Assembly (NCBI RefSeq): GCF_902726565.1
Contig: NZ_CACVAF010000003.1
Location: 372,001-436,000, forward strand
Reading direction: 5' to 3'
DNA length: 64,000 nucleotides
Source of the DNA: Yersinia vastinensis
GTDB taxonomy: Bacteria; Pseudomonadota; Gammaproteobacteria; Enterobacterales; Enterobacteriaceae
Shown here: positions 1 through 64,000 of the stretch, piece by piece
Layout: each line of letters starts with the position of its first letter
Position numbering within the stretch: position 1 is the first letter of the stretch
Program-made: the position numbers and the translations under genes
The notes under the pieces: generated by a model
What the model was told of the DNA's origin: nothing
Databases searched by the model: none
What the model saw: only the letters and a program-made list of their open reading frames with translations

Positions 1-797
1 GCGACAGGGATATTCAGCTTCTCTGCCAGTTTGAGCAGCGTGTCGGCTTTATATTGTGCATCGACAATCGGCCCGAGCACCTTGCCTGTCAGTTTGCCGT
101 CTTTGATTTCAAGCTCATTGGCCGCAACATCTACCAACCGCAATTTGTCGCGCAGGTATTCAGCGTAATAGGTGAATCCGCCGGAGGCTATTGCGACATG
201 CCAATCCAGCGCCTGAAGTTTACGTACTAGGCTGGTCAACCCCGGCATCAAGGGTAATTCGTCACGCACTTGCTTAAGAATATTGGCATCGGCCCCCTTC
301 AGGGTCGCAACTCGTTGACGCAAGCTGGCTGAGAAATCCAGCTCACCCTGCATCGCACGTTCAGTGACTGCTGCCACTTCCTCACCCACTCCCGCCAACT
401 TGGCAATCTCATCGATACATTCAATTTGGATGGCGGTGGAGTCCATATCCATCACTAACAGGCCCGGAGTGCGCAGATGCGGAATAGTGCCAAGCGGGGC
501 TACATCTAGCCCATTTTCATCGGCCAGCGTTTTAATTCTTGGGGTCAAACTGCCCGCCAAGCGAATCACTTGGTAATCTTCAACACACCAAGCGGAAACA
601 ATCACCATGGCGGCACCGAGTTGACGTTGGAAGTGGGTAATGCGCTTTTTATCCAGTTTTCTGCCGTACAACAGCCAACCTGTATGACCAGCACGATAAT
701 CCAGCGGCATGACTTCATCACCACTGAGTGAAAGTGGTAAACCCGGCCATTGATAGATCTCTGCGGGGAGATCGCAATAGGTCAGACTATTAGACAT
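1..797 (-). CDS. serB: phosphoserine phosphatase SerB, 3' end outside window
   Basis: The last step of serine biosynthesis: hydrolysis of phosphoserine to serine in the cytosol. About 265 codons are present and the frame stays open to base 1, so roughly the last 60 residues of a ~325-residue enterobacterial SerB are missing. The HAD nucleophile motif is visible as VMDMDSTAIQIECIDE near residues 115-130, where the first Asp is the phosphorylated residue. The HAD motif II region follows as ASGGFTYYAEYLRDKL. The N-terminal part is the usual SerB regulatory extension. The start ATG at 797 follows a GGAG-type ribosome binding site (GGAGTAGTTC then ATG). It is divergent from smp, as in E. coli. Confidence 0.95.
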   Translation of the reverse strand, partial: MSNSLTYCDLPAEIYQWPGLPLSLSGDEVMPLDYRAGHTGWLLYGRKLDKKRITHFQRQLGAAMVIVSAWCVEDYQVIRLAGSLTPRIKTLADENGLDVAPLGTIPHLRTPGLLVMDMDSTAIQIECIDEIAKLAGVGEEVAAVTERAMQGELDFSASLRQRVATLKGADANILKQVRDELPLMPGLTSLVRKLQALDWHVAIASGGFTYYAEYLRDKLRLVDVAANELEIKDGKLTGKVLGPIVDAQYKADTLLKLAEKLNIPV

Positions 798-872
798 GAA
801 CTACTCCTGTAGAAAACGAAAATCGACAACATGTACCCAGTAGATTTTGCGTTGCACCAAGGCGGCAACAGA

Positions 873-958
873 GAAAATCCCCAAGAGCTTACTTCACTCT
901 GTAACGGGTGTGAGTGAAGAAAGCCAACACCGCAGCAATGTGAAATATGCAGGGTAGA
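873..958. repeat. degenerate ERIC-like intergenic repeat
   Basis: Between serB and smp lies a stretch resembling the ERIC family. It has a CCCCAAGAGCTTACTT block, a GGGTGTGAGTGA block, then AGCCAACACCGCAG and a final TGCAGGGTA. These follow in the order of the ERIC consensus, with substitutions and small gaps. ERIC elements are common in yersiniae, where they are transcribed with flanking genes. The rest of the 798-1031 gap should hold the two divergent promoters; I cannot place them confidently. Confidence 0.6.
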
Positions 959-1031
959 AATAGTGCATCAAACTATCCTATCGTAATAACTTCTGGCAAC
1001 ATAAAGTCATCAAATACGGCAAGGAACCTGA

Positions 1032-1730
1032 ATGGCCAAGGCTAAATTAAAATTTCGATTGCACCGTACTGCTATTGTGCTGATTTGCTTGGCATTGCTG
1101 GTTTTGCTTATGCAAGGTGCATCCTATTTCAGCCTCAGTCATCAACTGGCCCGTTCGGAACAAGTTGAAGAGTTGGCGAAGACACTGGCAAGACAAGTCA
1201 CTTTCAGCCTGTCGCCCATTATGGATACTAGCGATGATGATATTGATAGCCAAAAAGTTGATGCCATTCTCCAGCAATTGACGCAATCAAGCCGCATATT
1301 AGATGCCAGCGTATATCAGATTGACGGGACTCTGGTCGCCGCTGCTGGAGAAAACGTAAAAGTACGCGACCGGCTGGCTTTAGATGGCAAACGCCCCGGC
1401 AGTTATTTCAATCACCAGATTGTCGAACTGATCCCCGGTAAAAGCGGGCCAAGTGGATTTTTGCGCATGACACTGGACACTCACGTGCTAGCCACTGAAT
1501 CCAAGCAAGTGGATAATACCACCAATTTGTTGCGGCTGATGATATTGGTCGCGCTGGCCGTGGGCATTATTCTGGCCCGAACCCTATTACAAGGTCGCCG
1601 CAGCCGTTGGCAGCAATCACCTTATCTGCTGACCGCCAATACCCCCGTCAAAGAAGATGATAATGACGATGGCGCATCAGAGACACCCACAGCTACGCCA
1701 GAAGCAGACAAAAAACCGGATGATAAATAG
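1032..1730 (+). CDS. smp: Smp/YtjB family inner membrane protein
   Basis: A 232-residue protein of the Smp (YtjB/AhpA) family, found divergent from serB in E. coli and here. It has an N-terminal membrane segment (about residues 14-32) and a second hydrophobic segment near 165-183 (a LMILVALAVGIILA core). The domain between them is predicted periplasmic, about 130 residues. The short C-terminal tail is rich in Asp, Glu and Lys and likely cytoplasmic. The fold resembles small sensor domains, but no signalling output domain is attached, and the molecular function is not established. The ATG follows AAGGAACCTGA. In E. coli lplA and yjjJ lie beyond it; here lplA is absent and yjjJ follows directly in the opposite orientation. 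Confidence 0.85.
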   Translation: MAKAKLKFRLHRTAIVLICLALLVLLMQGASYFSLSHQLARSEQVEELAKTLARQVTFSLSPIMDTSDDDIDSQKVDAILQQLTQSSRILDASVYQIDGTLVAAAGENVKVRDRLALDGKRPGSYFNHQIVELIPGKSGPSGFLRMTLDTHVLATESKQVDNTTNLLRLMILVALAVGIILARTLLQGRRSRWQQSPYLLTANTPVKEDDNDDGASETPTATPEADKKPDDK

Positions 1731-1754
1731 TGGGATGGTGTCAGGAACAGGGAA

Positions 1755-3098
1755 TTACGCCATGCGCTCAATGATAGGTGACAATGACGCTATCTTCTCC
1801 TGCATCTGACTGGCTATAACTTTAAAGTTCACACTGATATTAGGATGGGTACTAACAGTACCCCAAAATTGTTCGGCCAGTTGCTTTGCCTGCTGCCAAT
1901 GTTCACGACCCACATCAGCCGATAACGTGATATCCGGCACCATTTGTCGCATATTCCCCGTGCCTGATGGAGCAAAAGCCATAGGTAACATGTCATAGAT
2001 AGGCGCAAGTGATAAGGGACGATTTTCCGGATGCAGGAAAGATAGATTTCCATGGTGCATATCAGTATTCGCAATTAACACCCCGAAAGCCCAAAACAGT
2101 CTGACTTGCTCAAGGTCAACCATACTCAGTAAACCTATCTCGGCCAATTCTCGACATACTTTCGGCCAACTGGCTACAGGTATGCCGATAAACTCGGCAT
2201 TTACTGCCTCCAAAGACACCATGCCAATACGGCCACGCTGACCAAAACGGTCAAAACGCTCAACTTCCAGAAAAGTTTGTCTATCCTGATATTGCAATAT
2301 GTGACTGACAGCGGCGCAATATCCTGCATTTCTTAAGGTATTTAACGCCAAAGACTCGGCAATAAGTAAATCCGCCCAACGCTGCGCGTTAGGGTTATCC
2401 TGCGCAGCAGTAAATTTGACGATAACATATGACGGAGGCTTTTCCTCATATCCGGCATAACAAGTAAATTTAGGTTGCTCCCCACCAGCTGAGGAACCCA
2501 CCATTTCCCCCGCAAGCGCCATTAGAGACAATTCATTATAACGTTGCAGCTTGTCTGATGGTGGAATGGGAACAGCATCGGGCTTAACGAGCCAATGCTG
2601 ATAACTTTCTTGCCCGAGCAAAATATTGCCGTTACTGTCATCCGCCATGCAAGATAGCGCGAGCAGGATATTATCTTCATTCCACCCACGAATATCCTTA
2701 TTAAGCTGCAAATGTTCAGCGACAGACTTGCCCCAAATTCGGCCAAGAAACCCCTGTGGCCGCATATCTGCCAGATACCAAGGGAGGCTGTCAAATTGTT
2801 GCCATGTATTGTCATCCAATTGATGGACACAACACATTTCTGCCGGATAGATCGGGTATAAATTGGCAAAATGGCTGGCATTCCCGAAGCGGTCAATTCT
2901 GTAGAGTGGGAATTCACTAATGCCTGTAACCAGCCGAAGTAAAGCATAACGGGTCGATTTTCCTTTCCCGATCTTTAGCACTCGACTTTTTAACCCATTG
3001 ATTAGACGAGATACGGTCGGCTGGCTAATGGCCAAAGCCTGTGCCAAGGAGCTTGCCGTAGCGGGGCCTTGTCGTAATAACATTTCCAAGGAAGGCAT
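1755..3098 (-). CDS. yjjJ: HipA-like protein YjjJ (HipH family)
   Basis: A 447-residue relative of the HipA serine/threonine kinase toxins, matching E. coli YjjJ in size, architecture and neighbourhood (next to deoD). Residues ~1-60 form a winged-helix DNA-binding domain (ALAISQPTVSRLINGL is the recognition-helix region), in place of the separate HipB antitoxin of classical pairs. The kinase-like body shows SAGGEQPKF, the HipA substrate/ATP loop motif, near residue 200. The catalytic-loop region NTDMHHGNLS lies near residues 344-353, followed by YDMLPMAF. No separate antitoxin gene is visible beside it. The ATG at 3098 is preceded by GGAG. Its upstream region carries a striking 12-bp periodic repeat, suggesting autoregulation (inference). 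Confidence 0.85.
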   Translation of the reverse strand: MPSLEMLLRQGPATASSLAQALAISQPTVSRLINGLKSRVLKIGKGKSTRYALLRLVTGISEFPLYRIDRFGNASHFANLYPIYPAEMCCVHQLDDNTWQQFDSLPWYLADMRPQGFLGRIWGKSVAEHLQLNKDIRGWNEDNILLALSCMADDSNGNILLGQESYQHWLVKPDAVPIPPSDKLQRYNELSLMALAGEMVGSSAGGEQPKFTCYAGYEEKPPSYVIVKFTAAQDNPNAQRWADLLIAESLALNTLRNAGYCAAVSHILQYQDRQTFLEVERFDRFGQRGRIGMVSLEAVNAEFIGIPVASWPKVCRELAEIGLLSMVDLEQVRLFWAFGVLIANTDMHHGNLSFLHPENRPLSLAPIYDMLPMAFAPSGTGNMRQMVPDITLSADVGREHWQQAKQLAEQFWGTVSTHPNISVNFKVIASQMQEKIASLSPIIERMA

Positions 3099-3099
3099 T

Positions 3100-3147
3100 T
3101 GAATAGCTCCATGAATAGAAAAATGAATAGAACTGTGAATAGATTTA
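3100..3147 (-). promoter_or_regulatory. four 12-bp phased TGAATAG repeats over the yjjJ leader
   Basis: TGAATAG begins at 3100, 3112, 3124 and 3136, exactly 12 bases apart, with variable 5-base spacers. A fifth copy is at 3201. On the yjjJ strand these are CTATTCA units covering the ribosome binding site and the probable promoter. Such phased direct repeats are typical of regulator binding. The regulator is unknown; the winged-helix domain of YjjJ itself is the obvious candidate. Confidence 0.55.
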
Positions 3148-3229
3148 TATCGCTAATAATATGATATGTAAAGGAAGGAGGTGAAAATCAAAAGGACAGA
3201 TGAATAGATTAGTGAAGATTAAAATAACG

Positions 3230-3268
3230 CCTAACAGAACCGAAATACTGTAGTTCGATTCTGTTAGG
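3230..3268 (-). terminator. deo operon terminator hairpin
   Basis: CCTAACAGAA (3230-3239) pairs perfectly with TTCTGTTAGG (3259-3268), with an inner CGAA/TTCG pairing. It lies just after the deoD stop codon. On the minus strand it is followed by a T-rich stretch (GTTATTTTAATC). It is well placed to end the deoCABD transcript. Confidence 0.65.
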
Positions 3269-3277
3269 TTAACGAAA

Positions 3278-3997
3278 TTACGCTTGGTCGCCCAGTAACA
3301 CAGATTCTAATGCTATCTCAATCATGTCGTTAAACGTGGTCTGGCGCTCGGCTGCGGTGGTTTGCTCACCGGTACGGATATGATCAGATACGGTACAGAT
3401 AGTCAGGGCTTTAGCACCGAACTCAGCAGCTACACCATAAATACCTGCTGCTTCCATTTCTACACCTAAAATGCCGTATTTTTCCATAACATCAAACATT
3501 TGTGGATCTGGCGTATAGAACAGGTCAGCGGAGAAGATGTTACCCACACGGACATCAATCCCTTTCGCTTTAGCTGCATCAACCGCGTTACGGGTCATTT
3601 CAAAATCAGCAATTGCCGCGTAATCGTGGTCTTTAAAACGCAGGCGGTTGACTTTGGAGTCCGTACACGCGCCCATGCCGATGACTACATCGCGCAGTTT
3701 AACGTCAGCACGCACCGCGCCACAGGAACCCACACGAATAATTTTCTTTACACCGAAATCAGTGATCAACTCTTTCGCATAAATGGAGCAGGACGGGATC
3801 CCCATGCCGTGGCCCATCACAGAGATTGGACGCCCTTTATAGGTGCCGGTGAAGCCCAACATGCCGCGCACATTGTTCACTTCGCGCACATCTTTCAGGA
3901 AGGTTTCTGCGATAAACTTTGCGCGCAGTGGATCCCCTGGCATCAAAACAACGTCAGCGAAATCACCCATTTCAGCATTAATATGTGGCGTTGCCAT
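3278..3997 (-). CDS. deoD: purine-nucleoside phosphorylase DeoD
   Basis: Phosphorolysis of purine (deoxy)ribonucleosides to base and (deoxy)ribose 1-phosphate; cytosolic, hexameric in the family. The 239-residue protein begins [15 protein letters not shown] as in E. coli. It carries the phosphate-binding region [14 protein letters not shown], the [16 protein letters not shown] segment and the family-typical [10 protein letters not shown]. The catalytic Asp is in VSDHIRTGE. The ATG at 3997 is preferred over an in-frame GTG six bases upstream because AAGGAA is correctly spaced from the ATG. It is the last gene of the deo operon, separated from deoB by a gap holding a dispersed palindromic repeat. 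Confidence 0.97.
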
Positions 3998-4099
3998 AAT
4001 CACTTTCCTTAAAAATCAGAGAATTAAAATTTATATCACTGAAATGTTAGTGTTTTCCCACAATCCCAATTCAGTAGAATTCTATTAACTAGAAGACCT

Positions 4100-4211
4100 A
4101 GATGAGCATAGGCAGTTTGGGTGCGGCCAGCGCGCAAAAACCGGTGCGTACACGCAGTACGCGAGGATTTTTAGCACTTCCCACGCCCAAAATGACACGC
4201 CCAACTTGGCC
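4100..4211. repeat. dispersed palindromic element, copy 1 (deoB-deoD gap)
   Basis: An element of about 110 bases with a GTTTGGGTGCGG block, a GCGCAAAAACCG block and a central GCGTACACGCAGTACGCG imperfect palindrome, then a TTTTTAGCAC block. Related copies are at 8158-8277, 56110-56220 and 57925-58022. It directly abuts the deoB stop codon. It may form a stable RNA hairpin between deoB and deoD. Its size and location recall the miniature intergenic elements described in yersiniae (such as YPAL), but I cannot assign the family. Confidence 0.6.
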
Positions 4212-5435
4212 CTACAGCATACTTTTTCCGTAATCCATGGGTGACAAATCAAAATACTTGGCAACCGTCTGCCCAATATCGGCAAAGGTTTCACGGTGCC
4301 CCAGTGAACCCGGCTTAACTTTCGGACCGTAAACCAAGACCGGAATATGCTCACGAGTATGGTCAGTGCCCGGCCAAGTTGGGTCACAACCATGGTCTGC
4401 CGTCAGGATCAGGATGTCATCTTCTTTCACCAGCGCCATTAACTCTGGTAGACGGCGGTCGAACAATTCCAAAGCCGCGGCATAGCCTGCAACATCACGG
4501 CGGTGACCGTAAGAAGAGTCAAAATCAACAAAGTTAGTGAACACGATAGTGTTGTCACCGGCTTTCTTCATCTCTTCGATAGTGGCATCAAACAAGGCAT
4601 CCAGACCTGTGGCTTTCACTTTATGCGTGATCCCAACATGCGCATAGATGTCGGCGATTTTGCCGATAGACACCACTTCGCCGCCCTTCTCATCCACCAG
4701 TTTTTTCAACATAGTCGGTGCTGGCGGTTCAACAGCCAGATCGTGGCGGTTGCCAGTACGTTGGAAGTTGCCCGGTTTATCACCAATGAACGGGCGCGCA
4801 ATCACACGACCAATATTGTAACCGCCCTCGGTCAGTTCTTCGCGAGCAATCTCACACAACTCATACAAGCGATCCAAACCGAATGTTTCTTCGTGGCAGG
4901 CAATCTGGAACACCGAGTCGGCAGAGGTATAGAAAATCGGTTTTCCGGTTTTCATGTGCTCTTCACCCAGTTGATCAAGGATCACGGTGCCTGAAGAGTG
5001 ACAGTTGCCCAAATAACCCGGCAAATTGGCGCGTTTGACCAGTTTATCCAGTAACTCTGGTGGGAAGCTGTTTTCCACATCACTGAAATAACCCCAGTCG
5101 AACAAGACCGGTACGCCAGCAATTTCCCAGTGGCCTGATGGCGTGTCTTTACCAGAAGATAACTCACTGGCATAACCATAAGCACCAATGATATCTGCAT
5201 TCTTATCCAGACCTACCGGGAATTTACCGGTCGATTCTTCGGCAGCTTTACCCAGACCTAAACGGCACAGGTTAGGCAATTTCAATGGGCCGCTACGACC
5301 AATATCGGCTTCACCACGGGCGCAGGCCTCGGCGATATGGCCCAACGTATCAGCCCCTTCGTCGCCAAATTTCTTAGCATCGGCGCTAGCGCCAATACCA
5401 AATGAGTCTAATACCATAATAAATGTACGTTTCAT
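4212..5435 (-). CDS. deoB: phosphopentomutase DeoB
   Basis: Interconverts (deoxy)ribose 1-phosphate and 5-phosphate, linking the nucleoside phosphorylases to DeoC. The product is 407 residues, the E. coli length, when started at the ATG giving [15 protein letters not shown]; an upstream extension to 5477 is unsupported by the family. Alkaline-phosphatase-superfamily features are visible. They are the N-terminal metal-binding VLDSFGIG, the phosphate-acceptor region [11 protein letters not shown] near residue 95, [11 protein letters not shown] near residue 305, and the late metal ligands in LTADHGCDP and DHTREHIP. The start at 5435 is preceded by GGAGAGA. It follows deoA by 54 bases in the operon. 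Confidence 0.97.
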
Positions 5436-5489
5436 CATTCTCTCCTGCATCGGTTCGCACGCGTAGCGGCGTCCCATAAAATATGGCGT

Positions 5490-6812
5490 TTATTCAGTGA
5501 TACGGCGATAAACCACGGGGGTTTCTTCCGGCACTTTATCACCCAAAGTAATAGCTGCTCGTACCGCATCTGCCGCCAGTTGCCAATCATCTTCATTATT
5601 GGCATGAATTACAGTGAGTGGTTGCTGACCGTCAACACAGCTCCCCAAACGGGCCATATCGGTCAGACCCACACTGTAATCGATAGGGTCTGATGCAAGG
5701 CGACGGCCTCCCCCAAGGGAAACGACAGCCATACCAAGTGCACGCGTATCCATCGCAGTGATAATCCCCGGGCGTTCGGCAAATACTGGCTTGCTCAACA
5801 TGGCTGCGGGTAAGTAATGGTCATAACGTTCGACAAAATCACTCGGGCCTTTTTGTGCCGCCACCATGCGGCCAAAAACTTCCGCCGCTTTGCCGTTGTC
5901 CAATACCGTTTGCAGCTTGGCTCTGGCATCGGCATCGTCCTGTGCCAATCCACCCGACAGCAGCATTTCCACACACAGGGCCATCGTCACTTCAAGCAGC
6001 CGCGGGTTACGATATTCGCCCGTCAGGAAGCGCACGGCTTCGCGCACCTCTACCGCATTACCGGCACTGGATGCCAGCACTTGGTTCATGTCGGTCAGCA
6101 GCGCCGTAGTTTTACACCCTGCACCATTCGCGACACTAACGATAGCCTGCGCCAGATCTTCAGATAGCTGATAAGTCGGCATAAAAGCACCACTACCGAC
6201 TTTGACATCCATCACCAACGCATCCAAACCTTCAGCCAGTTTCTTGGCCAAAATAGAGGCGGTAATCAGTGGGATGGAGTCCACTGTTGCGGTGATATCA
6301 CGGGTGGCATAAAAGCGCTTATCTGCCGGAGCCAATGAGCTGGTTTGGCCAATAATGGCAACACCAACATCCTGAATTATCTTACGAAATGTGCTGTCAT
6401 CGGGGAAAATATCAAACCCAGGAATCGCTTCCAATTTATCCAATGTCCCGCCAGTGTGACCTAAACCACGGCCAGAGATCATCGGGACATAGCCACCGCA
6501 GGCAGCAACCATCGGGCCAAGCATGAGAGACGTGACATCACCGACACCGCCAGTGGAGTGTTTGTCCACCATTGGGCCATTGAGGTTCAGACTCTTCCAG
6601 TTCAGCACGGTGCCAGAGTCACGCATTGCCATGGTGAGTGCCACACGTTCTGGCATGCTCATATCATGGAAATAGATGGTCATCGCCAAAGCAGCTATTT
6701 GACCTTCGGAAACGACGTTGTCGCGAACACCATTGATAAAGAAACGAATTTCTTCTTCGCTCAGTGGCTGACCATCGCGTTTTTTACGGATAATTTCTTG
6801 TGCCAGAAACAA
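5490..6812 (-). CDS. deoA: thymidine phosphorylase DeoA
   Basis: Phosphorolysis of thymidine (and deoxyuridine) to base and deoxyribose 1-phosphate. It is 440 residues, identical in length to E. coli DeoA and starting [14 protein letters not shown]. The family signature [16 protein letters not shown] and the phosphate-binding KHSTGGVGD loop are present. The initiation codon is TTG at 6812, preceded by a G-rich Shine-Dalgarno (GGGGGA); a rare start codon is also used in the E. coli gene. An overlapping out-of-frame ATG lies just upstream. Second gene of the operon. Confidence 0.97.
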
Positions 6813-6880
6813 GGCATCCCCCTGCTTGACATACGCCCCTCACACTCGAGGCCGGGGCATAAATATGGAAAAAGCCACAC

Positions 6881-6900
6881 TGTGGGCAAAATAGCCCACA
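6881..6900 (-). other. perfect intercistronic hairpin, deoC-deoA
   Basis: TGTGGGC (6881-6887) and GCCCACA (6894-6900) form a 7-bp perfect stem with a 6-base loop in the 122-base gap between deoC and deoA. No T-run follows, so it is more likely an RNA-processing or stability element than a terminator. Confidence 0.5.
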
Positions 6901-6934
6901 ATGCATCTGCTCAGTTCAAAGTCTGCGATAACCG

Positions 6935-7732
6935 CTAGTAACCGCTGGTGTTGCTCTCACTCTGATGACCCAGAGTTGTCAACAAACTGCCCAACAGGCT
7001 AGATGCGCCAAAGCGGAAGTGGCGAGCATCAGCCCAACCGTCACCCATCAATTTATCGGCCAGTTGCAAGAATTGTGCAGCGTCTTCAGCGGTACGTACG
7101 CCACCGGCGGGCTTGAAGCCGACGGTTTCCCCGACACCCAAGTCACGAATGGTACGCATCATGATGTCGGCACTTTCCAACGTGGCATTGACGGGAACTT
7201 TACCGGTGGAGGTTTTAATAAAATCAGCCCCTGCTTTGATAGCAATCTCAGAAGCCTGACGAATTAAATGTTCTTGTTTTAACTCGCCAGTCTCAATAAT
7301 CACTTTCAACAACACGTTCGCGTCAGCACAGGCATCTTTGCACTGTTTGACTAATTCGAAGCCCACTTTATCGTTACCCGCCATTAAGGCACGGTAAGGG
7401 AAAACCACGTCCACTTCATCTGCACCATAGGCAATTGCGGCGCGGGTTTCAGCCAGCGCAATGTCAATATCATCATTGCCATGAGGGAAGTTGGTCACCG
7501 TGGCTATACGGACCTCAGGTGTTCCCTGCTCACGTAATGTTTTACGAGCAATAGGAATAAAGCGAGGATAAATACAGACTGCTGCCGTATTGCCAGCAGG
7601 GCTTTTTGCCTGATGACACAAAGCAATAACTTTGTCGTCGGTATCGTCGTCATTCAGGGTGGTTAAATCCATCAAACTCAGTGCGCGTTTAGCATAATCT
7701 TTTAGACTCGCACAGGCGGTTAAATCGGTCAT
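6935..7732 (-). CDS. deoC: deoxyribose-phosphate aldolase DeoC
   Basis: Class I aldolase splitting deoxyribose 5-phosphate into acetaldehyde and glyceraldehyde 3-phosphate. It is 265 residues starting [15 protein letters not shown]. An in-frame ATG five codons upstream (7747) is less likely because the family begins at MTDL. The Schiff-base lysine lies in [11 protein letters not shown], the catalytic Asp in [11 protein letters not shown], and the second conserved lysine in [12 protein letters not shown]. First gene of deoC-A-B-D. A leader of about 200 bases separates it from the CRP/CytR promoter region. Confidence 0.97.
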
Positions 7733-7945
7733 AAAACTCTCCAACACTATTTCAGTCCCGGCACATTACCAAGACTGAGTATGTATTTATGAGCGGACAA
7801 AGAGATCATTTAGACCTCTTTGATGATGAAAAAAACTATCTTGCTCAATACGTTGGCGAGCGGACTTGGTTCCTTGAAGATAGCCCCACGGAGATAACCC
7901 TTGGGGAGCAATTGAGATCCATCTCACCGCACTAACTTATAGCTC

Positions 7946-8041
7946 TATTTGAACACGTTACACGGTCATGAGATGTGTTCAAATTCACATAAATTGATAG
8001 CAACTTGTAACGCAACAGTATTATATGTGATTAAAGTCACA
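7946..8041 (-). promoter_or_regulatory. deo promoter region with two CRP sites and CytR-type boxes
   Basis: A perfect CRP site TGTGA-N6-TCACA lies at 8026-8041 and a near-perfect one (TGTGT-N6-TCACA) at 7974-7989. Their centres are 52 bases apart. Between them the minus strand has two GTTGC direct repeats (plus-strand GCAAC at 8000-8004 and 8012-8016), as expected for CytR. This is the layout of E. coli deoP2. The start site would fall near 7941 (inference). A perfect TTTGAACAC/GTGTTCAAA inverted repeat (7948-7956, 7975-7983) overlaps the inner CRP site. Bases 8042-8157 show no other feature. Confidence 0.75.
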
Positions 8042-8157
8042 AAATAACCTGATTTATGCCTTAAAGACAGTAAATGCCCACTCGCATCAAGAATAGCTTA
8101 TGGGCAGGAATCCACCTGATTATTGATATGAACCACAATACGAATAAATGAGAGTAA

Positions 8158-8277
8158 TACCGAAAGTTTGGGCGCGGAAAACACACAAAACCGTCACATA
8201 CATACAGTATATGACGGTGATGAGCGCGGTCCATTCGCCCTACTGATGACCGAACAGTATCAAGTCACCAAACTTAA
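8158..8277. repeat. dispersed palindromic element, copy 2 (after the CNT permease)
   Basis: It contains the blocks GTTTGGGCGCGG, ACAAAACCGTCACATACAT and AGTATATGACGGTGATGAGCGC, in the same order as the copy at 4100. The outer ends AGTTTGG and CCAAACTT are inverted. It abuts the stop codon of the nucleoside permease gene and may act as its transcript 3' end. Confidence 0.6.
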
Positions 8278-9549
8278 TCAGAGAGCCAAGAAGAAACCGG
8301 CAATAGTCGCGCTCATTAAGTTCGACAACGTCCCTGCGGCTACGGCTTTCAGACCAAAGCGTGCAATATCATGGCGGCGATTAGGTGCCATACTGCCTAA
8401 CCCACCCAACAAGATAGCGACAGATGACAAGTTGGCAAAACCACAGAGAGCAAAAGAAATAATGGCTTTTGAATGCTCAGAAAGCACCTGCAAACCTGCG
8501 GCTTTCACTAACTCTTCGGCCTGGAGATATTGGCCAAAGTTCATAAACGCCACAAATTCATTCACAATGATCTTCTGGCCGATAAAGGAGCCAGCCACCA
8601 TCGCTTCATCCCACGGAATGCCGATCAGATAAGCAATTGGCGAGAATACCCAGCCGAGAATTAATTCCATTGACAGCTGCGGATAGTCGAACCAGCCGCC
8701 AATCCCGCCCAAAATCCCATTGAGCAATGCAATCAATGCAATAAAGGCTAATAACATTGCCCCGACATTCAGTGCCAGTTGCATACCGGAAGCCGCACCA
8801 GATGCCGCGGCATCAATAACGTTAGCAGGGCGATCGTCTTTATCAATCAGCGTAATAGCATCGACTTTATCGTGCGTTTTTTCAGTTTCTGGCACCATTA
8901 ATTTCGCGAACAATAACCCACCGGGGGCGGCCATAAAGGAAGCGGCGATCAGATATTCTAATGGCACCCCCATTTGCGCATAACCGGCCAATACTGAACC
9001 CGCAACCGAGGCTAAACCACCACACATTACAGCGAACAATTCAGATTGCGTCATGGTAGAGATGTAAGGGCGTACAACCAATGGGGCTTCGGTCTGGCCG
9101 ACAAAAATGTTCGCCGTCGCAGAAAGAGATTCGGTACGCGATGTGCCCAAAAGTTTTTGCAGCCCGCCACCTAATACCTTAATCACAAGCTGCATAATGC
9201 CGAGATAATATAAAACGGCGATTAGTGAAGAGAAGAAAACAATAACGGGTAATACGCGCAGGGCAAATACAAAACCACCGCCGCCAAAAACTTCAAACAT
9301 TTTGTCGGAAACTAGCCCGCCAAACATAAATGAAATACCGTCATTACCATATGCAATAACGTTCGCTACCCCTTGAGACATCCCGCCAAGGATACGACGA
9401 CCGATTGGCACATATAACACCAGCGCACCAATACCAACCTGGATAATAAATGCCCCAACTACAGTGCGGATATTAATCGCCCTAAAATTGCTTGAAAGAA
9501 GCACGGCTATTAATATCAGTACTGCCATTCCGACTAAACTCATGAGCAT
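8278..9549 (-). CDS. concentrative nucleoside transporter (CNT/NupC family, YeiM/NupX-like)
   Basis: A 423-residue inner-membrane nucleoside:cation symporter. It has about 9-10 hydrophobic segments and the CNT hallmarks: [13 protein letters not shown] (substrate/cation site loop), NEFVAFMNF, and a C-terminal [20 protein letters not shown] followed by [13 protein letters not shown]. It resembles E. coli YeiM/NupX more than NupC over the whole length, by eye. It occupies the place where E. coli has yjjW-yjjI upstream of deoC. It has its own CRP/CytR promoter, so it probably feeds nucleosides to the deo enzymes. Start at ATG 9549 with AGGA eight bases upstream. Confidence 0.92.
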
Positions 9550-9598
9550 GTCGATAATCCTGTTAATGATTTATATTTAAATAATGTGTGTGGATGGG

Positions 9599-9692
9599 AT
9601 TATACTGGCATGATCTCGCTATCAAACAATCTCTGTCACAAATAAACACAACTGGAAGCAACTGTTAGACAGTTAATGTGATTAACATCACA
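9599..9692 (-). promoter_or_regulatory. CRP/CytR-type promoter of the CNT permease gene
   Basis: Minus strand: a TATAAT -10 (9599-9604), a 17-base spacer and a GTTTGA -35 (9622-9627). A perfect CRP palindrome TGTGA-N6-TCACA is at 9677-9692. A half-matching CRP site with an intact TCACA half is at 9625-9640. The centres are 52 bases apart, the same spacing as at deoC. GTTGC-type CytR boxes lie between (plus-strand GCAAC at 9658-9662). The implied start is near 9592. Confidence 0.7.
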
Positions 9693-9756
9693 TTATAAAG
9701 GTGAGGTAGGTGCAAGCAGACTAACTATTAGTGTGATTTGCATGTGTTCGCTCAGT

Positions 9757-10575
9757 CTACAGAACGCATTTCTCGACCGGCGGCAACTGGAATAAACGCT
9801 GACTATTCTCCAATAGATGGGCAGCAATCTCTTGTGGTGTTTCTGAGCGTAATTCACATAATACGGCAAATACATTTGCCGCCCGCTCTGGCCGGTTAGG
9901 CTGCCCCTGAAAACCCGCAAGGGGCATATCCGGGGCATCGGTCTCTAACAACAATGCTGACAGCGGTAATGTTGCCATGACATTTCGTGTTTTCTGCGCT
10001 CGTTCATAAGTGATGGTACCGCCCACGCCAATGTAATAGCCCATACGAATAAATGCCTGCGCCTGCGCTAAGCTCCCGGCAAAACCGTGTACTACGCCCG
10101 TGCGTGGCAAGTCAGCTTTACGCAAGGCGGAAGCGAGCTGATCATGCGAGCGGCGCGAGTGCAATATCACCGGCAAATCATGCTGTTTGGCTAGCGTCAA
10201 CTGAGCGCGTAATAACGCTAATTGACATGGCAACTGCGGCTCATCCATGTAGAGATCTAGGCCAATCTCCCCCACCGCCACCAATTTTTCCGTTTTATTC
10301 TCCAGCAATGATGCCAGCAGCGCTAAATCAGCTTCCTGATGTTGGGCAATATAGAGTGGATGCATACCGAGCGCGGCGAAGAGCGGCGGGTAGTTCGCAG
10401 CCAAATCAACAATACGAGAAAAGTAAGCTGCGCTGACCGCGGGCACAATGACTTGCTGCACATTCGCCTGTGCAGCACTGGCTAAACTGGCAACCTCTCT
10501 ACCGCTAAAGGGGGGGAAATCAAAGTGACAATGCGTATCGACAAAATACGGCATCGGCTCGCCAGTTTGCGCCAT
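9757..10575 (-). CDS. yjjV: TatD-family metal-dependent hydrolase YjjV
   Basis: A TIM-barrel metal-dependent hydrolase/DNase-like protein of 272 residues. The N-terminal metal motif is DTHCHFDFPP, followed by the conserved GEIGLDL, PVILHSRRSHDQL and VVHGFAGS, and the terminal LLLETDAPDMP. These cover the metal-ligand His/Glu/Asp positions. The true substrate is not established. The ATG at 10575 shares its A with the yjjU TAA stop (TAATG), implying translational coupling. A downstream ATG at 10554 (MPYFVDTH) is also possible and fits E. coli YjjV length better. Confidence 0.88.
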   Translation of the reverse strand: MAQTGEPMPYFVDTHCHFDFPPFSGREVASLASAAQANVQQVIVPAVSAAYFSRIVDLAANYPPLFAALGMHPLYIAQHQEADLALLASLLENKTEKLVAVGEIGLDLYMDEPQLPCQLALLRAQLTLAKQHDLPVILHSRRSHDQLASALRKADLPRTGVVHGFAGSLAQAQAFIRMGYYIGVGGTITYERAQKTRNVMATLPLSALLLETDAPDMPLAGFQGQPNRPERAANVFAVLCELRSETPQEIAAHLLENSQRLFQLPPVEKCVL

Positions 10576-11828
10576 TAGGCTGTATCACCTTTAGTTTTCG
10601 CCACACCCGCAGGTAAAATGATCTCCGCGGGTAGCGGTTTCTTTTTATTGCGTGTCGTGGTGGGAATAATCAGCCCACTGTCTGCCACCGTCATTTGAGC
10701 AGAAAGATGATTTCCTGTGGCGTTTGCAGTATCAACCGATGTGATGATATCTGGCGACTGATTGATATCAAAAGTGGACTCATCAGTGTCGATCAACTCG
10801 GCCATCTCATCTGTCTGGTTAATATCTTGTGGCTGGATCATACGGCGAGAAAGGGAGATCGAAGGCTTGTTCTCTTTGATTTCAGCGGAGTCCATCTGAT
10901 CTTGTGGCAGTAACCAGTGTCCAACCGTTGCCAAGAAATAGCGGCCACAGCGACGACCTAAATGGTAATCCCGGTTTAGGGCTGCAACCCGACTACCCAG
11001 TGCGCTACTCGCCAGTGGTTTCGGAGGGAAAATCTCAAAAATACGCAAATCACCTGGCGGTTTCTCAATGAATTGCTGGATACGATGATAGCTCTGCTCA
11101 TGCTGCTGCATAATGCGCACCAGTTGTTGCAAGCTACTTTCACTCAACCAGTGCTCCATCCGCTTCATCCATTGCGGTGTATAATAAGCCTGCGAAGGTA
11201 CGGTTCGAATGACCACAATGGTATCCGCCCCACGCCGATAAGCCTCTTCGACAGGAATAGCATCACTGATTCCGCCATCCTGATAACTTACGCCGTCTAG
11301 CTCAACGCCTTGGCGATACAACCCCGGAATAGCACTGGAGGCTTTAATTGCCGGTAACCAGCTTTCCCGAGTTGGAGAAATATAGGTGGGTTCGAAATCC
11401 TCACTGCGGCAAGCACACATGAGAAACTCACGACCATTCTGGAGATGTTGTTCGGCGCTGTCGATTGCCAGAGGTAACTGCTGAGAGGTGATATCTACCA
11501 ACCAATCAAGGTCAATTAAGTGCCCACCACGCACAAAACGCAATGGATTGAAGAAGTCGGCGGTGGTGGTGTAACGAGTAATCACACGGCGAGCGTAACC
11601 GGGTTGACCGCAGATAAAAGCAGAAAGGTTTTGTGCCCCTGCGGAGGTTCCGATCATCAGATCAAAAGGGTTAAAGCGGGCACGTTGGAATTCATCCAGC
11701 ACACCGGCTGTAAAAATTCCTCGCTGCCCGCCCCCCTCGCAGACCAACGCCATTTTACCGGGTTGGTATGGTTTATAGGCGAGTGGCTCAATATTGCCGA
11801 GCGTGATAGGTATTCTGTATCCCACCAT
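10575..11828 (-). CDS. yjjU: patatin-like phospholipase family protein YjjU
   Basis: Patatin-fold serine hydrolase of 417 residues. It shows the glycine-rich oxyanion loop CEGGGQRGIF, the nucleophile elbow GTSAG (Ser in MIGTSAGAQ) and the catalytic Asp in YQDGGISDAIP, so both members of the Ser-Asp dyad are present. The body matches E. coli YjjU (about 357 residues). The extra length is a low-complexity, poorly conserved C-terminal tail (about residues 325-417) rich in Asp, Thr and Ile. It precedes yjjV and probably forms an operon with it. ATG at 11828 preceded by AAGGA. Confidence 0.88.
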   Translation of the reverse strand: MVGYRIPITLGNIEPLAYKPYQPGKMALVCEGGGQRGIFTAGVLDEFQRARFNPFDLMIGTSAGAQNLSAFICGQPGYARRVITRYTTTADFFNPLRFVRGGHLIDLDWLVDITSQQLPLAIDSAEQHLQNGREFLMCACRSEDFEPTYISPTRESWLPAIKASSAIPGLYRQGVELDGVSYQDGGISDAIPVEEAYRRGADTIVVIRTVPSQAYYTPQWMKRMEHWLSESSLQQLVRIMQQHEQSYHRIQQFIEKPPGDLRIFEIFPPKPLASSALGSRVAALNRDYHLGRRCGRYFLATVGHWLLPQDQMDSAEIKENKPSISLSRRMIQPQDINQTDEMAELIDTDESTFDINQSPDIITSVDTANATGNHLSAQMTVADSGLIIPTTTRNKKKPLPAEIILPAGVAKTKGDTA

Positions 11829-11899
11829 CCATCCTTAATTCCATTACAACAGGTGTCGAGGATACCCCTTCTTACCTTTGCTGTAACCATTACGCTTTA

Positions 11900-12061
11900 C
11901 TAAAGGCGCTTACGTCCTGTAAACAAACTGATGAGAAATAGGATAATACCCACGACAAAAACAACTTTTGCGGCCCAAGCTGCCGTACCGGCTAGCCCAC
12001 CAAAACCTAATGCCGCAGCGATTAACGCAATGACCAGAAATATAATGCCCCAGCGAAACAT
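11900..12061 (-). CDS. ytjA: small membrane protein YtjA (DUF1328)
   Basis: A 53-residue, two-segment hydrophobic protein beginning [19 protein letters not shown] and ending in a basic GRKRL. The length and sequence match E. coli YtjA. The start at 12061 is preferred to an in-frame start at 12109 because AAGGAGA precedes it and the upstream extension is hydrophilic and not in the family. It sits between osmY and yjjU as in E. coli. Function unknown; family members are induced by stress (known of the family). Confidence 0.9.
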
Positions 12062-12268
12062 AAGCTTCTCCTTACCATTTGAAAAATGACTTCGTAAACT
12101 CTCGTTCAAGAACCATTCTTTAATGACCTCTGTCTATTTAACAGTAGCGTATTTAACAGAAGTCGTTTTATTGGGTTTATTGGATGGGTTATTTAGCTGA
12201 CGGACTGATTAAAGGTATTTCGTGGATAATATGACGGAGCCACGAAATACCTAACCGCCTGATAATAA

Positions 12269-12883
12269 TTAAGGCTTGATGCTGAGGTCGTTTTTAACGC
12301 TTTTCACGCCATCAACCGCTTTAGCAATGCTCTCTGCACGCTCGGATTGTGCTTTATTTTCAACATCACCAGATAACTGCACGACACCATCCGTTGTTTC
12401 TACTTTCACTTTACGTGAAGGGACGATGTCATCGGCCAGTAGTTTGGCTTTGATTGAGCTGGTTGTTGCAGCATCACCAGCATATTCGCTGACTGATTGC
12501 GTTTTTTGATCTTTTACATGGAGCTTATCGCTGACCGATTTAACACCTTCAACATTACCGGCGATTTCAACGGCGGTTTCAGCTTCGGCCTGAGAGGTAA
12601 CGAAACCACTGAGCGTGACAACGCCATGGTTGGTTTCGACAGAGATATCTGTGCTTTTAAGGGATTTTTCTTCCAGCAAGGCACTTTTTACTTTTGCCGT
12701 TGCTGCACTATCCCCCATGTAATTATCAACTTTCTTCATGGAACTATCGAGTTTAGCACCGGTACTGTCCACAGCGTTGGAGGCTTTATTTAGCATCGTT
12801 TCTTCAGCAAATGCGCCACTACTCATCAACGCAGTACCTAAAACAATAGCCATCACTGAACGGGCAAATTTTGTGTTTGTCAT
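12269..12883 (-). CDS. osmY: osmotically inducible periplasmic protein OsmY
   Basis: A periplasmic two-BON-domain protein of 204 residues with a Sec signal peptide ending near SGAFAEE (residues ~1-28). BON domains lie at about residues 58-125 and 135-203, each with the VxGVKSV(K/S)(D/N)-L motif ([24 protein letters not shown]). It is thought to bind phospholipid surfaces and to respond to osmotic and stationary-phase stress (family knowledge). The 310-base region upstream (12884-13193) must contain its promoter; no confident -35/-10 was placed. Confidence 0.93.
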
Positions 12884-13150
12884 CGATTTCTTCCTTTTTT
12901 GTTTTGAACCCCAAATTGGATATAACGCCCAATTTACTGATTCTTACGCCACCTTATATCGGTGGGTACTTGATGAATACTTTACGATTACTGCAGGTTA
13001 ACTGACCTAAAATTGATGCAAGTCAATCCTGCTGGTATCTATAAAGATAGAGCATCTCAGGAGAAAGACAGTCGGAATAGGACTAAAGCAGGAATTTTAT
13101 TACTAAGTCGGAGTTATCTTAGAGGAAAAATAGTGAGATATATTAATGAA

Positions 13151-13171
13151 TCGGGGCACTGAGTACCCCGA
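13151..13171 (-). terminator. probable prfC terminator
   Basis: TCGGGG (13151-13156) pairs with CCCCGA (13166-13171) about 20 bases past the prfC stop. On the minus strand it is followed by TTCATTAATA, a weak T-rich tail. Confidence 0.5.
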
Positions 13172-13193
13172 TAGAATGCGGCTTGCAGCTTGA

Positions 13194-14783
13194 TTAATGT
13201 TCGCGAGTTTTACGGAAACGAACTTCCGGGTAACGCTCTTGCGTAATATTCAAATTAACCATCGTAGGGGCGATATAGCTCAAATTATCACCGCCATCTA
13301 ATGCCAGATTAACTTCATTCTTACGTTTAAACTCTTCGAATTTCTTCACGTCGTCACATTCAACCCAACGGGCTGTCGAAACGTTAACGGATTCATACAC
13401 CGCTTCCACGTTGTATTCACTTTTCAGTCGTGAAGAAACGACTTCAAACTGCAGAACACCGACTGCCCCGACGATCAGATCGTTGTTGGTCAATGGACGG
13501 AAGACTTGCACCGCTCCCTCTTCTGACAACTGAACCAATCCTTTCAGTAACTGTTTCTGTTTCAACGGATCACGCAAACGGATGCGACGGAACAATTCAG
13601 GGGCAAAGTTCGGAATACCAGTGAACTTCATATCTTCACCTTGAGTGAAGGTATCACCAATCTGAATAGTACCGTGGTTATGCAGGCCGATAATGTCGCC
13701 CGCATAAGCTTCTTCAAGATGCGAACGGTCGCCCGCCATAAAGGTCAAAGCATCTGAGATAACCACATCTTTCTTAATACGTACCTGACGCAGTTTCATC
13801 CCTTTTTCAAAACGGCCAGAAACCACACGCAAGAAAGCAACGCGGTCACGGTGTTTTGGATCCATATTAGCCTGAATCTTAAAGACAAAACCGGTAAATT
13901 TCTCTTCAGCTGCAACCACTTCGCGCGTGTCTGTTTTACGTGGCATTGGCGCAGGAGCCCACTCAACCAAGCCATCCAACATATGGTCAACACCAAAGTT
14001 GCCCAGTGCAGTACCAAAGAAGACTGGGGTTAAGTCACCGGACAGGAATGCTTCATGGTCAAATTCATGCGACGCGCCCTGTACCAGTTCAAGCTCTTGG
14101 CGGAACTGCTTCGCCAAATCCTCACCCACAGCAATATCCAAGTCTGGGTTATTCAGTCCTTTAACAATGCGAACTTCTTGGATGGTGTGGCCTTTACCGG
14201 TCTGATACAGGTAAGTTTCATCTTTATAAAGGTGGTAAACCCCTTTAAACAACTTACCGCAGCCAATCGGCCAGGTTATCGGTGAACACGCAATTTTTAG
14301 CTCGCGCTCCACTTCATCCAGGACTTCCATAGGATCACGAATATCGCGGTCCAATTTGTTCATGAAGGTCAGGATCGGAGTATCACGCAAACGGGTGACT
14401 TCCATCAGCTTACGGGTTCGATCTTCTACCCCTTTCGCTGCATCAATCACCATCAGACAACAGTCAACCGCCGTTAGAGTACGATAGGTATCTTCGGAGA
14501 AGTCTTCATGCCCCGGGGTATCCAGCAAGTTAACCAGACAGCCACCATACGGGAACTGCATCACGGACGTAGTGATGGAGATACCACGTTGTTTTTCCAT
14601 TTCCATCCAGTCAGATTTGGCATGATGGCTAGAGCCACGGCCTTTTACCGTACCAGCGGTCTGAATGGCGTGTCCGAACAGCAACACTTTTTCGGTAATG
14701 GTGGTTTTACCGGCATCGGGGTGAGAAATGATCGCGAAAGTACGTCTTTTCGCGACTTCCTGTGCATATTCACTTGGAGACAT
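13194..14783 (-). CDS. prfC: peptide chain release factor 3
   Basis: Translational GTPase that recycles RF1/RF2 from the ribosome after termination. It is 529 residues, the E. coli length. The G motifs are all visible: SHPDAGKTT (G1, residues ~20-28), [14 protein letters not shown] (G3, ~87), NKLDRD (G4, ~141). EF-Tu-like domain 2 and the RF3 C-terminal domain follow. ATG at 14783. Neighbours osmY and rimI agree with the enterobacterial order, although yjjG, which lies between rimI and prfC in E. coli, is absent here. Confidence 0.97.
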
Positions 14784-14927
14784 AGTTTGAAGTTTCTACT
14801 TTTAGGCCCCCTGCTCTGGCATGACATCTGGTGCCATGCGCGATTCAGGAAAGCGAGAATCAGTGTTATAGCGCGGTATTTTCCCTGATTTAACCGGGAT
14901 AGACAATTTATTATCCGTAAAACGGCA

Positions 14928-15371
14928 CTACCCCATAGGCAACGCCATCATAATGGCATCTTCACGCCCATTCGCACTTGGATAATAGTTGCGGCGCACG
15001 GAAACCTCGTTAAACCCGAGGCTTTCATACAAGGCTATCGCGCCTGCATTTGAGGCCCGAACTTCAAGCCAAAGAGTGAAGATATTACGCGTTTCCAACT
15101 GTGCAATCACATGCTCAAGCAGCAAACGGCCATAACCTTGGCGCTGATGCTGCGGATCAATGGCAATATTAAACAGCGTTGCTTCATCCAATACCATTTG
15201 GGTAATGGCAAAGCCGACCATTTGCTGATCAACACTCAGTTTAAAATTGAGGTAGCGCTCACCCTGATTGCTCGCCAAGGTTTTTTCCGTCCACGGAAAA
15301 GCGTGGCTGGCTTGTTCAATTTGATACGCTGTGGCCAGATCGGCTGGCGTCAGGATAGAAATCTGCTTCAT
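14928..15371 (-). CDS. rimI: ribosomal protein S18 alanine N-acetyltransferase RimI
   Basis: GNAT acetyltransferase of 147 residues that acetylates the N-terminal Ala of ribosomal protein S18. The acetyl-CoA loop is seen as DPQHQRQGYGRLLL (Q/R-x-x-G-x-G/A). The WLEVRASNAGAIALYESLGF motif and the terminal RRNYYPSANGREDAIMMALP are typical of RimI. The start at 15371 (MKQISILT) lies inside holD. A longer frame up to 15527 is only the antisense-free extension through holD and is not in the family. The 56-base overlap with holD suggests coupling. Confidence 0.95.
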   Translation of the reverse strand: MKQISILTPADLATAYQIEQASHAFPWTEKTLASNQGERYLNFKLSVDQQMVGFAITQMVLDEATLFNIAIDPQHQRQGYGRLLLEHVIAQLETRNIFTLWLEVRASNAGAIALYESLGFNEVSVRRNYYPSANGREDAIMMALPMG

Positions 15372-15753
15372 GATGACAAATCTGCTGCCAAAGTGCGCGC
15401 TTCGCGCTTGCGTCTTGATAAAGCCCGGCCAGTGCCGGACTGTGTAATTGTGCGCCTGCAACGGCAAGAGGTTCACTGATGCCCAATCGCCAACTGTTGC
15501 ACTGTGTTTCTTCGGGTAACATCGCAACCTGATCAGGCGTCAGCGCATAAGCCTGATGCGGAGTCAGCCCTAAGCTACGCAATACGTCGCACAACAGCGG
15601 GTCATCTGATTCAGGAAGCGGGTCTGCCACAATCAACAGACGGGTATCTTCAGGCAAGCGGATGGCGATTTCCCCCTGCAAAACGGCCGGGCGGCGCAAT
15701 GTCCACTGCGTAATGCCAAGCTGTTGTAACAGCAAGTCTCGTCTTGATGCCAT
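15316..15753 (-). CDS. holD: DNA polymerase III psi subunit HolD
   Basis: Psi subunit of the clamp loader, bridging tau/gamma to chi and SSB. It is 145 residues from the start MASRRDLLLQQLGITQW, which aligns with E. coli HolD (137 residues); GMA-upstream codons to 15768 are not supported. Conserved blocks include LRRPAVLQGEIAIRLP, AMLPEETQCNSWRLG and LWQQICHHEADF. It overlaps rimI by 56 bases and is divergent from rsmC. Confidence 0.93.
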   Translation of the reverse strand: MASRRDLLLQQLGITQWTLRRPAVLQGEIAIRLPEDTRLLIVADPLPESDDPLLCDVLRSLGLTPHQAYALTPDQVAMLPEETQCNSWRLGISEPLAVAGAQLHSPALAGLYQDASAKRALWQQICHHEADFYPDASRSGHSVSN

Positions 15754-15865
15754 GCCCTTTCCTATCAAAGCGACCCCTATTTCGGCGCTATGCTAGCAAA
15801 CCCATCGAACATGCGCCAACAAACCTCTATAATCCCCGATTATATTATTGAGGAGCCAAAGACTG

Positions 15866-16909
15866 ATGTCAGCATTAACCCCAGCCAGTGAAGTGATACT
15901 GCGCCATAGTGATGAATTTATAGCCCGCCACGTGTTATTTGCCGGTGACCTGCAGGATGCGCTGCCAGCGCAATTTGATGCCGCCGGGGTACGGGTTCAC
16001 ACCAATCAATATCACCACTGGCAATTACTGAGCAATACGCTGGAAGAGAATGTTCAATTCGGTCTTTTGGCAACAGCGGAAACGGCCGCAACCTGCGATA
16101 CGCTGGTTTATTACTGGCCAAAAAGCAAGCAAGAAGCCCAGTTCCAACTGGCTAATCTGCTCTCTTTATTGCCGGTGGGTAGCGATATCTTTGTGGTGGG
16201 TGAGAACCGTAGTGGTGTGCGCAGTGCAGAAGAAATGCTGTCTGAGTTTGCGCAACTGACCAAAATTGACAGTGCTCGCCGCTGTGGTCTCTATCATGGC
16301 CGTTTGGATAAGCAGCCCGAATTTGATGCCGATGCTTGGTGGGAAAGCTATCAGATCGGTGATGTAACAGTAAAAACCTTGCCGGGCGTATTCAGCCGTG
16401 ATTCGCTTGATTCTGGTAGTCACCTGCTGCTGTCCACTTTCAGCGAGCCGTTTAAAGGCAGCGTGTTAGATGTTGGCTGTGGTGCCGGGGTGCTAGCATC
16501 AGTTCTGGCGCAGCAATCGCCGAAAATCAAATGGACATTGAGTGATGTCAGTGCGGCAGCCATTGAATCTAGCCGAGCAACATTGGCGGCGAATAATATT
16601 GAAGCGCAAGTGATTGCCAGCAATGTCTACTCTGACATTAAAGGCCGTTTCGAGATGATTATTTCAAATCCGCCGTTCCATGATGGAATTCAAACCAGCC
16701 TGACAGCGGCGGAGATGTTGATCCGAGGGGCGACCGCGCACCTGCATGTCGGCGGTAAATTACGTATCGTGGCGAACGCCTTCTTGCCTTATCCTGCGCT
16801 GCTGGATGCTGCATTTGGCAGCCATGAAGTACTGGCACAGAATGGCCGCTTTAAGGTGTATCAGGCAACGGTCGGGCGCCCACCACGAGATCCTAAGAAA
16901 AAACGTTAA
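15866..16909 (+). CDS. rsmC: 16S rRNA m2G1207 methyltransferase RsmC
   Basis: SAM-dependent methylation of G1207 of 16S rRNA. It is 347 residues with a degenerate N-terminal methyltransferase-like half and a catalytic C-terminal half. The latter has [13 protein letters not shown] (SAM motif I, ~residue 200) and the NPPFHDG catalytic loop (~residue 268). The start ATG at 15866 follows GAGGAG; the frame extends to an upstream TTG at 15848 that overlaps the ribosome binding site and is rejected. Confidence 0.95.
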
Positions 16910-16911
16910 TA

Positions 16912-17904
16912 TTAGGCGTTAAGATAGACCATCCCTTCTGCGCCGTAGCGTTCACCTGCTGCGGCATGGAAGGGGAATACTGCATCAAGTGTTGCCAACT
17001 CTTGTGGGCTGAGTAGCACATCAGCTGCCGCTAAATTCTCTTCCAGATAGGTTCGGCGCTTGGTTCCGGGGATAGGGACAATGAAACTTCGTTGTGCCAG
17101 TACCCATGCCAATGCCAATTGTGATGGTTTAACCCCTTTCTCTTGCGCCATTTTTATCACGGTATCCGCCAGTGCCAGATTCAAGGCAAAGTTATCCCCC
17201 TGAAAACGTGGATTATTACGACGGAAATCATCAGCAGCTAAATCTTCTGGGCTGCGGATAGCCCCAGTCAAAAAACCACGACCCAACGGGCTATAGGCAA
17301 CAAAACCCACACCTAAGCGTTCGCACATTGCCAAGACTGACGTTTCTACATCTCGCGTCCACAGTGAGTATTCACTCTGTACAGCAGTAATCGGATGTAC
17401 CTGATGAGCTTTTTCCAATGTTGCCGCCGAGACTTCACTCAGGCCGATATACCGAATTTTACCGGCGGTGATCAAATCAGCCAGCGTCCCTACTACGTCC
17501 TCCACCGGCACACTCGGATCACCACGGTGTTGATAATAAAGATCGATAACATCAACACCTAACCGCTTCAAACTGCCATCAACAGATTTGCGGATATAAT
17601 CAGGATGACTGCTCACGCCACGAGCCGCTGGGTTTGCTGGATCACGCACAATACCAAACTTAGTGGCTAAAAAGACCTGCTCTCGCTTTCCTTTGATTGC
17701 CCGCCCCACCAACTCTTCATTGGTAAACGGGCCATACATATCCGCGGTATCCAGTAACGTGACACCCAGTTCCAGTGCTCGATGCAAAGTCGCAATGGAC
17801 TCATTGACGTCCTGATTGGTTGAGTAAAAATCACTCATGCCCATGCAGCCAAGGCCAAGAGCAGAAACCAGAGGGCCATTCGAACCTAATTGGCGTTGTT
17901 GCAT
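16912..17904 (-). CDS. aldo/keto reductase
   Basis: An NADPH-dependent aldo-keto reductase of 330 residues (AKR13-like by overall pattern). It has LGLGCMGMS near the N-terminus and the catalytic tetrad positions in [15 protein letters not shown] (Asp, Tyr), LATKFG (Lys) and [10 protein letters not shown] (His). The cofactor-binding [10 protein letters not shown] and [14 protein letters not shown] follow. The start MQQRQLG at 17904 follows GGGGA; the longer frame to 17985 overlaps the LysR gene promoter. The substrate is unknown. It is divergent from a LysR regulator that probably controls it. It is convergent with rsmC, two bases apart. Confidence 0.88.
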
Positions 17905-18020
17905 TGTGATATTCCCCATTAGTGATGTCGGAGGAAAGTGTGGTTGTTTCGTAGAGAAAGATAAATAATGCAGATAGCTCATCACTGTTCAAAAAACACC
18001 AACAATAGGCGGACACGATT

Positions 18021-18947
18021 ATGGACCAAATACAAGCCATGCAGATTTTTGTTCGCATTGTTGAGTTGGGCAGTTTCAGTCGAGCGGCAGAAAAACTGCA
18101 GTTGCCACGCGCCACGGTCAGCCATACCTTAAAGAGGCTCGAGCAGCGGCTCGGTGTCCGCTTGCTGGTTCGTACCACCCGGCAAGTGAATATCACCGCT
18201 GAAGGCTCGCTCTATTATCAGCGCTGTTTACAATTACTCTCCGCATTTGAAGAAGCAAACGCGCTATTCAGTCATCAACGGCTGCAACCAGAAGGAAAAG
18301 TGCGCATCGATATGCCACATTCACTGGCGCGCAATGTGGTTATCCCAGCACTGAGTGACTTTTACCAGCGCTATCCCCATATCACACTGAGTCTCAGCGC
18401 TAATGACAGCACCATCGATTTAATGCGTGAAGGCGCGGATTGTGTATTACGTGCCTGGATCCCCCATGATGAACAACTCGTCGCGCGCAATATTGGTCAG
18501 CAACCCCAAATAACCTGCGCCTCTCCTGCGTACCTCGAAAAATATGGCGTTCCGACGTCACTTGAGGATTTAGCGGGCCATCAAGCCGTAGGGTATTTCT
18601 CGCAACTCAATAGCCGTGATTATCCATTGGAATTTGTTCACCAAGGGAAAGTTGAACGCCGCGTATTGCCCGGTATGTTGAGTGTTAGTGGTGCTGATGC
18701 CTATATCGCCGCAGGTGTCGCGGGTCTGGGCCTGATTCAAGCACCTACCCCTGGAATTCATCACCAATTAGCACAAGGTGAACTGATAGAGGTATTACCC
18801 GATATGCCGCCACCGGCAATGCCATTGTTTATTATGTTCCCACCGGGGCGTTTTTTGGCCCCGCGCGTTAGAGTCCTTATAGACTGGCTAATCGCGCTAT
18901 TTGCTCATTACCCACCCAGCCCTTCCGATATAGAGAACAGCGCTTAA
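18021..18947 (+). CDS. LysR-family transcriptional regulator
   Basis: A 308-residue LTTR. Its N-terminal winged helix (residues 1-60) has FSRAAEKLQLPRATVSHTLKRLE, followed by the periplasmic-binding-like effector domain (~90-300). Its 116-base intergenic gap with the aldo/keto reductase gene is the classical divergent LTTR-target arrangement. The effector is unknown. ATG at 18021. Confidence 0.88.
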   Translation: MDQIQAMQIFVRIVELGSFSRAAEKLQLPRATVSHTLKRLEQRLGVRLLVRTTRQVNITAEGSLYYQRCLQLLSAFEEANALFSHQRLQPEGKVRIDMPHSLARNVVIPALSDFYQRYPHITLSLSANDSTIDLMREGADCVLRAWIPHDEQLVARNIGQQPQITCASPAYLEKYGVPTSLEDLAGHQAVGYFSQLNSRDYPLEFVHQGKVERRVLPGMLSVSGADAYIAAGVAGLGLIQAPTPGIHHQLAQGELIEVLPDMPPPAMPLFIMFPPGRFLAPRVRVLIDWLIALFAHYPPSPSDIENSA

Positions 18948-18959
18948 AATTTGAAATGC

Positions 18960-18984
18960 TTGAGTAATCAAAGCAATTACTCAA
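18960..18984 (+). terminator. hairpin after the LysR gene
   Basis: TTGAGTAAT and ATTACTCAA form a perfect 9-bp stem with a 7-base loop, twelve bases after the stop codon. A T-run (CTTTTTA) follows only after about 10 further bases, so terminator strength is uncertain. Confidence 0.45.
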
Positions 18985-19031
18985 CATATGATGCTTTTTA
19001 CAGCAAACGTCCCGCTTAGGGGAAATAAGTA

Positions 19032-19059
19032 TTGACCTGTACGTGAAAATCTCTAGAAT
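19032..19059 (+). promoter_or_regulatory. promoter of the tRNA-Leu cluster
   Basis: TTGACC (19032-19037), a 16-base spacer and TAGAAT (19054-19059), followed by a GC-rich discriminator (CGCC) as is usual for stable-RNA promoters under stringent control. The first tRNA starts 41 bases after the -10. Confidence 0.7.
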
Positions 19060-19099
19060 TCGCCTCCGTGGTTGCATCAAAAAGTCATGTTTCCGGTAC

Positions 19100-19186
19100 G
19101 CGATGGTGGCGGAATTGGTAGACGCGCTAGCTTCAGGTGTTAGTGTTCTTACGGACGTGAGGGTTCAAGTCCCTCCCTTCGCACCA
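19100..19186 (+). tRNA. tRNA-Leu (CAG), copy 1
   Basis: An 87-base class II tRNA with a long variable arm, anticodon CAG in the loop CTTCAGGTG, T-loop GGTTCAAGTCC and encoded 3' CCA. It closely matches E. coli leuQ/P/V. The acceptor stem has a U5-U68 mismatch; E. coli has A-C at the same pair. Confidence 0.97.
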
Positions 19187-19243
19187 AACATTTCTTTCTC
19201 AATGAACAACTTCAGCAGTAAAGATTTATATTGCACAGCACAT

Positions 19244-19330
19244 GCGATGGTGGCGGAATTGGTAGACGCGCTAGCTTCAGGTGTTAGTGTTCTTACGGAC
19301 GTGAGGGTTCAAGTCCCTCCCTTCGCACCA
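19244..19330 (+). tRNA. tRNA-Leu (CAG), copy 2
   Basis: Base-for-base identical to copy 1 and 144 bases downstream of it. Encoded CCA at 19328-19330. Confidence 0.97.
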
Positions 19331-19387
19331 AACATTTCTTTCTCAATGAACAACTTCAGCAGTAAAGATTTATATTGCACAGCACAT

Positions 19388-19474
19388 GCGATGGTGGCGG
19401 AATTGGTAGACGCGCTAGCTTCAGGTGTTAGTGTTCTTACGGACGTGAGGGTTCAAGTCCCTCCCTTCGCACCA
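19388..19474 (+). tRNA. tRNA-Leu (CAG), copy 3
   Basis: Identical to copies 1 and 2 and 144 bases after copy 2. The sequence after its CCA diverges from the repeated spacer, so this ends the array. No clear terminator hairpin is visible in 19475-19559. Confidence 0.97.
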
Positions 19475-19559
19475 CGATGATTTCAATTATTACTGTCCGC
19501 AAACTCGTCAAATCTCTTAGCGACTTCAGGCCAGACACACTACTTTTCAATACCATCAA

Positions 19560-19847
19560 TCAATGAATTCCGTTGTGCATCAATATGGCAGCCAGACCGC
19601 CCAATAGCGCTATGCAAGAGGGTAATAACAGGAAATGCCGTAATCGAGAGTGATACAGCATACTGACCGTTGCTAGCATCGCGATAATGATCAGCACCCG
19701 CAACTGCCCCACCGTAATATCAGCCCACTCGAGCACCGGCAGCAAAGCAAAAGGCAGCAAAATTCCCCAACCACTGGACATTAAGCGACTCAAAACACCG
19801 CTGATTCCCCATGAACGATAAGCTGCTAATCTGGCTGTAATCATCAT
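19560..19847 (-). CDS. YjjZ-like DUF1435 small membrane protein
   Basis: A 95-residue hydrophobic protein with three probable membrane segments (about residues 25-42, 48-64, 70-90). It resembles the DUF1435/YjjZ proteins that sit beside the leuQPV tRNAs in E. coli, and it is in the same place here. Function unknown. A GATAAT-rich Fur-type sequence immediately upstream suggests iron control. E. coli fhuF, its neighbour there, is not present. GAGG precedes the start. Confidence 0.65.
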   Translation of the reverse strand: MMITARLAAYRSWGISGVLSRLMSSGWGILLPFALLPVLEWADITVGQLRVLIIIAMLATVSMLYHSRLRHFLLLPSCIALLGGLAAILMHNGIH

Positions 19848-19859
19848 GACGCCTCGCTC

Positions 19860-19897
19860 AAATGATAATAGAAATGATAATGATAACTAATATCATA
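19860..19897 (-). promoter_or_regulatory. Fur box upstream of the yjjZ-like gene
   Basis: Three GATAA(T/C)-type hexamers follow each other (AATGATAATAG, AAATGATAATG, ATAACTAATATCAT), as in extended Fur sites made of overlapping GATAAT repeats. The site starts 13 bases above the start codon. Confidence 0.6.
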
Positions 19898-20189
19898 TAT
19901 CACTACTGAGCAATCTGCACCAGGAAGTTGTCATTAAAAAAAGCATTATTTAACTGAAATAGCCTTGTTGACACGACCGGGATATCAGATTTCGAAGAGT
20001 AAATTGATGAGTTGATCGACATCATGATGACAGGCTGAAACAAAAATGGTAATTTTGACTAAGAAAATTCCTAAAGCCATAAAAACGATTCAAACAAAGA
20101 TAATTACTTATAAGAACTATTTATCGTGATGCCTGAATAAAATGGCTTCATGAGGATATTGTTTATTTGTCTACTGACAGCACGCCATT

Positions 20190-21290
20190 ATGCAGAGTGA
20201 ATTGAATATGAATAGCCATTCCTACGATCAGCTTTTGAAAAGTAAGCATCGGCTCTCTTTACTGCTTTTTCTATTTCTTAATGCGGCGTCAGCTATTTTC
20301 AGTATGATATTACCCTCGTCAGAAACACCGGCGATCACATTACCTGTCGTGCTGATCACCGTTATCAGCCTCGGTTCTGCTGCTTATTTATATTTTATTT
20401 CGAAGAATTATGCCGATAAATTGAATTTATTTGCAATTATCATGGGCGTACTCTGGGCCTGGCAAATCATTCTTAAATATGAATATTTGGGAACCAATGA
20501 AAATAATTACTTATTACTCAGCTTGTTTACGATTTTCTTCATCAGCACGATTGCGCTATCAGATAACTTTCTTGCCTTTTGTCTGCACACGGCACCTTCG
20601 GCACTAACCGTTATTTTTCTGGATGATTTTCAAAATATTTCCCGCATTATATTTACTATCATGCTGCCGCTCATTGGCTTCTCTTTACATCATTTGATGC
20701 TACGCCGCAGCGATGACTTCACTCGAAAACTTGTCGCACGCCTTTATAATGAAAGAGAAAAATTCAGTGATTTAAGTATGATAGACCCTTTAACCAGCTT
20801 GTATAATCGCCGGGGATTGGAAAATAAACTTGAAACACTATTAGCGCAGTCTCCTGGCAATCATTACGTACTGCTACTCGATATCGATCATTTCAAGGCT
20901 TATAACGATAACTATGGTCATACCATGGGAGATCAAGCATTGGTGCGGGTTGCTGCCGCTATTCGCGATGCTGTTCGTTCACGGGACATCGTTGTGCGCT
21001 ATGGTGGTGAGGAGTTTTTGGTATTATTGACACATGTGAGCGAAGAGTACGCAAGCCAGTTGGCTGAAAGAGTCCGACAGAAAGTTTTAGGCCTTGATAT
21101 TCCACATGTTTTTAACCACAAAGTCTCTACGACAGTCACATTGAGTGCTGGGATTTCGCCCTTACAATCCTATGATCTGGCATCGTCACTCAAAGCCGCA
21201 GATGAAGCACTGTATCGGGCTAAAAAGGATGGACGCAATAAAGTTGCCTTTGCCGAAGATAAATTATCTAAGGTTGAATCTTCGCCCTGA
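20190..21290 (+). CDS. membrane-anchored diguanylate cyclase (GGDEF)
   Basis: A 366-residue protein with about six hydrophobic segments in the first ~170 residues, then a GGDEF domain (~195-355). The active-site motif is GGEEF in VRYGGEEFLVLL. An inhibitory I-site RxxD (RSRD) lies five residues before it. DIDHFKAYND and NRRGLENKLE are canonical, so it should make cyclic di-GMP and be product-inhibited. No EAL domain is attached. The ligand of the membrane part is unknown. Two starts are possible (20190 or ATG 20208); neither has a strong ribosome binding site. The upstream gap 19898-20189 is AT-rich with no recognised feature. Confidence 0.88.
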   Translation: MQSELNMNSHSYDQLLKSKHRLSLLLFLFLNAASAIFSMILPSSETPAITLPVVLITVISLGSAAYLYFISKNYADKLNLFAIIMGVLWAWQIILKYEYLGTNENNYLLLSLFTIFFISTIALSDNFLAFCLHTAPSALTVIFLDDFQNISRIIFTIMLPLIGFSLHHLMLRRSDDFTRKLVARLYNEREKFSDLSMIDPLTSLYNRRGLENKLETLLAQSPGNHYVLLLDIDHFKAYNDNYGHTMGDQALVRVAAAIRDAVRSRDIVVRYGGEEFLVLLTHVSEEYASQLAERVRQKVLGLDIPHVFNHKVSTTVTLSAGISPLQSYDLASSLKAADEALYRAKKDGRNKVAFAEDKLSKVESSP

Positions 21291-21309
21291 TAAAATCACC
21301 GAGCACAAT

Positions 21310-21343
21310 ACTCAACTATTATTTCTTCAGTTAATAGTTGAGT
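21310..21343 (+). terminator. hairpin after the diguanylate cyclase gene
   Basis: ACTCAACTATTA and TAATAGTTGAGT form a perfect 12-bp stem with a 10-base loop, about 20 bases after the stop codon. The tail is only weakly T-rich. Confidence 0.5.
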
Positions 21344-21588
21344 TTGGCACTATTATATTTATCTTTAATTCTGTTATTAAATCGCTCCATGTCATAGGTA
21401 AAAATAAATGGTCGGCTAATTTATTGGTAGATACCTCTATTTAAGCTAATCATTATAGTCATTTCGTTTAGCACATAATTAGCTTTTTATTGATAATTCA
21501 CTCCATTATTCCTATCCGTCGACCAAGTGATCTTGTCTTACATATCGGTTAAGAAGATGAATAATATTCACACTCGATAATACGAGTG

Positions 21589-21607
21589 CAATAATGATTA
21601 TCATTTA
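21589..21607 (+). promoter_or_regulatory. orphan Fur box
   Basis: The core AATGATTATCATT (21593-21605) is a near-ideal palindromic Fur box. No protein gene starts within reach on the plus strand, and the receptor gene on the minus strand starts 2.3 kb away. A GATAAT -10-like hexamer is at 21619-21624. A separate hairpin (CACTCG/CGAGTG) precedes it at 21571-21588. Confidence 0.6.
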
Positions 21608-21630
21608 TATAAATAATGGATAATTCAAGT

Positions 21631-21726
21631 AAAAGAACCCACTACGCAGGGAGAACACGAGGTGAATACTCAGCCCAGCAAATGGCATAGCCGCTGGGTT
21701 TAAGCGGCTGTTGTACAGCCGCTTGC
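21631..21726 (+). ncRNA. candidate Fur-controlled small RNA
   Basis: A possible transcript starts just after the orphan Fur box and the GATAAT hexamer. It would contain an AGAACCC...GGGAGAACACGAGG stretch that loosely recalls the start of RyhB. It then has stem-loops built from CCCAGC/GCTGGG (21674-21679, 21693-21698, followed by TTTAAG) and AAGCGGCTG/CAGCCGCTT (21702-21724). The conserved RyhB core is absent, so this is not called RyhB. The hairpins may instead simply end the receptor gene transcript. Confidence 0.25.
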
Positions 21727-21736
21727 AATGATGGGA

Positions 21737-23893
21737 TCAGAATGCCACAGACCCTTGGACGAAGAAGGTGCGCGGTTCTCCCACATATTTCCCGGAGTTA
21801 TTGTCGTTAGAACGCGTGAAATAGCGCTGATCAAACACGTTTTTCACCCCTGCGCCAATTGTCAAATTAGACCAAGCTGGTCCGAAATTATATTCAGCGC
21901 GGGTATTCCACACCATATATCCCGGAATGCGGCCAAACTGACCATCAGCACTTTCGGCAGTAATATACTGCGGACCTGCTCCTGGAGACTGCTGTTGAGA
22001 TTGCGCATAACTATCCAAATTCCAGACCCAGTTACCCGTCTCATAACGCGTACCGACGGTATATACCTGACGTGAATAGAACGGCAAATCCTTACCGGCA
22101 AAATCACCGCTTTTGGTAGTGGCTTTGGTATAGGTGTAGCTGGAGTAAACACTCACCCCATTCAGCAGCGGGTTCACTTCACTTAAGTCATAGCTAAACG
22201 CCAACTCCACACCTTCATGCGTTGTCGCACCCAAATTTGTCCAACCAATATCATTGCTGATGTATTGCAGTTGGTTATCAAAATCGATGTAGAACAACGT
22301 CAATTCACCGGTCATTACTGTATCATCAAAACGGGTACCCACTTCATAGCTATGGGCTTTTTCCGCCGTCAGACCCGGCGCGGGCGCGTTACCATTGCCC
22401 CCTTTACTGAGTTGGAAATACTGCATGCTGCCGAAGGAGGTGTTGGCATTAGCAAACAACTTCCACTCATCGGACAGATGGTACATGACGTTCAGTGAAG
22501 GTAATGGCTCGCTGTATTGCTTTTCACGTCGAGTATTAGCAAAAGAATCATCCACATTGGTGCGTATATTTTCATAACGTAGACCCGGTGTGATAGTCCA
22601 GTCAGAGATATTGATTGCATCATCAATATACACAGCATGGGCTTCAGTACCGCCGGAGGTATGCTGATAATACTGTGGTGTAGCCGGCGTGGAGGTCACT
22701 GTTGCCGGACTATACCAAGGGGAGCGATAGGCTTTCTCATCCATGGTTTCATTCAGGTAGCGATACCCTACCGTCACCTCATGGGCGCTGCTACCCATTC
22801 TGAATAACTGTGAATAACTTGGCTCAATAGCATAGGTGGTGTAATTACGTGGATAAGCCACCATGCGTTTTTGGCCCTGATTAGCCCCAGTGCCTTCAGA
22901 TTCAATGTTGCTACCACGGAAGCTTTTGGTGAAATACGTCAGTAACTCAAACTGCTTATCATCTTCCTGATGAGTATATTTGAATGACATATCACGACGA
23001 CGTCCATCAAATTGATCATAAGGTCGGGTGGACTGGAAAGGATTCTCAGCGTATTGCGCGCGGGTCAACCCACCCGGCATGCCGGCATGGGCTTCGTAAT
23101 AGTGGAAGTTAGCTTGTAGCTCATCATGTTCAGTTAATTGATAGCGCGTTTTCAACATGAAATCATCAATATCAGTGTTGTCGTTATTGTCGCGATATCC
23201 CTGACCATGCAAACCAGAATAGAGTATTGCTGCACCAAAACCATTATCTGCGGTACCACCGAGTGAAGCACTGCTCAGGGTTTTTAACCCACCATGATTG
23301 GCACCTTGTGTCTGCGCACTGACTGCTCCACTGAAATCCTGTGGGATAGCTTTGGTATTAAAGTTAATGATTCCGCCCACATTTTGCGGCCCATAACGCA
23401 CCGCGCCGCCGCCACGAATCACATCGACCGATTGCAGATTACCAATGGATAAAGGGGCCATCGAAAGTTGGGGTTGACCATAAGGGGCCACGGCCAGCGG
23501 GATGCCGTCCATCAGAATCGTCGAGCGAGGAGACAAACGAGAGGTTAACCCACGCACGCCGACATTCAGCGAGATATCACTCCCTCCCGTACCATTACTT
23601 TCGCGCACCTGTACCCCAGGAATACCACGAAGCGAATCCCCAATAGTCTGAGCGCCCTTTTCGTGAATACGTTGTTGGGTCACGATAGTACGAGCACCGG
23701 GGTGATTCAGAACAACAGTGCTGTTGTCGGTATTATCAAGCCAGTTGCCGACGACAGAAAGCTGGTCATTCTTATCTGTTTTAGGTTCGGCTGACTGAGC
23801 AGCAACGGGCTGGGAAGACTTCTCCGCGGCAACAGCAGGTAATGCCAGCATGACAGAAGCAGCCAGCAGGGACAGACGGGAAAACGTTAACAT
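21737..23893 (-). CDS. FecA-like TonB-dependent outer membrane receptor
   Basis: A 718-residue TonB-dependent receptor that follows E. coli FecA closely through plug and barrel. Examples are RSTILMDGIPLAVAPYGQPQ, RGGGAVRYGPQNVGGIINF, STRPYDQF and the terminal aromatic QGSVAF. A signal peptide ends near PAVAAE and a TonB-box-like segment is LSVVGNW. The N-terminal signalling domain of FecA is missing: the plug begins directly after the signal peptide and short linker. So no FecIR-type surface signalling is expected, and no fecI/fecR is nearby. The substrate is probably a ferric chelate, identity unknown. Start at 23893 (MLTFSRLSLL); the frame open to 23977 lacks a signal peptide at its N-terminus. 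Confidence 0.88.
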   Translation of the reverse strand: MLTFSRLSLLAASVMLALPAVAAEKSSQPVAAQSAEPKTDKNDQLSVVGNWLDNTDNSTVVLNHPGARTIVTQQRIHEKGAQTIGDSLRGIPGVQVRESNGTGGSDISLNVGVRGLTSRLSPRSTILMDGIPLAVAPYGQPQLSMAPLSIGNLQSVDVIRGGGAVRYGPQNVGGIINFNTKAIPQDFSGAVSAQTQGANHGGLKTLSSASLGGTADNGFGAAILYSGLHGQGYRDNNDNTDIDDFMLKTRYQLTEHDELQANFHYYEAHAGMPGGLTRAQYAENPFQSTRPYDQFDGRRRDMSFKYTHQEDDKQFELLTYFTKSFRGSNIESEGTGANQGQKRMVAYPRNYTTYAIEPSYSQLFRMGSSAHEVTVGYRYLNETMDEKAYRSPWYSPATVTSTPATPQYYQHTSGGTEAHAVYIDDAINISDWTITPGLRYENIRTNVDDSFANTRREKQYSEPLPSLNVMYHLSDEWKLFANANTSFGSMQYFQLSKGGNGNAPAPGLTAEKAHSYEVGTRFDDTVMTGELTLFYIDFDNQLQYISNDIGWTNLGATTHEGVELAFSYDLSEVNPLLNGVSVYSSYTYTKATTKSGDFAGKDLPFYSRQVYTVGTRYETGNWVWNLDSYAQSQQQSPGAGPQYITAESADGQFGRIPGYMVWNTRAEYNFGPAWSNLTIGAGVKNVFDQRYFTRSNDNNSGKYVGEPRTFFVQGSVAF

Positions 23894-23939
23894 TTTGAGC
23901 CTATTGCGAAAGGAGGTATGTCTAATTGTTTTTTTGGAA

Positions 23940-23962
23940 ACGCTAATCTTAATGATTACGCT
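23940..23962 (-). promoter_or_regulatory. weak Fur-like site upstream of the receptor
   Basis: A TAATCTTAATGATTA dyad (within 23944-23958) lies about 50 bases above the receptor start and partly matches the Fur 19-mer. It is supported by context rather than by a strong sequence match. Confidence 0.4.
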
Positions 23963-23999
23963 TACCAAGTAAATCAATTTTGTCGCAGAGAGGGAGATT

Positions 24000-24029
24000 A
24001 TTTGCCGCCATCTTCAAAGGGCGGCAAAT
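24000..24029 (-). terminator. hairpin between binding-protein and receptor genes
   Basis: ATTTGCCGCC and GGCGGCAAAT form a perfect 10-bp stem with a 10-base loop, 73 bases past the binding-protein gene stop and upstream of the receptor promoter. There is no T-run, so it may be a processing or attenuation point. Confidence 0.45.
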
Positions 24030-24101
24030 AATAATAACCATTAAAAATTAAATGGTTATAGGCCGTTACTGTGAATAATTAGAATGACGTTCTTATTCAA
24101 T

Positions 24102-25244
24102 TTAGGGATGGGAAGTCACCCAAAACACCCCGGAATAATCAATCGCGGTATATTTTTTATGAATCATTTCCAAATCGGCCTGCGGATCCAGATCTGCAAA
24201 TAATTCCGGGTGAAGAAACTTGGCAATCGCTTCCACCGCAACCACATTGAGCGGGCTGTCATAGAACTGATGATAGACCGCCATCACTTTCTTATCCTGC
24301 ACCGATTTCAATACGCTAACGCCCGTACGCTCCATCAAATGTGCCAATTTTTTCTGTGTTGTCCCTGCATCCGTGTTGTAGCCCAAAGGTACAGCGACCG
24401 AACCTTTGTGACCGCGACTCCAGTCAGCCCCTGTCATCAAATAGAAATCAGGATTACTGACAATAAGTTGCTCGACGTTAATCTCTCCGCCCATTTCCGC
24501 AAACAGTTGGCTACCAATATTATTTCCGCCCGCTTCAGCAATAAATTGCCCAAAACTCCCCTTACCGAAAGTAGAACAACATTCCTCACCGGTCATCCCG
24601 GCATGGCGTTCAATGAAGACACTAGGACGCTGTTCCGGTTTCAGCGTTGCCACTCGTTGTCGAATTAAATCAAGGCGTTGCTGATAGAACCGCACAAAAT
24701 CTTCAGCGTTCTTTTCTTCGCCAAACACTTTGCCGAGTAGCTGCATGCTGGGGACAGTATTGGTCAACGGTTGCTGGCGAAAATCAATAAACAGTACAGG
24801 AATACCGGACTTATCCAGTTGGGCTAATACACCACTGGCTTTAAGCTTTGCCAGCAATCCGGTATCAAAAATGATGAGGTTAGGCTGCAATGATACCGCT
24901 CGTTCGACGCTAAAATCCGTCACGTAGGGGTTATCAAACATAGGGATATCATTCACTTCCGGGAATTTTTTGGCATATGCCTCCACCAAGTCGGCGGCTT
25001 TCACTTTCAGTGAATTATCCCAAGCAATGATACTTTTAAGTGGGGTTTGCGGGTGAAGAATATTCAGTGCCATCAAAGCTCTGGCATCAGCCAATATCAC
25101 GCGAGAAGCTGGCTGGGCTAATGTCACCTGCCGGCCAGCAATATCAGTCACCACAATAGGTGTGGCTAAAACAGAAAATGAGGCCGTTATCGTGAAAAAT
25201 ATAGCGACGGATAATAAAAATCGGCTGACAGTATGACCTAGCAT
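24102..25244 (-). CDS. periplasmic iron-siderophore/heme-type binding protein
   Basis: A class III (BtuF/FepB-type) periplasmic substrate-binding protein of 380 residues. It has a signal peptide (residues ~1-27, ending SVLATP), then IVVTDIAGRQVTLAQPASRVILAD typical of the family. Its two lobes include DFSVERAVSLQPNLIIFDTG and VEQLIVSNPDFYLMTG. Fur control and the adjacent FecA-like receptor point to ferric-chelate import, but no permease or ATPase gene is next to it. Unusual: a CC pair in GEECCSTFGKG. The start at 25244 follows AAAGGAC; the longer frame to 25376 has no ribosome binding site and would bury the signal peptide. Confidence 0.85.
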   Translation of the reverse strand: MLGHTVSRFLLSVAIFFTITASFSVLATPIVVTDIAGRQVTLAQPASRVILADARALMALNILHPQTPLKSIIAWDNSLKVKAADLVEAYAKKFPEVNDIPMFDNPYVTDFSVERAVSLQPNLIIFDTGLLAKLKASGVLAQLDKSGIPVLFIDFRQQPLTNTVPSMQLLGKVFGEEKNAEDFVRFYQQRLDLIRQRVATLKPEQRPSVFIERHAGMTGEECCSTFGKGSFGQFIAEAGGNNIGSQLFAEMGGEINVEQLIVSNPDFYLMTGADWSRGHKGSVAVPLGYNTDAGTTQKKLAHLMERTGVSVLKSVQDKKVMAVYHQFYDSPLNVVAVEAIAKFLHPELFADLDPQADLEMIHKKYTAIDYSGVFWVTSHP

Positions 25245-25288
25245 GAAATGTCCTTTGAAAAATAAAATGCTTTCCCCAACAGATTCCG

Positions 25289-25330
25289 AGTTGTCGCCTA
25301 GCGACAACTGAGCGAACTCAACAAGTTGAG
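25289..25330 (-). other. two hairpins in the binding-protein mRNA leader
   Basis: AGTTGTCGC/GCGACAACT (25289-25297, 25301-25309) is a 9-bp stem with a 3-base loop. CTCAAC-AA-GTTGAG (25317-25330) is a second palindrome. Both lie between the Fur box and the ribosome binding site, so they would be in the 5' leader if transcription starts near the Fur box. Confidence 0.4.
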
Positions 25331-25395
25331 ATAACTCAATGAATTGGGCAAATAATGGCAGACAACAGCTCTGCATTTTAAAAAATGATGAGGAG

Positions 25396-25414
25396 AATGA
25401 TAATCCATATCATT
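25396..25414 (-). promoter_or_regulatory. Fur box of the binding-protein gene
   Basis: AATGATAATCCATATCATT has AATGAT/ATCATT arms and a GATAAT hexamer, a good match to the 19-bp Fur consensus. It lies about 150 bases upstream of the start codon at 25244. Confidence 0.65.
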
Positions 25415-25505
25415 TCATAACTTGAATCATTCTCTGCGCTATGGCGATAAATTCTTTTTAATGGCATTTACCGGTGTTTTTCTCCATCACAGAATATTTT
25501 GTTGC

Positions 25506-25520
25506 TTTGCTAAACCGATT
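25506..25520 (+). promoter_or_regulatory. ScrR-type half operator upstream of scrK
   Basis: TTTGCTAAACCGATT shares the TTGCTAAACCG half of the operator seen upstream of scrY. The second half is degenerate. It lies about 50 bases above the scrK start. Confidence 0.4.
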
Positions 25521-25567
25521 CTTCTACTTTTAGCAGCAAATAGAATTGATGAAAGTAGGGGTTTATC

Positions 25568-26503
25568 ATGGAAAATACCATTTGGGTTTTAGGCGATGCA
25601 GTTATTGATCTTGTCCCAGAAAATTCAAATAGTTACCTAAAGTGTCCGGGCGGTGCGCCAGCCAATGTTGCTGTCGGTATTGCCAGACTTGGCGGGAAAA
25701 GTGCCTTTATTGGTCGGGTTGGGCAAGATAGCTTTGGCCACTTTATGCAGCAGGTGTTGCAGCAGGAAAATGTTGATACCCGCGCAATGAAGCTGGATCC
25801 ACAGCATCATACTTCGACGGTGGTGGTTGATTTAGATGAGCACGGTGAACGCACTTTCACGTTCATGGTAACGCCAAGTGCTGATCTATTCCTACAACCT
25901 GATGATTTACCTGAATTTAAACCTAACCAGTGGTTACATTTGTGCTCTATCGCTTTAAGTCAGGAACCTTGCCGCAGTACCGCATTTGAGGCTATGCGTC
26001 GTATTAAAGCTGATGGGGGATGGGTCAGTTTTGACCCCAATATTCGTGCTGATATTTGGCGTCAACCACAGGAGTTACTCCCCTGCCTGCAACACGCATT
26101 GCAGTTGGCTGATGTAGTCAAGCTGTCTTTGGAGGAGTTGAATTTTATCTGCCCACAGCAGGATATCGCGACGGCTATGGAGCAACTCATGGCTGACTAT
26201 TCTTGTAAATTACTGCTGGTCACATTAGGGGCTGAGGGGGTTTGGGTACATAACCGCCGTGGCCTGCAAAAATATCCGAGCAGGAAGATAACCCCGATAG
26301 ACACCACCGGCGCGGGCGATGCTTTTGTTGCTGGGCTGCTGGCAGCGCTGGCACAAAAACCAGACTGGCATCTTAGCCCAGACCTTTCTGCCGTCATCAG
26401 CCAGGCACAGGCTTGTGGTGCTTTAGCCACGACTGCCAAAGGTGCTATGACCGCGTTGCCGAATGCGCAAGAACTGGCCTCATTCTTACAATGCAATCGC
26501 TAA
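25568..26503 (+). CDS. scrK: fructokinase ScrK
   Basis: PfkB-family ATP-dependent fructokinase of 311 residues. It phosphorylates the fructose released by ScrB from sucrose 6-phosphate. It carries the N-terminal GGAPANVAVGIARLGG substrate motif and the C-terminal signature DTTGAGDAFVAGLLAAL, with the catalytic Asp in GAGD. ATG at 25568 after AGGGG. First gene of scrK-Y-A-B-R. Confidence 0.93.
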   Translation: MENTIWVLGDAVIDLVPENSNSYLKCPGGAPANVAVGIARLGGKSAFIGRVGQDSFGHFMQQVLQQENVDTRAMKLDPQHHTSTVVVDLDEHGERTFTFMVTPSADLFLQPDDLPEFKPNQWLHLCSIALSQEPCRSTAFEAMRRIKADGGWVSFDPNIRADIWRQPQELLPCLQHALQLADVVKLSLEELNFICPQQDIATAMEQLMADYSCKLLLVTLGAEGVWVHNRRGLQKYPSRKITPIDTTGAGDAFVAGLLAALAQKPDWHLSPDLSAVISQAQACGALATTAKGAMTALPNAQELASFLQCNR

Positions 26504-26652
26504 CCACTTAAAAAGTGACCGGATGCCGTCCTGAGTCAGCATCCGGCTTCCTCTTTAACTTGGTCAATTTTGCTAAACACCCTGTTTTGCCTGATATCTC
26601 CCCCTTTCACCACCTCATGTCACACGCCATATCACTCGATTTGCAGTCCAGA

Positions 26653-28325
<1,673 letters not shown>

Positions 28326-28330
28326 TAATC

Positions 28331-28366
28331 CCCCGTCGTGTGCAGGGGGTTGGCTGCTGCGACGGG
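28331..28366 (+). other. stem-loop between scrY and scrA
   Basis: CCCGTCG (28332-28338) pairs with CGACGGG (28360-28366), with an inner GCAG/CTGC pairing. No T-run follows. It could lower expression of scrA relative to scrY or stabilise the scrY mRNA (inference). Confidence 0.5.
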
Positions 28367-28455
28367 AAACCTAATTGATGACAATTTCGCGATAATATCC
28401 TGCGGGCGTAGATAAACCACGGCACAGGACGCGGAATGATTATGCGAGGGATATA

Positions 28456-29826
28456 ATGAATATTAATGAGACCGCAAAGGCTCTACTCCCGTTGCTCGGC
28501 GGTAAAGAAAATATTGTCAGTGCAGCCCATTGCGCTACCCGCCTGCGTTTAGTGCTGGCTGATGACACGTTGGTACAAAAATCGGCAGTAGAAAAACTTG
28601 AGGGAGTGAAGGGCTGCTTCAGTAATGCTGGGCAATTACAGATTATTTTCGGCACCGGGCTGGTGAATAAAGTTTATGCTGAATTTATCAAAGTCGCGGG
28701 CATCAATGAATCCAGTAAATCAGAAGCGGCTGATGCCGCAGCGCGGAAACTGAACCCATTCCAGCGCATTGCTCGCCTGTTATCCAACATTTTTGTTCCT
28801 ATTATTCCAGCAATTGTAGCCTCTGGCCTGTTGATGGGCTTGCTCGGCATGGTGAAAACCTATGGCTGGGCCGACGCTAACAGCGCGCTATTTATTATGC
28901 TGGATATGTTCAGCTCCGCCGCCTTTATCATTTTGCCGATTTTGATTGGTTTCACCGCCGCTAAAGAATTTGGTGGCAACCCTTATCTGGGCGCAACACT
29001 GGGCGGCATTTTAACCCATCCGGCACTCACCAATGCTTGGGGAGTCGCTGGCGGGTTCCATACCATGAATTTCTTTGGTATGGAGGTGGCGATGATTGGC
29101 TATCAAGGCACGGTATTCCCAGTGCTGCTCGCGGTGTGGTTTATGAGCATACTGGAAAAGCGCCTGCGCAAAGTCATTCCAGATGCACTGGATTTGATCC
29201 TCACGCCGTTCCTCACCGTGATCATCACCGGCTTCGTTGCATTGCTGTTTATCGGCCCTGCCGGGCGAGTACTGGGGGATGGAATCTCACTCATACTCAG
29301 CACATTAATTACGCATGCCGGTTGGCTGGCCGGATTACTGTTCGGTGGGCTTTATTCGGTGATTGTCATAACCGGTATCCATCATAGTTTTCATGCTATC
29401 GAAGCAGGCTTACTGGGCAATCCGAATATCGGCGTTAACTTCCTGCTGCCGATTTGGTCAATGGCGAACGTTGCACAAGGCGGGGCTTGTCTGGCGGTCT
29501 ATTTTAAAACTCGTGATGCCAAGATTAAGGCGATTGCGATCCCGTCGGCATTTTCTGCCATGCTGGGGATTACCGAAGCGGCTATTTTCGGGATTAACCT
29601 GCGCTTTATAAAACCGTTCTTGGCGGCGTTGGCAGGTGGGGCATTCGGTGGCGCATGGGTGGTAGCAAATCATGTCAATATGACGGCCGTTGGCTTAACC
29701 GGAATTCCGGGTATCGCCATTGTTCAGGGCAACTCTATTGTTAACTATCTGATTGGGTTGGTGATTGCCTTTGGCACCGCCTTCGTTATTTCTTTGCTCC
29801 TTAAATACAAAACGGACAGCGAATAA
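28456..29826 (+). CDS. scrA: PTS sucrose-specific EIIBC ScrA
   Basis: Imports and phosphorylates sucrose to sucrose 6-phosphate. It is 456 residues with an N-terminal EIIB domain whose phosphorylated Cys is in AAHCATRLRLVL (~residue 26). The EIIC membrane domain (~110-450) follows, with about ten segments and the conserved GIHHSFHAIE. No EIIA domain is attached, so it must use a separate glucose-type EIIA (Crr), as known for ScrA. GAGGGATATA precedes the ATG. Its stop overlaps the scrB start by one base. Confidence 0.95.
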   Translation: MNINETAKALLPLLGGKENIVSAAHCATRLRLVLADDTLVQKSAVEKLEGVKGCFSNAGQLQIIFGTGLVNKVYAEFIKVAGINESSKSEAADAAARKLNPFQRIARLLSNIFVPIIPAIVASGLLMGLLGMVKTYGWADANSALFIMLDMFSSAAFIILPILIGFTAAKEFGGNPYLGATLGGILTHPALTNAWGVAGGFHTMNFFGMEVAMIGYQGTVFPVLLAVWFMSILEKRLRKVIPDALDLILTPFLTVIITGFVALLFIGPAGRVLGDGISLILSTLITHAGWLAGLLFGGLYSVIVITGIHHSFHAIEAGLLGNPNIGVNFLLPIWSMANVAQGGACLAVYFKTRDAKIKAIAIPSAFSAMLGITEAAIFGINLRFIKPFLAALAGGAFGGAWVVANHVNMTAVGLTGIPGIAIVQGNSIVNYLIGLVIAFGTAFVISLLLKYKTDSE

Positions 29827-31235
29827 TGCAAGAAGCCAGTTTACTTAAACATCTTACGCTGGCAGTGATGCGCGGTCAGATTCGCGCATCCCAAGACCCA
29901 CATCGGCCAGACTGGCATCTGGCCCCCTGTGTCGGGCTGCTAAATGATCCCAATGGGTTTATTTATCATGCTGGCTTTTATCATCTGTTCTATCAATGGA
30001 ACCCACTGGATTGCCGCCACGGCAGTAAATATTGGGGCCACTGGCGCAGCACTGATCTGGTGAATTGGGAACATCAACCCGTGGCTTTAGTGCCTAGTGA
30101 AACCTACGAAAGTCACGGTTGTTACTCTGGTTCTGCCGTCATTGCTGATGGCCTCATCACCCTGATTTACACTGGCAATGTGAAATATCCCGATGGCTCT
30201 CGTACCGCATTCCAATGTCTGGCACAGGAAAATGAGCGGGGAGAATTCGACAAACTGGGGCCTGTGCTCCCACTACCGGCGGGTTATACCGGCCATGTCC
30301 GCGACCCCAAAGTCTGGCAGCACGACGGCCTGTGGTACATGGTGCTAGGGGCGCAAGATAAGCAACTGCAAGGCAAAGTTTTACTACTACGTTCAGATGA
30401 TTTGCATCAATGGCATAATTTAGGCGAGATTGCTGGCTCTGGCCTCGGTGGTCTTGGGCCTTTTGGTTATATGTGGGAGTGCCCGGACTTATTTAGGTTA
30501 GCTGAGCAGGATGTTTTGCTCTTCTGCCCACAAGGCATTCCGGCTGAAGCTGAACATTATCGTAATACTTTCCAAGCGGGCTATCTGCTCGGCAAATTGG
30601 ATTATTCTCATGCAACGTTCAATCATCAAGATTTTCATGAACTGGATGCTGGTTTTGAATTCTATGCACCACAAACCACACTAGCCGCAGATGGTCGTCG
30701 TCTGCTATTCGGCTGGATGGGTATTCCAGATGAAGATGAGCTATATCAGCCAACCGTGGCCTATGGCTGGATCCACACCATGACCTGCCCGCGCGAGTTA
30801 AGTTTGCAAGGAGGCAAACTGACTCAGCAACCCGCTCGCGAATTAACCGCGCTGCGCCGCGAATATCGCCAGTGGCAAGGTCGCGCTCAAGATGCACCAC
30901 ATTTTTCCATCAGTAGCGCTGAAATGGTTATCGACGTGAACGCGCCCTTTGCTCTTGAATTAGGCAAAACGCTCATGCTGGAATGGGATGGCTCTCGCAT
31001 AACGTTAAGCCGCAATAACCTGCGCACCGGGTTACGGGAGTTCCGCTACTGGCGTGGACAGTTGCAGCAATTACAATTACTTTGCGATCGTTGCAGCATA
31101 GAAATCTTTATTAATCAGGGGGAAGCCGTAATGACATCAAGTTACTTCCCACCAGAGCCGCCGCAGGCAATATTGACCGGAAGTGCCGAACTGTGCCTGC
31201 AACACTGGTTGTTGTCTTCGCCCATGTTAGAATGA
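29826..31235 (+). CDS. scrB: sucrose-6-phosphate hydrolase ScrB
   Basis: GH32 beta-fructosidase of 469 residues that hydrolyses sucrose 6-phosphate to glucose 6-phosphate and fructose. The catalytic triad motifs are all present: LLNDPNGF (nucleophile Asp, ~residue 40), HVRDPKVW (transition-state Asp) and WECPDLF (acid/base Glu). A C-terminal beta-sandwich follows. It overlaps scrA by one base, which implies coupling. Confidence 0.95.
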   Translation: MQEASLLKHLTLAVMRGQIRASQDPHRPDWHLAPCVGLLNDPNGFIYHAGFYHLFYQWNPLDCRHGSKYWGHWRSTDLVNWEHQPVALVPSETYESHGCYSGSAVIADGLITLIYTGNVKYPDGSRTAFQCLAQENERGEFDKLGPVLPLPAGYTGHVRDPKVWQHDGLWYMVLGAQDKQLQGKVLLLRSDDLHQWHNLGEIAGSGLGGLGPFGYMWECPDLFRLAEQDVLLFCPQGIPAEAEHYRNTFQAGYLLGKLDYSHATFNHQDFHELDAGFEFYAPQTTLAADGRRLLFGWMGIPDEDELYQPTVAYGWIHTMTCPRELSLQGGKLTQQPARELTALRREYRQWQGRAQDAPHFSISSAEMVIDVNAPFALELGKTLMLEWDGSRITLSRNNLRTGLREFRYWRGQLQQLQLLCDRCSIEIFINQGEAVMTSSYFPPEPPQAILTGSAELCLQHWLLSSPMLE

Positions 31236-31281
31236 GCTATCTTTCAAGGCGACAGATTCACTCAGTGAAAAACAATAACCG

Positions 31282-32316
31282 GTGAAAAACAACAAACGTA
31301 TTACCATCAACGATATTGCCAAGATGGCGGGTGTGTCGAAGTCGACCACCAGCCTGGTGCTCAATGGACGCAGCAAGGAATATCGTGTTTCAGATGAAAC
31401 GCGGGATCGTATTATTGCCTTGGCAAGCGAACACAATTATCAACCCAGTTTCCACGCCCGTTCACTACGCTCAAGCCGCAGCCATACTATCGGGCTTGTG
31501 GTGCCGGAGATGACCAACCACGGTTTTGCCCTGATTTCTCGTGAGTTGGAAATGCTATGTCGTGAAGCAGGGTTACAGCTACTTATCGCCTGTACGGATG
31601 AAAATCCCGGACAGGAAATGATGGCCGTTAACAGTCTGGTGCAGCGTCAAGTCGATGGTCTGATTGTGGCCTCCAGCCAGCTCAATGACGGTGAATACCA
31701 AAAAATTAATGCTCGCTTGCCGGTCGTGCAAATGGACCGACTTATTGGTGATTCGGATTTGCCACTGGTGATCACTGATTCCGTGGCCTCTACCACTGCA
31801 TTAGTTGAAAACGTAGCCCGCCAACATCCTGATGAATTTTACTTTCTCGGTGGTCAGCCTCGCATCTCCCCGACTCGTGATCGTTTAGCCGGTTTCCAGC
31901 AAGGCTTACAACAAGCGGGAGTTAAATGCCGCCCGGAATGGCTCTTGAATGGCCATTACCTGCCCAGTTCCGGCTATGAAATGATTGCCCAGCTTTGTGC
32001 GCAATTAGGCCGCCCACCCAAAGCGGTATTTACGGCGGCCTGCGGTTTATTGGAAGGTGTCCTGCGCTATCTTAACCAGCATCAATTAATGGACAGCGAT
32101 ATACATCTTTGCAGCTTTGATGATCACTATCTTTTTGATTGTTTGCCATTGAAAATTGACACTATCGCGCAGGATTGCCAAGGGCTGGCGCGGCATAGCT
32201 TTGAGATGATCACCGCCTTGATCGCCGAAACACCACTGGCACAAAATCGGCTGATTCTACCGGGGCAGATCCATTGGCGTCATCCGGGATCAAAGGCGCT
32301 AAATGAGTCACATTGA
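31282..32316 (+). CDS. scrR: LacI-family sucrose repressor ScrR
   Basis: A 344-residue repressor. The LacI helix-turn-helix and hinge occupy residues ~5-60 ([21 protein letters not shown]), followed by a periplasmic-binding-like effector domain. In related systems fructose or fructose 1-phosphate induces. The start codon is GTG at 31282 with no clear ribosome binding site, consistent with low repressor level (inference). Its end overlaps dhaR by 14 bases. Confidence 0.92.
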
Positions 32317-34222
32317 GCCGACGACGACACCGGCGCTAATCGGCTCATGGCAGCGTTGCCAAAAGCTGATGCAAGCCCAGCAATGGCGCAAGCCACACCG
32401 TGCCGTCGGGGCAACGTTCCAATCCATTTGTCAGCGAAAAAATGACTTGCTGGTGCTAGGCCAAGCGGCATTGGAAGATGCCTATGAATATATGGAATCA
32501 CGCCACTGCGTGCTTTTAATTCTCGACGAAAGTGGTTGTACCCTGTGGCAATGCGGCCATCCGCAAACCATCAGCCAATTACGAGAGTTGGGGATTGATT
32601 GTGGTAGCTATTGGACCGAAGGACTAATGGGGACCAACGCCCCCGCGCTGGCCATTTCTGAAGGCCATCCGGTACAAGTCAGTGGACAGCAACATTTCAA
32701 GCAAGCACTGCATCCTTGGCGCTTTTGCGCCACCCCCGTTTATGACAACAGTGGCCGCCAACGCGCAGTGATTGTATTGGGCAGTTTACTGAACGATAAC
32801 GCCGCCAGTGACTTGCCGCTGACGCTGGCGATTGCTCGTGAAATCGGTAATTACCTCCACGCCGACACTTTACTGGCCGAGACAAACCGTCATCTCAATG
32901 AACTTAATGCCCTGCTTGATGGGGTTGAAGATGGCGTAATGGCATGGGATCAACGTGGCTGTCTGCTGTATCTTAACCGCCGTGCAGCCGCAATTTTGCA
33001 ACTTGATGAAACCAGCAGCCTCGGTAAGCCGGTCACTGACTTGCTCACCCTCCCCGCCTTGCTGACTCAGGCTATTTTGCATCGCAATCCCCTCAGCCAT
33101 GTGGAAGTGACCTTTGAAAACCAACAGCAATTTATTCCCGCGCTGCTGACCCTTAAGCCCATTCCTGATGGCGATCGCTGCGGTTTTATTGCCTTGCTGC
33201 ATCCACAAGAATTACTGCGCCAAATGGTCCACAATCAATTAGGGCGTGCCAGTTATACCTTTGACGATATGCCCGTCGCATCACTAGAAATGCGCCGTCT
33301 GGTACGTTATGGCAAACAAGCGGCGAAAGGCCGACATCCTATTTTATTGCACGGAGAAGAAGGCGTCGGCAAACAACAGCTAGGGCAGGCCATCCACAAT
33401 GCCAGCAGCCGCGCAGATGGTCCGTATATTGTGTTGAATTGCCAAGCATTACCGCAAAATCTGATGACAAGGGAGTTTCTTGGCAGCGACGTCAGTGAAG
33501 GCGAATCCGGGCAACCCAGTAAATTTGAGCTAGCCAATGGCGGCACACTTTATCTGGAGCAGGTTGAATATTTGTCGCCAGAAATGCAGTCAGCACTGCT
33601 GCAAATCGTCAAAACCGGCATGGTGATGCGGGTGAACTCCAATCGGGTGATTCCGGTGGATGTTCGGATAATTACCGCCACCGGCGCGGACCTGCCATTG
33701 TTAGTAAAACAAGGGCGCTTTCGCCGCCAACTGTTCTATACCTTACAATCTTTTGAGCTGCATATCCCGCCCTTACGCCAACGCCAACAAGACATCCCGC
33801 TGCTGGTTCAGCATACACTGGCAAGTTTAGGACAACATTTTCACTGTCAGTATCAGCCCGATGACAGTGTTATCCGACAGTTATGTCAGTACCCTTGGCC
33901 GGGCAATGATCAAGAACTAAAAAGTGTGGTCGAGCGAGCTGCCATGGCGTGTCGTAACAATCGCATTAATCTCAATGATTTGCCGGAACATTTGTTAGGG
34001 GAAAAACTACTACTGGAACCGGATATGCCACAGCCCCAGCCGGTTCTATCACTGCAAGAATTAGAAAGACAGGCCATTATTCGTGCAGCCTTAGTGTGCC
34101 AAGGTCAGTTGAATGAAATGGCGGCCTTATTAGGAATAGGCCGCACAACATTATGGCGAAAAGTGAAACTCCACCGGCTGGATATCCATCAATTTAAAGG
34201 GGGCGAATCTCTGCCCGTGTAG
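32303..34222 (+). CDS. dhaR: dihydroxyacetone kinase operon regulator DhaR
   Basis: A 639-residue activator of the dha operon, normally regulated by DhaK/DhaL interaction. Regions: N-terminal DhaR/GAF sensor (~1-190), PAS (~200-300), AAA+ (~325-550), and a C-terminal Fis-type helix-turn-helix ([15 protein letters not shown], ~605-620). The AAA+ core is degenerate. Walker A reads [10 protein letters not shown], Walker B has LYLEQVE instead of DE, and the GAFTGA loop for sigma-54 contact is absent. So it is expected to act at a sigma-70 promoter, as E. coli DhaR does. It starts inside scrR, so it may be co-transcribed with the sucrose genes; its targets lie 1.4 kb away on the other strand. Confidence 0.92.
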
Positions 34223-34224
34223 CC

Positions 34225-35307
34225 TTAATTCACGGTCCAATCAGGAAAAATCATCGGCAAAGTGAAGGCTTTAAGCTGTTCAGCAGATAACTGACGACGC
34301 CCTGCATTCATTTCAGCGCCCGGCCCTGTACTGTTTGCTTCAAAGAAACGGGAATCTTGCGGATAAAACCAAATTTTCTCGCCTTGCTTATCTTTACCAG
34401 ACATTTTATCCCAACCGTAAATATGATCATCCATCGTCGTATTGATAAATACAGCCTGACCGATTGCCGCCGGATCAGCATAACGCCCATCGTCAAAGGT
34501 GGTTGTTGGATGCCATGGCCGCCCTAAAGCAAAACTTTTGGCCGGTACACCCGGTTCTTTTGTCAAACGACTATTTATAAATATCAAACCGTAAGGTGAC
34601 GTTTTTAATGTGCTGGGCGCGGTAATATAGCCATAGGGTGGCTCAATATCACTGCGGTCACGCGCCACAATATTACAGTTATCAAATACGGTAATACCTG
34701 AACCAAAAATAAAATCAACGTGACCACTGATTTCACAATCAGTGAAATAGCTCCGGCTACCTGTTTTGCTATAAAGCGTATCCTGATAACCCTCTAGCTT
34801 CACTTTTTTGAAACGTGCTTTATCACTATTTTCGGCTAATAATAATGCTACCGCTTGGGTATCTTTTAATTTCGTCGGATCGGTATCTGCTTTTTTCTTA
34901 TTGGCAGGGAAGTCAAAGTCATTTCGAATAGTGAGATCTTCGGCAGTAAAGTTTGGCGCATTCACCAATACGGTACTGCTGCCTGACGTTCCCCATTTTT
35001 CACCTTGTGGGTTGAGCATGCCTGCGGCAGTGTTTGCGCCAATCACTGTGCCATCACGGGTTTCCCCCTTCAGTGTGATATGACTGCGTGTGATCTCCAA
35101 CCTTTCAGTGTAAACCCCATCTTTAAGGAAAATAATAAACGGAGAATTATCTGCCGGGGCTGACTTTACCGCCGCATTAATCGAAGAAAACTCATTTCCC
35201 TGAGGAGCAGTAGACACGACAGCATTATATTGCGCACGGGCCTCACCTAATACCGCAAATGATACCAACCCCAACAATAGGGTTTTACTCATAAAATGAA
35301 TCGGCAT
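34225..35307 (-). CDS. secreted pectin methylesterase
   Basis: CE8 pectinesterase (PemA/Pme-like) of 360 residues with a signal peptide (~1-25, GEARAQY). The catalytic Asp residues lie in GYQDTLY and GHVDFIFGSG, and the conserved Arg in LGRPWH; the oxyanion Gln is in DTQAVAL. It demethylates pectin, preparing it for lyases, which are not encoded here. Length fits periplasmic/extracellular enzymes of soft-rot bacteria. It is convergent with dhaR, two bases apart. ATG at 35307 after AAGGA. The 35308-35600 upstream gap is very AT-rich, with no confident promoter. Confidence 0.93.
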   Translation of the reverse strand: MPIHFMSKTLLLGLVSFAVLGEARAQYNAVVSTAPQGNEFSSINAAVKSAPADNSPFIIFLKDGVYTERLEITRSHITLKGETRDGTVIGANTAAGMLNPQGEKWGTSGSSTVLVNAPNFTAEDLTIRNDFDFPANKKKADTDPTKLKDTQAVALLLAENSDKARFKKVKLEGYQDTLYSKTGSRSYFTDCEISGHVDFIFGSGITVFDNCNIVARDRSDIEPPYGYITAPSTLKTSPYGLIFINSRLTKEPGVPAKSFALGRPWHPTTTFDDGRYADPAAIGQAVFINTTMDDHIYGWDKMSGKDKQGEKIWFYPQDSRFFEANSTGPGAEMNAGRRQLSAEQLKAFTLPMIFPDWTVN

Positions 35308-35608
35308 TTCATGATCCTTAAAGAGGAATACCGCCAGATTAAAATAACCTTGCGTTATTATTGACTTTAGAAAGATAATTTAAATATTAGAAATGCATAA
35401 TACATAAAATGAAACGCAGTTCCATTTACATAGATCACATTATTGAGAATAACCTAAAAAGAAAGGAATAATTAATTTTTGACGAGAAATGTGCGCGAAA
35501 TAAAATAATATAAATTAATATCCATTATTAATAAAATAACAAGATAACTGGAAAAATCAGATTTTAGCACCGTAGTGTCGTGGAATAGCATAGTTAAGCG
35601 TGATGTTC

Positions 35609-35647
35609 CGGCAGACAGCCGCTCTGAGCGAGCGCGGCTGTCTGCCG
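35609..35647 (-). terminator. strong hairpin at the end of the dha operon
   Basis: A perfect 14-bp stem CGGCAGACAGCCGC / GCGGCTGTCTGCCG with an 11-base loop, ten bases past the dhaM stop. No T-run is present on either strand, so it may act as an mRNA 3' stabiliser as well as a terminator. Confidence 0.6.
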
Positions 35648-35657
35648 ATGATCTGGA

Positions 35658-37094
35658 TCACTGAAGCTTAAGCACTCCGACGGTTGTATCTAATATTGCA
35701 ATTTGCCCATTGCGACTGCCATCAAGACACCCCTCCGCCCCGACTAGCATTGGGATATCCAACTCTTTTGCCAAAATAGCACTGTGGGACATGATATTCC
35801 CCTGACTTAAACAGATGCCTTTGACTTGTTGGTGATCAAGCCCAACCATCTGCGACGGGAATAACTCTTCAGCTACGAGTAAAATCTCACCACAGACTGA
35901 AAGTGGAACCGGGGGTAGCCCTGTTAAATGACCTAAGGTACGATTCAGAATATCGCGAATATCCAATTCCCGGACACGCAAATAATCATCATCCAGTGCC
36001 TGATAATCAGCCACCATTGCCATCAGTTCATCCTGCAATGCCGACTCTGCACAAATCAACTGCTGTGTTATCCGTGCTTTTATTGCCAAGTGAAGTTCTT
36101 CGTCATCAATTAGCATGGCATGCGCATTGAAAATAGCTGCGGCCTCAACGCTAATCTGCTGTTCTGCCTGCTGTGCCAACTGCTGTAAGTCAACGGTGGT
36201 TTGGGCCAAAGCCAAATCCAGACGCTGTTGCTGATCCACCACTTGTCCGGCGTGAAGCGTTTGCGGTAAAAAAACAGGTTTGGCAGGTAACCACTGCAAC
36301 ACAGGGGCATGAATCGCACCGCGAGGAACCATCACGCCAGTAAATCCACTATCACTGGTGGTGGTAACAGACTCCCCAAAATGCTGATGAGCCAGTTGCA
36401 GGAATGCATCCAGCGCCTCACCTGCTTGCGCACCACTGGCGAGCAAACGAATGGTATCGCCCTTACGGACTTGCAAAATAGCTAACTGGTTTAAGCTGCG
36501 TGGATTAACACATTGACCATTTTTTTCCAGCAGTAAATCTGCCGTAAAGGGGGCGAGCACTTCGACCAATTTAGCTGCAGGCCGCACATGCAGCCCATTA
36601 GGGTTGCGCACCACCCAACTGACACTCTGCGCGTCAGGCGCAACTTTAGCTGCTACAGCACTAGCGGCTGTGGGTATCGTGGTATCTTCACCTAATTGAG
36701 CGGCTTTTGCTGTCAGAGCACTCATCGCTTCAGCACACACCTCGGCCAGTGATGCCCCAGATGATGCAGCCACCACAGCGGCCAGAGTCCCTTCGACCAG
36801 CGGGGCGGCGCAGAGCCGCACATTTTGTGCCATCTCTGGGTCCAATAATTCCAGTGCGGTTTCTGCACTGAGCAGCGCACTCCCTAAGTCCATCAACACC
36901 AGCACACCTGATGGAGAATAAACCGACTCAATGGCCTCCATCACTTTAATGGCATCCGTGCCGATAGGATGATCTCGGTCGTCTACACCGGCGGCTATCG
37001 CCAACTGGCAGCCCCCCTGTGTCATTTGCTGTGCCAGTTCAGCCACACCCTGAGCCAGCAGCGCGCTATGAGAAACTACAACGAGATTGACCAT
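35658..37094 (-). CDS. dhaM: PTS-dependent dihydroxyacetone kinase phosphotransferase subunit DhaM
   Basis: A multiphosphoryl protein that passes phosphate from PEP to DhaL-bound ADP. It is 478 residues: EIIA-Dha domain (1-130, His in VVSHSALLAQG), HPr domain (~160-245, GLHVRPAAKLVE), and truncated enzyme I N-terminal domain (~270-478, GNIMSHSAILAKEL). All three phospho-His positions are present. The start MVNLVVVSHS at 37094 follows AGGAGG; the longer frame to 37142 is not in the family. Last gene of the operon, 34 bases after dhaL. Confidence 0.95.
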   Translation of the reverse strand: MVNLVVVSHSALLAQGVAELAQQMTQGGCQLAIAAGVDDRDHPIGTDAIKVMEAIESVYSPSGVLVLMDLGSALLSAETALELLDPEMAQNVRLCAAPLVEGTLAAVVAASSGASLAEVCAEAMSALTAKAAQLGEDTTIPTAASAVAAKVAPDAQSVSWVVRNPNGLHVRPAAKLVEVLAPFTADLLLEKNGQCVNPRSLNQLAILQVRKGDTIRLLASGAQAGEALDAFLQLAHQHFGESVTTTSDSGFTGVMVPRGAIHAPVLQWLPAKPVFLPQTLHAGQVVDQQQRLDLALAQTTVDLQQLAQQAEQQISVEAAAIFNAHAMLIDDEELHLAIKARITQQLICAESALQDELMAMVADYQALDDDYLRVRELDIRDILNRTLGHLTGLPPVPLSVCGEILLVAEELFPSQMVGLDHQQVKGICLSQGNIMSHSAILAKELDIPMLVGAEGCLDGSRNGQIAILDTTVGVLKLQ

Positions 37095-37128
37095 CTTTCC
37101 TCCTGATAAACTTGTCGGTTGCGCCATA

Positions 37129-37761
37129 TTAGTGGCTGGCAACCTGCCATAGGGCCTGCATCATTAACATCGCAGATGTTGCCCCAGGATCCTGATGACC
37201 AATACTGCGTTCGCCAAGATAGCTGGCGCGGCCTTTACGGGCTTGCATAGTGATAGTCCCTGCCAGTGCCTGCTGGGCACGCTCGACGGTTTGCTGTAAC
37301 GCATCCACCAGCGGCACGCCTTGCTGATTGGCTTGCTCAAGTTGTGCCACGACGGCCCACCAAACATCACACATGGTTTTATCGCCCGGCTCAGCTTTGC
37401 CACGCATAACCACCCCTTCCACACCATCTTTGAACATCTGACAAACCGCAGCCAAGTCCAAACTCTGTTTGGCATTAGTGCTCTGCGCCGCACGGATAAA
37501 GAATGTGCCAAATAAGGGGCCACTGGCTCCCCCAACACTGGAAAGCAGAGTCATACCGGTATTTTTCAGGATGAAGCCAATGTCTTTATCAGCAAATGAA
37601 GGTAATTTCTCGACCACTTTATTAAAGCCGCGATTCATATTCAGGCCGTGGTCACCATCGCCGATCTCAGTATCCAACTGCGTCAGAAAATCACGTTGCT
37701 CGCTGAAAACTTCAGCGCAAAGTTGCAACCAACTGACAATTTGCTGTTTGGTAAGTCCCAT
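37129..37761 (-). CDS. dhaL: dihydroxyacetone kinase ADP-binding subunit DhaL
   Basis: A 210-residue helical-barrel subunit holding tightly bound ADP that is rephosphorylated by DhaM. The Mg-ligand motif DTEIGDGDHGLNMNRG and the SSVGGASGPLFG loop are intact, as is ERSIGHQDPGATS near the C-terminus. Start MGLTKQQ at 37761 after GGAG; an in-frame upstream start lacks support. Confidence 0.95.
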   Translation of the reverse strand: MGLTKQQIVSWLQLCAEVFSEQRDFLTQLDTEIGDGDHGLNMNRGFNKVVEKLPSFADKDIGFILKNTGMTLLSSVGGASGPLFGTFFIRAAQSTNAKQSLDLAAVCQMFKDGVEGVVMRGKAEPGDKTMCDVWWAVVAQLEQANQQGVPLVDALQQTVERAQQALAGTITMQARKGRASYLGERSIGHQDPGATSAMLMMQALWQVASH

Positions 37762-37816
37762 GGTTTTCTCCAGACACATTATTTTTTAGCGATATCGTTT
37801 TTCTAGATATACCGTT

Positions 37817-38887
37817 TTAAATATTTTTTCTCAGCGCAGGTGTATTCACCGGGGCATCCCACAATGACAGCAGTTCATCATCCACTTTCAGTATGGTGAT
37901 AGACATGCCCTGCATATCCAGAGAAGTGCAATACGAACCAATCAGGTTGCGCTCAATGGTCAAGCCAAAATCAGCGCAACAAGCGGCCAGGCGATGCCAG
38001 ACACCGTAAAGTTCAGATAGCGGTGTCGCTCCCAGATTATTCACCAGCACGATCACGCGATCACCTTTCGCCAATGGCTGTTTAGATTGCTCCGTTTCAC
38101 TCCAATCTCCCGCTTGTCTATCCCACTGACGTAACTTGCGCTTATAGCTACCGTGTTCGATTAAAGTCTGGAACATGGCATCCACCGTGTCATTCAACGA
38201 AGTGAATGGGCGGCGTTCAATGCCGGGCTCACCATGGATCCCCACCCCAAACTCCATCTCATTTTCAGCCAACGTAAATGACGGTTTACCCGCTGCTGGC
38301 ACAGTACAAGCCCCCAGCGCGATGCCAATGGAATGGCCCTGATTATTTATTTTCTGACCGAGTGCAACACATTCATCCAATGAATCGCCCCGAGCTGCTG
38401 CCGCCCCCAACAACTTTTCGATAATGACAGTATTGGCTACGCCACGCCGTCCTGCGGTATATAGGCTGTCTTTGACAGCGACATCATCATCAATCACTAA
38501 GGTGGCAACCGCCGTACCATCGGCATGCAGCAGTTCTGCGGCAGTTTCAAAGTTAAGAATGTCGCCGGTATAATTCTTAATCAGCATCAACACCCCTTGC
38601 CCGCCATCAATAGCTTGACCGCATTCATACATTTGATCAGGAGTGGGCGAGGTAAAAATCTCACCAGGGCACGCACCATCCAGCATCCCTTCACCGATAA
38701 AACCGCAATGCATTGGCTCATGACCACTGCCGCCGCCAGACATCAATGCCACTTTACCTTTCACCGGCGCATCTATTCGCGTGATGAAAAGCGGTTCCTG
38801 ATGCAATACCAACTCAGGATGGGCCTCAACCAGCCCCTGAATTTGTTCCTGTAATACACTCTCAACGCTGTTAATTAATTTTTTCAT
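37817..38887 (-). CDS. dhaK: dihydroxyacetone kinase substrate-binding subunit DhaK
   Basis: Binds dihydroxyacetone covalently through a His hemiaminal and receives phosphate from DhaL-ATP. It is 356 residues. The substrate-binding His lies in EFGVGIHGEPGIER (~residue 220), the GGGSGHEPMH loop is near residue 52, and IKNYTGDILNFE follows. GGAG precedes the ATG at 38887. The gap to gldA is 92 bases, with a GCCGGAAAA...GCACCGGCA-like weak dyad only. Confidence 0.95.
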   Translation of the reverse strand: MKKLINSVESVLQEQIQGLVEAHPELVLHQEPLFITRIDAPVKGKVALMSGGGSGHEPMHCGFIGEGMLDGACPGEIFTSPTPDQMYECGQAIDGGQGVLMLIKNYTGDILNFETAAELLHADGTAVATLVIDDDVAVKDSLYTAGRRGVANTVIIEKLLGAAAARGDSLDECVALGQKINNQGHSIGIALGACTVPAAGKPSFTLAENEMEFGVGIHGEPGIERRPFTSLNDTVDAMFQTLIEHGSYKRKLRQWDRQAGDWSETEQSKQPLAKGDRVIVLVNNLGATPLSELYGVWHRLAACCADFGLTIERNLIGSYCTSLDMQGMSITILKVDDELLSLWDAPVNTPALRKNI

Positions 38888-38979
38888 TTTATGCTCCGCG
38901 AACGGGAATGCCGGAAAATTGAGCTGCCGATGATGAGGGCACCGGCAAGCTCAGTCAGTTAGCTTGTCTATCATCGAAA

Positions 38980-40074
38980 TCAGTTAAGGAAGGCCTGTCC
39001 TAAACTGTCAGCTACGATAATTGCGGCGTAAACACTGTCTGGTGTGACGGCAAATGGCATGTTGTGAATAGTTTCACCCTCTGCACAACTGGCTTCGGCA
39101 ACGGCACGAATTTTGCGCTCGATATCCTGCGAAACGCCCATTTCCGCCAAAGTAATAGGTAAACCCAGTTGCTGGCAGAATGAGAGCACGGTTTCAATCT
39201 CTTCCATGCTGCTGTTTTGCAATACCAACTGCGTTAGGGTGCCGAAAGCCACTTTTTCGCCATGGTATAAATGATGGCACTCTTCCAGCACAGTAAAACC
39301 GTTGTGAATAGCATGAGCTGCCGCCAAGCCACTGCTTTCAAAACCAATACCACTCAGATAGGTATTGGCTTCAATAATGCGCTCAACCGCTTCAGTCACC
39401 ACTCCCGCTTCTACCGCCAGCTTGGCTTTGTAACCCTCTGCCAGCAATGTTTCGTAGCATAAACGGGCCAGTGTGACCGCCGCTAAAGTTGACGCACCAC
39501 CCGCCATGCTAATGGCTTTGGCATCAAAACAGGCTTGCGCTTCAAAATAAGTAGATAGCGCATCCCCCATGCCAGCGACCAGCAAACGTACCGGCGCTTT
39601 AGCAATAATCGTGGTATCCATCAGCACGATGTCAGGATTTTTCGGGTAAATCAGATATTCAGCAAACTCACCTTGTTCAGTGTAAATCACCGACAGTGCG
39701 CTGGTTGGTGCATCGGTGGAGGCAATCGTCGGCACGACAACCACCGGGATATGCTGATAGTGAGCAATCGCTTTTGCTGTATCGAGCGTTTTCCCACCAC
39801 CAATACCAATCACCCCATTGCAATGGTGTTTCTTCAGCTCGACGGTCAGGCGCTCTATTTCCTGACGAGAACATTCACCATTAAAACGGCTGAAATGACT
39901 GTCCAACCCACTGGCTTGCAAACTTGAGCCGACGGTATCAGCTGTCAGCTTCATCACAAAATCATCAGCAATGATAAAATAGTTATTTGCCAGTAACTTA
40001 GCAAACTCACCAATGGATTGAAGTGCATTGGCACCTTGAATATATTTAGACGGAGATTGAATGACTTTCAGCAT
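38980..40074 (-). CDS. gldA: glycerol dehydrogenase GldA/DhaD
   Basis: NAD-dependent, metal-containing glycerol dehydrogenase of 364 residues that oxidises glycerol to dihydroxyacetone for DhaKLM. It shows the NAD-binding GIGGGKTLDTAKAIA and the zinc ligands in VAGMGDALSTYFE (Asp), AAAHAIHNGF (His) and HLYHGEKVAFG (His). First gene of gldA-dhaK-dhaL-dhaM, giving a complete anaerobic glycerol route through the PTS kinase. AGGAG precedes the ATG at 40074. Confidence 0.94.
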   Translation of the reverse strand: MLKVIQSPSKYIQGANALQSIGEFAKLLANNYFIIADDFVMKLTADTVGSSLQASGLDSHFSRFNGECSRQEIERLTVELKKHHCNGVIGIGGGKTLDTAKAIAHYQHIPVVVVPTIASTDAPTSALSVIYTEQGEFAEYLIYPKNPDIVLMDTTIIAKAPVRLLVAGMGDALSTYFEAQACFDAKAISMAGGASTLAAVTLARLCYETLLAEGYKAKLAVEAGVVTEAVERIIEANTYLSGIGFESSGLAAAHAIHNGFTVLEECHHLYHGEKVAFGTLTQLVLQNSSMEEIETVLSFCQQLGLPITLAEMGVSQDIERKIRAVAEASCAEGETIHNMPFAVTPDSVYAAIIVADSLGQAFLN

Positions 40075-40132
40075 ACCTTGCTCCTATAGCGTAAGAGATA
40101 ACATCATAATGAATAATTTTTAGGGTCAATTT

Positions 40133-40236
40133 GATGAAACTGGAACCACTATAAGCGCAAAAAACAAGCTGAAAATGGGTGGCGAAAACGTTCCATAATG
40201 AAACATCAATGACGGAATGAGGTTTCATATTGGAAC
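40133..40236 (-). promoter_or_regulatory. probable DhaR activation sites upstream of gldA
   Basis: GTTCCATAATGAAAC (40190-40204) and GTTTCATATTGGAAC (40222-40236) form a 15-bp inverted repeat (13 of 15 paired). A third related half, GAAACTGGAAC, is at 40136-40146. A TTGACC -35-like hexamer lies nearer to gldA on the minus strand. DhaR is the natural candidate regulator. Confidence 0.5.
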
Positions 40237-40260
40237 AATAAGGCTAACGTTTGGGAACAG

Positions 40261-40567
40261 GAAGAGAAGTAGCGCACAATTTGATTTTGTGTATGAGTTA
40301 ATATTACCGCCCCCAGTCGAGAGGATCCTCTGTAGCCCAATAATTTTCTTTCGTTGCCCTCTTAACATTAAAAATAAAACCTGACTAAATTACTTATTTT
40401 GTACATAGAAAAAATGTCAGAAGCATATAAAAAGAAACTCTTAAAAATTAAACTTAATATTGTATAAATTGAGAAAATCACTTAGCCTATTTTAGTCATT
40501 TATTCAAATCGACTAAAGTTAACTACTCAATAAAATTCAATCTAATAAACTCAATAGGATATTTATA
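40261..40567. other. AT-rich upstream region of the peptide cluster
   Basis: Gene-free stretch where the base composition becomes clearly AT-rich compared with the dha genes. It holds a palindrome AGAGGATCCTCT (40320-40331) and an inverted repeat TTTAGTC/GACTAAA with a 13-base spacer (40491-40497, 40511-40517). A TATAAA -10-like hexamer lies at 40463-40468. ACTCAATA-type short direct repeats lie at 40524-40557. It is a likely promoter/operator region for the downstream genes; no regulator gene is adjacent. Confidence 0.45.
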
Positions 40568-40645
40568 ATGAATAAAGTATCTATAGAACCAAGCCTTTCA
40601 TATCAATCTAATGATGCTTATACAGGCCCAGTCAATCCTGTGTAG
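40568..40645 (+). CDS. 25-residue candidate precursor peptide
   Basis: An ATG at 40568 with AGGA eight bases upstream opens a 25-codon frame ending in TAG. The peptide starts MNKVS, has a Ser/Tyr/Asn-rich middle and ends SNDAYTGPVNPV; it contains no Cys, Trp or Phe. It is hydrophilic, with no membrane segment, so it is not a leader-type toxin. It lies 69 bases before an operon of SagB-type oxidoreductase, carbamoyltransferase and MFS exporter. A hairpin lies between, which is a common layout for RiPP precursor genes. I infer the C-terminal part (AYTGPVNPV) is the core and Ser/Thr/Tyr/Asn side chains are modified. Not recognised from any known class; it could alternatively be a regulatory leader peptide. 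Confidence 0.55.
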   Translation: MNKVSIEPSLSYQSNDAYTGPVNPV

Positions 40646-40666
40646 CTATTACTTTTCATCTCAATT

Positions 40667-40689
40667 GGCAGTTAGACTGGCTGACTGCC
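40667..40689 (+). other. hairpin between peptide gene and enzyme genes
   Basis: GGCAGTTAG pairs with CTGACTGCC (one G-U pair) around a 5-base loop, 22 bases after the peptide stop. No T-run follows, so partial read-through or processing is expected. This would give excess peptide mRNA over enzyme mRNA. Confidence 0.55.
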
Positions 40690-40714
40690 ATACCTATGGA
40701 TAATTATAATAAAA

Positions 40715-41806
40715 ATGAAAACAACTGATCCTTTTATTTTTATAGCAATAATTAGTGGTAAATTAATTTTATGGGATTATAGACATCATAATCAATATGA
40801 GATAAATAGTGATTATATAAAAAGAATTAAAGAACTTGCTAATGGCGATAAATTTACTGATTCCTTAATAGATAAAAACATTATGGATAGTAAAATATTA
40901 GATGGAGATGATAGAGATATGTTTTATTGGGGTTGGGATTGCCTCTCAAAAATATTTCACATTGGAACTCAAGTTATCTTAGACAAAGGAATGGAATTAC
41001 CAACTGATGACAGTTATGAAGGCTATGTAAATTACTGTGCATCAATCGCAGATAAGATTCCTGAATTAGACTACCAACGCTCAGGTGAGACAATTCCATT
41101 ACCAAAGCCAGACAAGAATTTCTTATTTGATAAGAGGCTGATGGATACATTATTTGCGCGAAAGACTAGCAGAGAATTCAAAAGAGAAACAGTTTCATTG
41201 CAAGAAGTGGCCGAGGTTTTATTCTGGACCTTTGGTACCCCTCACGGTTCAAAGCGCACTGAAATGGAAGTTGCAGGACTAAAATCTATCGGTTATCGCC
41301 GCACCTCACCATCAGGAGGTTCCCTACAAACAAGTGAAGCTTATTTGGTTGCTTTAAATATAATTGGATTAGCATCAGGAATATATCACTATCAGTCTCA
41401 TAGACATGAATTGACGCTAGTCAGTACCGATATCAATGGGGAAAAATTAGGGAGCCTGCTTTGTGCCCAAATGTTTGCCAAAGACTTAGCTTTTGGTATT
41501 TTTATCACATCATGCTTTAAAAAGATGTGGTGGAAATACCCTCACTCCAGAGCCTATAGGGTCGCATTGTTTGATATAGGCTGCTTAGTTCAAACATTTC
41601 AACTAATCACCACTGCCATGCAGTTAGGCTCTTGGCCAACTGGCTATTTTTTGGATAGGGAAATAAATAAGCTACTTGGTGTAAATGAAGTTGAAGAATC
41701 TGTAATGTTCTTCTTAGGCGCGGGGCCAAGTTCGGGTTCCTCTTTTTCCCCTAAGTTGCTTGAAACTATAAAACGTCAAACTAGTCATGGGGAAAGTAAC
41801 CAATGA
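40715..41806 (+). CDS. SagB-type nitroreductase-fold dehydrogenase
   Basis: A 363-residue protein whose C-terminal ~215 residues match the SagB/McbC branch of FMN nitroreductases. RKTSREFKRETVSLQEVAEVLFW (~147-170, split here by description) begins the FMN-binding region. RRTSPSGGSLQTSEAYL (~193) is the RTSPSGG motif and GIYHYQSHRHEL follows. Family members oxidise azolines to azoles in microcin B17 and streptolysin S maturation. The ~140 N-terminal residues resemble those of long SagB-type proteins but I cannot name a domain. The start lacks a good ribosome binding site. The stop overlaps the next gene by four bases (ATGA). Its codon and base use is AT-rich, unlike the neighbours. No YcaO or ThiF partner is nearby, so the substrate is not an evident azoline. 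Confidence 0.8.
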   Translation: MKTTDPFIFIAIISGKLILWDYRHHNQYEINSDYIKRIKELANGDKFTDSLIDKNIMDSKILDGDDRDMFYWGWDCLSKIFHIGTQVILDKGMELPTDDSYEGYVNYCASIADKIPELDYQRSGETIPLPKPDKNFLFDKRLMDTLFARKTSREFKRETVSLQEVAEVLFWTFGTPHGSKRTEMEVAGLKSIGYRRTSPSGGSLQTSEAYLVALNIIGLASGIYHYQSHRHELTLVSTDINGEKLGSLLCAQMFAKDLAFGIFITSCFKKMWWKYPHSRAYRVALFDIGCLVQTFQLITTAMQLGSWPTGYFLDREINKLLGVNEVEESVMFFLGAGPSSGSSFSPKLLETIKRQTSHGESNQ

Positions 41807-43386
41807 AAATTTTATCATTTAAACCAGGGCATGATGGCAGTATTTCTTACATTAAAGATAGCAAGCTAATTTTCTCTCATGAAGCAGAAAAAGGCTCTGG
41901 ATTTCGTTATTGTAATATTACTACTGAGTGCATTATTGAAGCTCTATCAACTATTAATGATGCCCCAGATATTATTGCACTTAGTGGTTGGTCATCCGGT
42001 AATAATCCACATAATCATGATATTGGTGCCGGTTACTTTGGGCTAGAATTGACCAAGCCGGTGAAAATGAATTTTCTTAAACATGATGTGTTTTATTTTA
42101 CCTCTTCTCACGAACGTTCACATTTATTATGTGCCTATGGTATGTCACCTTTTCGCCAAGGAAAACCTTGCTATGCACTTATTTGGGAGGGACATATTGG
42201 TTCATTTTATTATATAGACCAACATGTTAGAATTAAAAAACTAGCTGATATTATTCCTGATATAGGTATTCGTTATGCTTTTTCATATGGCATTGCTGAT
42301 AAAACCTTTCCATTTACTCAAGGCCAAGTAAGGCTGGGTGATGCTGGTAAAATAATGGCTTTGGCGGCTTACTGTAACAGGGAGGAAATATCAGCTCAGG
42401 ATGATGAATTAATATCCTATTTATTATCAACACCATTGAGTTATGAAAAACTATGTAAGAATCAATTTGTAAAGTCACACCTATATAATATAGGCGTCGA
42501 AAGTGATGTTTTTAAGCAATTTACAGGGCATTTAACTGATGCAATATTTGCAAAATTTTATACCGAAGTTAAAAAAATAGTTAGTAAGAAATTACCATTA
42601 CTGATAAGTGGTGGTTGTGGTTTGAACTGTGATTGGAATAGTAAATGGCTAAATTGTGATTTATTTGATGATGTTTTCATCCCGCCCTGCACTAATGACT
42701 CTGGTTCTGCCATTGGTACAGCTATTGATGCACAATATTATTTTACAGGTAATGCTAAAATTGATTGGAGTGTTTACTGTGGCCAGATTTTCAATGATGA
42801 TGTGATTGATATTGTTGGGCTTAAATATGAAAAATTAGAATATCCTAATGTCGCTTATGCTCTGGCAAAAGGTGCTGTTATTGGTTGGGTTAATGGCAAA
42901 GCCGAAATTGGCCCAAGAGCATTAGGTAATAGATCAATATTGGCAGCACCATTTAGTAAAACCACATTAATGCGTTTAAATACTATAAAAAATAGAGAAT
43001 CATTTAGGCCAATTGCTCCAATTTGTTTGCAAAGTGATGCATTAAAATATTTTGATTTAAAGAAACCCAGCCCTCACATGCTATTTTTTTCTCATGTTTT
43101 AGATAGTTGCCTTCAAGCTATTACTCATGTTGATAGTTCATCCAGACCACAAACAGTTAATAGCGAGCAAAACAATAATATATATCAACTGATTTTAGCT
43201 TTTAAAAAAATAACAGACTATGGTGTGTTATGTAATACCTCACTCAATTTTAACGGAAAAGGCTTTATTAATAAAACAAGTGAGTTAGCAGAATATATGC
43301 AGCAAAGAGGGCTTGATGGTTTTGTTGTCAATGATCGGTTTTATACCAAAAAACATTCACATGAAAATAATAAGAAATCATTTTAA
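41803..43386 (+). CDS. NodU/CmcH/TobZ-family O-carbamoyltransferase
   Basis: A 527-residue two-domain carbamoyltransferase. The N-terminal Kae1-like/HSP70-fold part begins MKILSFKPGHDGSISYIKDS and has the metal-binding SSHERSHLLCAYG (~residue 105), a GGCGLNCDWNSKW motif (~270) and PPCTNDSGSAIGTAID (~297). The C-terminal domain (~360-520) has the signature NGKAEIGPRALGNRSILAA, then NRESFRPIAPIC and NTSLNFNGKGF. Family members form carbamoyl-adenylate from carbamoyl phosphate and ATP and transfer the carbamoyl group to a hydroxyl of a natural product. All key motifs look intact. Its overlap with both neighbours ties it to the SagB-like enzyme and exporter. Confidence 0.85.
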   Translation: MKILSFKPGHDGSISYIKDSKLIFSHEAEKGSGFRYCNITTECIIEALSTINDAPDIIALSGWSSGNNPHNHDIGAGYFGLELTKPVKMNFLKHDVFYFTSSHERSHLLCAYGMSPFRQGKPCYALIWEGHIGSFYYIDQHVRIKKLADIIPDIGIRYAFSYGIADKTFPFTQGQVRLGDAGKIMALAAYCNREEISAQDDELISYLLSTPLSYEKLCKNQFVKSHLYNIGVESDVFKQFTGHLTDAIFAKFYTEVKKIVSKKLPLLISGGCGLNCDWNSKWLNCDLFDDVFIPPCTNDSGSAIGTAIDAQYYFTGNAKIDWSVYCGQIFNDDVIDIVGLKYEKLEYPNVAYALAKGAVIGWVNGKAEIGPRALGNRSILAAPFSKTTLMRLNTIKNRESFRPIAPICLQSDALKYFDLKKPSPHMLFFSHVLDSCLQAITHVDSSSRPQTVNSEQNNNIYQLILAFKKITDYGVLCNTSLNFNGKGFINKTSELAEYMQQRGLDGFVVNDRFYTKKHSHENNKKSF

Positions 43387-44591
43387 TGCTAAAACTATTT
43401 CTTATAGCTGGATTCCCTTCTTTATTTTTATCCCGAATACTTAACTCTATCGCAGTTTGGGTTGATTTTACCCTTATATTCACTGTAATGAGTTTTCATT
43501 TTAATGCTCCGGCCTACCAGCTAGGGATAGCAGCGGCATTATATGGTTTTCCTGGATTATTATTAGGGCCATTTATTGGTCAACTGGCAGATAGATACTC
43601 GCCAGTGGTAATATTATTAACGAGTTCTTTTGGTCGATTTGCAACCTCTCTATGGCTTGCTACATCAACTCATCAGGAACTGTTTTTACTTGGAATTCTT
43701 CTAAAAGGAATCAGTAACTTAGGTGCAAGCCCTGCTGAGCAAATACTTATTAGGGAGTTATTAAATAAAGAACAAATATTACTTACTGTCGCACTTTGCA
43801 ATATTATTGATCAATGCATAAAAATCATTTCCCCACTATTTGTCTCTGCCATCTCTGCCATAGTAAATTTGCAAGGGGGGTTTTATTTAACCGCCGTTAT
43901 GGCGCTAATTACAGCATTACTATCTATAAGAATGGGCTTTATTATTGGATGGGTTAAAAAATCAATTATTGTCACAGAAACTCTACCTAACTTCAATCTA
44001 GTATATAATATCATTAGGAAAAGCTCTATATTGTTTTCTTCTTTCTACGTCGTTCTGGCCGCCTCACTTACATTGGGTTTATATGATTCCATTCTTTCTA
44101 TTTTATTAAGAAATCAGGGATTTGGCCCAGGTACATTTGGCATTATCGTGAGTAGCACCGCTGCTGGTGCTATTTTATCGGGCTTTTTATTCAAGAAAAT
44201 ATATGCATTATTTAGCAACCAATGGTTGATGATTTGTGGGCTTATTGGCTTCAGTGTCACTGTACTCAGTGCCGGTACTCTCTGTTTGATTTTTGATAAT
44301 CTCCATCTTTATATTTTCTGCACTATTTGGTTTATTAATGGTTTTTGTTATGCGTGTATTGTGATGTCATTTAGCATTGTTTTACAAAATGAAGCGCCCA
44401 CAAATATGTTAGGTGTCATTTCAACCAGTTGCCGCAGCGTACAATTAGCCACACTGGTTGCCGGCCCGGTTATCGGTTCCGGTGTTGCTCATTATATCGG
44501 CATCCCTATGACATTCGTTATCGCGGGCAGTACTGGCCTTGCGATAGCAGGATATTTATTATTTACCCCCCTAAAAAAGATCACCAAATAA
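43386..44591 (+). CDS. MFS transporter, probable product exporter
   Basis: A 401-residue major facilitator with about twelve membrane segments. The loop 2-3 motif A is GQLADRYSPV, followed by a basic loop. It resembles drug/siderophore exporters (EntS-like branch) rather than sugar importers. It starts at the last base of the carbamoyltransferase stop (TAATG overlap), so it is the terminal gene of the cluster. It most likely exports the modified peptide or small molecule and may give self-protection (inference). It is AT-rich like the two genes before it. Confidence 0.82.
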   Translation: MLKLFLIAGFPSLFLSRILNSIAVWVDFTLIFTVMSFHFNAPAYQLGIAAALYGFPGLLLGPFIGQLADRYSPVVILLTSSFGRFATSLWLATSTHQELFLLGILLKGISNLGASPAEQILIRELLNKEQILLTVALCNIIDQCIKIISPLFVSAISAIVNLQGGFYLTAVMALITALLSIRMGFIIGWVKKSIIVTETLPNFNLVYNIIRKSSILFSSFYVVLAASLTLGLYDSILSILLRNQGFGPGTFGIIVSSTAAGAILSGFLFKKIYALFSNQWLMICGLIGFSVTVLSAGTLCLIFDNLHLYIFCTIWFINGFCYACIVMSFSIVLQNEAPTNMLGVISTSCRSVQLATLVAGPVIGSGVAHYIGIPMTFVIAGSTGLAIAGYLLFTPLKKITK

Positions 44592-44594
44592 AAA

Positions 44595-44619
44595 AGCAGC
44601 CCCGAGAATTGGGGCTGCT
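44595..44619 (-). terminator. terminator between the peptide cluster and the RND operon
   Basis: AGCAGCCCC and GGGGCTGCT form a perfect 9-bp stem with a 7-base loop. On the minus strand it is followed by TTTTTATTT, a classical intrinsic terminator for the RND operon. On the plus strand it lies just past the MFS stop but has no T-run. Confidence 0.8.
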
Positions 44620-44654
44620 GAGATCACGGCAAACTGAGTGATACGATGAGCGAG

Positions 44655-47600
44655 TTATTCACTCACCGGCTCATCATGCACTTTTTCTTTAGGTTCTGGG
44701 TTCATACTGCTGTAAATCACTGGCAAGACCAGTAATGTCAACACGGTGGCGAAGCCCAGACCGAACATAATAACCACCGCCATACTCTGGAAGAAGGCAT
44801 CACTCAACAGCGGTGCCAGCCCCAGAACAGTGGTAAATGCTGTTAGCATAATGGGCCGTAGACGGGCGGTAGAAGCATCGATAATCGCTTCACGTAGCGG
44901 TTTTTCCTGCCGCTGCAAACCGATCTCTTCAACCAATACAATACCGTTACGAATCAACATCCCACTCAAACTTAATAGCCCTAATAGGGCCATAAAGCCG
45001 AACGGAATACCCGTCAATAAGAAGCCCACTGTCACTCCGATCAACGCCAATGGCACTGTCAGCCAAATAGCCAGCGCATTGCGTACAGAGCTGAACATCA
45101 GCACCGTGACCACGAACATAATCAAGAAGGCGATAGGTAGACTGATGAAAATACCTCGTTGAGCTTCCTTGGTACTTTCGTAGTCGCCACCCCATTCCAG
45201 TTCATACCCGCGTGGTAACTGCACGGCTTCCACTCCCGGTCTAATGCGTCGCAATAGCTCCGCCGAGGTCTCGCCACCCTGTTGAGTCGGATCCGTTTGC
45301 ACCGTCAGTGTGCGCTTACGATCCAGACGCATAATCAGTGGATCTTCCCACTCGGTTTCAAAACTGGTCACAACGTTATCAATCGGGATAAAGGCTTGGC
45401 GTGCCTGGCTCCACACCATCACGTCATTAAGACGTTCTGCATTAAGCCGCTCAGAATCTGGGGTGCGTAACACAATCGGCATTAGGCGTGTGCCATCACG
45501 GTACAGCCCCACCGGTAGACCACCAAAACTCATGCGCAACGTGCCATCTACCTCACGTTTATCGACACCCAGTTCACGGCCCAAATAATCAGAGAATTGT
45601 GGCCGGATCATTTTGCTACGATCTTGCCAGTCATGCCTTGCACCATCGGCCATCGGATCAGCAATGATCGCCTTTTCCGCTTGTGCGGCCAGTGAACGCA
45701 GAACCTCTGGATCCGGACCAATAAAACGAGCTTCGATGGAACTGTTGTTTGACGGCCCAAACATGATGCGTTTTATCTGCGCATCAACTTGCGGGTATTC
45801 GTCATGCATGTAGGATTCGATTTCATCAATCAGGCCCGGTATTTGGTCAAGCTGCTCAGTACGAACCATCACCTGCGCATAGTTAGGATAATGACGCTGG
45901 GCATTGTAGGTCAGCATAAAGCGCATTGCGCCCTGACCAATCGTCGCCATGGTGTCAGCCACCCCTTCTTGCTGTTTGATATACTGCTCAACTTTATTTG
46001 CCACCCCTTCGGTATAACTGATATCTGTCCCATAAGGCAGCCAAATATCAACAAAGAAGATAGGGGTGTTTGAGGGGGGGAAGAAGCTCTGGCGCACATT
46101 GCCAAACCCAACCACCGATGCCGCCAACAGGGCTGCCAGCAGTACCAAAGTGATGGTGCGGTGTTGCAGTAATTTGCCTAAAACCACACGATAATAACGG
46201 AACAACCAACCATCATAAGGTTGCTTGGCTGGCTTATCCGCATCGGCTTGTACTGGCTTCTGATTCTCAAATGCCCACTTGGCAAAGACCGGCGTCAGTG
46301 TCAGTGCGGTGAACCAACTCAACATCAGCGAAATCAGTAATACCTGGAATAAGGATTTACAGTATTCACCGGTGGCATCATTGGACAGGCCGATTGGCGC
46401 AAAAGCCAGAATAGCAATGATAGTGGCCCCCAATAATGGCATCATTGAGCGCTTGACCACATTGCTGATAGCCGTAAAGATATTTTCGCCGCGCTGGCGG
46501 CCTACCACTATCCCTTCCACCACCACAATGGCGTTATCTACCAACATACTGAGCGCGATAATTAACGCGCCTAACGATACGCGCTGTAGCTCGATATTAA
46601 ACAGCCACATAATCAGCAGTGTGCCGAGAACATTAAGTGCCAGAGAAATGGCGATAACTACACCACTGCGGACCCCCATAAAAATCAGCAGGGTGACAAC
46701 AACAATTAACAATGCCAGCAAGAAGTTCAGGATAAAGCCGTTAACTGCCCCCTCAACTTCATGGGATTGGTCATAAAACACATTAATGTGCATGCCTGAT
46801 GGACGTTCGCCTTCAAGCTGTGCCAGCCGAGCTTTAATGGCATTACCCACATTGACAACGTTGACGTTCGGGGCAAATGAGATCCCCAATGCCAACGCTG
46901 GCTTACCATTAGCGCGATAAATGTTGGTGGGTGAATGACCAAAGCCCTGTGTCACCGTCGCGATGTCACGAAGATAGACACTTTTCGGGCTGCCGGGCTG
47001 GCTGACCAATAAATTCCCCAACTCTTGTACGCTTTGGAATTCACCAGTGGGATGCAAACGAATCGACTCGCTGCCCACCTGTAACTGACCAGCATCAGAC
47101 ACCACATTCTGACGACTCAGTAAGTCGGACAATTGCTGCGGTGTAATGCCAGCGGCCGTCATTTGGGCGCGGGAAATCTCTACCTGCACTTCTTCTGGCA
47201 GAATACCGACAATCCCCACTTTCCCAACCCCGGGCACCAAGACCAATTCACGCCGCAATTGTTCGGCAAAATTGCGTAAATCCTGGTTACTGTAGCCATC
47301 GCCCGTGAGCGAGAAGAAGAACCCATACACGTCGCCAAAGTCGTCGTTGACCATTGGGGCACTCGCCCCCGGCGGTAAGCGCACACTGTTGTCGTTAATT
47401 TTACGCCGCAACTCATCCCAGATTTGCGGTAACTCATTCGCGCCATATTGTGCGCGAATATTGATAGTTATTTGCGATAAACCGGCACTGGAAATCGACG
47501 TCACATCATCTACATAGGAGAGTTCTTGAATAGCATTCTCCAGAGGTAACGTCACTTCCTCCTCAACCTGCTGCGCCGATGCACCATCATAGCGGGTCAC

Positions 47601-47741
47601 TACCACCGCCGTTTTGATGGTAAAAGCCGGGTCTTCCAGCCTACCTATATTGAGATAGGCAATAATGCCACCAATACCCAGCAACAGAATCGTTAGCCAG
47701 ATACGTGTATTATTATTGATGAAATTATCAGTCAGCTTCAT
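44655..47741 (-). CDS. RND-type efflux permease
   Basis: A 1028-residue inner-membrane proton-driven exporter of the AcrB/MexB superfamily. It has an N-terminal segment, two large periplasmic loops and 12 membrane helices. LALNVLGTLLIMWLFNIELQRVSLGALIIALSMLVDN carries the proton-relay region (quoted by parts; LVDNAIVVVEG is the conserved TM4 motif). The closest type by eye is the branch with a lipoprotein adaptor, not AcrB itself. The substrate is unknown. The start at 47741 overlaps the adaptor stop. No outer-membrane channel gene is adjacent, so it presumably uses TolC. Confidence 0.9.
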   Translation of the reverse strand: MKLTDNFINNNTRIWLTILLLGIGGIIAYLNIGRLEDPAFTIKTAVVVTRYDGASAQQVEEEVTLPLENAIQELSYVDDVTSISSAGLSQITINIRAQYGANELPQIWDELRRKINDNSVRLPPGASAPMVNDDFGDVYGFFFSLTGDGYSNQDLRNFAEQLRRELVLVPGVGKVGIVGILPEEVQVEISRAQMTAAGITPQQLSDLLSRQNVVSDAGQLQVGSESIRLHPTGEFQSVQELGNLLVSQPGSPKSVYLRDIATVTQGFGHSPTNIYRANGKPALALGISFAPNVNVVNVGNAIKARLAQLEGERPSGMHINVFYDQSHEVEGAVNGFILNFLLALLIVVVTLLIFMGVRSGVVIAISLALNVLGTLLIMWLFNIELQRVSLGALIIALSMLVDNAIVVVEGIVVGRQRGENIFTAISNVVKRSMMPLLGATIIAILAFAPIGLSNDATGEYCKSLFQVLLISLMLSWFTALTLTPVFAKWAFENQKPVQADADKPAKQPYDGWLFRYYRVVLGKLLQHRTITLVLLAALLAASVVGFGNVRQSFFPPSNTPIFFVDIWLPYGTDISYTEGVANKVEQYIKQQEGVADTMATIGQGAMRFMLTYNAQRHYPNYAQVMVRTEQLDQIPGLIDEIESYMHDEYPQVDAQIKRIMFGPSNNSSIEARFIGPDPEVLRSLAAQAEKAIIADPMADGARHDWQDRSKMIRPQFSDYLGRELGVDKREVDGTLRMSFGGLPVGLYRDGTRLMPIVLRTPDSERLNAERLNDVMVWSQARQAFIPIDNVVTSFETEWEDPLIMRLDRKRTLTVQTDPTQQGGETSAELLRRIRPGVEAVQLPRGYELEWGGDYESTKEAQRGIFISLPIAFLIMFVVTVLMFSSVRNALAIWLTVPLALIGVTVGFLLTGIPFGFMALLGLLSLSGMLIRNGIVLVEEIGLQRQEKPLREAIIDASTARLRPIMLTAFTTVLGLAPLLSDAFFQSMAVVIMFGLGFATVLTLLVLPVIYSSMNPEPKEKVHDEPVSE

Positions 47742-48823
47742 TAGAGGCCCCGCTCACGTACCCAAGCCCGAACAATTTGATTTGGACGAAGCTCACCCGT
47801 ACCTGCGGAGACAATTTGCTCGCCATCAGCCAACCCGGAAGTGATTTGAATACCGTTTGCCGTGAGTTGACCCACTTGTACTTTGCGCTCTTCGACATGC
47901 ATCTGACCATCCTCATTTTTGATAACCCAGACCCGTGCATCATTGAGCTGTGCACTGTCAGGATTAAAGACCGCTTCAACCGGTACGATAATGGTGGGAT
48001 GGGCAGTACCAGACAGATTGCCGGAATTGATTCTCACCCGGCCACTGATACCTGAAAGCAATGGCATATCTGGCGGGCGTTTCATGGTCAACGTCACTTG
48101 GAAAGTCTGGGAGGCGGAAGTCGTCGAGGTGGTATGTTCTTTATATTCAGCAATAAACTCGCGCCCCGGCAGGTGATTTAGTAATACCGTTGGGGTGTAA
48201 TTGCGATTGCTGATGTCCAGTGTGGTAAATAGACGCTCGGGTACACTGAACACGACATCTAGCGTATCCAATGCACTTAATGTTGCCACTGCTTGACCTG
48301 GGGCCATGACCTGATGGTTACGCACATTAACATTGGCAATAATGCCATCGAAAGGTGCGGTAATGGTGGCATCACTGAGTTCTTTTTGCGCAATTTCCAA
48401 CGCAGCGCGAGCAGATTCCATCTCAGCACGGCGGACGTCCAGCTCGGCACGTGAAACTGCACGTTGCCCTTGTAATGTATTGAAACGGTTGAATTGATCT
48501 CGTGCCAGATTAAAAGTTGACTGACGATCCCTGACTCGTAAGTTCAGATCAGTGTCATTAAGCATCGCAATTCTCTGACCTTTTTTGACCTGCTCACCTT
48601 CACGCACCCACAATTGTTGTAGCTGCCCGCTGCGTTTAAAGGAGAGTTGAGTTTCATCACCAGCTTGTAATCGTGCCGGGAAGTAACGAGTCCCATTTTG
48701 CCCACTGTCTTCAACAGTAAATATTTTAACCGGACGCACACTTTCCACGACTTCAGGGGGAGTTCTGTCGCAAGCAGCGAGAAGAAACGTTAATAGCAGA
48801 ATGACTACTGTTTTTATCTTCAC
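47741..48823 (-). CDS. RND efflux periplasmic adaptor lipoprotein
   Basis: A 360-residue membrane-fusion protein. Its lipoprotein signal peptide ends in the lipobox LLAAC (Cys18). Half-lipoyl motifs (LSFKRSGQLQQLWVREGEQVKKGQ and ITAPFDGIIANVNVRNHQVM regions) flank an alpha-hairpin (~100-150). A beta-barrel and membrane-proximal domain follow. The start codon is GTG at 48823. It is translated first, then the permease, with a one-base overlap. Confidence 0.9.
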   Translation of the reverse strand: MKIKTVVILLLTFLLAACDRTPPEVVESVRPVKIFTVEDSGQNGTRYFPARLQAGDETQLSFKRSGQLQQLWVREGEQVKKGQRIAMLNDTDLNLRVRDRQSTFNLARDQFNRFNTLQGQRAVSRAELDVRRAEMESARAALEIAQKELSDATITAPFDGIIANVNVRNHQVMAPGQAVATLSALDTLDVVFSVPERLFTTLDISNRNYTPTVLLNHLPGREFIAEYKEHTTSTTSASQTFQVTLTMKRPPDMPLLSGISGRVRINSGNLSGTAHPTIIVPVEAVFNPDSAQLNDARVWVIKNEDGQMHVEERKVQVGQLTANGIQITSGLADGEQIVSAGTGELRPNQIVRAWVRERGL

Positions 48824-48872
48824 TATAAGATCTCATTGAGTCAGATTTTCAAAATTATTGCAGATTAGTTAT

Positions 48873-49106
48873 TCACACTTTTTTATCTGTCTTCTGTGAC
48901 AAGTTGCGCACTAGCGCTCTTATTAGTGTGATTAATAATCCCCCGGTAAACATCCCTAAAAAATAGATCAGCACAATTAGTACAGAAATGGGTAGTGTTA
49001 TTTGCGTGAAAAGTAGAGATAAGTTCACTGTCCCGCTATTTTGGAATGCAAACAGCGTAGTCAGAACCACAATCAACAAAAAGCACGCACCATAAACGTA
49101 TTTCAC
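48873..49106 (-). CDS. LapA-domain (DUF1049) small inner membrane protein
   Basis: A 77-residue protein with two membrane segments (about 5-22 and 42-62) separated by the NSGTVNLSLLF motif typical of LapA/YciS-like proteins. The tail is basic and cytoplasmic (VRNLSQKTDKKV). YciS/LapA works with LapB in LPS assembly control in E. coli, but that gene sits beside lapB. This is a second, stand-alone homologue and its role is unknown. Confidence 0.75.
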   Translation of the reverse strand: MKYVYGACFLLIVVLTTLFAFQNSGTVNLSLLFTQITLPISVLIVLIYFLGMFTGGLLITLIRALVRNLSQKTDKKV

Positions 49107-49244
49107 TCAATAATCCTTTTCATTTCGGTACATCACATTTCAGTCTTAAAAAGGGAATAAACACAGATAGCCGAGAGTAAAATAGCGCTGTTCTGCTATT
49201 CACTATCGGCTATTTTTTTAAGAGCAGCTCTATCTATTAAGCGC

Positions 49245-49318
49245 ATCCCGAATCACTTACATAAGTAAATGATTCGGGTAAGTGCACGTAACTAACCCCC
49301 TACGACTTCAAGAACAAA
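49245..49318. repeat. ERIC-like element after arcA
   Basis: CCCGAATCA (49247-49255) and TGATTCGGG (49270-49278) are perfect inverted arms with inner TTAC/GTAA. GTAAGTGCACGTAACTAAC and CTACGACTTCAAGAAC follow in the ERIC order. It begins right after the arcA stop and may serve as its 3' hairpin. The 49107-49244 gap shows only AT-rich sequence. Confidence 0.65.
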
Positions 49319-49323
49319 GGGAA

Positions 49324-50607
49324 TTAGTAGTCAACGGCATCTCGAATAATCGGGCATGTCATGCAGTGACCGCCTCCGCGCCCACGGCCTAATTCACTGC
49401 CGACAATTTCAATCACTTCCACCCCTTCTTTACGCAACTGGGTGTTCGTTTTCGTATTACGGTCATAAGCCAGAACAACCCCAGGAGACAATGCAACCAT
49501 GTTATTGCCGCTGTCCCACTGCTGGCGTTCGGTGTCGTAATCGTTGCCTTCCGTCTCTACCACACGCAGTTTTTTCAGGTTCAATGCCCCAGCAACCGCC
49601 TCAACAAAAGTGCCTTTATCGCGACTCAGCTTAATACCGGTTGGGCCTTTATCTGGGCGCAGTGAGAAGGTTTGAATCTGATTAACAATTGCCGGATACA
49701 GAGTCACCACATCACGGTCACAGAATGTAAATACCGTATCCAGATGCATGGCAGCACGCAGTTTTGGCATTGCGGCAATCATGACACGCTCGACTTGCCC
49801 TTCACTATTTTTAAACAGCGATTGAGCTAACTGAGTAATCGCCTGATGAGAGGTACGCTCACTCATGCCGATTAACACGGTTTTGTTACCAATCGGCATC
49901 ACGTCGCCGCCTTCCAGTGTCGCCGTACCGTGGTGCTGCGTCGGATCACCCCACCATACTTTTACATTTGCGTCGCCAAAATCTGGGTGGAATTTATAGA
50001 TAGCGGTGGTCAGAATAGTTTCTTCATGACGTGCAGGCCAATACAGCGGATTCAGTGTGACCCCACCATAAATCCAGCAGGTGGTGTCGCGGGTATAGAG
50101 CGTATTTGGCAGTGGCGGCAACAGATATTCGGTGATGCCAACTGCTTCGCGGATCAGCTTCAGTTCTTCTTTGTCACACTTACCGTCTTTATGTAATTCA
50201 GTGGTCGATAGCCCACCGATCAATACTTCCGCCAACACGCGTGATGTCAGGCTTTCCAGATAACTGCGGGTTTCATGCAAAATACCGAGTGACACTTCAT
50301 TTGGCACAATTTGTTGATCCAGAATCCACTTTTTCGCGGCCGGATTTTCCAGTGTTTCCGCCAGCAAATTATGCATTTCAACCACATCAACACCGCGTTC
50401 ACGCATTTTGGTCATAAAATCAAAATGGTCGCGTTTAGCTCTTTCTACCCACAGAACATCATCAAATAATAATTCATCACAATTGCTGGGGGTCAGGCGG
50501 TTATGAGCACGACCGGGGGCGCACACCATGACTTTATGTAACTTCCCGACTTCAGAATGGACACCAAACTTAGTTTTAGCGTGAGTTTTCTTCGCTTTAT
50601 CTGACAT
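49324..50607 (-). CDS. arcA: arginine deiminase ArcA
   Basis: Hydrolyses arginine to citrulline and ammonia, the first step of the arginine deiminase route. It is 427 residues. Guanidino-modifying-enzyme motifs are present: [12 protein letters not shown] (early Asp), [21 protein letters not shown] (catalytic His-Asp) and the nucleophile Cys in [11 protein letters not shown] at the C-terminus. GGAG precedes the ATG. It sits 15 bases after arcD. No arcB (ornithine carbamoyltransferase) or arcC (carbamate kinase) is beside it. Confidence 0.95.
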
Positions 50608-50622
50608 AAGAACTCCAATAAA

Positions 50623-52131
50623 TTATATGGTGATAATTCCGGTAAAGATGCTGTAAAGCGCAATAACCGCCGCCACGATGAGCACAATAAACAGTATTCT
50701 TTCGTAGGTATTAAAGGCTTTTTGATGCTGTTCACGTTTGGCAATCAAATACAAAATAGTGCCCGGGCCATAGATAATGGCCGACAGCAGCAAGTATTTC
50801 AGGCCACCTGCGTAAATCATCAGTGCGGAATAGAAGGTCGCGATAATGGCAAAAATAAGATCCTTGCGATGCCCACGTGCATTGGTTTCGTAAGTTTCAC
50901 CGGTCCATGCCAGTTTTAATCCATATGCCCCGACGAGCAAATAAGGGATAAGGGTTAATGAGCTGGTTAATTCCAACGCCAACTGGAAAGCATAATCAGT
51001 AAACAGTGTCAGAATTAAGAACACTTGAATAAAGATATTTGTCAGCCAAACCGCCGCGGAAGGTACTGCATTACTATTTTCCGTCGCGAAGACTTTCGGC
51101 ATACTTTTACTTTTGGCGGCGGAGAACAACACTTCTGCAGCCAGCAATGACCAAGACAAATAAGCGCCTAATACCGAAATAATCAAACCGACGCTAATGA
51201 AGATGGCCCCCCAACGCCCAACGATAGCTTCCAATACCCCTGCCATTGATGGTTGACGTAAAGCCGCAAGATCTGGACGGAGCAGCACACCGTAAGACAG
51301 CATGGTGATCAGCACCAACAGGCATAAAACACCAATAAAACCGAGAACAGTCGCAATACCCACATGGCTACGCTCTTTGGCGTAACGTGAATACACACTG
51401 GCCCCTTCAATGCCTAAGAACACAAACACCGTAACCAGCATTGTGCTGCGGACTTGAGAGAATAAGGACTCAGGTTCAACAACAGGTGCCATCACTGCCG
51501 CTGCATGACCGACATAGCCATAATCATTCAAGTGGGATAAATCCACGCTTTTAACAACGTCTGGTGTGCCCCAAAAGTTCAATGCAAAGACATCGCCTTT
51601 AAAGGCAAAAATCAGCACGATGACGAAAATGAAGATAGGAATGATTTTTGCGAAGGTCGCAATAGTATTAATCGCTGCCGCTTCTTTAACGCCCCGCAAT
51701 ATCAGGATATGGAATCCCCATAAAATAACGGAAGCCACTAATACTGCGGGGATGGTATTACCATCGCCAAATATAGGGAAAAATGCCCCGAGTGTTGACT
51801 TGATAAGTACGAAGTAAGAGACGTTACCAATACAAGTGCCGGCCCAAAAACCTAATGCTGAAGCAAAACCGAGATAATCCCCGAAGCCTTCTTTTGCGTA
51901 AATGAATACACCGGAGTCGAGATTAGGTTTACGCTGCGCTAATGTTTGAAAAACAAAAGCCAGCATTAACATCCCCCCCCCAGCAATACACCAAGCAATT
52001 AGTGCACCAAACCCACCAGTTGCTCGTCCGAAAGTCGCTGGTAATGAAAATATACCGGCCCCGATCATTGAACCGACCACTAAAGAAGTTAGGGCCGGCA
52101 AAGATAATTTATTCGTAGATGAATTGGCCAT
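50623..52131 (-). CDS. arcD: arginine:ornithine/basic amino acid antiporter ArcD
   Basis: APC-superfamily antiporter of 502 residues with about 12-13 membrane segments. It has the N-terminal VVGSMIGAGIFSLPATFG motif and GIEGASVYSRYAKER in the middle. It lies upstream of arcA in the same operon and supplies arginine. If arcB is absent, exchange could be for citrulline or agmatine rather than ornithine (inference). GAGAACATC precedes the ATG at 52131. Confidence 0.9.
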   Translation of the reverse strand: MANSSTNKLSLPALTSLVVGSMIGAGIFSLPATFGRATGGFGALIAWCIAGGGMLMLAFVFQTLAQRKPNLDSGVFIYAKEGFGDYLGFASALGFWAGTCIGNVSYFVLIKSTLGAFFPIFGDGNTIPAVLVASVILWGFHILILRGVKEAAAINTIATFAKIIPIFIFVIVLIFAFKGDVFALNFWGTPDVVKSVDLSHLNDYGYVGHAAAVMAPVVEPESLFSQVRSTMLVTVFVFLGIEGASVYSRYAKERSHVGIATVLGFIGVLCLLVLITMLSYGVLLRPDLAALRQPSMAGVLEAIVGRWGAIFISVGLIISVLGAYLSWSLLAAEVLFSAAKSKSMPKVFATENSNAVPSAAVWLTNIFIQVFLILTLFTDYAFQLALELTSSLTLIPYLLVGAYGLKLAWTGETYETNARGHRKDLIFAIIATFYSALMIYAGGLKYLLLSAIIYGPGTILYLIAKREQHQKAFNTYERILFIVLIVAAVIALYSIFTGIITI

Positions 52132-52827
52132 GATGTTCTCAATGACATTGGATAAATTAAGTTAAATGTAAATTCTGCTTATCCCACAAACAGATTCACC
52201 TGGACCCACTTACCGAGATAAATACATTTTTATGATAGCTTCCTTTAAAACTATTGCATAATGTCCGGAAAGTAGACCAAAAATAACAATATGTAAATTG
52301 TTGCAAAAATTATCACACACAACAGAATTTTGTAATAGTGATCAAAATCATCATTTCAGATATTCAACAATGTTCTAACCAGTTTAATTCACTGCATCAA
52401 AGATACTTCATTAGCATAGGAATCTGTTTTTTTTAATTAGGCCATTTAAGATGATTACCGCATGCCAATTCATTAAATAACTTAGGTATAGATAAGGGTG
52501 CTCGCACTCTTGCAGACACTGAACCCATGGTCTAACATTAATGATTAAGCCATAAACCATTAATTATAAAGTTCTTAAAATTCAATAGCTTAAATAACTC
52601 ATATTCAGCTATAAAAATAGGCGTAATCTTATAAAATTTTATCTGTTTCTTCGCCTTCATCACCTTATCCCCCCTATGTAATCACAACCATAATCAGAGA
52701 GTGACCGTTCATAATCATCGCGTTTTATTTTTTATAAAACGTATAGGTAATACTCTTTTTTTATATTTCCCACGCGTAGCTATACTTGTGTGAAAAATCA
52801 ACAACAATAGCGAAAAGATGATCGCCA

Positions 52828-52871
52828 TTTAGGTTTTATTTAGATTTCATTTAGATTTAGCTTACATTTGT
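52828..52871. repeat. four 11-bp phased TTTAG-type repeats
   Basis: Units TTTAGGTTTTA, TTTAGATTTCA, TTTAGATTTAG and CTTACATTTGT follow with exact 11-base spacing, one helical turn each. Response regulators of the OmpR/PhoP/CpxR type bind such direct repeats. The regulator and target are unknown. Confidence 0.5.
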
Positions 52872-53367
52872 TATCGATACGTTAAAAAACAACCGTTACA
52901 TTCCTACTAACGTAAATCACTATGAACTAACGCCATGACACGACAACAAACTAGCATTTTATTTTTGCACAGAAAGAAATGCCAGCATAAAAAACCGCAG
53001 TAACAATTTAATTTAAATAAAGAAAATATCCATTATTCTTTATGATCGCATTAGAAAGGCTGATGCTTTATGTTGAAATGTCCGATAGAGGCGCAGGTCA
53101 TAATGATGAAATAGTGTAGGAATTATCCCTCAAACCTAACGTATTATTCTCTCATTGCCGGAAATAACGTAAATAAAACTGGTTAATTTCGTATTTAAAA
53201 TTTACAACCTAGTCAATAACTCCCTAGTCAAATATACATATTGACGGTTATTTTAAAGGCATCACTTTACATTTAGGTTATTCGTTATCATTACCCTAGA
53301 AGTGATAACGTCTTGCGATGCTCTATCGCAAATACACGCTATTGCAAATGTTACCGAACAATAAAAA

Positions 53368-53386
53368 CGGCCCCCATTGGGGGCCG
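53368..53386 (-). terminator. terminator of the waa-like genes
   Basis: CGGCCCCC and GGGGGCCG form a perfect 8-bp GC stem with a 3-base loop, followed on the minus strand by TTTTTATTG. It is 35 bases past the ligase-like stop codon. Confidence 0.85.
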
Positions 53387-53420
53387 CACTCAGTTTGTAT
53401 ATTCGTTAAACACACTGGTT

Positions 53421-54662
53421 TTAGGTTACTTGCTTATCAGATGCATGCTGAGTGCCCGCAACAGAATAACCGGCTAAAATCGCCACAAAGATCATAAATA
53501 GATGGCCTTCAGATGAATCCAACAAGAATGAGTTAAAGAAGTTGCAAGCCATATAGCTGGTCAAAACGGCTAACAAAATATTACGCAGAGCCGGTGTTTG
53601 CTGCCAGATAACCCGATAACAGCAGACAATCCACGCCAAGAAGATAATCAAACCCACCACTCCGGACTGAATAGTCTCCAGCAGATACTGGTTATGTGGA
53701 TTATTGATTTTGTAGTTTATTTCTGGATTTTCATAATAGAAGCCACCAGCGCCGTGACCAAGAATTGGAGCCGCTTTAATCAGCCGTACCGCCTCTATAG
53801 CAAATGCGGAACGTTGCCCCATTGAGGTACTGCAAGCATCATTCTCATGGCCTGCAGACGCTGCTATGCAGACTTTTATTTCATCAATACCCTGAGTGAT
53901 ACGCTGCGTTGCTTTATTGGGGATAAATAAGAGTGCGGCGAATGCAACCACGCCCAGTATCACCAGTAGCCCGCGTTGACGGTTGCTCAACGAGAAAAAC
54001 AACCAAACACCGAGTCCAACAACTAATGCAACATAACCGGTGCGTCCCAGAACCAAAAACAACACACTGTAACTGGCCGCGACGACAAGTAGTCCATATG
54101 CCCAGCGTTTCCACCCCTGGTTTTTAACCGCCAGAGCCAACCACAGCATAGCCGCCAAAGCCATGAAGAAGTTTTGGGTAATTTGCAGTTTAAAGATGGT
54201 GGGATTGGTTGGATCAACATTACCAATCGGGATGTGTAACACTCCAACCGCCAGTGTGCCAGCCAAAGCCACTGCGTTAGCCGCTAAAAACCCAATAGAA
54301 AACAGTTTAATCAGCCGTGGCTGATGAATAAAGAAGAGTGCCAGCGGCAGGATATAAAGAAACTTTTTATCTTTACCGACCATCTCCGGGCCATAACTGT
54401 TGTGATGAAATAACAATGACAATGCCAAAAGCGCAAACATAGCTGCTGGCAAGTAGACAAGTGGATTTGTCAGCAAGGGTTTAAATTGCAGTGAGTTACG
54501 GTTAACTATCAGACAAATCAGGACTAAAACCAACGATATATTGATAAGTGAGCTGGATGACGGCAAAGCAATACCGAGCAGTAATGCTGTGATGCCACTC
54601 AGTATGTCGCTACGACGGTTAGCCGGTGTCGTGACCGGCGAAGAAGTCGATGGGATGATCAT
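53421..54662 (-). CDS. O-antigen ligase family protein (WaaL-like)
   Basis: A 413-residue polytopic membrane protein of the Wzy_C/O-antigen ligase family. It has about 11-12 hydrophobic segments and a large periplasmic loop (~250-320). This loop holds GHGAGGFYYENPEINYKINNPHNQYLLE, quoted here as the HNQYLLE motif with the essential His. WaaL joins O antigen to lipid A-core in the periplasm. Its partner upstream is a WaaQ-like heptosyltransferase. A polymerase role cannot be excluded by sequence alone. Confidence 0.8.
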   Translation of the reverse strand: MIIPSTSSPVTTPANRRSDILSGITALLLGIALPSSSSLINISLVLVLICLIVNRNSLQFKPLLTNPLVYLPAAMFALLALSLLFHHNSYGPEMVGKDKKFLYILPLALFFIHQPRLIKLFSIGFLAANAVALAGTLAVGVLHIPIGNVDPTNPTIFKLQITQNFFMALAAMLWLALAVKNQGWKRWAYGLLVVAASYSVLFLVLGRTGYVALVVGLGVWLFFSLSNRQRGLLVILGVVAFAALLFIPNKATQRITQGIDEIKVCIAASAGHENDACSTSMGQRSAFAIEAVRLIKAAPILGHGAGGFYYENPEINYKINNPHNQYLLETIQSGVVGLIIFLAWIVCCYRVIWQQTPALRNILLAVLTSYMACNFFNSFLLDSSEGHLFMIFVAILAGYSVAGTQHASDKQVT

Positions 54663-54727
54663 AATTCTCTCAGTTTGAGCAGGTTGGGAGGCGATTAAAG
54701 TGGCTGGCAGACACCCGTTTTAACAAA

Positions 54728-55909
54728 CTACCGGCTCTGTACACGCCAGGCGTCAACAGCCTCTATGACATCACGCACCGGAATTGCGTTCAAATAGCGA
54801 TCGGTGGTGTCAGTATCTATCTCATTCGGGTGTGGCAAAGTGCGGTAGTGACCCGCCCATAAAAGGGTATGCGGAGCCTGCCACGGGTGCCATTGGTTAA
54901 GGTTGCTAGGGCCAAAAAGTACCACGGCCGGAGTTTGTAATGCCGCTGCCATATGCATAGCAACAGAATCCACACCAATAAATAGTTTAGCGTTATCGAT
55001 CAAGACAGCCAGTTCCGGTAGCGCCAATTGACCAGATAGATTGATGACTTTTTCTGGTTGCACGCAACCGGCAATAATGTCAGCAATATAGTCCAGTTCA
55101 GCTTGGTCTTTGCCGCCTGTCAGTAGCACCGTTTCACCTTGCTCAGTTAAGTGGTTTATCAGTTGGCTAAAGGATTCACTGGCCCACGTTTTAAATTTCC
55201 AACGGGCAGAGGGCTGGATCAAAATGTAGTCATTAATGCTGTATTGCTGGCATAACTGTTTTACCCGCTCAACATCGTGCGCACCATAAGACATGGTGAC
55301 ATCAGTGCAAACCTCGGTCAGGTGTAGCGGTTCAAGAATATCCAGATTATTCAGTACGGTGTGCCGTTCGCCCGCATTAGGAATATCCACCAAAGCAGAA
55401 TGGCAGTAGCGCCAGAGCCAAGTGTCACGTTTCGGGTAATGAAAACCAATACTGAAGCCGGGTTTTAAGAGGCGACAATAGGCTGCGGCGCGCCATTGGT
55501 CGGATAGGTTGAGAATCAGATCATAATGGTGCTCTTTTAATGCAGCAAATAACGCCTTTTCGCCACTAATTTGAGCTGGCAAGCCGGCATGTTTGAGACC
55601 ACGATCCACAATAAACGCGTGATTGACCGTTTTATTCTCACGCAGCATATCTTGCGTGCCGCCATACAGTAGCACGTCAATTTTGGCTTGCGGATAGTGG
55701 GTTTTTAGCGTGCTGATTAACGGCGTAGTGAGAAGAACATCGCCGAAATGGCGTAATTTAATAACTAAAATGCGCTGAACTTTATCTTTCTCCCGCAATG
55801 TTTCTGGCAGGTTATATACCCTCTGTTGGGCGGTAGAAACAGGAGCAGAAAGTTGCCCGGCAGGTGATTCTGTCTTATTTGATGTATTCATCATAGGATG
55901 CGCCATCAT
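54728..55909 (-). CDS. LPS core heptosyltransferase (WaaQ/RfaQ-like, GT9)
   Basis: Glycosyltransferase family 9 protein of about 390 residues. It starts its core with ILVIKLRHFGDVLLTTPL (the acceptor-binding motif) and has FIGVDSVAMHMAAALQTP in the donor-binding domain, then LFGPSN. It probably adds a side-branch heptose to the LPS inner core, as WaaQ does. The ~45 N-terminal residues before the core are low-complexity and unusual. The start is uncertain: ATG at 55909 or 55891, or TTG at 55915, none with a strong ribosome binding site. It is co-oriented with the ligase-like gene 65 bases downstream. Confidence 0.85.
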   Translation of the reverse strand: MMAHPMMNTSNKTESPAGQLSAPVSTAQQRVYNLPETLREKDKVQRILVIKLRHFGDVLLTTPLISTLKTHYPQAKIDVLLYGGTQDMLRENKTVNHAFIVDRGLKHAGLPAQISGEKALFAALKEHHYDLILNLSDQWRAAAYCRLLKPGFSIGFHYPKRDTWLWRYCHSALVDIPNAGERHTVLNNLDILEPLHLTEVCTDVTMSYGAHDVERVKQLCQQYSINDYILIQPSARWKFKTWASESFSQLINHLTEQGETVLLTGGKDQAELDYIADIIAGCVQPEKVINLSGQLALPELAVLIDNAKLFIGVDSVAMHMAAALQTPAVVLFGPSNLNQWHPWQAPHTLLWAGHYRTLPHPNEIDTDTTDRYLNAIPVRDVIEAVDAWRVQSR

Positions 55910-56109
55910 CGGCAACGAAAGGGGGCAACAATGCTATCCAAGCACTTGCGACATAGCAATGATTTTTGGTGTTGCCCAGAGAGAACAAGCAGGCAGTGAA
56001 GATGCCATCAGCCTATCCCTAGAGGTTTACGCCGCCCCCCACGGCACGCTTTCCCGCAGAATCATTCTTGGGTTGTCGATTTACCCCACGAAACCCATTG
56101 ACGTTATCG

Positions 56110-56220
56110 GTGCAGGAAGATTGAGTGCGGACAGTGCGCAAGAACCGTAGCATACAGCGGTATGTGACGGTGATGAGTACTGCCCGAAGTTCAAGCTGGC
56201 AAACAAGATAGTCAATTTTA
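56110..56220. repeat. dispersed palindromic element, copy 3 (after lsrK)
   Basis: It has GAGTGCGGACAGTGCGCAAG, AACCGTAGCATACA and GGTATGTGACGGTGATGAG in the order seen in copies 1 and 2. It lies just past the lsrK stop. The rest of 55916-56109 shows no gene or clear signal. Confidence 0.55.
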
Positions 56221-56230
56221 ATCGTCAATG

Positions 56231-57823
56231 TCACAGACCCGGAGCTTTCCACAACGACGTCGTCAACCCACTATCCACCAGCGTCAACTGGTCGGTATAC
56301 ACGGCTTGCCAATTGGTTTTGGCTGCCTGATAGAGTGCTTGATGCTCAGTATTGGGTGTATATTCTCGCTCCCAGCGCACCAGCCGTTCGCCGGTTTTAT
56401 CCAGCGCGTCATAAAGCCCAACACCCACCCCTGCCGCAATGGCGCAACCTAACGCAGTGGCTTCTTTGACGACTGGCACGCGGACCGGAATGCCAGTGAC
56501 ATCCGCCAAGATTTGGCTCCACAGTTTGCCTTTTGATCCTCCCCCCGCAAAGACAACGGAAGAGGCTTTGACGCCAGAGAATTCGGCAATTTGTGCCAGA
56601 TTACAGGCCGAGACTATCGCCGCATTCTCTTCTAACGCACGGAATAAGGTCGCTTTGTTGCACTTTTCGGGGTCGAGTGAAAGGTTGATAAATGAAGGTG
56701 CGGCGTGATACCAAGATTTAAAGCGCATCACATCAGAGAAAATAGGCATGACGCCATAAGCTCCCGCCGGCACCCTTGCCGCCATATCTTCCAGCAGACT
56801 GTAAGTATCAATACCCAGCCGTTGTGCGAGCAATTTCTCTTCAGCACAAAAAGCATCTCGGAACCAGCGCATCGTCAGGCCAGTGAAGAAACTAATAGAT
56901 TCTGCTTGCACCATGCCGGGAATAACATGAGGGTTGATGCGTGTATTCATATTGGGATCAATGATGGGTTTGGGTAAGTTAACCACCTGCTGCCAGAAGG
57001 TGCCGCCCAATACCGCCGTCTGGCCCGGCCGCACCACACCAAGCCCCAAACAACCGAGTTGCACATCGCCACCGCCCATGACCACTGGCGTACCTGCCAA
57101 CAAACCACACTCTTCTGCTGCTTGTGCCGTGACATGGCCGAGCAAGGTGCCCGTTTCTTTGACTGGCGATAAAATATCGGCACGTAATCCCGCCATCTCC
57201 AGTAAATTCGGTTGCCAGTTGCGGGTAGCTAAATCCAACATACCAGTGGTGCCCGCATTAGAGGGATCAACCGCCAGCTCGCCACTGAGCATATTCGCCA
57301 GCCAGTCACTTATCATGGTCAATGTGCCGGCCTGACGATAAATATCTGGCCGATAATGTGCCAGCCACAACAGCCTCGGCATGGCACTCAGCGCCAGCGT
57401 CTGCCCAGAGCATTGGTAGACTTCAAACTCAAATCCATGATCATGCAACTCTTTCAGCTCACTGACTTCGCGGCTGGCACGGGCATCCACATTAGCGCAG
57501 GCCCAGATAGGCTTGCCGCTACGGTCATAAAGCACAATACCTTCACGCATTGAGCACGCCGCAACCGCACGAATAGCACTGGCGGGTAGTTTGGCCTGAT
57601 GCAAAGCCTGACGGATACACTGACAGGTCAATTTCCAGTTAGTGGTTAAATCAAACTCCATCGACCCCGGAACATCAGGTACTGGCAGATGTAGCCATTC
57701 AGCCTGCCCGGCGGCTATCTGATTACCATTAAGATCAAATATCACAGCCCGAACACTGCCCGTGCCTGCATCCAGAGCCATCAGGTATTCACCCGACGTG
57801 GTGGTCGTACAGAGTTGACTCAT
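56231..57823 (-). CDS. lsrK: autoinducer-2 kinase LsrK
   Basis: FGGY-family kinase of 530 residues that phosphorylates imported AI-2 in the cytosol, trapping it and making the LsrR inducer. It starts its ATPase domain with [18 protein letters not shown] and includes the FGGY signature-like [20 protein letters not shown] near residue 430. The catalytic Asp is in GGGDVQLG (~250). Its length matches E. coli LsrK. It follows lsrR on the minus strand after a 201-base gap containing a palindromic element. Confidence 0.95.
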
Positions 57824-57924
57824 TGCGCTATCCTCTGTTTTATATGGATTTGTGAATAAACCGGTCCTCTACTGCTATAAATGAAATTTTGTAAAAGAAA
57901 AAAATATGGGCGTCATTGCCGTCG

Positions 57925-58022
57925 TCAGATTAGGGGCGCCCCGCGCGGAAAAACCGGCGCGTACACAGAATTCGTGAGAATTTTAAGCACCACACAAACC
58001 GAAACTGACACGCCAAATAGCC
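57925..58022. repeat. dispersed palindromic element, copy 4 (after lsrR)
   Basis: It has GGGGCGCCCCGCGCGG, AAAAACCGGCGCGTACA and GTGAGAATTTTAAGCAC, then ACTGACACGCC. It is the closest relative of copy 1. It lies between lsrR and lsrK, just past the lsrR stop. Confidence 0.55.
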
Positions 58023-58024
58023 AA

Positions 58025-59020
58025 TTAAATCAGTTTAATAATAGAACGTGCTGTCAGCTCATCGGTCACTAAGGCGTTCACATATTTGCCCTGTAGTGCA
58101 GCAACAATTGCCTCTGATTTCTCCACCCCACCTGCGACACCAATAACTGTCGGAATATTGGTCAACTCGGCCAGTGAGATGCCGATCAATTCTTGGTGAA
58201 TTTGCATATCCGGCACCAATGCACCATCGGCTTGCATAAAGTAGCCGAGGATATCGCCGACGGCACCTTTGCGGCTGAACATCAACTGTTCACCTTCGCC
58301 GATGTAGCCGGAGCGCAAAATGGTGGCCTCTTTTTGCTGATTAACTGAGCCAATACCAACCACTGCAACATCTGCCGCTCGTGCTGCCAGCATCACATCA
58401 CGCACACTGTTTTCCTGACGAAATGTTTCAGCCACTTTGGCACTGGATGCTCGCAAGGGAGCCGGAATAATGCTGACCTGACAGGCGGCATCTAGCTGAC
58501 CGATTCCGGTCATGTAAGAGCCGACTCCGCCGGAAAGAGTCACCAGACGTACTTGCTGTGAGGCGATAAACCCACTCAGGTGCTGTAGCGCACACATGGT
58601 GGTTTCGCCAAAACCCACAGCCAGCAGTTGCTGCGGTTGTATTAATGCCATCAATAAATGTGCAGCACCAATTCCCAACCGGCTACTGATACTGAGGGAG
58701 GCCAGAGCGGGCAGAATACGGATATGTTTGAGGCCAAAATGCTGTTGCAGTTGGTTTTCCAGTTCCAGACAACCTTCATAACGCGAATTAATCTGTACCC
58801 GAATGACCCCTGACTGCCGGCCTTTCTCCAGTAATCTGGAGACCTTCAGTCTGGTCAACCCCAGCAGTTCGCCAATATCCCCTTGTGTTAAGCCATCGTG
58901 ATAATAAAACCACGCAATACGAGCGAGCAGTTCCTCTTCACTCATGCTATTACCCGGATATTTGTATTCATCATTGGACGACATAGGTTTTTCTTTTGTG
59001 AGCACTTTTTCTTTCATCAT
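58025..59020 (-). CDS. lsrR: lsr operon repressor LsrR
   Basis: SorC/DeoR-type sugar-binding regulator of about 331 residues. A helix-turn-helix lies near residues 38-60 ([23 protein letters not shown]), and a phospho-AI-2-binding domain makes up the rest ([36 protein letters not shown]). It represses lsrRK and lsrACDB until phospho-AI-2 binds. The start is uncertain: ATG-ATG at 59020/59017 is chosen; 59053 and 58984 are alternatives. E. coli LsrR (317) favours a start downstream of 59053. Confidence 0.93.
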
Positions 59021-59125
59021 TACCGACGTTTCTCTTCTGATTCCTCTCAACATTCATCAGCTCAACCGCTGAACACCGAATGTTAAATCTCAATTGATAA
59101 CTACGCTAACAGCTTAAACAACATA

Positions 59126-59245
59126 TTTGAACACATTTTAATTTAAATTTTTTTATTCACGAAAATGTGATCTTGATTACGCCATAAATGGGATTATACA
59201 GCTATCTTTTTTGAACACTTTTAATTTTAAATTATTTTTGTTCAC
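59126..59245. promoter_or_regulatory. lsrR-lsrA intergenic control region: twin operators and CRP site
   Basis: Two related 35-36 base dyads, TTTGAACACA...TTATTCAC (59126-59160) and TTTGAACACT...TTGTTCAC (59210-59245), each with an A/T-only centre, begin 84 bases apart. They are good candidates for the two LsrR operators. Between them TGTGA-TCTTGA-TTACG (59166-59181) is a CRP site with one strong half. Confidence 0.65.
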
Positions 59246-59256
59246 TTGGAGCCACG

Positions 59257-60822
59257 ATGCCGCAAACTATGACTACCCCGCCACCGCTGCTCCAAGTACG
59301 TGGTATTAGCAAACAGTTTTCCGGCGTAGTGGTATTGAAAAGTATCGACTTTACTCTGCAACCGGGCCAGGTTCATGCACTGTTAGGGGGGAATGGAGCG
59401 GGCAAATCAACACTGATGAAAATCATCGCCGGCGTGCTCCCCCCCGATAACGGCACTATTGAGATTAATGGGCAACCTTGTTTAAACCTCACACCTGCCA
59501 AGGCTCATCAACTGGGCATTTATCTGGTGCCGCAGGAACCGATGCTGTTTGCCAATCTGTCGGTGCAGGAAAATATCTTGTTCCGGTTACCCAAGCATCA
59601 AGCCGACAAGAAGAAGATGGCGCAGTTACTGCAAAGTTTGGGCTGCCATCTGGACTTAACGGCCAGTGCCGGTTCACTGGATGTTGCCGACCAACAATTA
59701 GTGGAGATCATGCGCGGCTTGATGCGTGATTCACGTATTTTAATTCTTGATGAACCTACCGCGTCGCTAACACCTGCGGAAACCAACCGTCTATTTAGCC
59801 AAATAAAAATGTTATTGCAGCAAGGCGTCGGTGTGGTCTTTATCTCTCACAAATTGCCGGAAATTCGTCAATTGGCCGATTGGGTTAGCGTCATGCGCGA
59901 TGGGGGCATTGCCCTGAGTGGCGCGACGGCTGATTTCTCAACCGACACCATTATTCAGGCGATCACACCACAGGCGAAAAATAGCGAGTTATCAGATACC
60001 CAAAAATTATGGCTAGAGCTGCCCGGTAACCGCCGATCTCAAGCTCGCGCCCAATCAAATCAACCGGTAATACAAGTGAACGATCTGAGCGGCGAAGGTT
60101 TTGCTCACATCTCTTTTGAAGTACGCGCGGGTGAAATCCTTGGGCTGGCAGGTGTCGTCGGTGCTGGCAGAACTGAATTGGCCGAAACGCTGTATGGCTT
60201 ACGCCCCGCCAGTGGTGGCCATGTCTTGCTGGAAGATATCAACATCACCACCATGAAAACCGTCAATCGGTTGGCTACCGGTCTGGTGTATCTGCCAGAA
60301 GACCGGCAGGCATCCGGGTTGTATCTGGATGCTCCCTTGAGCTGGAATGTGTGTGCGCTAACTCAAAGTAATCAGGGATTATGGACTCACCCGGCACAAG
60401 AGGCTGCCATTCTGGAGCGCTATCGTCGGGCGCTGAACATCAAATTCAATCACCTTGAGCAACCGGTAAGAACCTTATCCGGGGGAAACCAACAGAAACT
60501 ACTGATTGCCAAATGCCTGGAAGCCAATCCGTTATTGCTGATCATTGATGAACCCACCCGTGGCGTGGATGTGGCGGCCCGCAGTGATATTTATCAATTG
60601 ATCCGCAGCATTGCCGAACAACATGTGGCGATCATTTTTATTTCGTCTGATCTGGAAGAAGTGGTGCAGATGGCGGATCGCGTGTTGGTAATGCATCAAG
60701 GAGAAATCAGTGGCGCACTGGATGGCAGCGCCATGAACGTCGATACCATTATGCATTTGGCTTTCGGTGAACATCATGCCGACGCCCATCAGCCAGCTAA
60801 AAATGAGGGCGTATCATGTTGA
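59257..60822 (+). CDS. lsrA: AI-2 import ATP-binding protein LsrA
   Basis: Sugar-type ABC ATPase of 521 residues with two nucleotide-binding domains. The first has [16 protein letters not shown] (Walker A) and [10 protein letters not shown] (Walker B). The second has a degenerate P-loop [12 protein letters not shown], an intact LSGGNQQK signature and [12 protein letters not shown]. It powers AI-2 uptake with LsrC, LsrD and LsrB. GGAG precedes the ATG at 59257. It overlaps lsrC by seven bases. Confidence 0.96.
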
Positions 60823-61907
60823 AGTTTATCCAAAATAACCGCGAAGCGACTGCGCTGCTGGCGATTCTCGCCTTATTTGCCCTACTCGGTGTCATCGATC
60901 GTAATTATTTCAGCATGCAGACCTTCACCATGATCTTCAGCAGCGCGCAGATCCTGATCCTGCTGGCGATCGGGGCCACCATGGTGATGCTGACTCGCAA
61001 CATTGATGTCTCTGTCGGCTCAATTACAGGTCTGTGTGCCGTGACCGTCGGTATGGCGCTGAATGCGGGGTTCGGGCTAGCACTCTCCTGCCTGTTCGCT
61101 CTGCTTGTTGGCATGGTGACCGGCTTCTTTAATGGCATTTTGGTGACTTGGCTGAGGATCCCAGCGATTGTCGCCACTCTGGGAACATTGGGGCTGTACC
61201 GTGGCTTAATGCTCTTACTGACTGGTGGCAAATGGATCGAAGGGTTACCGGCAGACCTCAAAAGTTTATCAACGCCCATTCTGTTTTCTATCTCCCCTAT
61301 CGGCTGGCTGATTATGTTGCTGATTGTCGCGATGGCCCTATTGCTAGGGAAAACCGCCTTTGGCCGCAGCTTTTATGCCACTGGCGATAACTTGCAGGGC
61401 GCTCGCCAATTGGGGATCCGTACCGACAGCATTCGTATTTTTGCTTTCTCAATGAATGGCGTGATGGCGGCCCTTGCCGGGATCGTCTTCGCTTCACAGA
61501 TTGGCTTTATCCCGAACCAGACCGGTAGCGGGTTAGAGATGAAAGCCATCGCCGCCTGTGTGCTGGGTGGGATCAGTCTGTTGGGGGGCACCGGCACGAT
61601 TATTGGCGCAATCCTCGGCGCGTATCTCCTGACACAAATCGACAGCGTATTAGTCCTGCTACGCCTCCCTGCCTGGTGGAATGACTTTATCGCCGGCTTG
61701 GTGCTGCTGGGGGTGCTGGTCTTTGATGGCCGCCTACGTTGTGCTGTTGAACGCAATATCCGCCAACAGAAATATGCCAGATTCACTACCCAGCCAGTAA
61801 GGGCTGATAAGAAGAAAGAGAAAACCATCAGCAGTAAATCGTCGAGTGATAAACCCGCGAATAACAGCAAGCCTTTTAACAAAATCAAAAAAGAGGTGGC
61901 ACCATGA
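60816..61907 (+). CDS. lsrC: AI-2 import permease LsrC
   Basis: BPD_transp_2-type inner-membrane permease of 363 residues with about ten segments. It has the conserved [19 protein letters not shown] and the EAA-like [20 protein letters not shown] near residue 250. The ~50-residue C-terminal tail is Lys/Ser-rich and longer than in E. coli LsrC. It overlaps both lsrA and lsrD by a few bases. Confidence 0.95.
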
Positions 61908-62905
61908 GTTTATATCGACGTTACGGATGGGAACTGACTCTGGCCGGATTATTGGTACTGGAAATCCTGCTGTTTGGTTTATCGAATCCGCGCATGTTAG
62001 ATATCAATGTGCTGCTGTTCAGTACCAGCGACTTTATCTGCATCGGAATAGTGGCCCTGCCGCTGACAATGGTGATTGTCAGCGGCGGTATTGATATCTC
62101 ATTTGGCTCTACCATTGGATTGTGTTCCATATTCTTGGGTGTGATGTTCCAAGCCGGTGTGCCAATGAGTATCGCTATTCCGCTTACCTTTTTGGTTGGG
62201 GCGCTGTGTGGCCTGATTAACGCGGGGCTAATTCTGTATACCGGTGTCAATCCGCTAGTTATCACTCTTGGCACCATGTATCTGTTCGGTGGTAGCGCCT
62301 TACTGTTGTCGGGGATGTCGGGCGCTACAGGCTATGAGGGGATTGGCGGTTTCCCAACAGCCTTTACCGATTTTGCTAACCAAACCCTCTTCGGCCTACC
62401 CGTACCTCTGGTTATCTTTATGGTCTGCGTGTTGCTGTTTTGGCTGTTAATGCACCGCACCCATAGCGGTCGCAACGTTTTCCTTATCGGGCAGAACAGT
62501 CGGGTGGCACGTTACAGCGCCCTGCCTGTCGCTCGTACCCTCTGTATTTTGTATGCCCTGACTGGCGTGGCATCTGCTATTTCCGCCGTCTTATTGGTGT
62601 CTTACTTCGGCTCGGCACGCTCTGATTTAGGCGCATCATTCCTGATGCCTGCGATCACGGCTGTCGTCTTGGGGGGGGCCAATATTTATGGCGGTTCTGG
62701 CTCCATCCTCGGCACTGCACTGGCGGTATTACTGGTGGGTTACTTGCAACAAGGCCTGCAAATGATTGGCACACCCAACCAGATATCCAGTGCACTGTCC
62801 GGTGCATTACTGATTCTGGTGGTGGTTGGTCGCTCCATTAGCCTACATCGGCACCTGATTTATGAATGGCTGCAACGTCGTCGCAGCAGACACACCCTAG
62901 GTTAG
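61904..62905 (+). CDS. lsrD: AI-2 import permease LsrD
   Basis: Second permease, 333 residues, similar topology to LsrC. It has [19 protein letters not shown] and [20 protein letters not shown]. It forms the heterodimeric channel with LsrC. ATG at 61904 overlaps lsrC by four bases (ATGA). Confidence 0.95.

Positions 62906-64000
<1,095 letters not shown>

Follow-up and report, generated by a model that had tools for sequence, protein, structure and literature searches.

A compact YcaO-less operon in Yersinia vastinensis with a predicted 25-residue precursor peptide, a SagB-type dehydrogenase and a carbamoyltransferase

RESULTS

An AT-rich insertion separates gldA from an RND gene

The window, that is, the whole 64,000-nucleotide stretch of Yersinia vastinensis DNA that was analysed, contains an AT-rich island with the following features:

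40278..44585, no strand: inserted AT-rich segment with gldA on one side and the RND gene on the other, limits approximate, from empty-site blastn and the GC profile
40556..40559, + strand: AGGA resembling a Shine-Dalgarno site, 8 nt ahead of the peptide start codon
40568..40645, + strand: predicted gene for the 25-aa precursor MNKVSIEPSLSYQSNDAYTGPVNPV, which has the N-terminus typical of the family and SNDAY as residues 14–18
40666..40690, + strand: hairpin in the spacer between the peptide and SagB genes, fold z −2.9, stem kept in five copies
40715..41806, + strand: SagB-type flavin dehydrogenase, 363 aa (PF00881, 4.8e-17; TIGR03605, 120.8 bits)
41803..43386, + strand: NodU/TobZ-type carbamoyltransferase, 527 aa (PF16861, 1.2e-52; PF02543, 8.1e-24), 4-base overlap with SagB
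43386..44591, + strand: MFS transporter, 401 aa, presumed exporter (PF07690, 2.8e-24), 1-base overlap with the carbamoyltransferase

The first-pass annotation had described four genes on the same strand, the last three overlapping by 4 and 1 bases and AT-rich against both flanks, and this description was confirmed. The GC content is 0.31–0.39 over 40–44 kb and 0.43 over 44–45 kb, against 0.49–0.53 in the four preceding 1-kb blocks and 0.50–0.52 in the two following. The island is an insertion of ∼4.3 kb that separates gldA from the RND gene, and these two genes are joined at 17 of the 23 gldA places of the genus. When the window was compared by blastn with an empty site (L211, genome G016), the gldA side matched over 204 bases (91%) and the RND side over 116 bases (100%), the two flanks lying only 63 bases apart. 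The start first given for the island, 40261, is slightly outside the inserted segment (about 40278–44585); the rest of that observation stands. No protease, immunity gene or regulator was found in the window operon, and there was no Rfam match over 39800–45000.

Five of the 25 Yersinia genomes searched carry the island. Since the SagB and carbamoyltransferase genes are interrupted in three of these five copies, the Yersinia island is dispensable. A search of genome contigs gave matches only in Y. frederiksenii, Y. thracica and Allorhizobium sonneratiae, and there was no match in E. coli genomes (blastn, 3941 bases) or in plasmids (megablast, 4701 bases). A phage record bearing the locus was rejected, as it proved to be a bacterial stretch.

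The 25-codon frame and its hairpin are conserved in the Yersinia copies of the island

The tiny frame, annotated from the start as having its own ribosome binding site, is a real gene: it is present in 5/5 carriers. Of the eight positions at which the window and Y. frederiksenii peptide genes differ, seven are third codon positions, and the four relatives show fewer residue changes from the window peptide than an equal number of random mutations would produce (P 0.001–0.009). The frame is thus more than a chance occurrence.

The hairpin noted downstream of the frame was borne out by folding (−17.5 kcal/mol) and is kept in the five genus copies, where some G-C and A-U pairs of the stem are replaced by G-U. 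Lacking a U tract, it does not qualify as a classical terminator. Across the family described below, 50 of 61 distinct peptide–SagB spacers had z below −2 relative to mononucleotide shuffles. From its position and conservation, a hairpin after the precursor gene would let the cell make more of the peptide than of the enzymes.

The enzymes encoded downstream

The SagB protein scored above the cut-off of the domain model TIGR03605 (SagB family peptide dehydrogenase; 120.8 against 78.4 bits) and below the curated cut-off of TIGR04511 (SagB_rel_DH_2; 127.1 against 240 bits). Its PDB matches include McbC (6gos), CyaGox (5lq4) and BmdC (7ly5). R149, R153 and W273-K274-Y275 are invariant in all 19 aligned members, and the WKY aligns with CyaGox. 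A RiPP recognition element, a feature common but not universal among RiPPs, was looked for in the N-terminus and found no support: there was no match to Pfam or to a PqqD profile (a shallow one), and none in the PDB other than an enterotoxin at chance level (E 0.09). An AlphaFold2 model from a three-row alignment had a pLDDT of 35.9.

The carbamoyltransferase belongs to the NodU/TobZ family (PF02543, 85.1 bits, cut-off 24; PF16861, 178.4 bits, cut-off 27), scores 252 bits against a cut-off of 1000 for NodU proper (NF041651), and has PDB matches to NovN, TobZ and GdmN. Unrelated neighbours of the two enzyme genes in other genomes had been named as evidence against such a biosynthetic island, and were found for one part of the locus. 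Carbamoyltransferase relatives at ∼48–53% identity do have unrelated neighbours, but the full set of peptide, SagB, carbamoyltransferase and MFS genes recurs in five genomes of another genus. One such relative lies with NRPS genes in Streptomyces tendae; on a Salmonella plasmid the neighbours are thymidylate synthase and amidohydrolase genes, and others adjoin glycosyltransferase or glycosidase-like genes. Among 371 genomes of the order, one further carbamoyltransferase reached 1e-140 (G1731); its surroundings are glycan-like and include no SagB.

A wider family in which the peptide motif follows the tailoring enzyme

We tabulated 69 SagB loci, namely the window, L009, L037, L043, L110–L114 and 60 places picked from a longer list, many of them near-identical; the damaged Yersinia copies (G010, G017 and G022) were left out. 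The tree omitted seven of the 69, with SagB frames under 325 aa. More distant loci, where the match is mainly to the C-terminal domain (L072–L077, L081–L085, L116–L119), lie outside the 69; L072–L078 and L080 were treated by frame list, L081–L085 by tblastn and L116–L119 by both. The genus labelled g393 is presumably Pseudomonas, a guess from gene content.

Homologous loci without a conserved short frame would have counted against the first-pass interpretation. Instead, a tiny frame led by a ribosome binding site lies just upstream of SagB in 66 of the 69 loci (absent from L114, L165 and L168), and an MFS gene lies downstream in 67. Such a frame stands upstream of full-length SagB homologues in Maritalea, Allorhizobium and another genus of the same class, in a search that used no peptide sequence as query. 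A Shine-Dalgarno-led ATG frame of 18–65 aa was present at 65 of 68 loci, compared with 28.8% of 1360 dinucleotide shuffles. When the frame also had to carry the N-terminal motif, which was chosen after the peptides had been seen, the values were 63 of 68 and 1.8%. For 41 peptide genes of 23 codons from loci with an AurF-like oxygenase, the mean numbers of differing sites at codon positions 1, 2 and 3 were 4.37, 2.96 and 7.57.

The first-pass annotation had anticipated a conserved C-terminus, and this was not seen. The shared part is the N-terminus, mostly M-[KN]-x-[IV]-x-[LIM]-E, and an internal motif tracks the tailoring enzyme, the types of which include AurF-like, NodU-like and methyltransferase proteins. 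SN[DN]AY occurs in the peptides of 7/7 carbamoyltransferase loci, 0/52 AurF-like loci and 0/7 loci with neither enzyme. Conversely, [ILM]AN occurs at 52/52 AurF-like loci, 0/7 carbamoyltransferase loci and 1/7 with neither, the exception (L155) being counted there only because its contig ends. Six carbamoyl-type peptides share invariant M1, L10, S14, N15, A17 and Y18, and some reach 55–58 aa with SNDAY internal. Two carbamoyl loci look damaged: the L163 carbamoyltransferase is only 384 aa long, with part of the N-domain missing, and the L164 SagB frame is short. The seven carbamoyl loci represent only three distinct lineages and may have one common origin; the link between motif and enzyme therefore rests on few independent events.

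The locus thus has two properties expected of a RiPP: an encoded precursor conserved beside modifying enzymes, and a conserved leader part with a core that varies with the tailoring enzyme (56 distinct peptides, with the carbamoyl type contributing only three distinct lineages). On this comparison of sequences, the 25-aa frame very probably encodes a precursor peptide, and the island appears to belong to a wider family of peptide-modifying operons, of which we found no description in the literature.

DISCUSSION

Alternative explanations

The layout of a tiny frame and hairpin before a biosynthetic gene is also the usual one for a leader peptide, so the frame might serve only for translation-dependent attenuation through the hairpin while the enzymes make a small molecule unrelated to it; the presence of carbamoyltransferase relatives in non-RiPP clusters would fit. 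However, it is the amino-acid sequence that is conserved, and the core changes with the downstream enzyme, which attenuation does not need. The hairpin sequences differ between lineages, that of Yersinia lacks a U tract, and the longest carbamoyl-type peptides carry SNDAY well inside a 55–58 aa chain. We consider regulation by such a leader unlikely. Pearlins, which are made by tRNA- or ATP-dependent extension on a peptide end, suggest another role, in which the peptide is a scaffold on whose end the enzymes build a small product that is then released. The very short precursors, the missing dedicated protease and tailoring enzymes of small-molecule type (AurF-like, NodU-like, methyltransferase) are in keeping with this, but the operons whose genes were scanned have no ligase, LanB-like or ATP-grasp gene, and the conserved core of the carbamoyl type is internal rather than terminal. 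A scaffold is accordingly very improbable.

The SagB protein belongs to the azoline-oxidase superfamily, and the island could instead be a degenerate azole (TOMM/LAP) cluster that has lost its own YcaO and uses an unlinked one. The absence of a cyclodehydratase, claimed at the outset, holds: in the 10 genomes tested with PF02624 no YcaO was found near the locus, every match lying more than a megabase from it or on a different contig. Nine of the 10 do have a YcaO elsewhere, but the genome G1359, 99% complete and with a carbamoyl-type locus, shows none. The single YcaO proteins of G000 and G019 match the full model and are presumably of the housekeeping type. The Yersinia peptide contains no cysteine, and the YcaO-less layout is common to the family rather than a single loss. 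A degenerate azole cluster is likewise very improbable.

Proposed pathway

Our preferred reading, with a probability of roughly 0.7, is that these genes form a compact RiPP-like operon that lacks a YcaO cyclodehydratase and in which a peptide is dehydrogenated by SagB, carbamoylated on Ser or Tyr and exported by the MFS protein. Comparison supports the precursor role well; the oxidation, carbamoylation and export are predicted. The precursor would begin with M-[KN]-x-[IV]-x-[LIM]-E, serving for recognition, and carry SN[DN]AY in its core. The SagB-type flavoenzyme, common to all loci, is likely to act on the peptide and would dehydrogenate the core directly, not an azoline. The carbamoyltransferase would convert carbamoyl phosphate and ATP to carbamoyl-AMP and pass the carbamoyl group to Ser or Tyr of SN[DN]AY, a target that we favour with some reserve. 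Export by the MFS protein is probable, and host peptidases would trim the product. In sister operons an AurF-like oxygenase replaces the carbamoyltransferase, with an accompanying change of core motif.

A bolder proposal, to which we give even odds, is that the family constitutes a new class of RiPP, frequent in one gammaproteobacterial genus and with precursors as short as 21–25 residues. Its SagB-type flavoenzyme, freed from azoline chemistry, would first oxidise the peptide directly (e.g. by alpha-beta desaturation of the conserved Asn or a residue close to it), and an exchangeable carbamoyltransferase (reading SN[DN]AY) or AurF-like oxygenase (reading [ILM]AN) would finish the product.

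If our preferred reading of these operons is right, they represent a widespread family of peptide-modifying systems, often overlooked by gene finders since its precursors are only 21–25 codons long, and an example of a SagB enzyme working without a cyclodehydratase. They would also be a natural experiment in which core motif and tailoring enzyme are swapped together, so enzyme specificity would be directly testable with short synthetic peptides.

Comparison with known systems

The nearest named system is TIGR04509/TIGR04510/TIGR04511 (mod_pep_cyc and SagB_rel_DH_2), which likewise has a SagB-type dehydrogenase (TIGR04511, putative peptide maturation dehydrogenase in NCBIfam) and of which TIGR04509 is presumably the precursor. 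All 19 aligned SagB members match TIGR04511, below the cut-off or at an unknown margin. A genuine pair of this type is present in L074, whose protein scores 454 bits against 127 for the window SagB. The TIGR04510 cyclase was not seen in the family loci, which have an MFS gene and an AurF-like oxygenase or carbamoyltransferase. Thiazole/oxazole-modified microcins and LAPs (McbC, SagB) share the flavoenzyme superfamily, but the window locus has neither a nearby YcaO nor a docking protein and its 25-aa precursor lacks Cys; it falls outside a class defined by YcaO. Pantocin A and microcin C operons are similarly compact, pairing a very short precursor with one or two enzymes and an MFS exporter; their class enzyme is ThiF-like, not SagB.

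Crocagin resembles the window island in its tiny (21-aa) precursor with a tiny core, its carbamoyltransferase (CgnI) and the transport proteins of its cluster (PMC10070186). Its core is built by a dioxygenase with CgnB/CgnE, and that account makes no mention of SagB (PMC10070186). Judged by description, the window operon leaves no additional gene as a candidate for CgnB, CgnC or CgnE. A preprint on the std cluster of Streptomyces thermodiastaticus reports that a lysine of the RiPP precursor is carbamoylated by a NodU-like enzyme (PMC13174530). As proposed for the window island, std joins a NodU-like carbamoyltransferase acting on a ribosomal peptide with an MFS gene; in std, the Lys side chain is the target, the enzyme is fused to a peptidase, and YcaO-TfuA and MNIO are present, with no SagB in the genes listed there (PMC13174530). 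Carbamoylated RiPPs are already known from these two systems, with enzyme sets other than the one encoded here.

Genomic setting of the island in Yersinia

The island in the window is an AT-rich stretch of four genes, flanked by gldA of the dha cluster on one side and by an opposite-strand RND gene on the other:

40568-40645, +, peptide gene, 25 codons
40715-41806, +, SagB-type dehydrogenase
41803-43386, +, NodU/TobZ-type carbamoyltransferase
43386-44591, +, MFS transporter

SagB was present in 5 of 25 Yersinia genomes. Of 23 dha-type gldA places examined, 17 had gldA and the RND gene no more than 1.5 kb apart (i.e. an empty site), 4 contained SagB and 2 had neither SagB nor a nearby RND gene; gldA was unmatched at the threshold used in the fifth carrier, genome G022. 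Comparison of the window with the empty site in genome G016 placed the inserted segment at ∼40278-44585. The Yersinia island is an insertion between gldA and the RND gene. The SagB and carbamoyltransferase frames are open in the window and Y. frederiksenii copies; in the other three carriers (G010, Y. thracica G017 and G022), stops break both genes or their frames are split.

The wider family of SagB loci

A tblastn search of plasmids with SagB found a Maritalea plasmid with SagB, an MFS gene and a 25-codon frame upstream, and a genome scan found the same layout, with a similar 25-mer, in Allorhizobium sonneratiae. When 398 genomes of the phylum were searched with a profile, full-length SagB relatives turned up in a gammaproteobacterial genus (g393). 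Of 298 g393 genomes, 91 had a match of 1e-40 or better, and at least one of these (G1177) matched solely through a longer, different SagB protein. Sixty g393 places were taken from the match list, giving 69 loci together with the earlier ones. A tiny frame lay upstream of SagB in 64 of these by script and in two more (L043 and L113) by reading; none was found in L114, L165 or L168. An MFS gene was downstream in 67 of 69; it was missing from L114 and from L155, where a contig end truncates the locus.

Several further loci were noted. The g393 operon with an AurF-like gene often occupies a fixed place (L110, L111, L168), adjoining ilvD in several loci; the ilvD annotation covers the corresponding part of the L110 match. 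A sequence from human faeces deposited as Bacteriophage sp. (L237, MT837218, 1-7411) is actually a bacterial stretch that carries a peptide, SagB, carbamoyltransferase and MFS locus almost identical to L160 and has a class II aldolase-like frame at its end. On a Streptomyces plasmid (L039, 3151-7936), a 33-codon frame precedes radical SAM, methyltransferase, SagB and MFS genes, and its C-terminus (LDLNGNC) resembles the Maritalea (LDVNGVC) and Allorhizobium (FDSNGIC) peptide ends. A Rhizobium rhododendri tumour-plasmid record (L080, 4851-8282) has SagB, a 355-aa gene of unknown kind and MFS in a row, and another genus of the same family (L081, genome G211) has two tandem SagB-like matches of 24-28% identity with internal stops.

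Evidence for the peptide gene

The 25-codon peptide is encoded in all five Yersinia copies; relative to the window, its sequence differs at one residue in Y. frederiksenii and at three in each of the remaining copies. Nucleotide differences cluster at third codon positions, and so few residue changes were rare under random mutation of equal size (P = 0.001, 0.0024, 0.0036 and 0.009 for the window against its four relatives). A hairpin lies 3′ of the gene in all five copies. These comparisons indicate that the Yersinia frame is a real peptide gene. In the wider family, 50 of 61 distinct peptide-SagB spacers folded with z < -2 relative to mononucleotide shuffles, and among 41 AurF-type peptide genes of 23 codons, pairs differed on average at 4.37 first, 2.96 second and 7.57 third codon positions. 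Within 420 bases 5′ of SagB, 65 of 68 loci had an SD-led ATG frame of 18-65 codons, whatever its sequence, compared with 28.8% of 1360 dinucleotide shuffles; requiring the N-terminal motif M-[KN]-x-[IV]-x-[LIM]-E as well gave 63 of 68 and 1.8%. This motif was defined post hoc from peptides already seen, and in both comparisons the loci are related and hence not independent trials.

Tailoring genes and the peptide core

Across the 69 loci, the tailoring gene was AurF-like in 54, a carbamoyltransferase in 7, neither in 8 and both in none. Two AurF-like proteins matched PF11583 (4.4e-16 and 7.4e-19); the score of 60.6 bits is far under the AurF equivalog cut-off of 620, so the reaction may or may not be that of AurF. 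Two carbamoyl-type loci (L161 and L163) have an additional TPR-methyltransferase gene, and two look damaged, with a carbamoyltransferase of 384 aa (L163) or a SagB of about 300 aa (L164).

An SN[DN]AY core was present in 7/7 carbamoyl loci, 0/52 AurF loci and 0/7 other loci with a peptide, and an [ILM]AN core in 52/52 AurF loci, 0/7 carbamoyl loci and 1/7 others (the truncated L155). The peptide core thus goes with the tailoring enzyme. The carbamoyl loci form three well-separated pairs in the SagB tree, with a single origin in 44% of bootstrap trees, so this complete association rests on few independent lineages.

Proposed roles of the enzymes

R149, R153 and W273-K274-Y275 of SagB are kept in 19/19 aligned members, and the WKY aligns with CyaGox, an azoline oxidase; oxidases of this type use Lys-Tyr as their catalytic pair. 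SagB is therefore likely to be a working flavin dehydrogenase. YcaO was not found near the locus in the 10 genomes examined, all matches lying elsewhere, and one genome (G1359) had no match anywhere. Absence of a cyclodehydratase leaves no maker of SagB's usual substrate; the simplest reading is that SagB would dehydrogenate the peptide directly, with no cyclodehydratase step.

The window carbamoyltransferase resembles NovN, TobZ and GdmN. Ser14 and Tyr18 are the best candidate acceptors, since S14, N15, A17 and Y18 are invariant in six aligned carbamoyl-type peptides, and the enzyme would modify one of the two. The NodU-like enzyme of the std cluster reportedly carbamoylates a lysine of the precursor (PMC13174530, preprint); the single Lys of the Yersinia peptide is at position 3, outside the core. 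The layout suggests that the MFS protein exports the product and that host peptidases trim it.

Other carbamoyltransferases were also encountered. Most Yersinia genomes have a second one of about 575 aa (e.g. L019, 601-2322, followed by a glycosyltransferase-like gene), with 36-38% identity over the C-terminal half; in several it lies no more than about 10 kb from the island site, and it had no match in the window genome. Another, 50% identical to the window's, adjoins glycosyltransferase- and glycosidase-like genes in G016 (L025, 5383-6996), and a mere fragment of it lies near transposase-like frames in genome G023 (L026, 4761-5291). A Salmonella plasmid (L068, 4995-10532) encodes one that is 53% identical to the window's, annotated as two genes, beside thymidylate synthase, ITPase, amidohydrolase and MFS genes; its product is perhaps a nucleoside.

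Comparison with known systems

The nearest SagB systems named without a heterocyclase are TIGR04510/TIGR04511; the pair in locus L074 scores 998 and 454 bits, whereas the window SagB scores 127 against a cut-off of 240. Crocagin, whose precursor is 21 aa long, also involves a carbamoyltransferase, but its core enzymes differ (PMC10070186). A review of RiPP recognition elements mentions carbamoyltransferases that have precedent in the making of RiPPs (PMC12710340). The Pseudomonas cluster of PMC7726476, in which the precursor has 85 aa and the SagB-type protein 650 aa, is larger than the island and distinct from it. Literature on SagB with carbamoyltransferase, mostly titles and abstracts and largely without subscription papers, yielded no island-like system, and an earlier description is possible; our searches found no paper joining Yersinia with SagB and carbamoyltransferase or on AurF with nitroreductase and a precursor peptide, and none among the papers listed for AurF and SagB that held both. 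RiPPs as a kind are already known; the enzyme combination and the joint swap of core motif and tailoring enzyme appear undescribed in the literature searched. The operon in the window is real and conserved; it is RiPP-like, lacks YcaO and belongs to a family whose tailoring enzymes are exchangeable.
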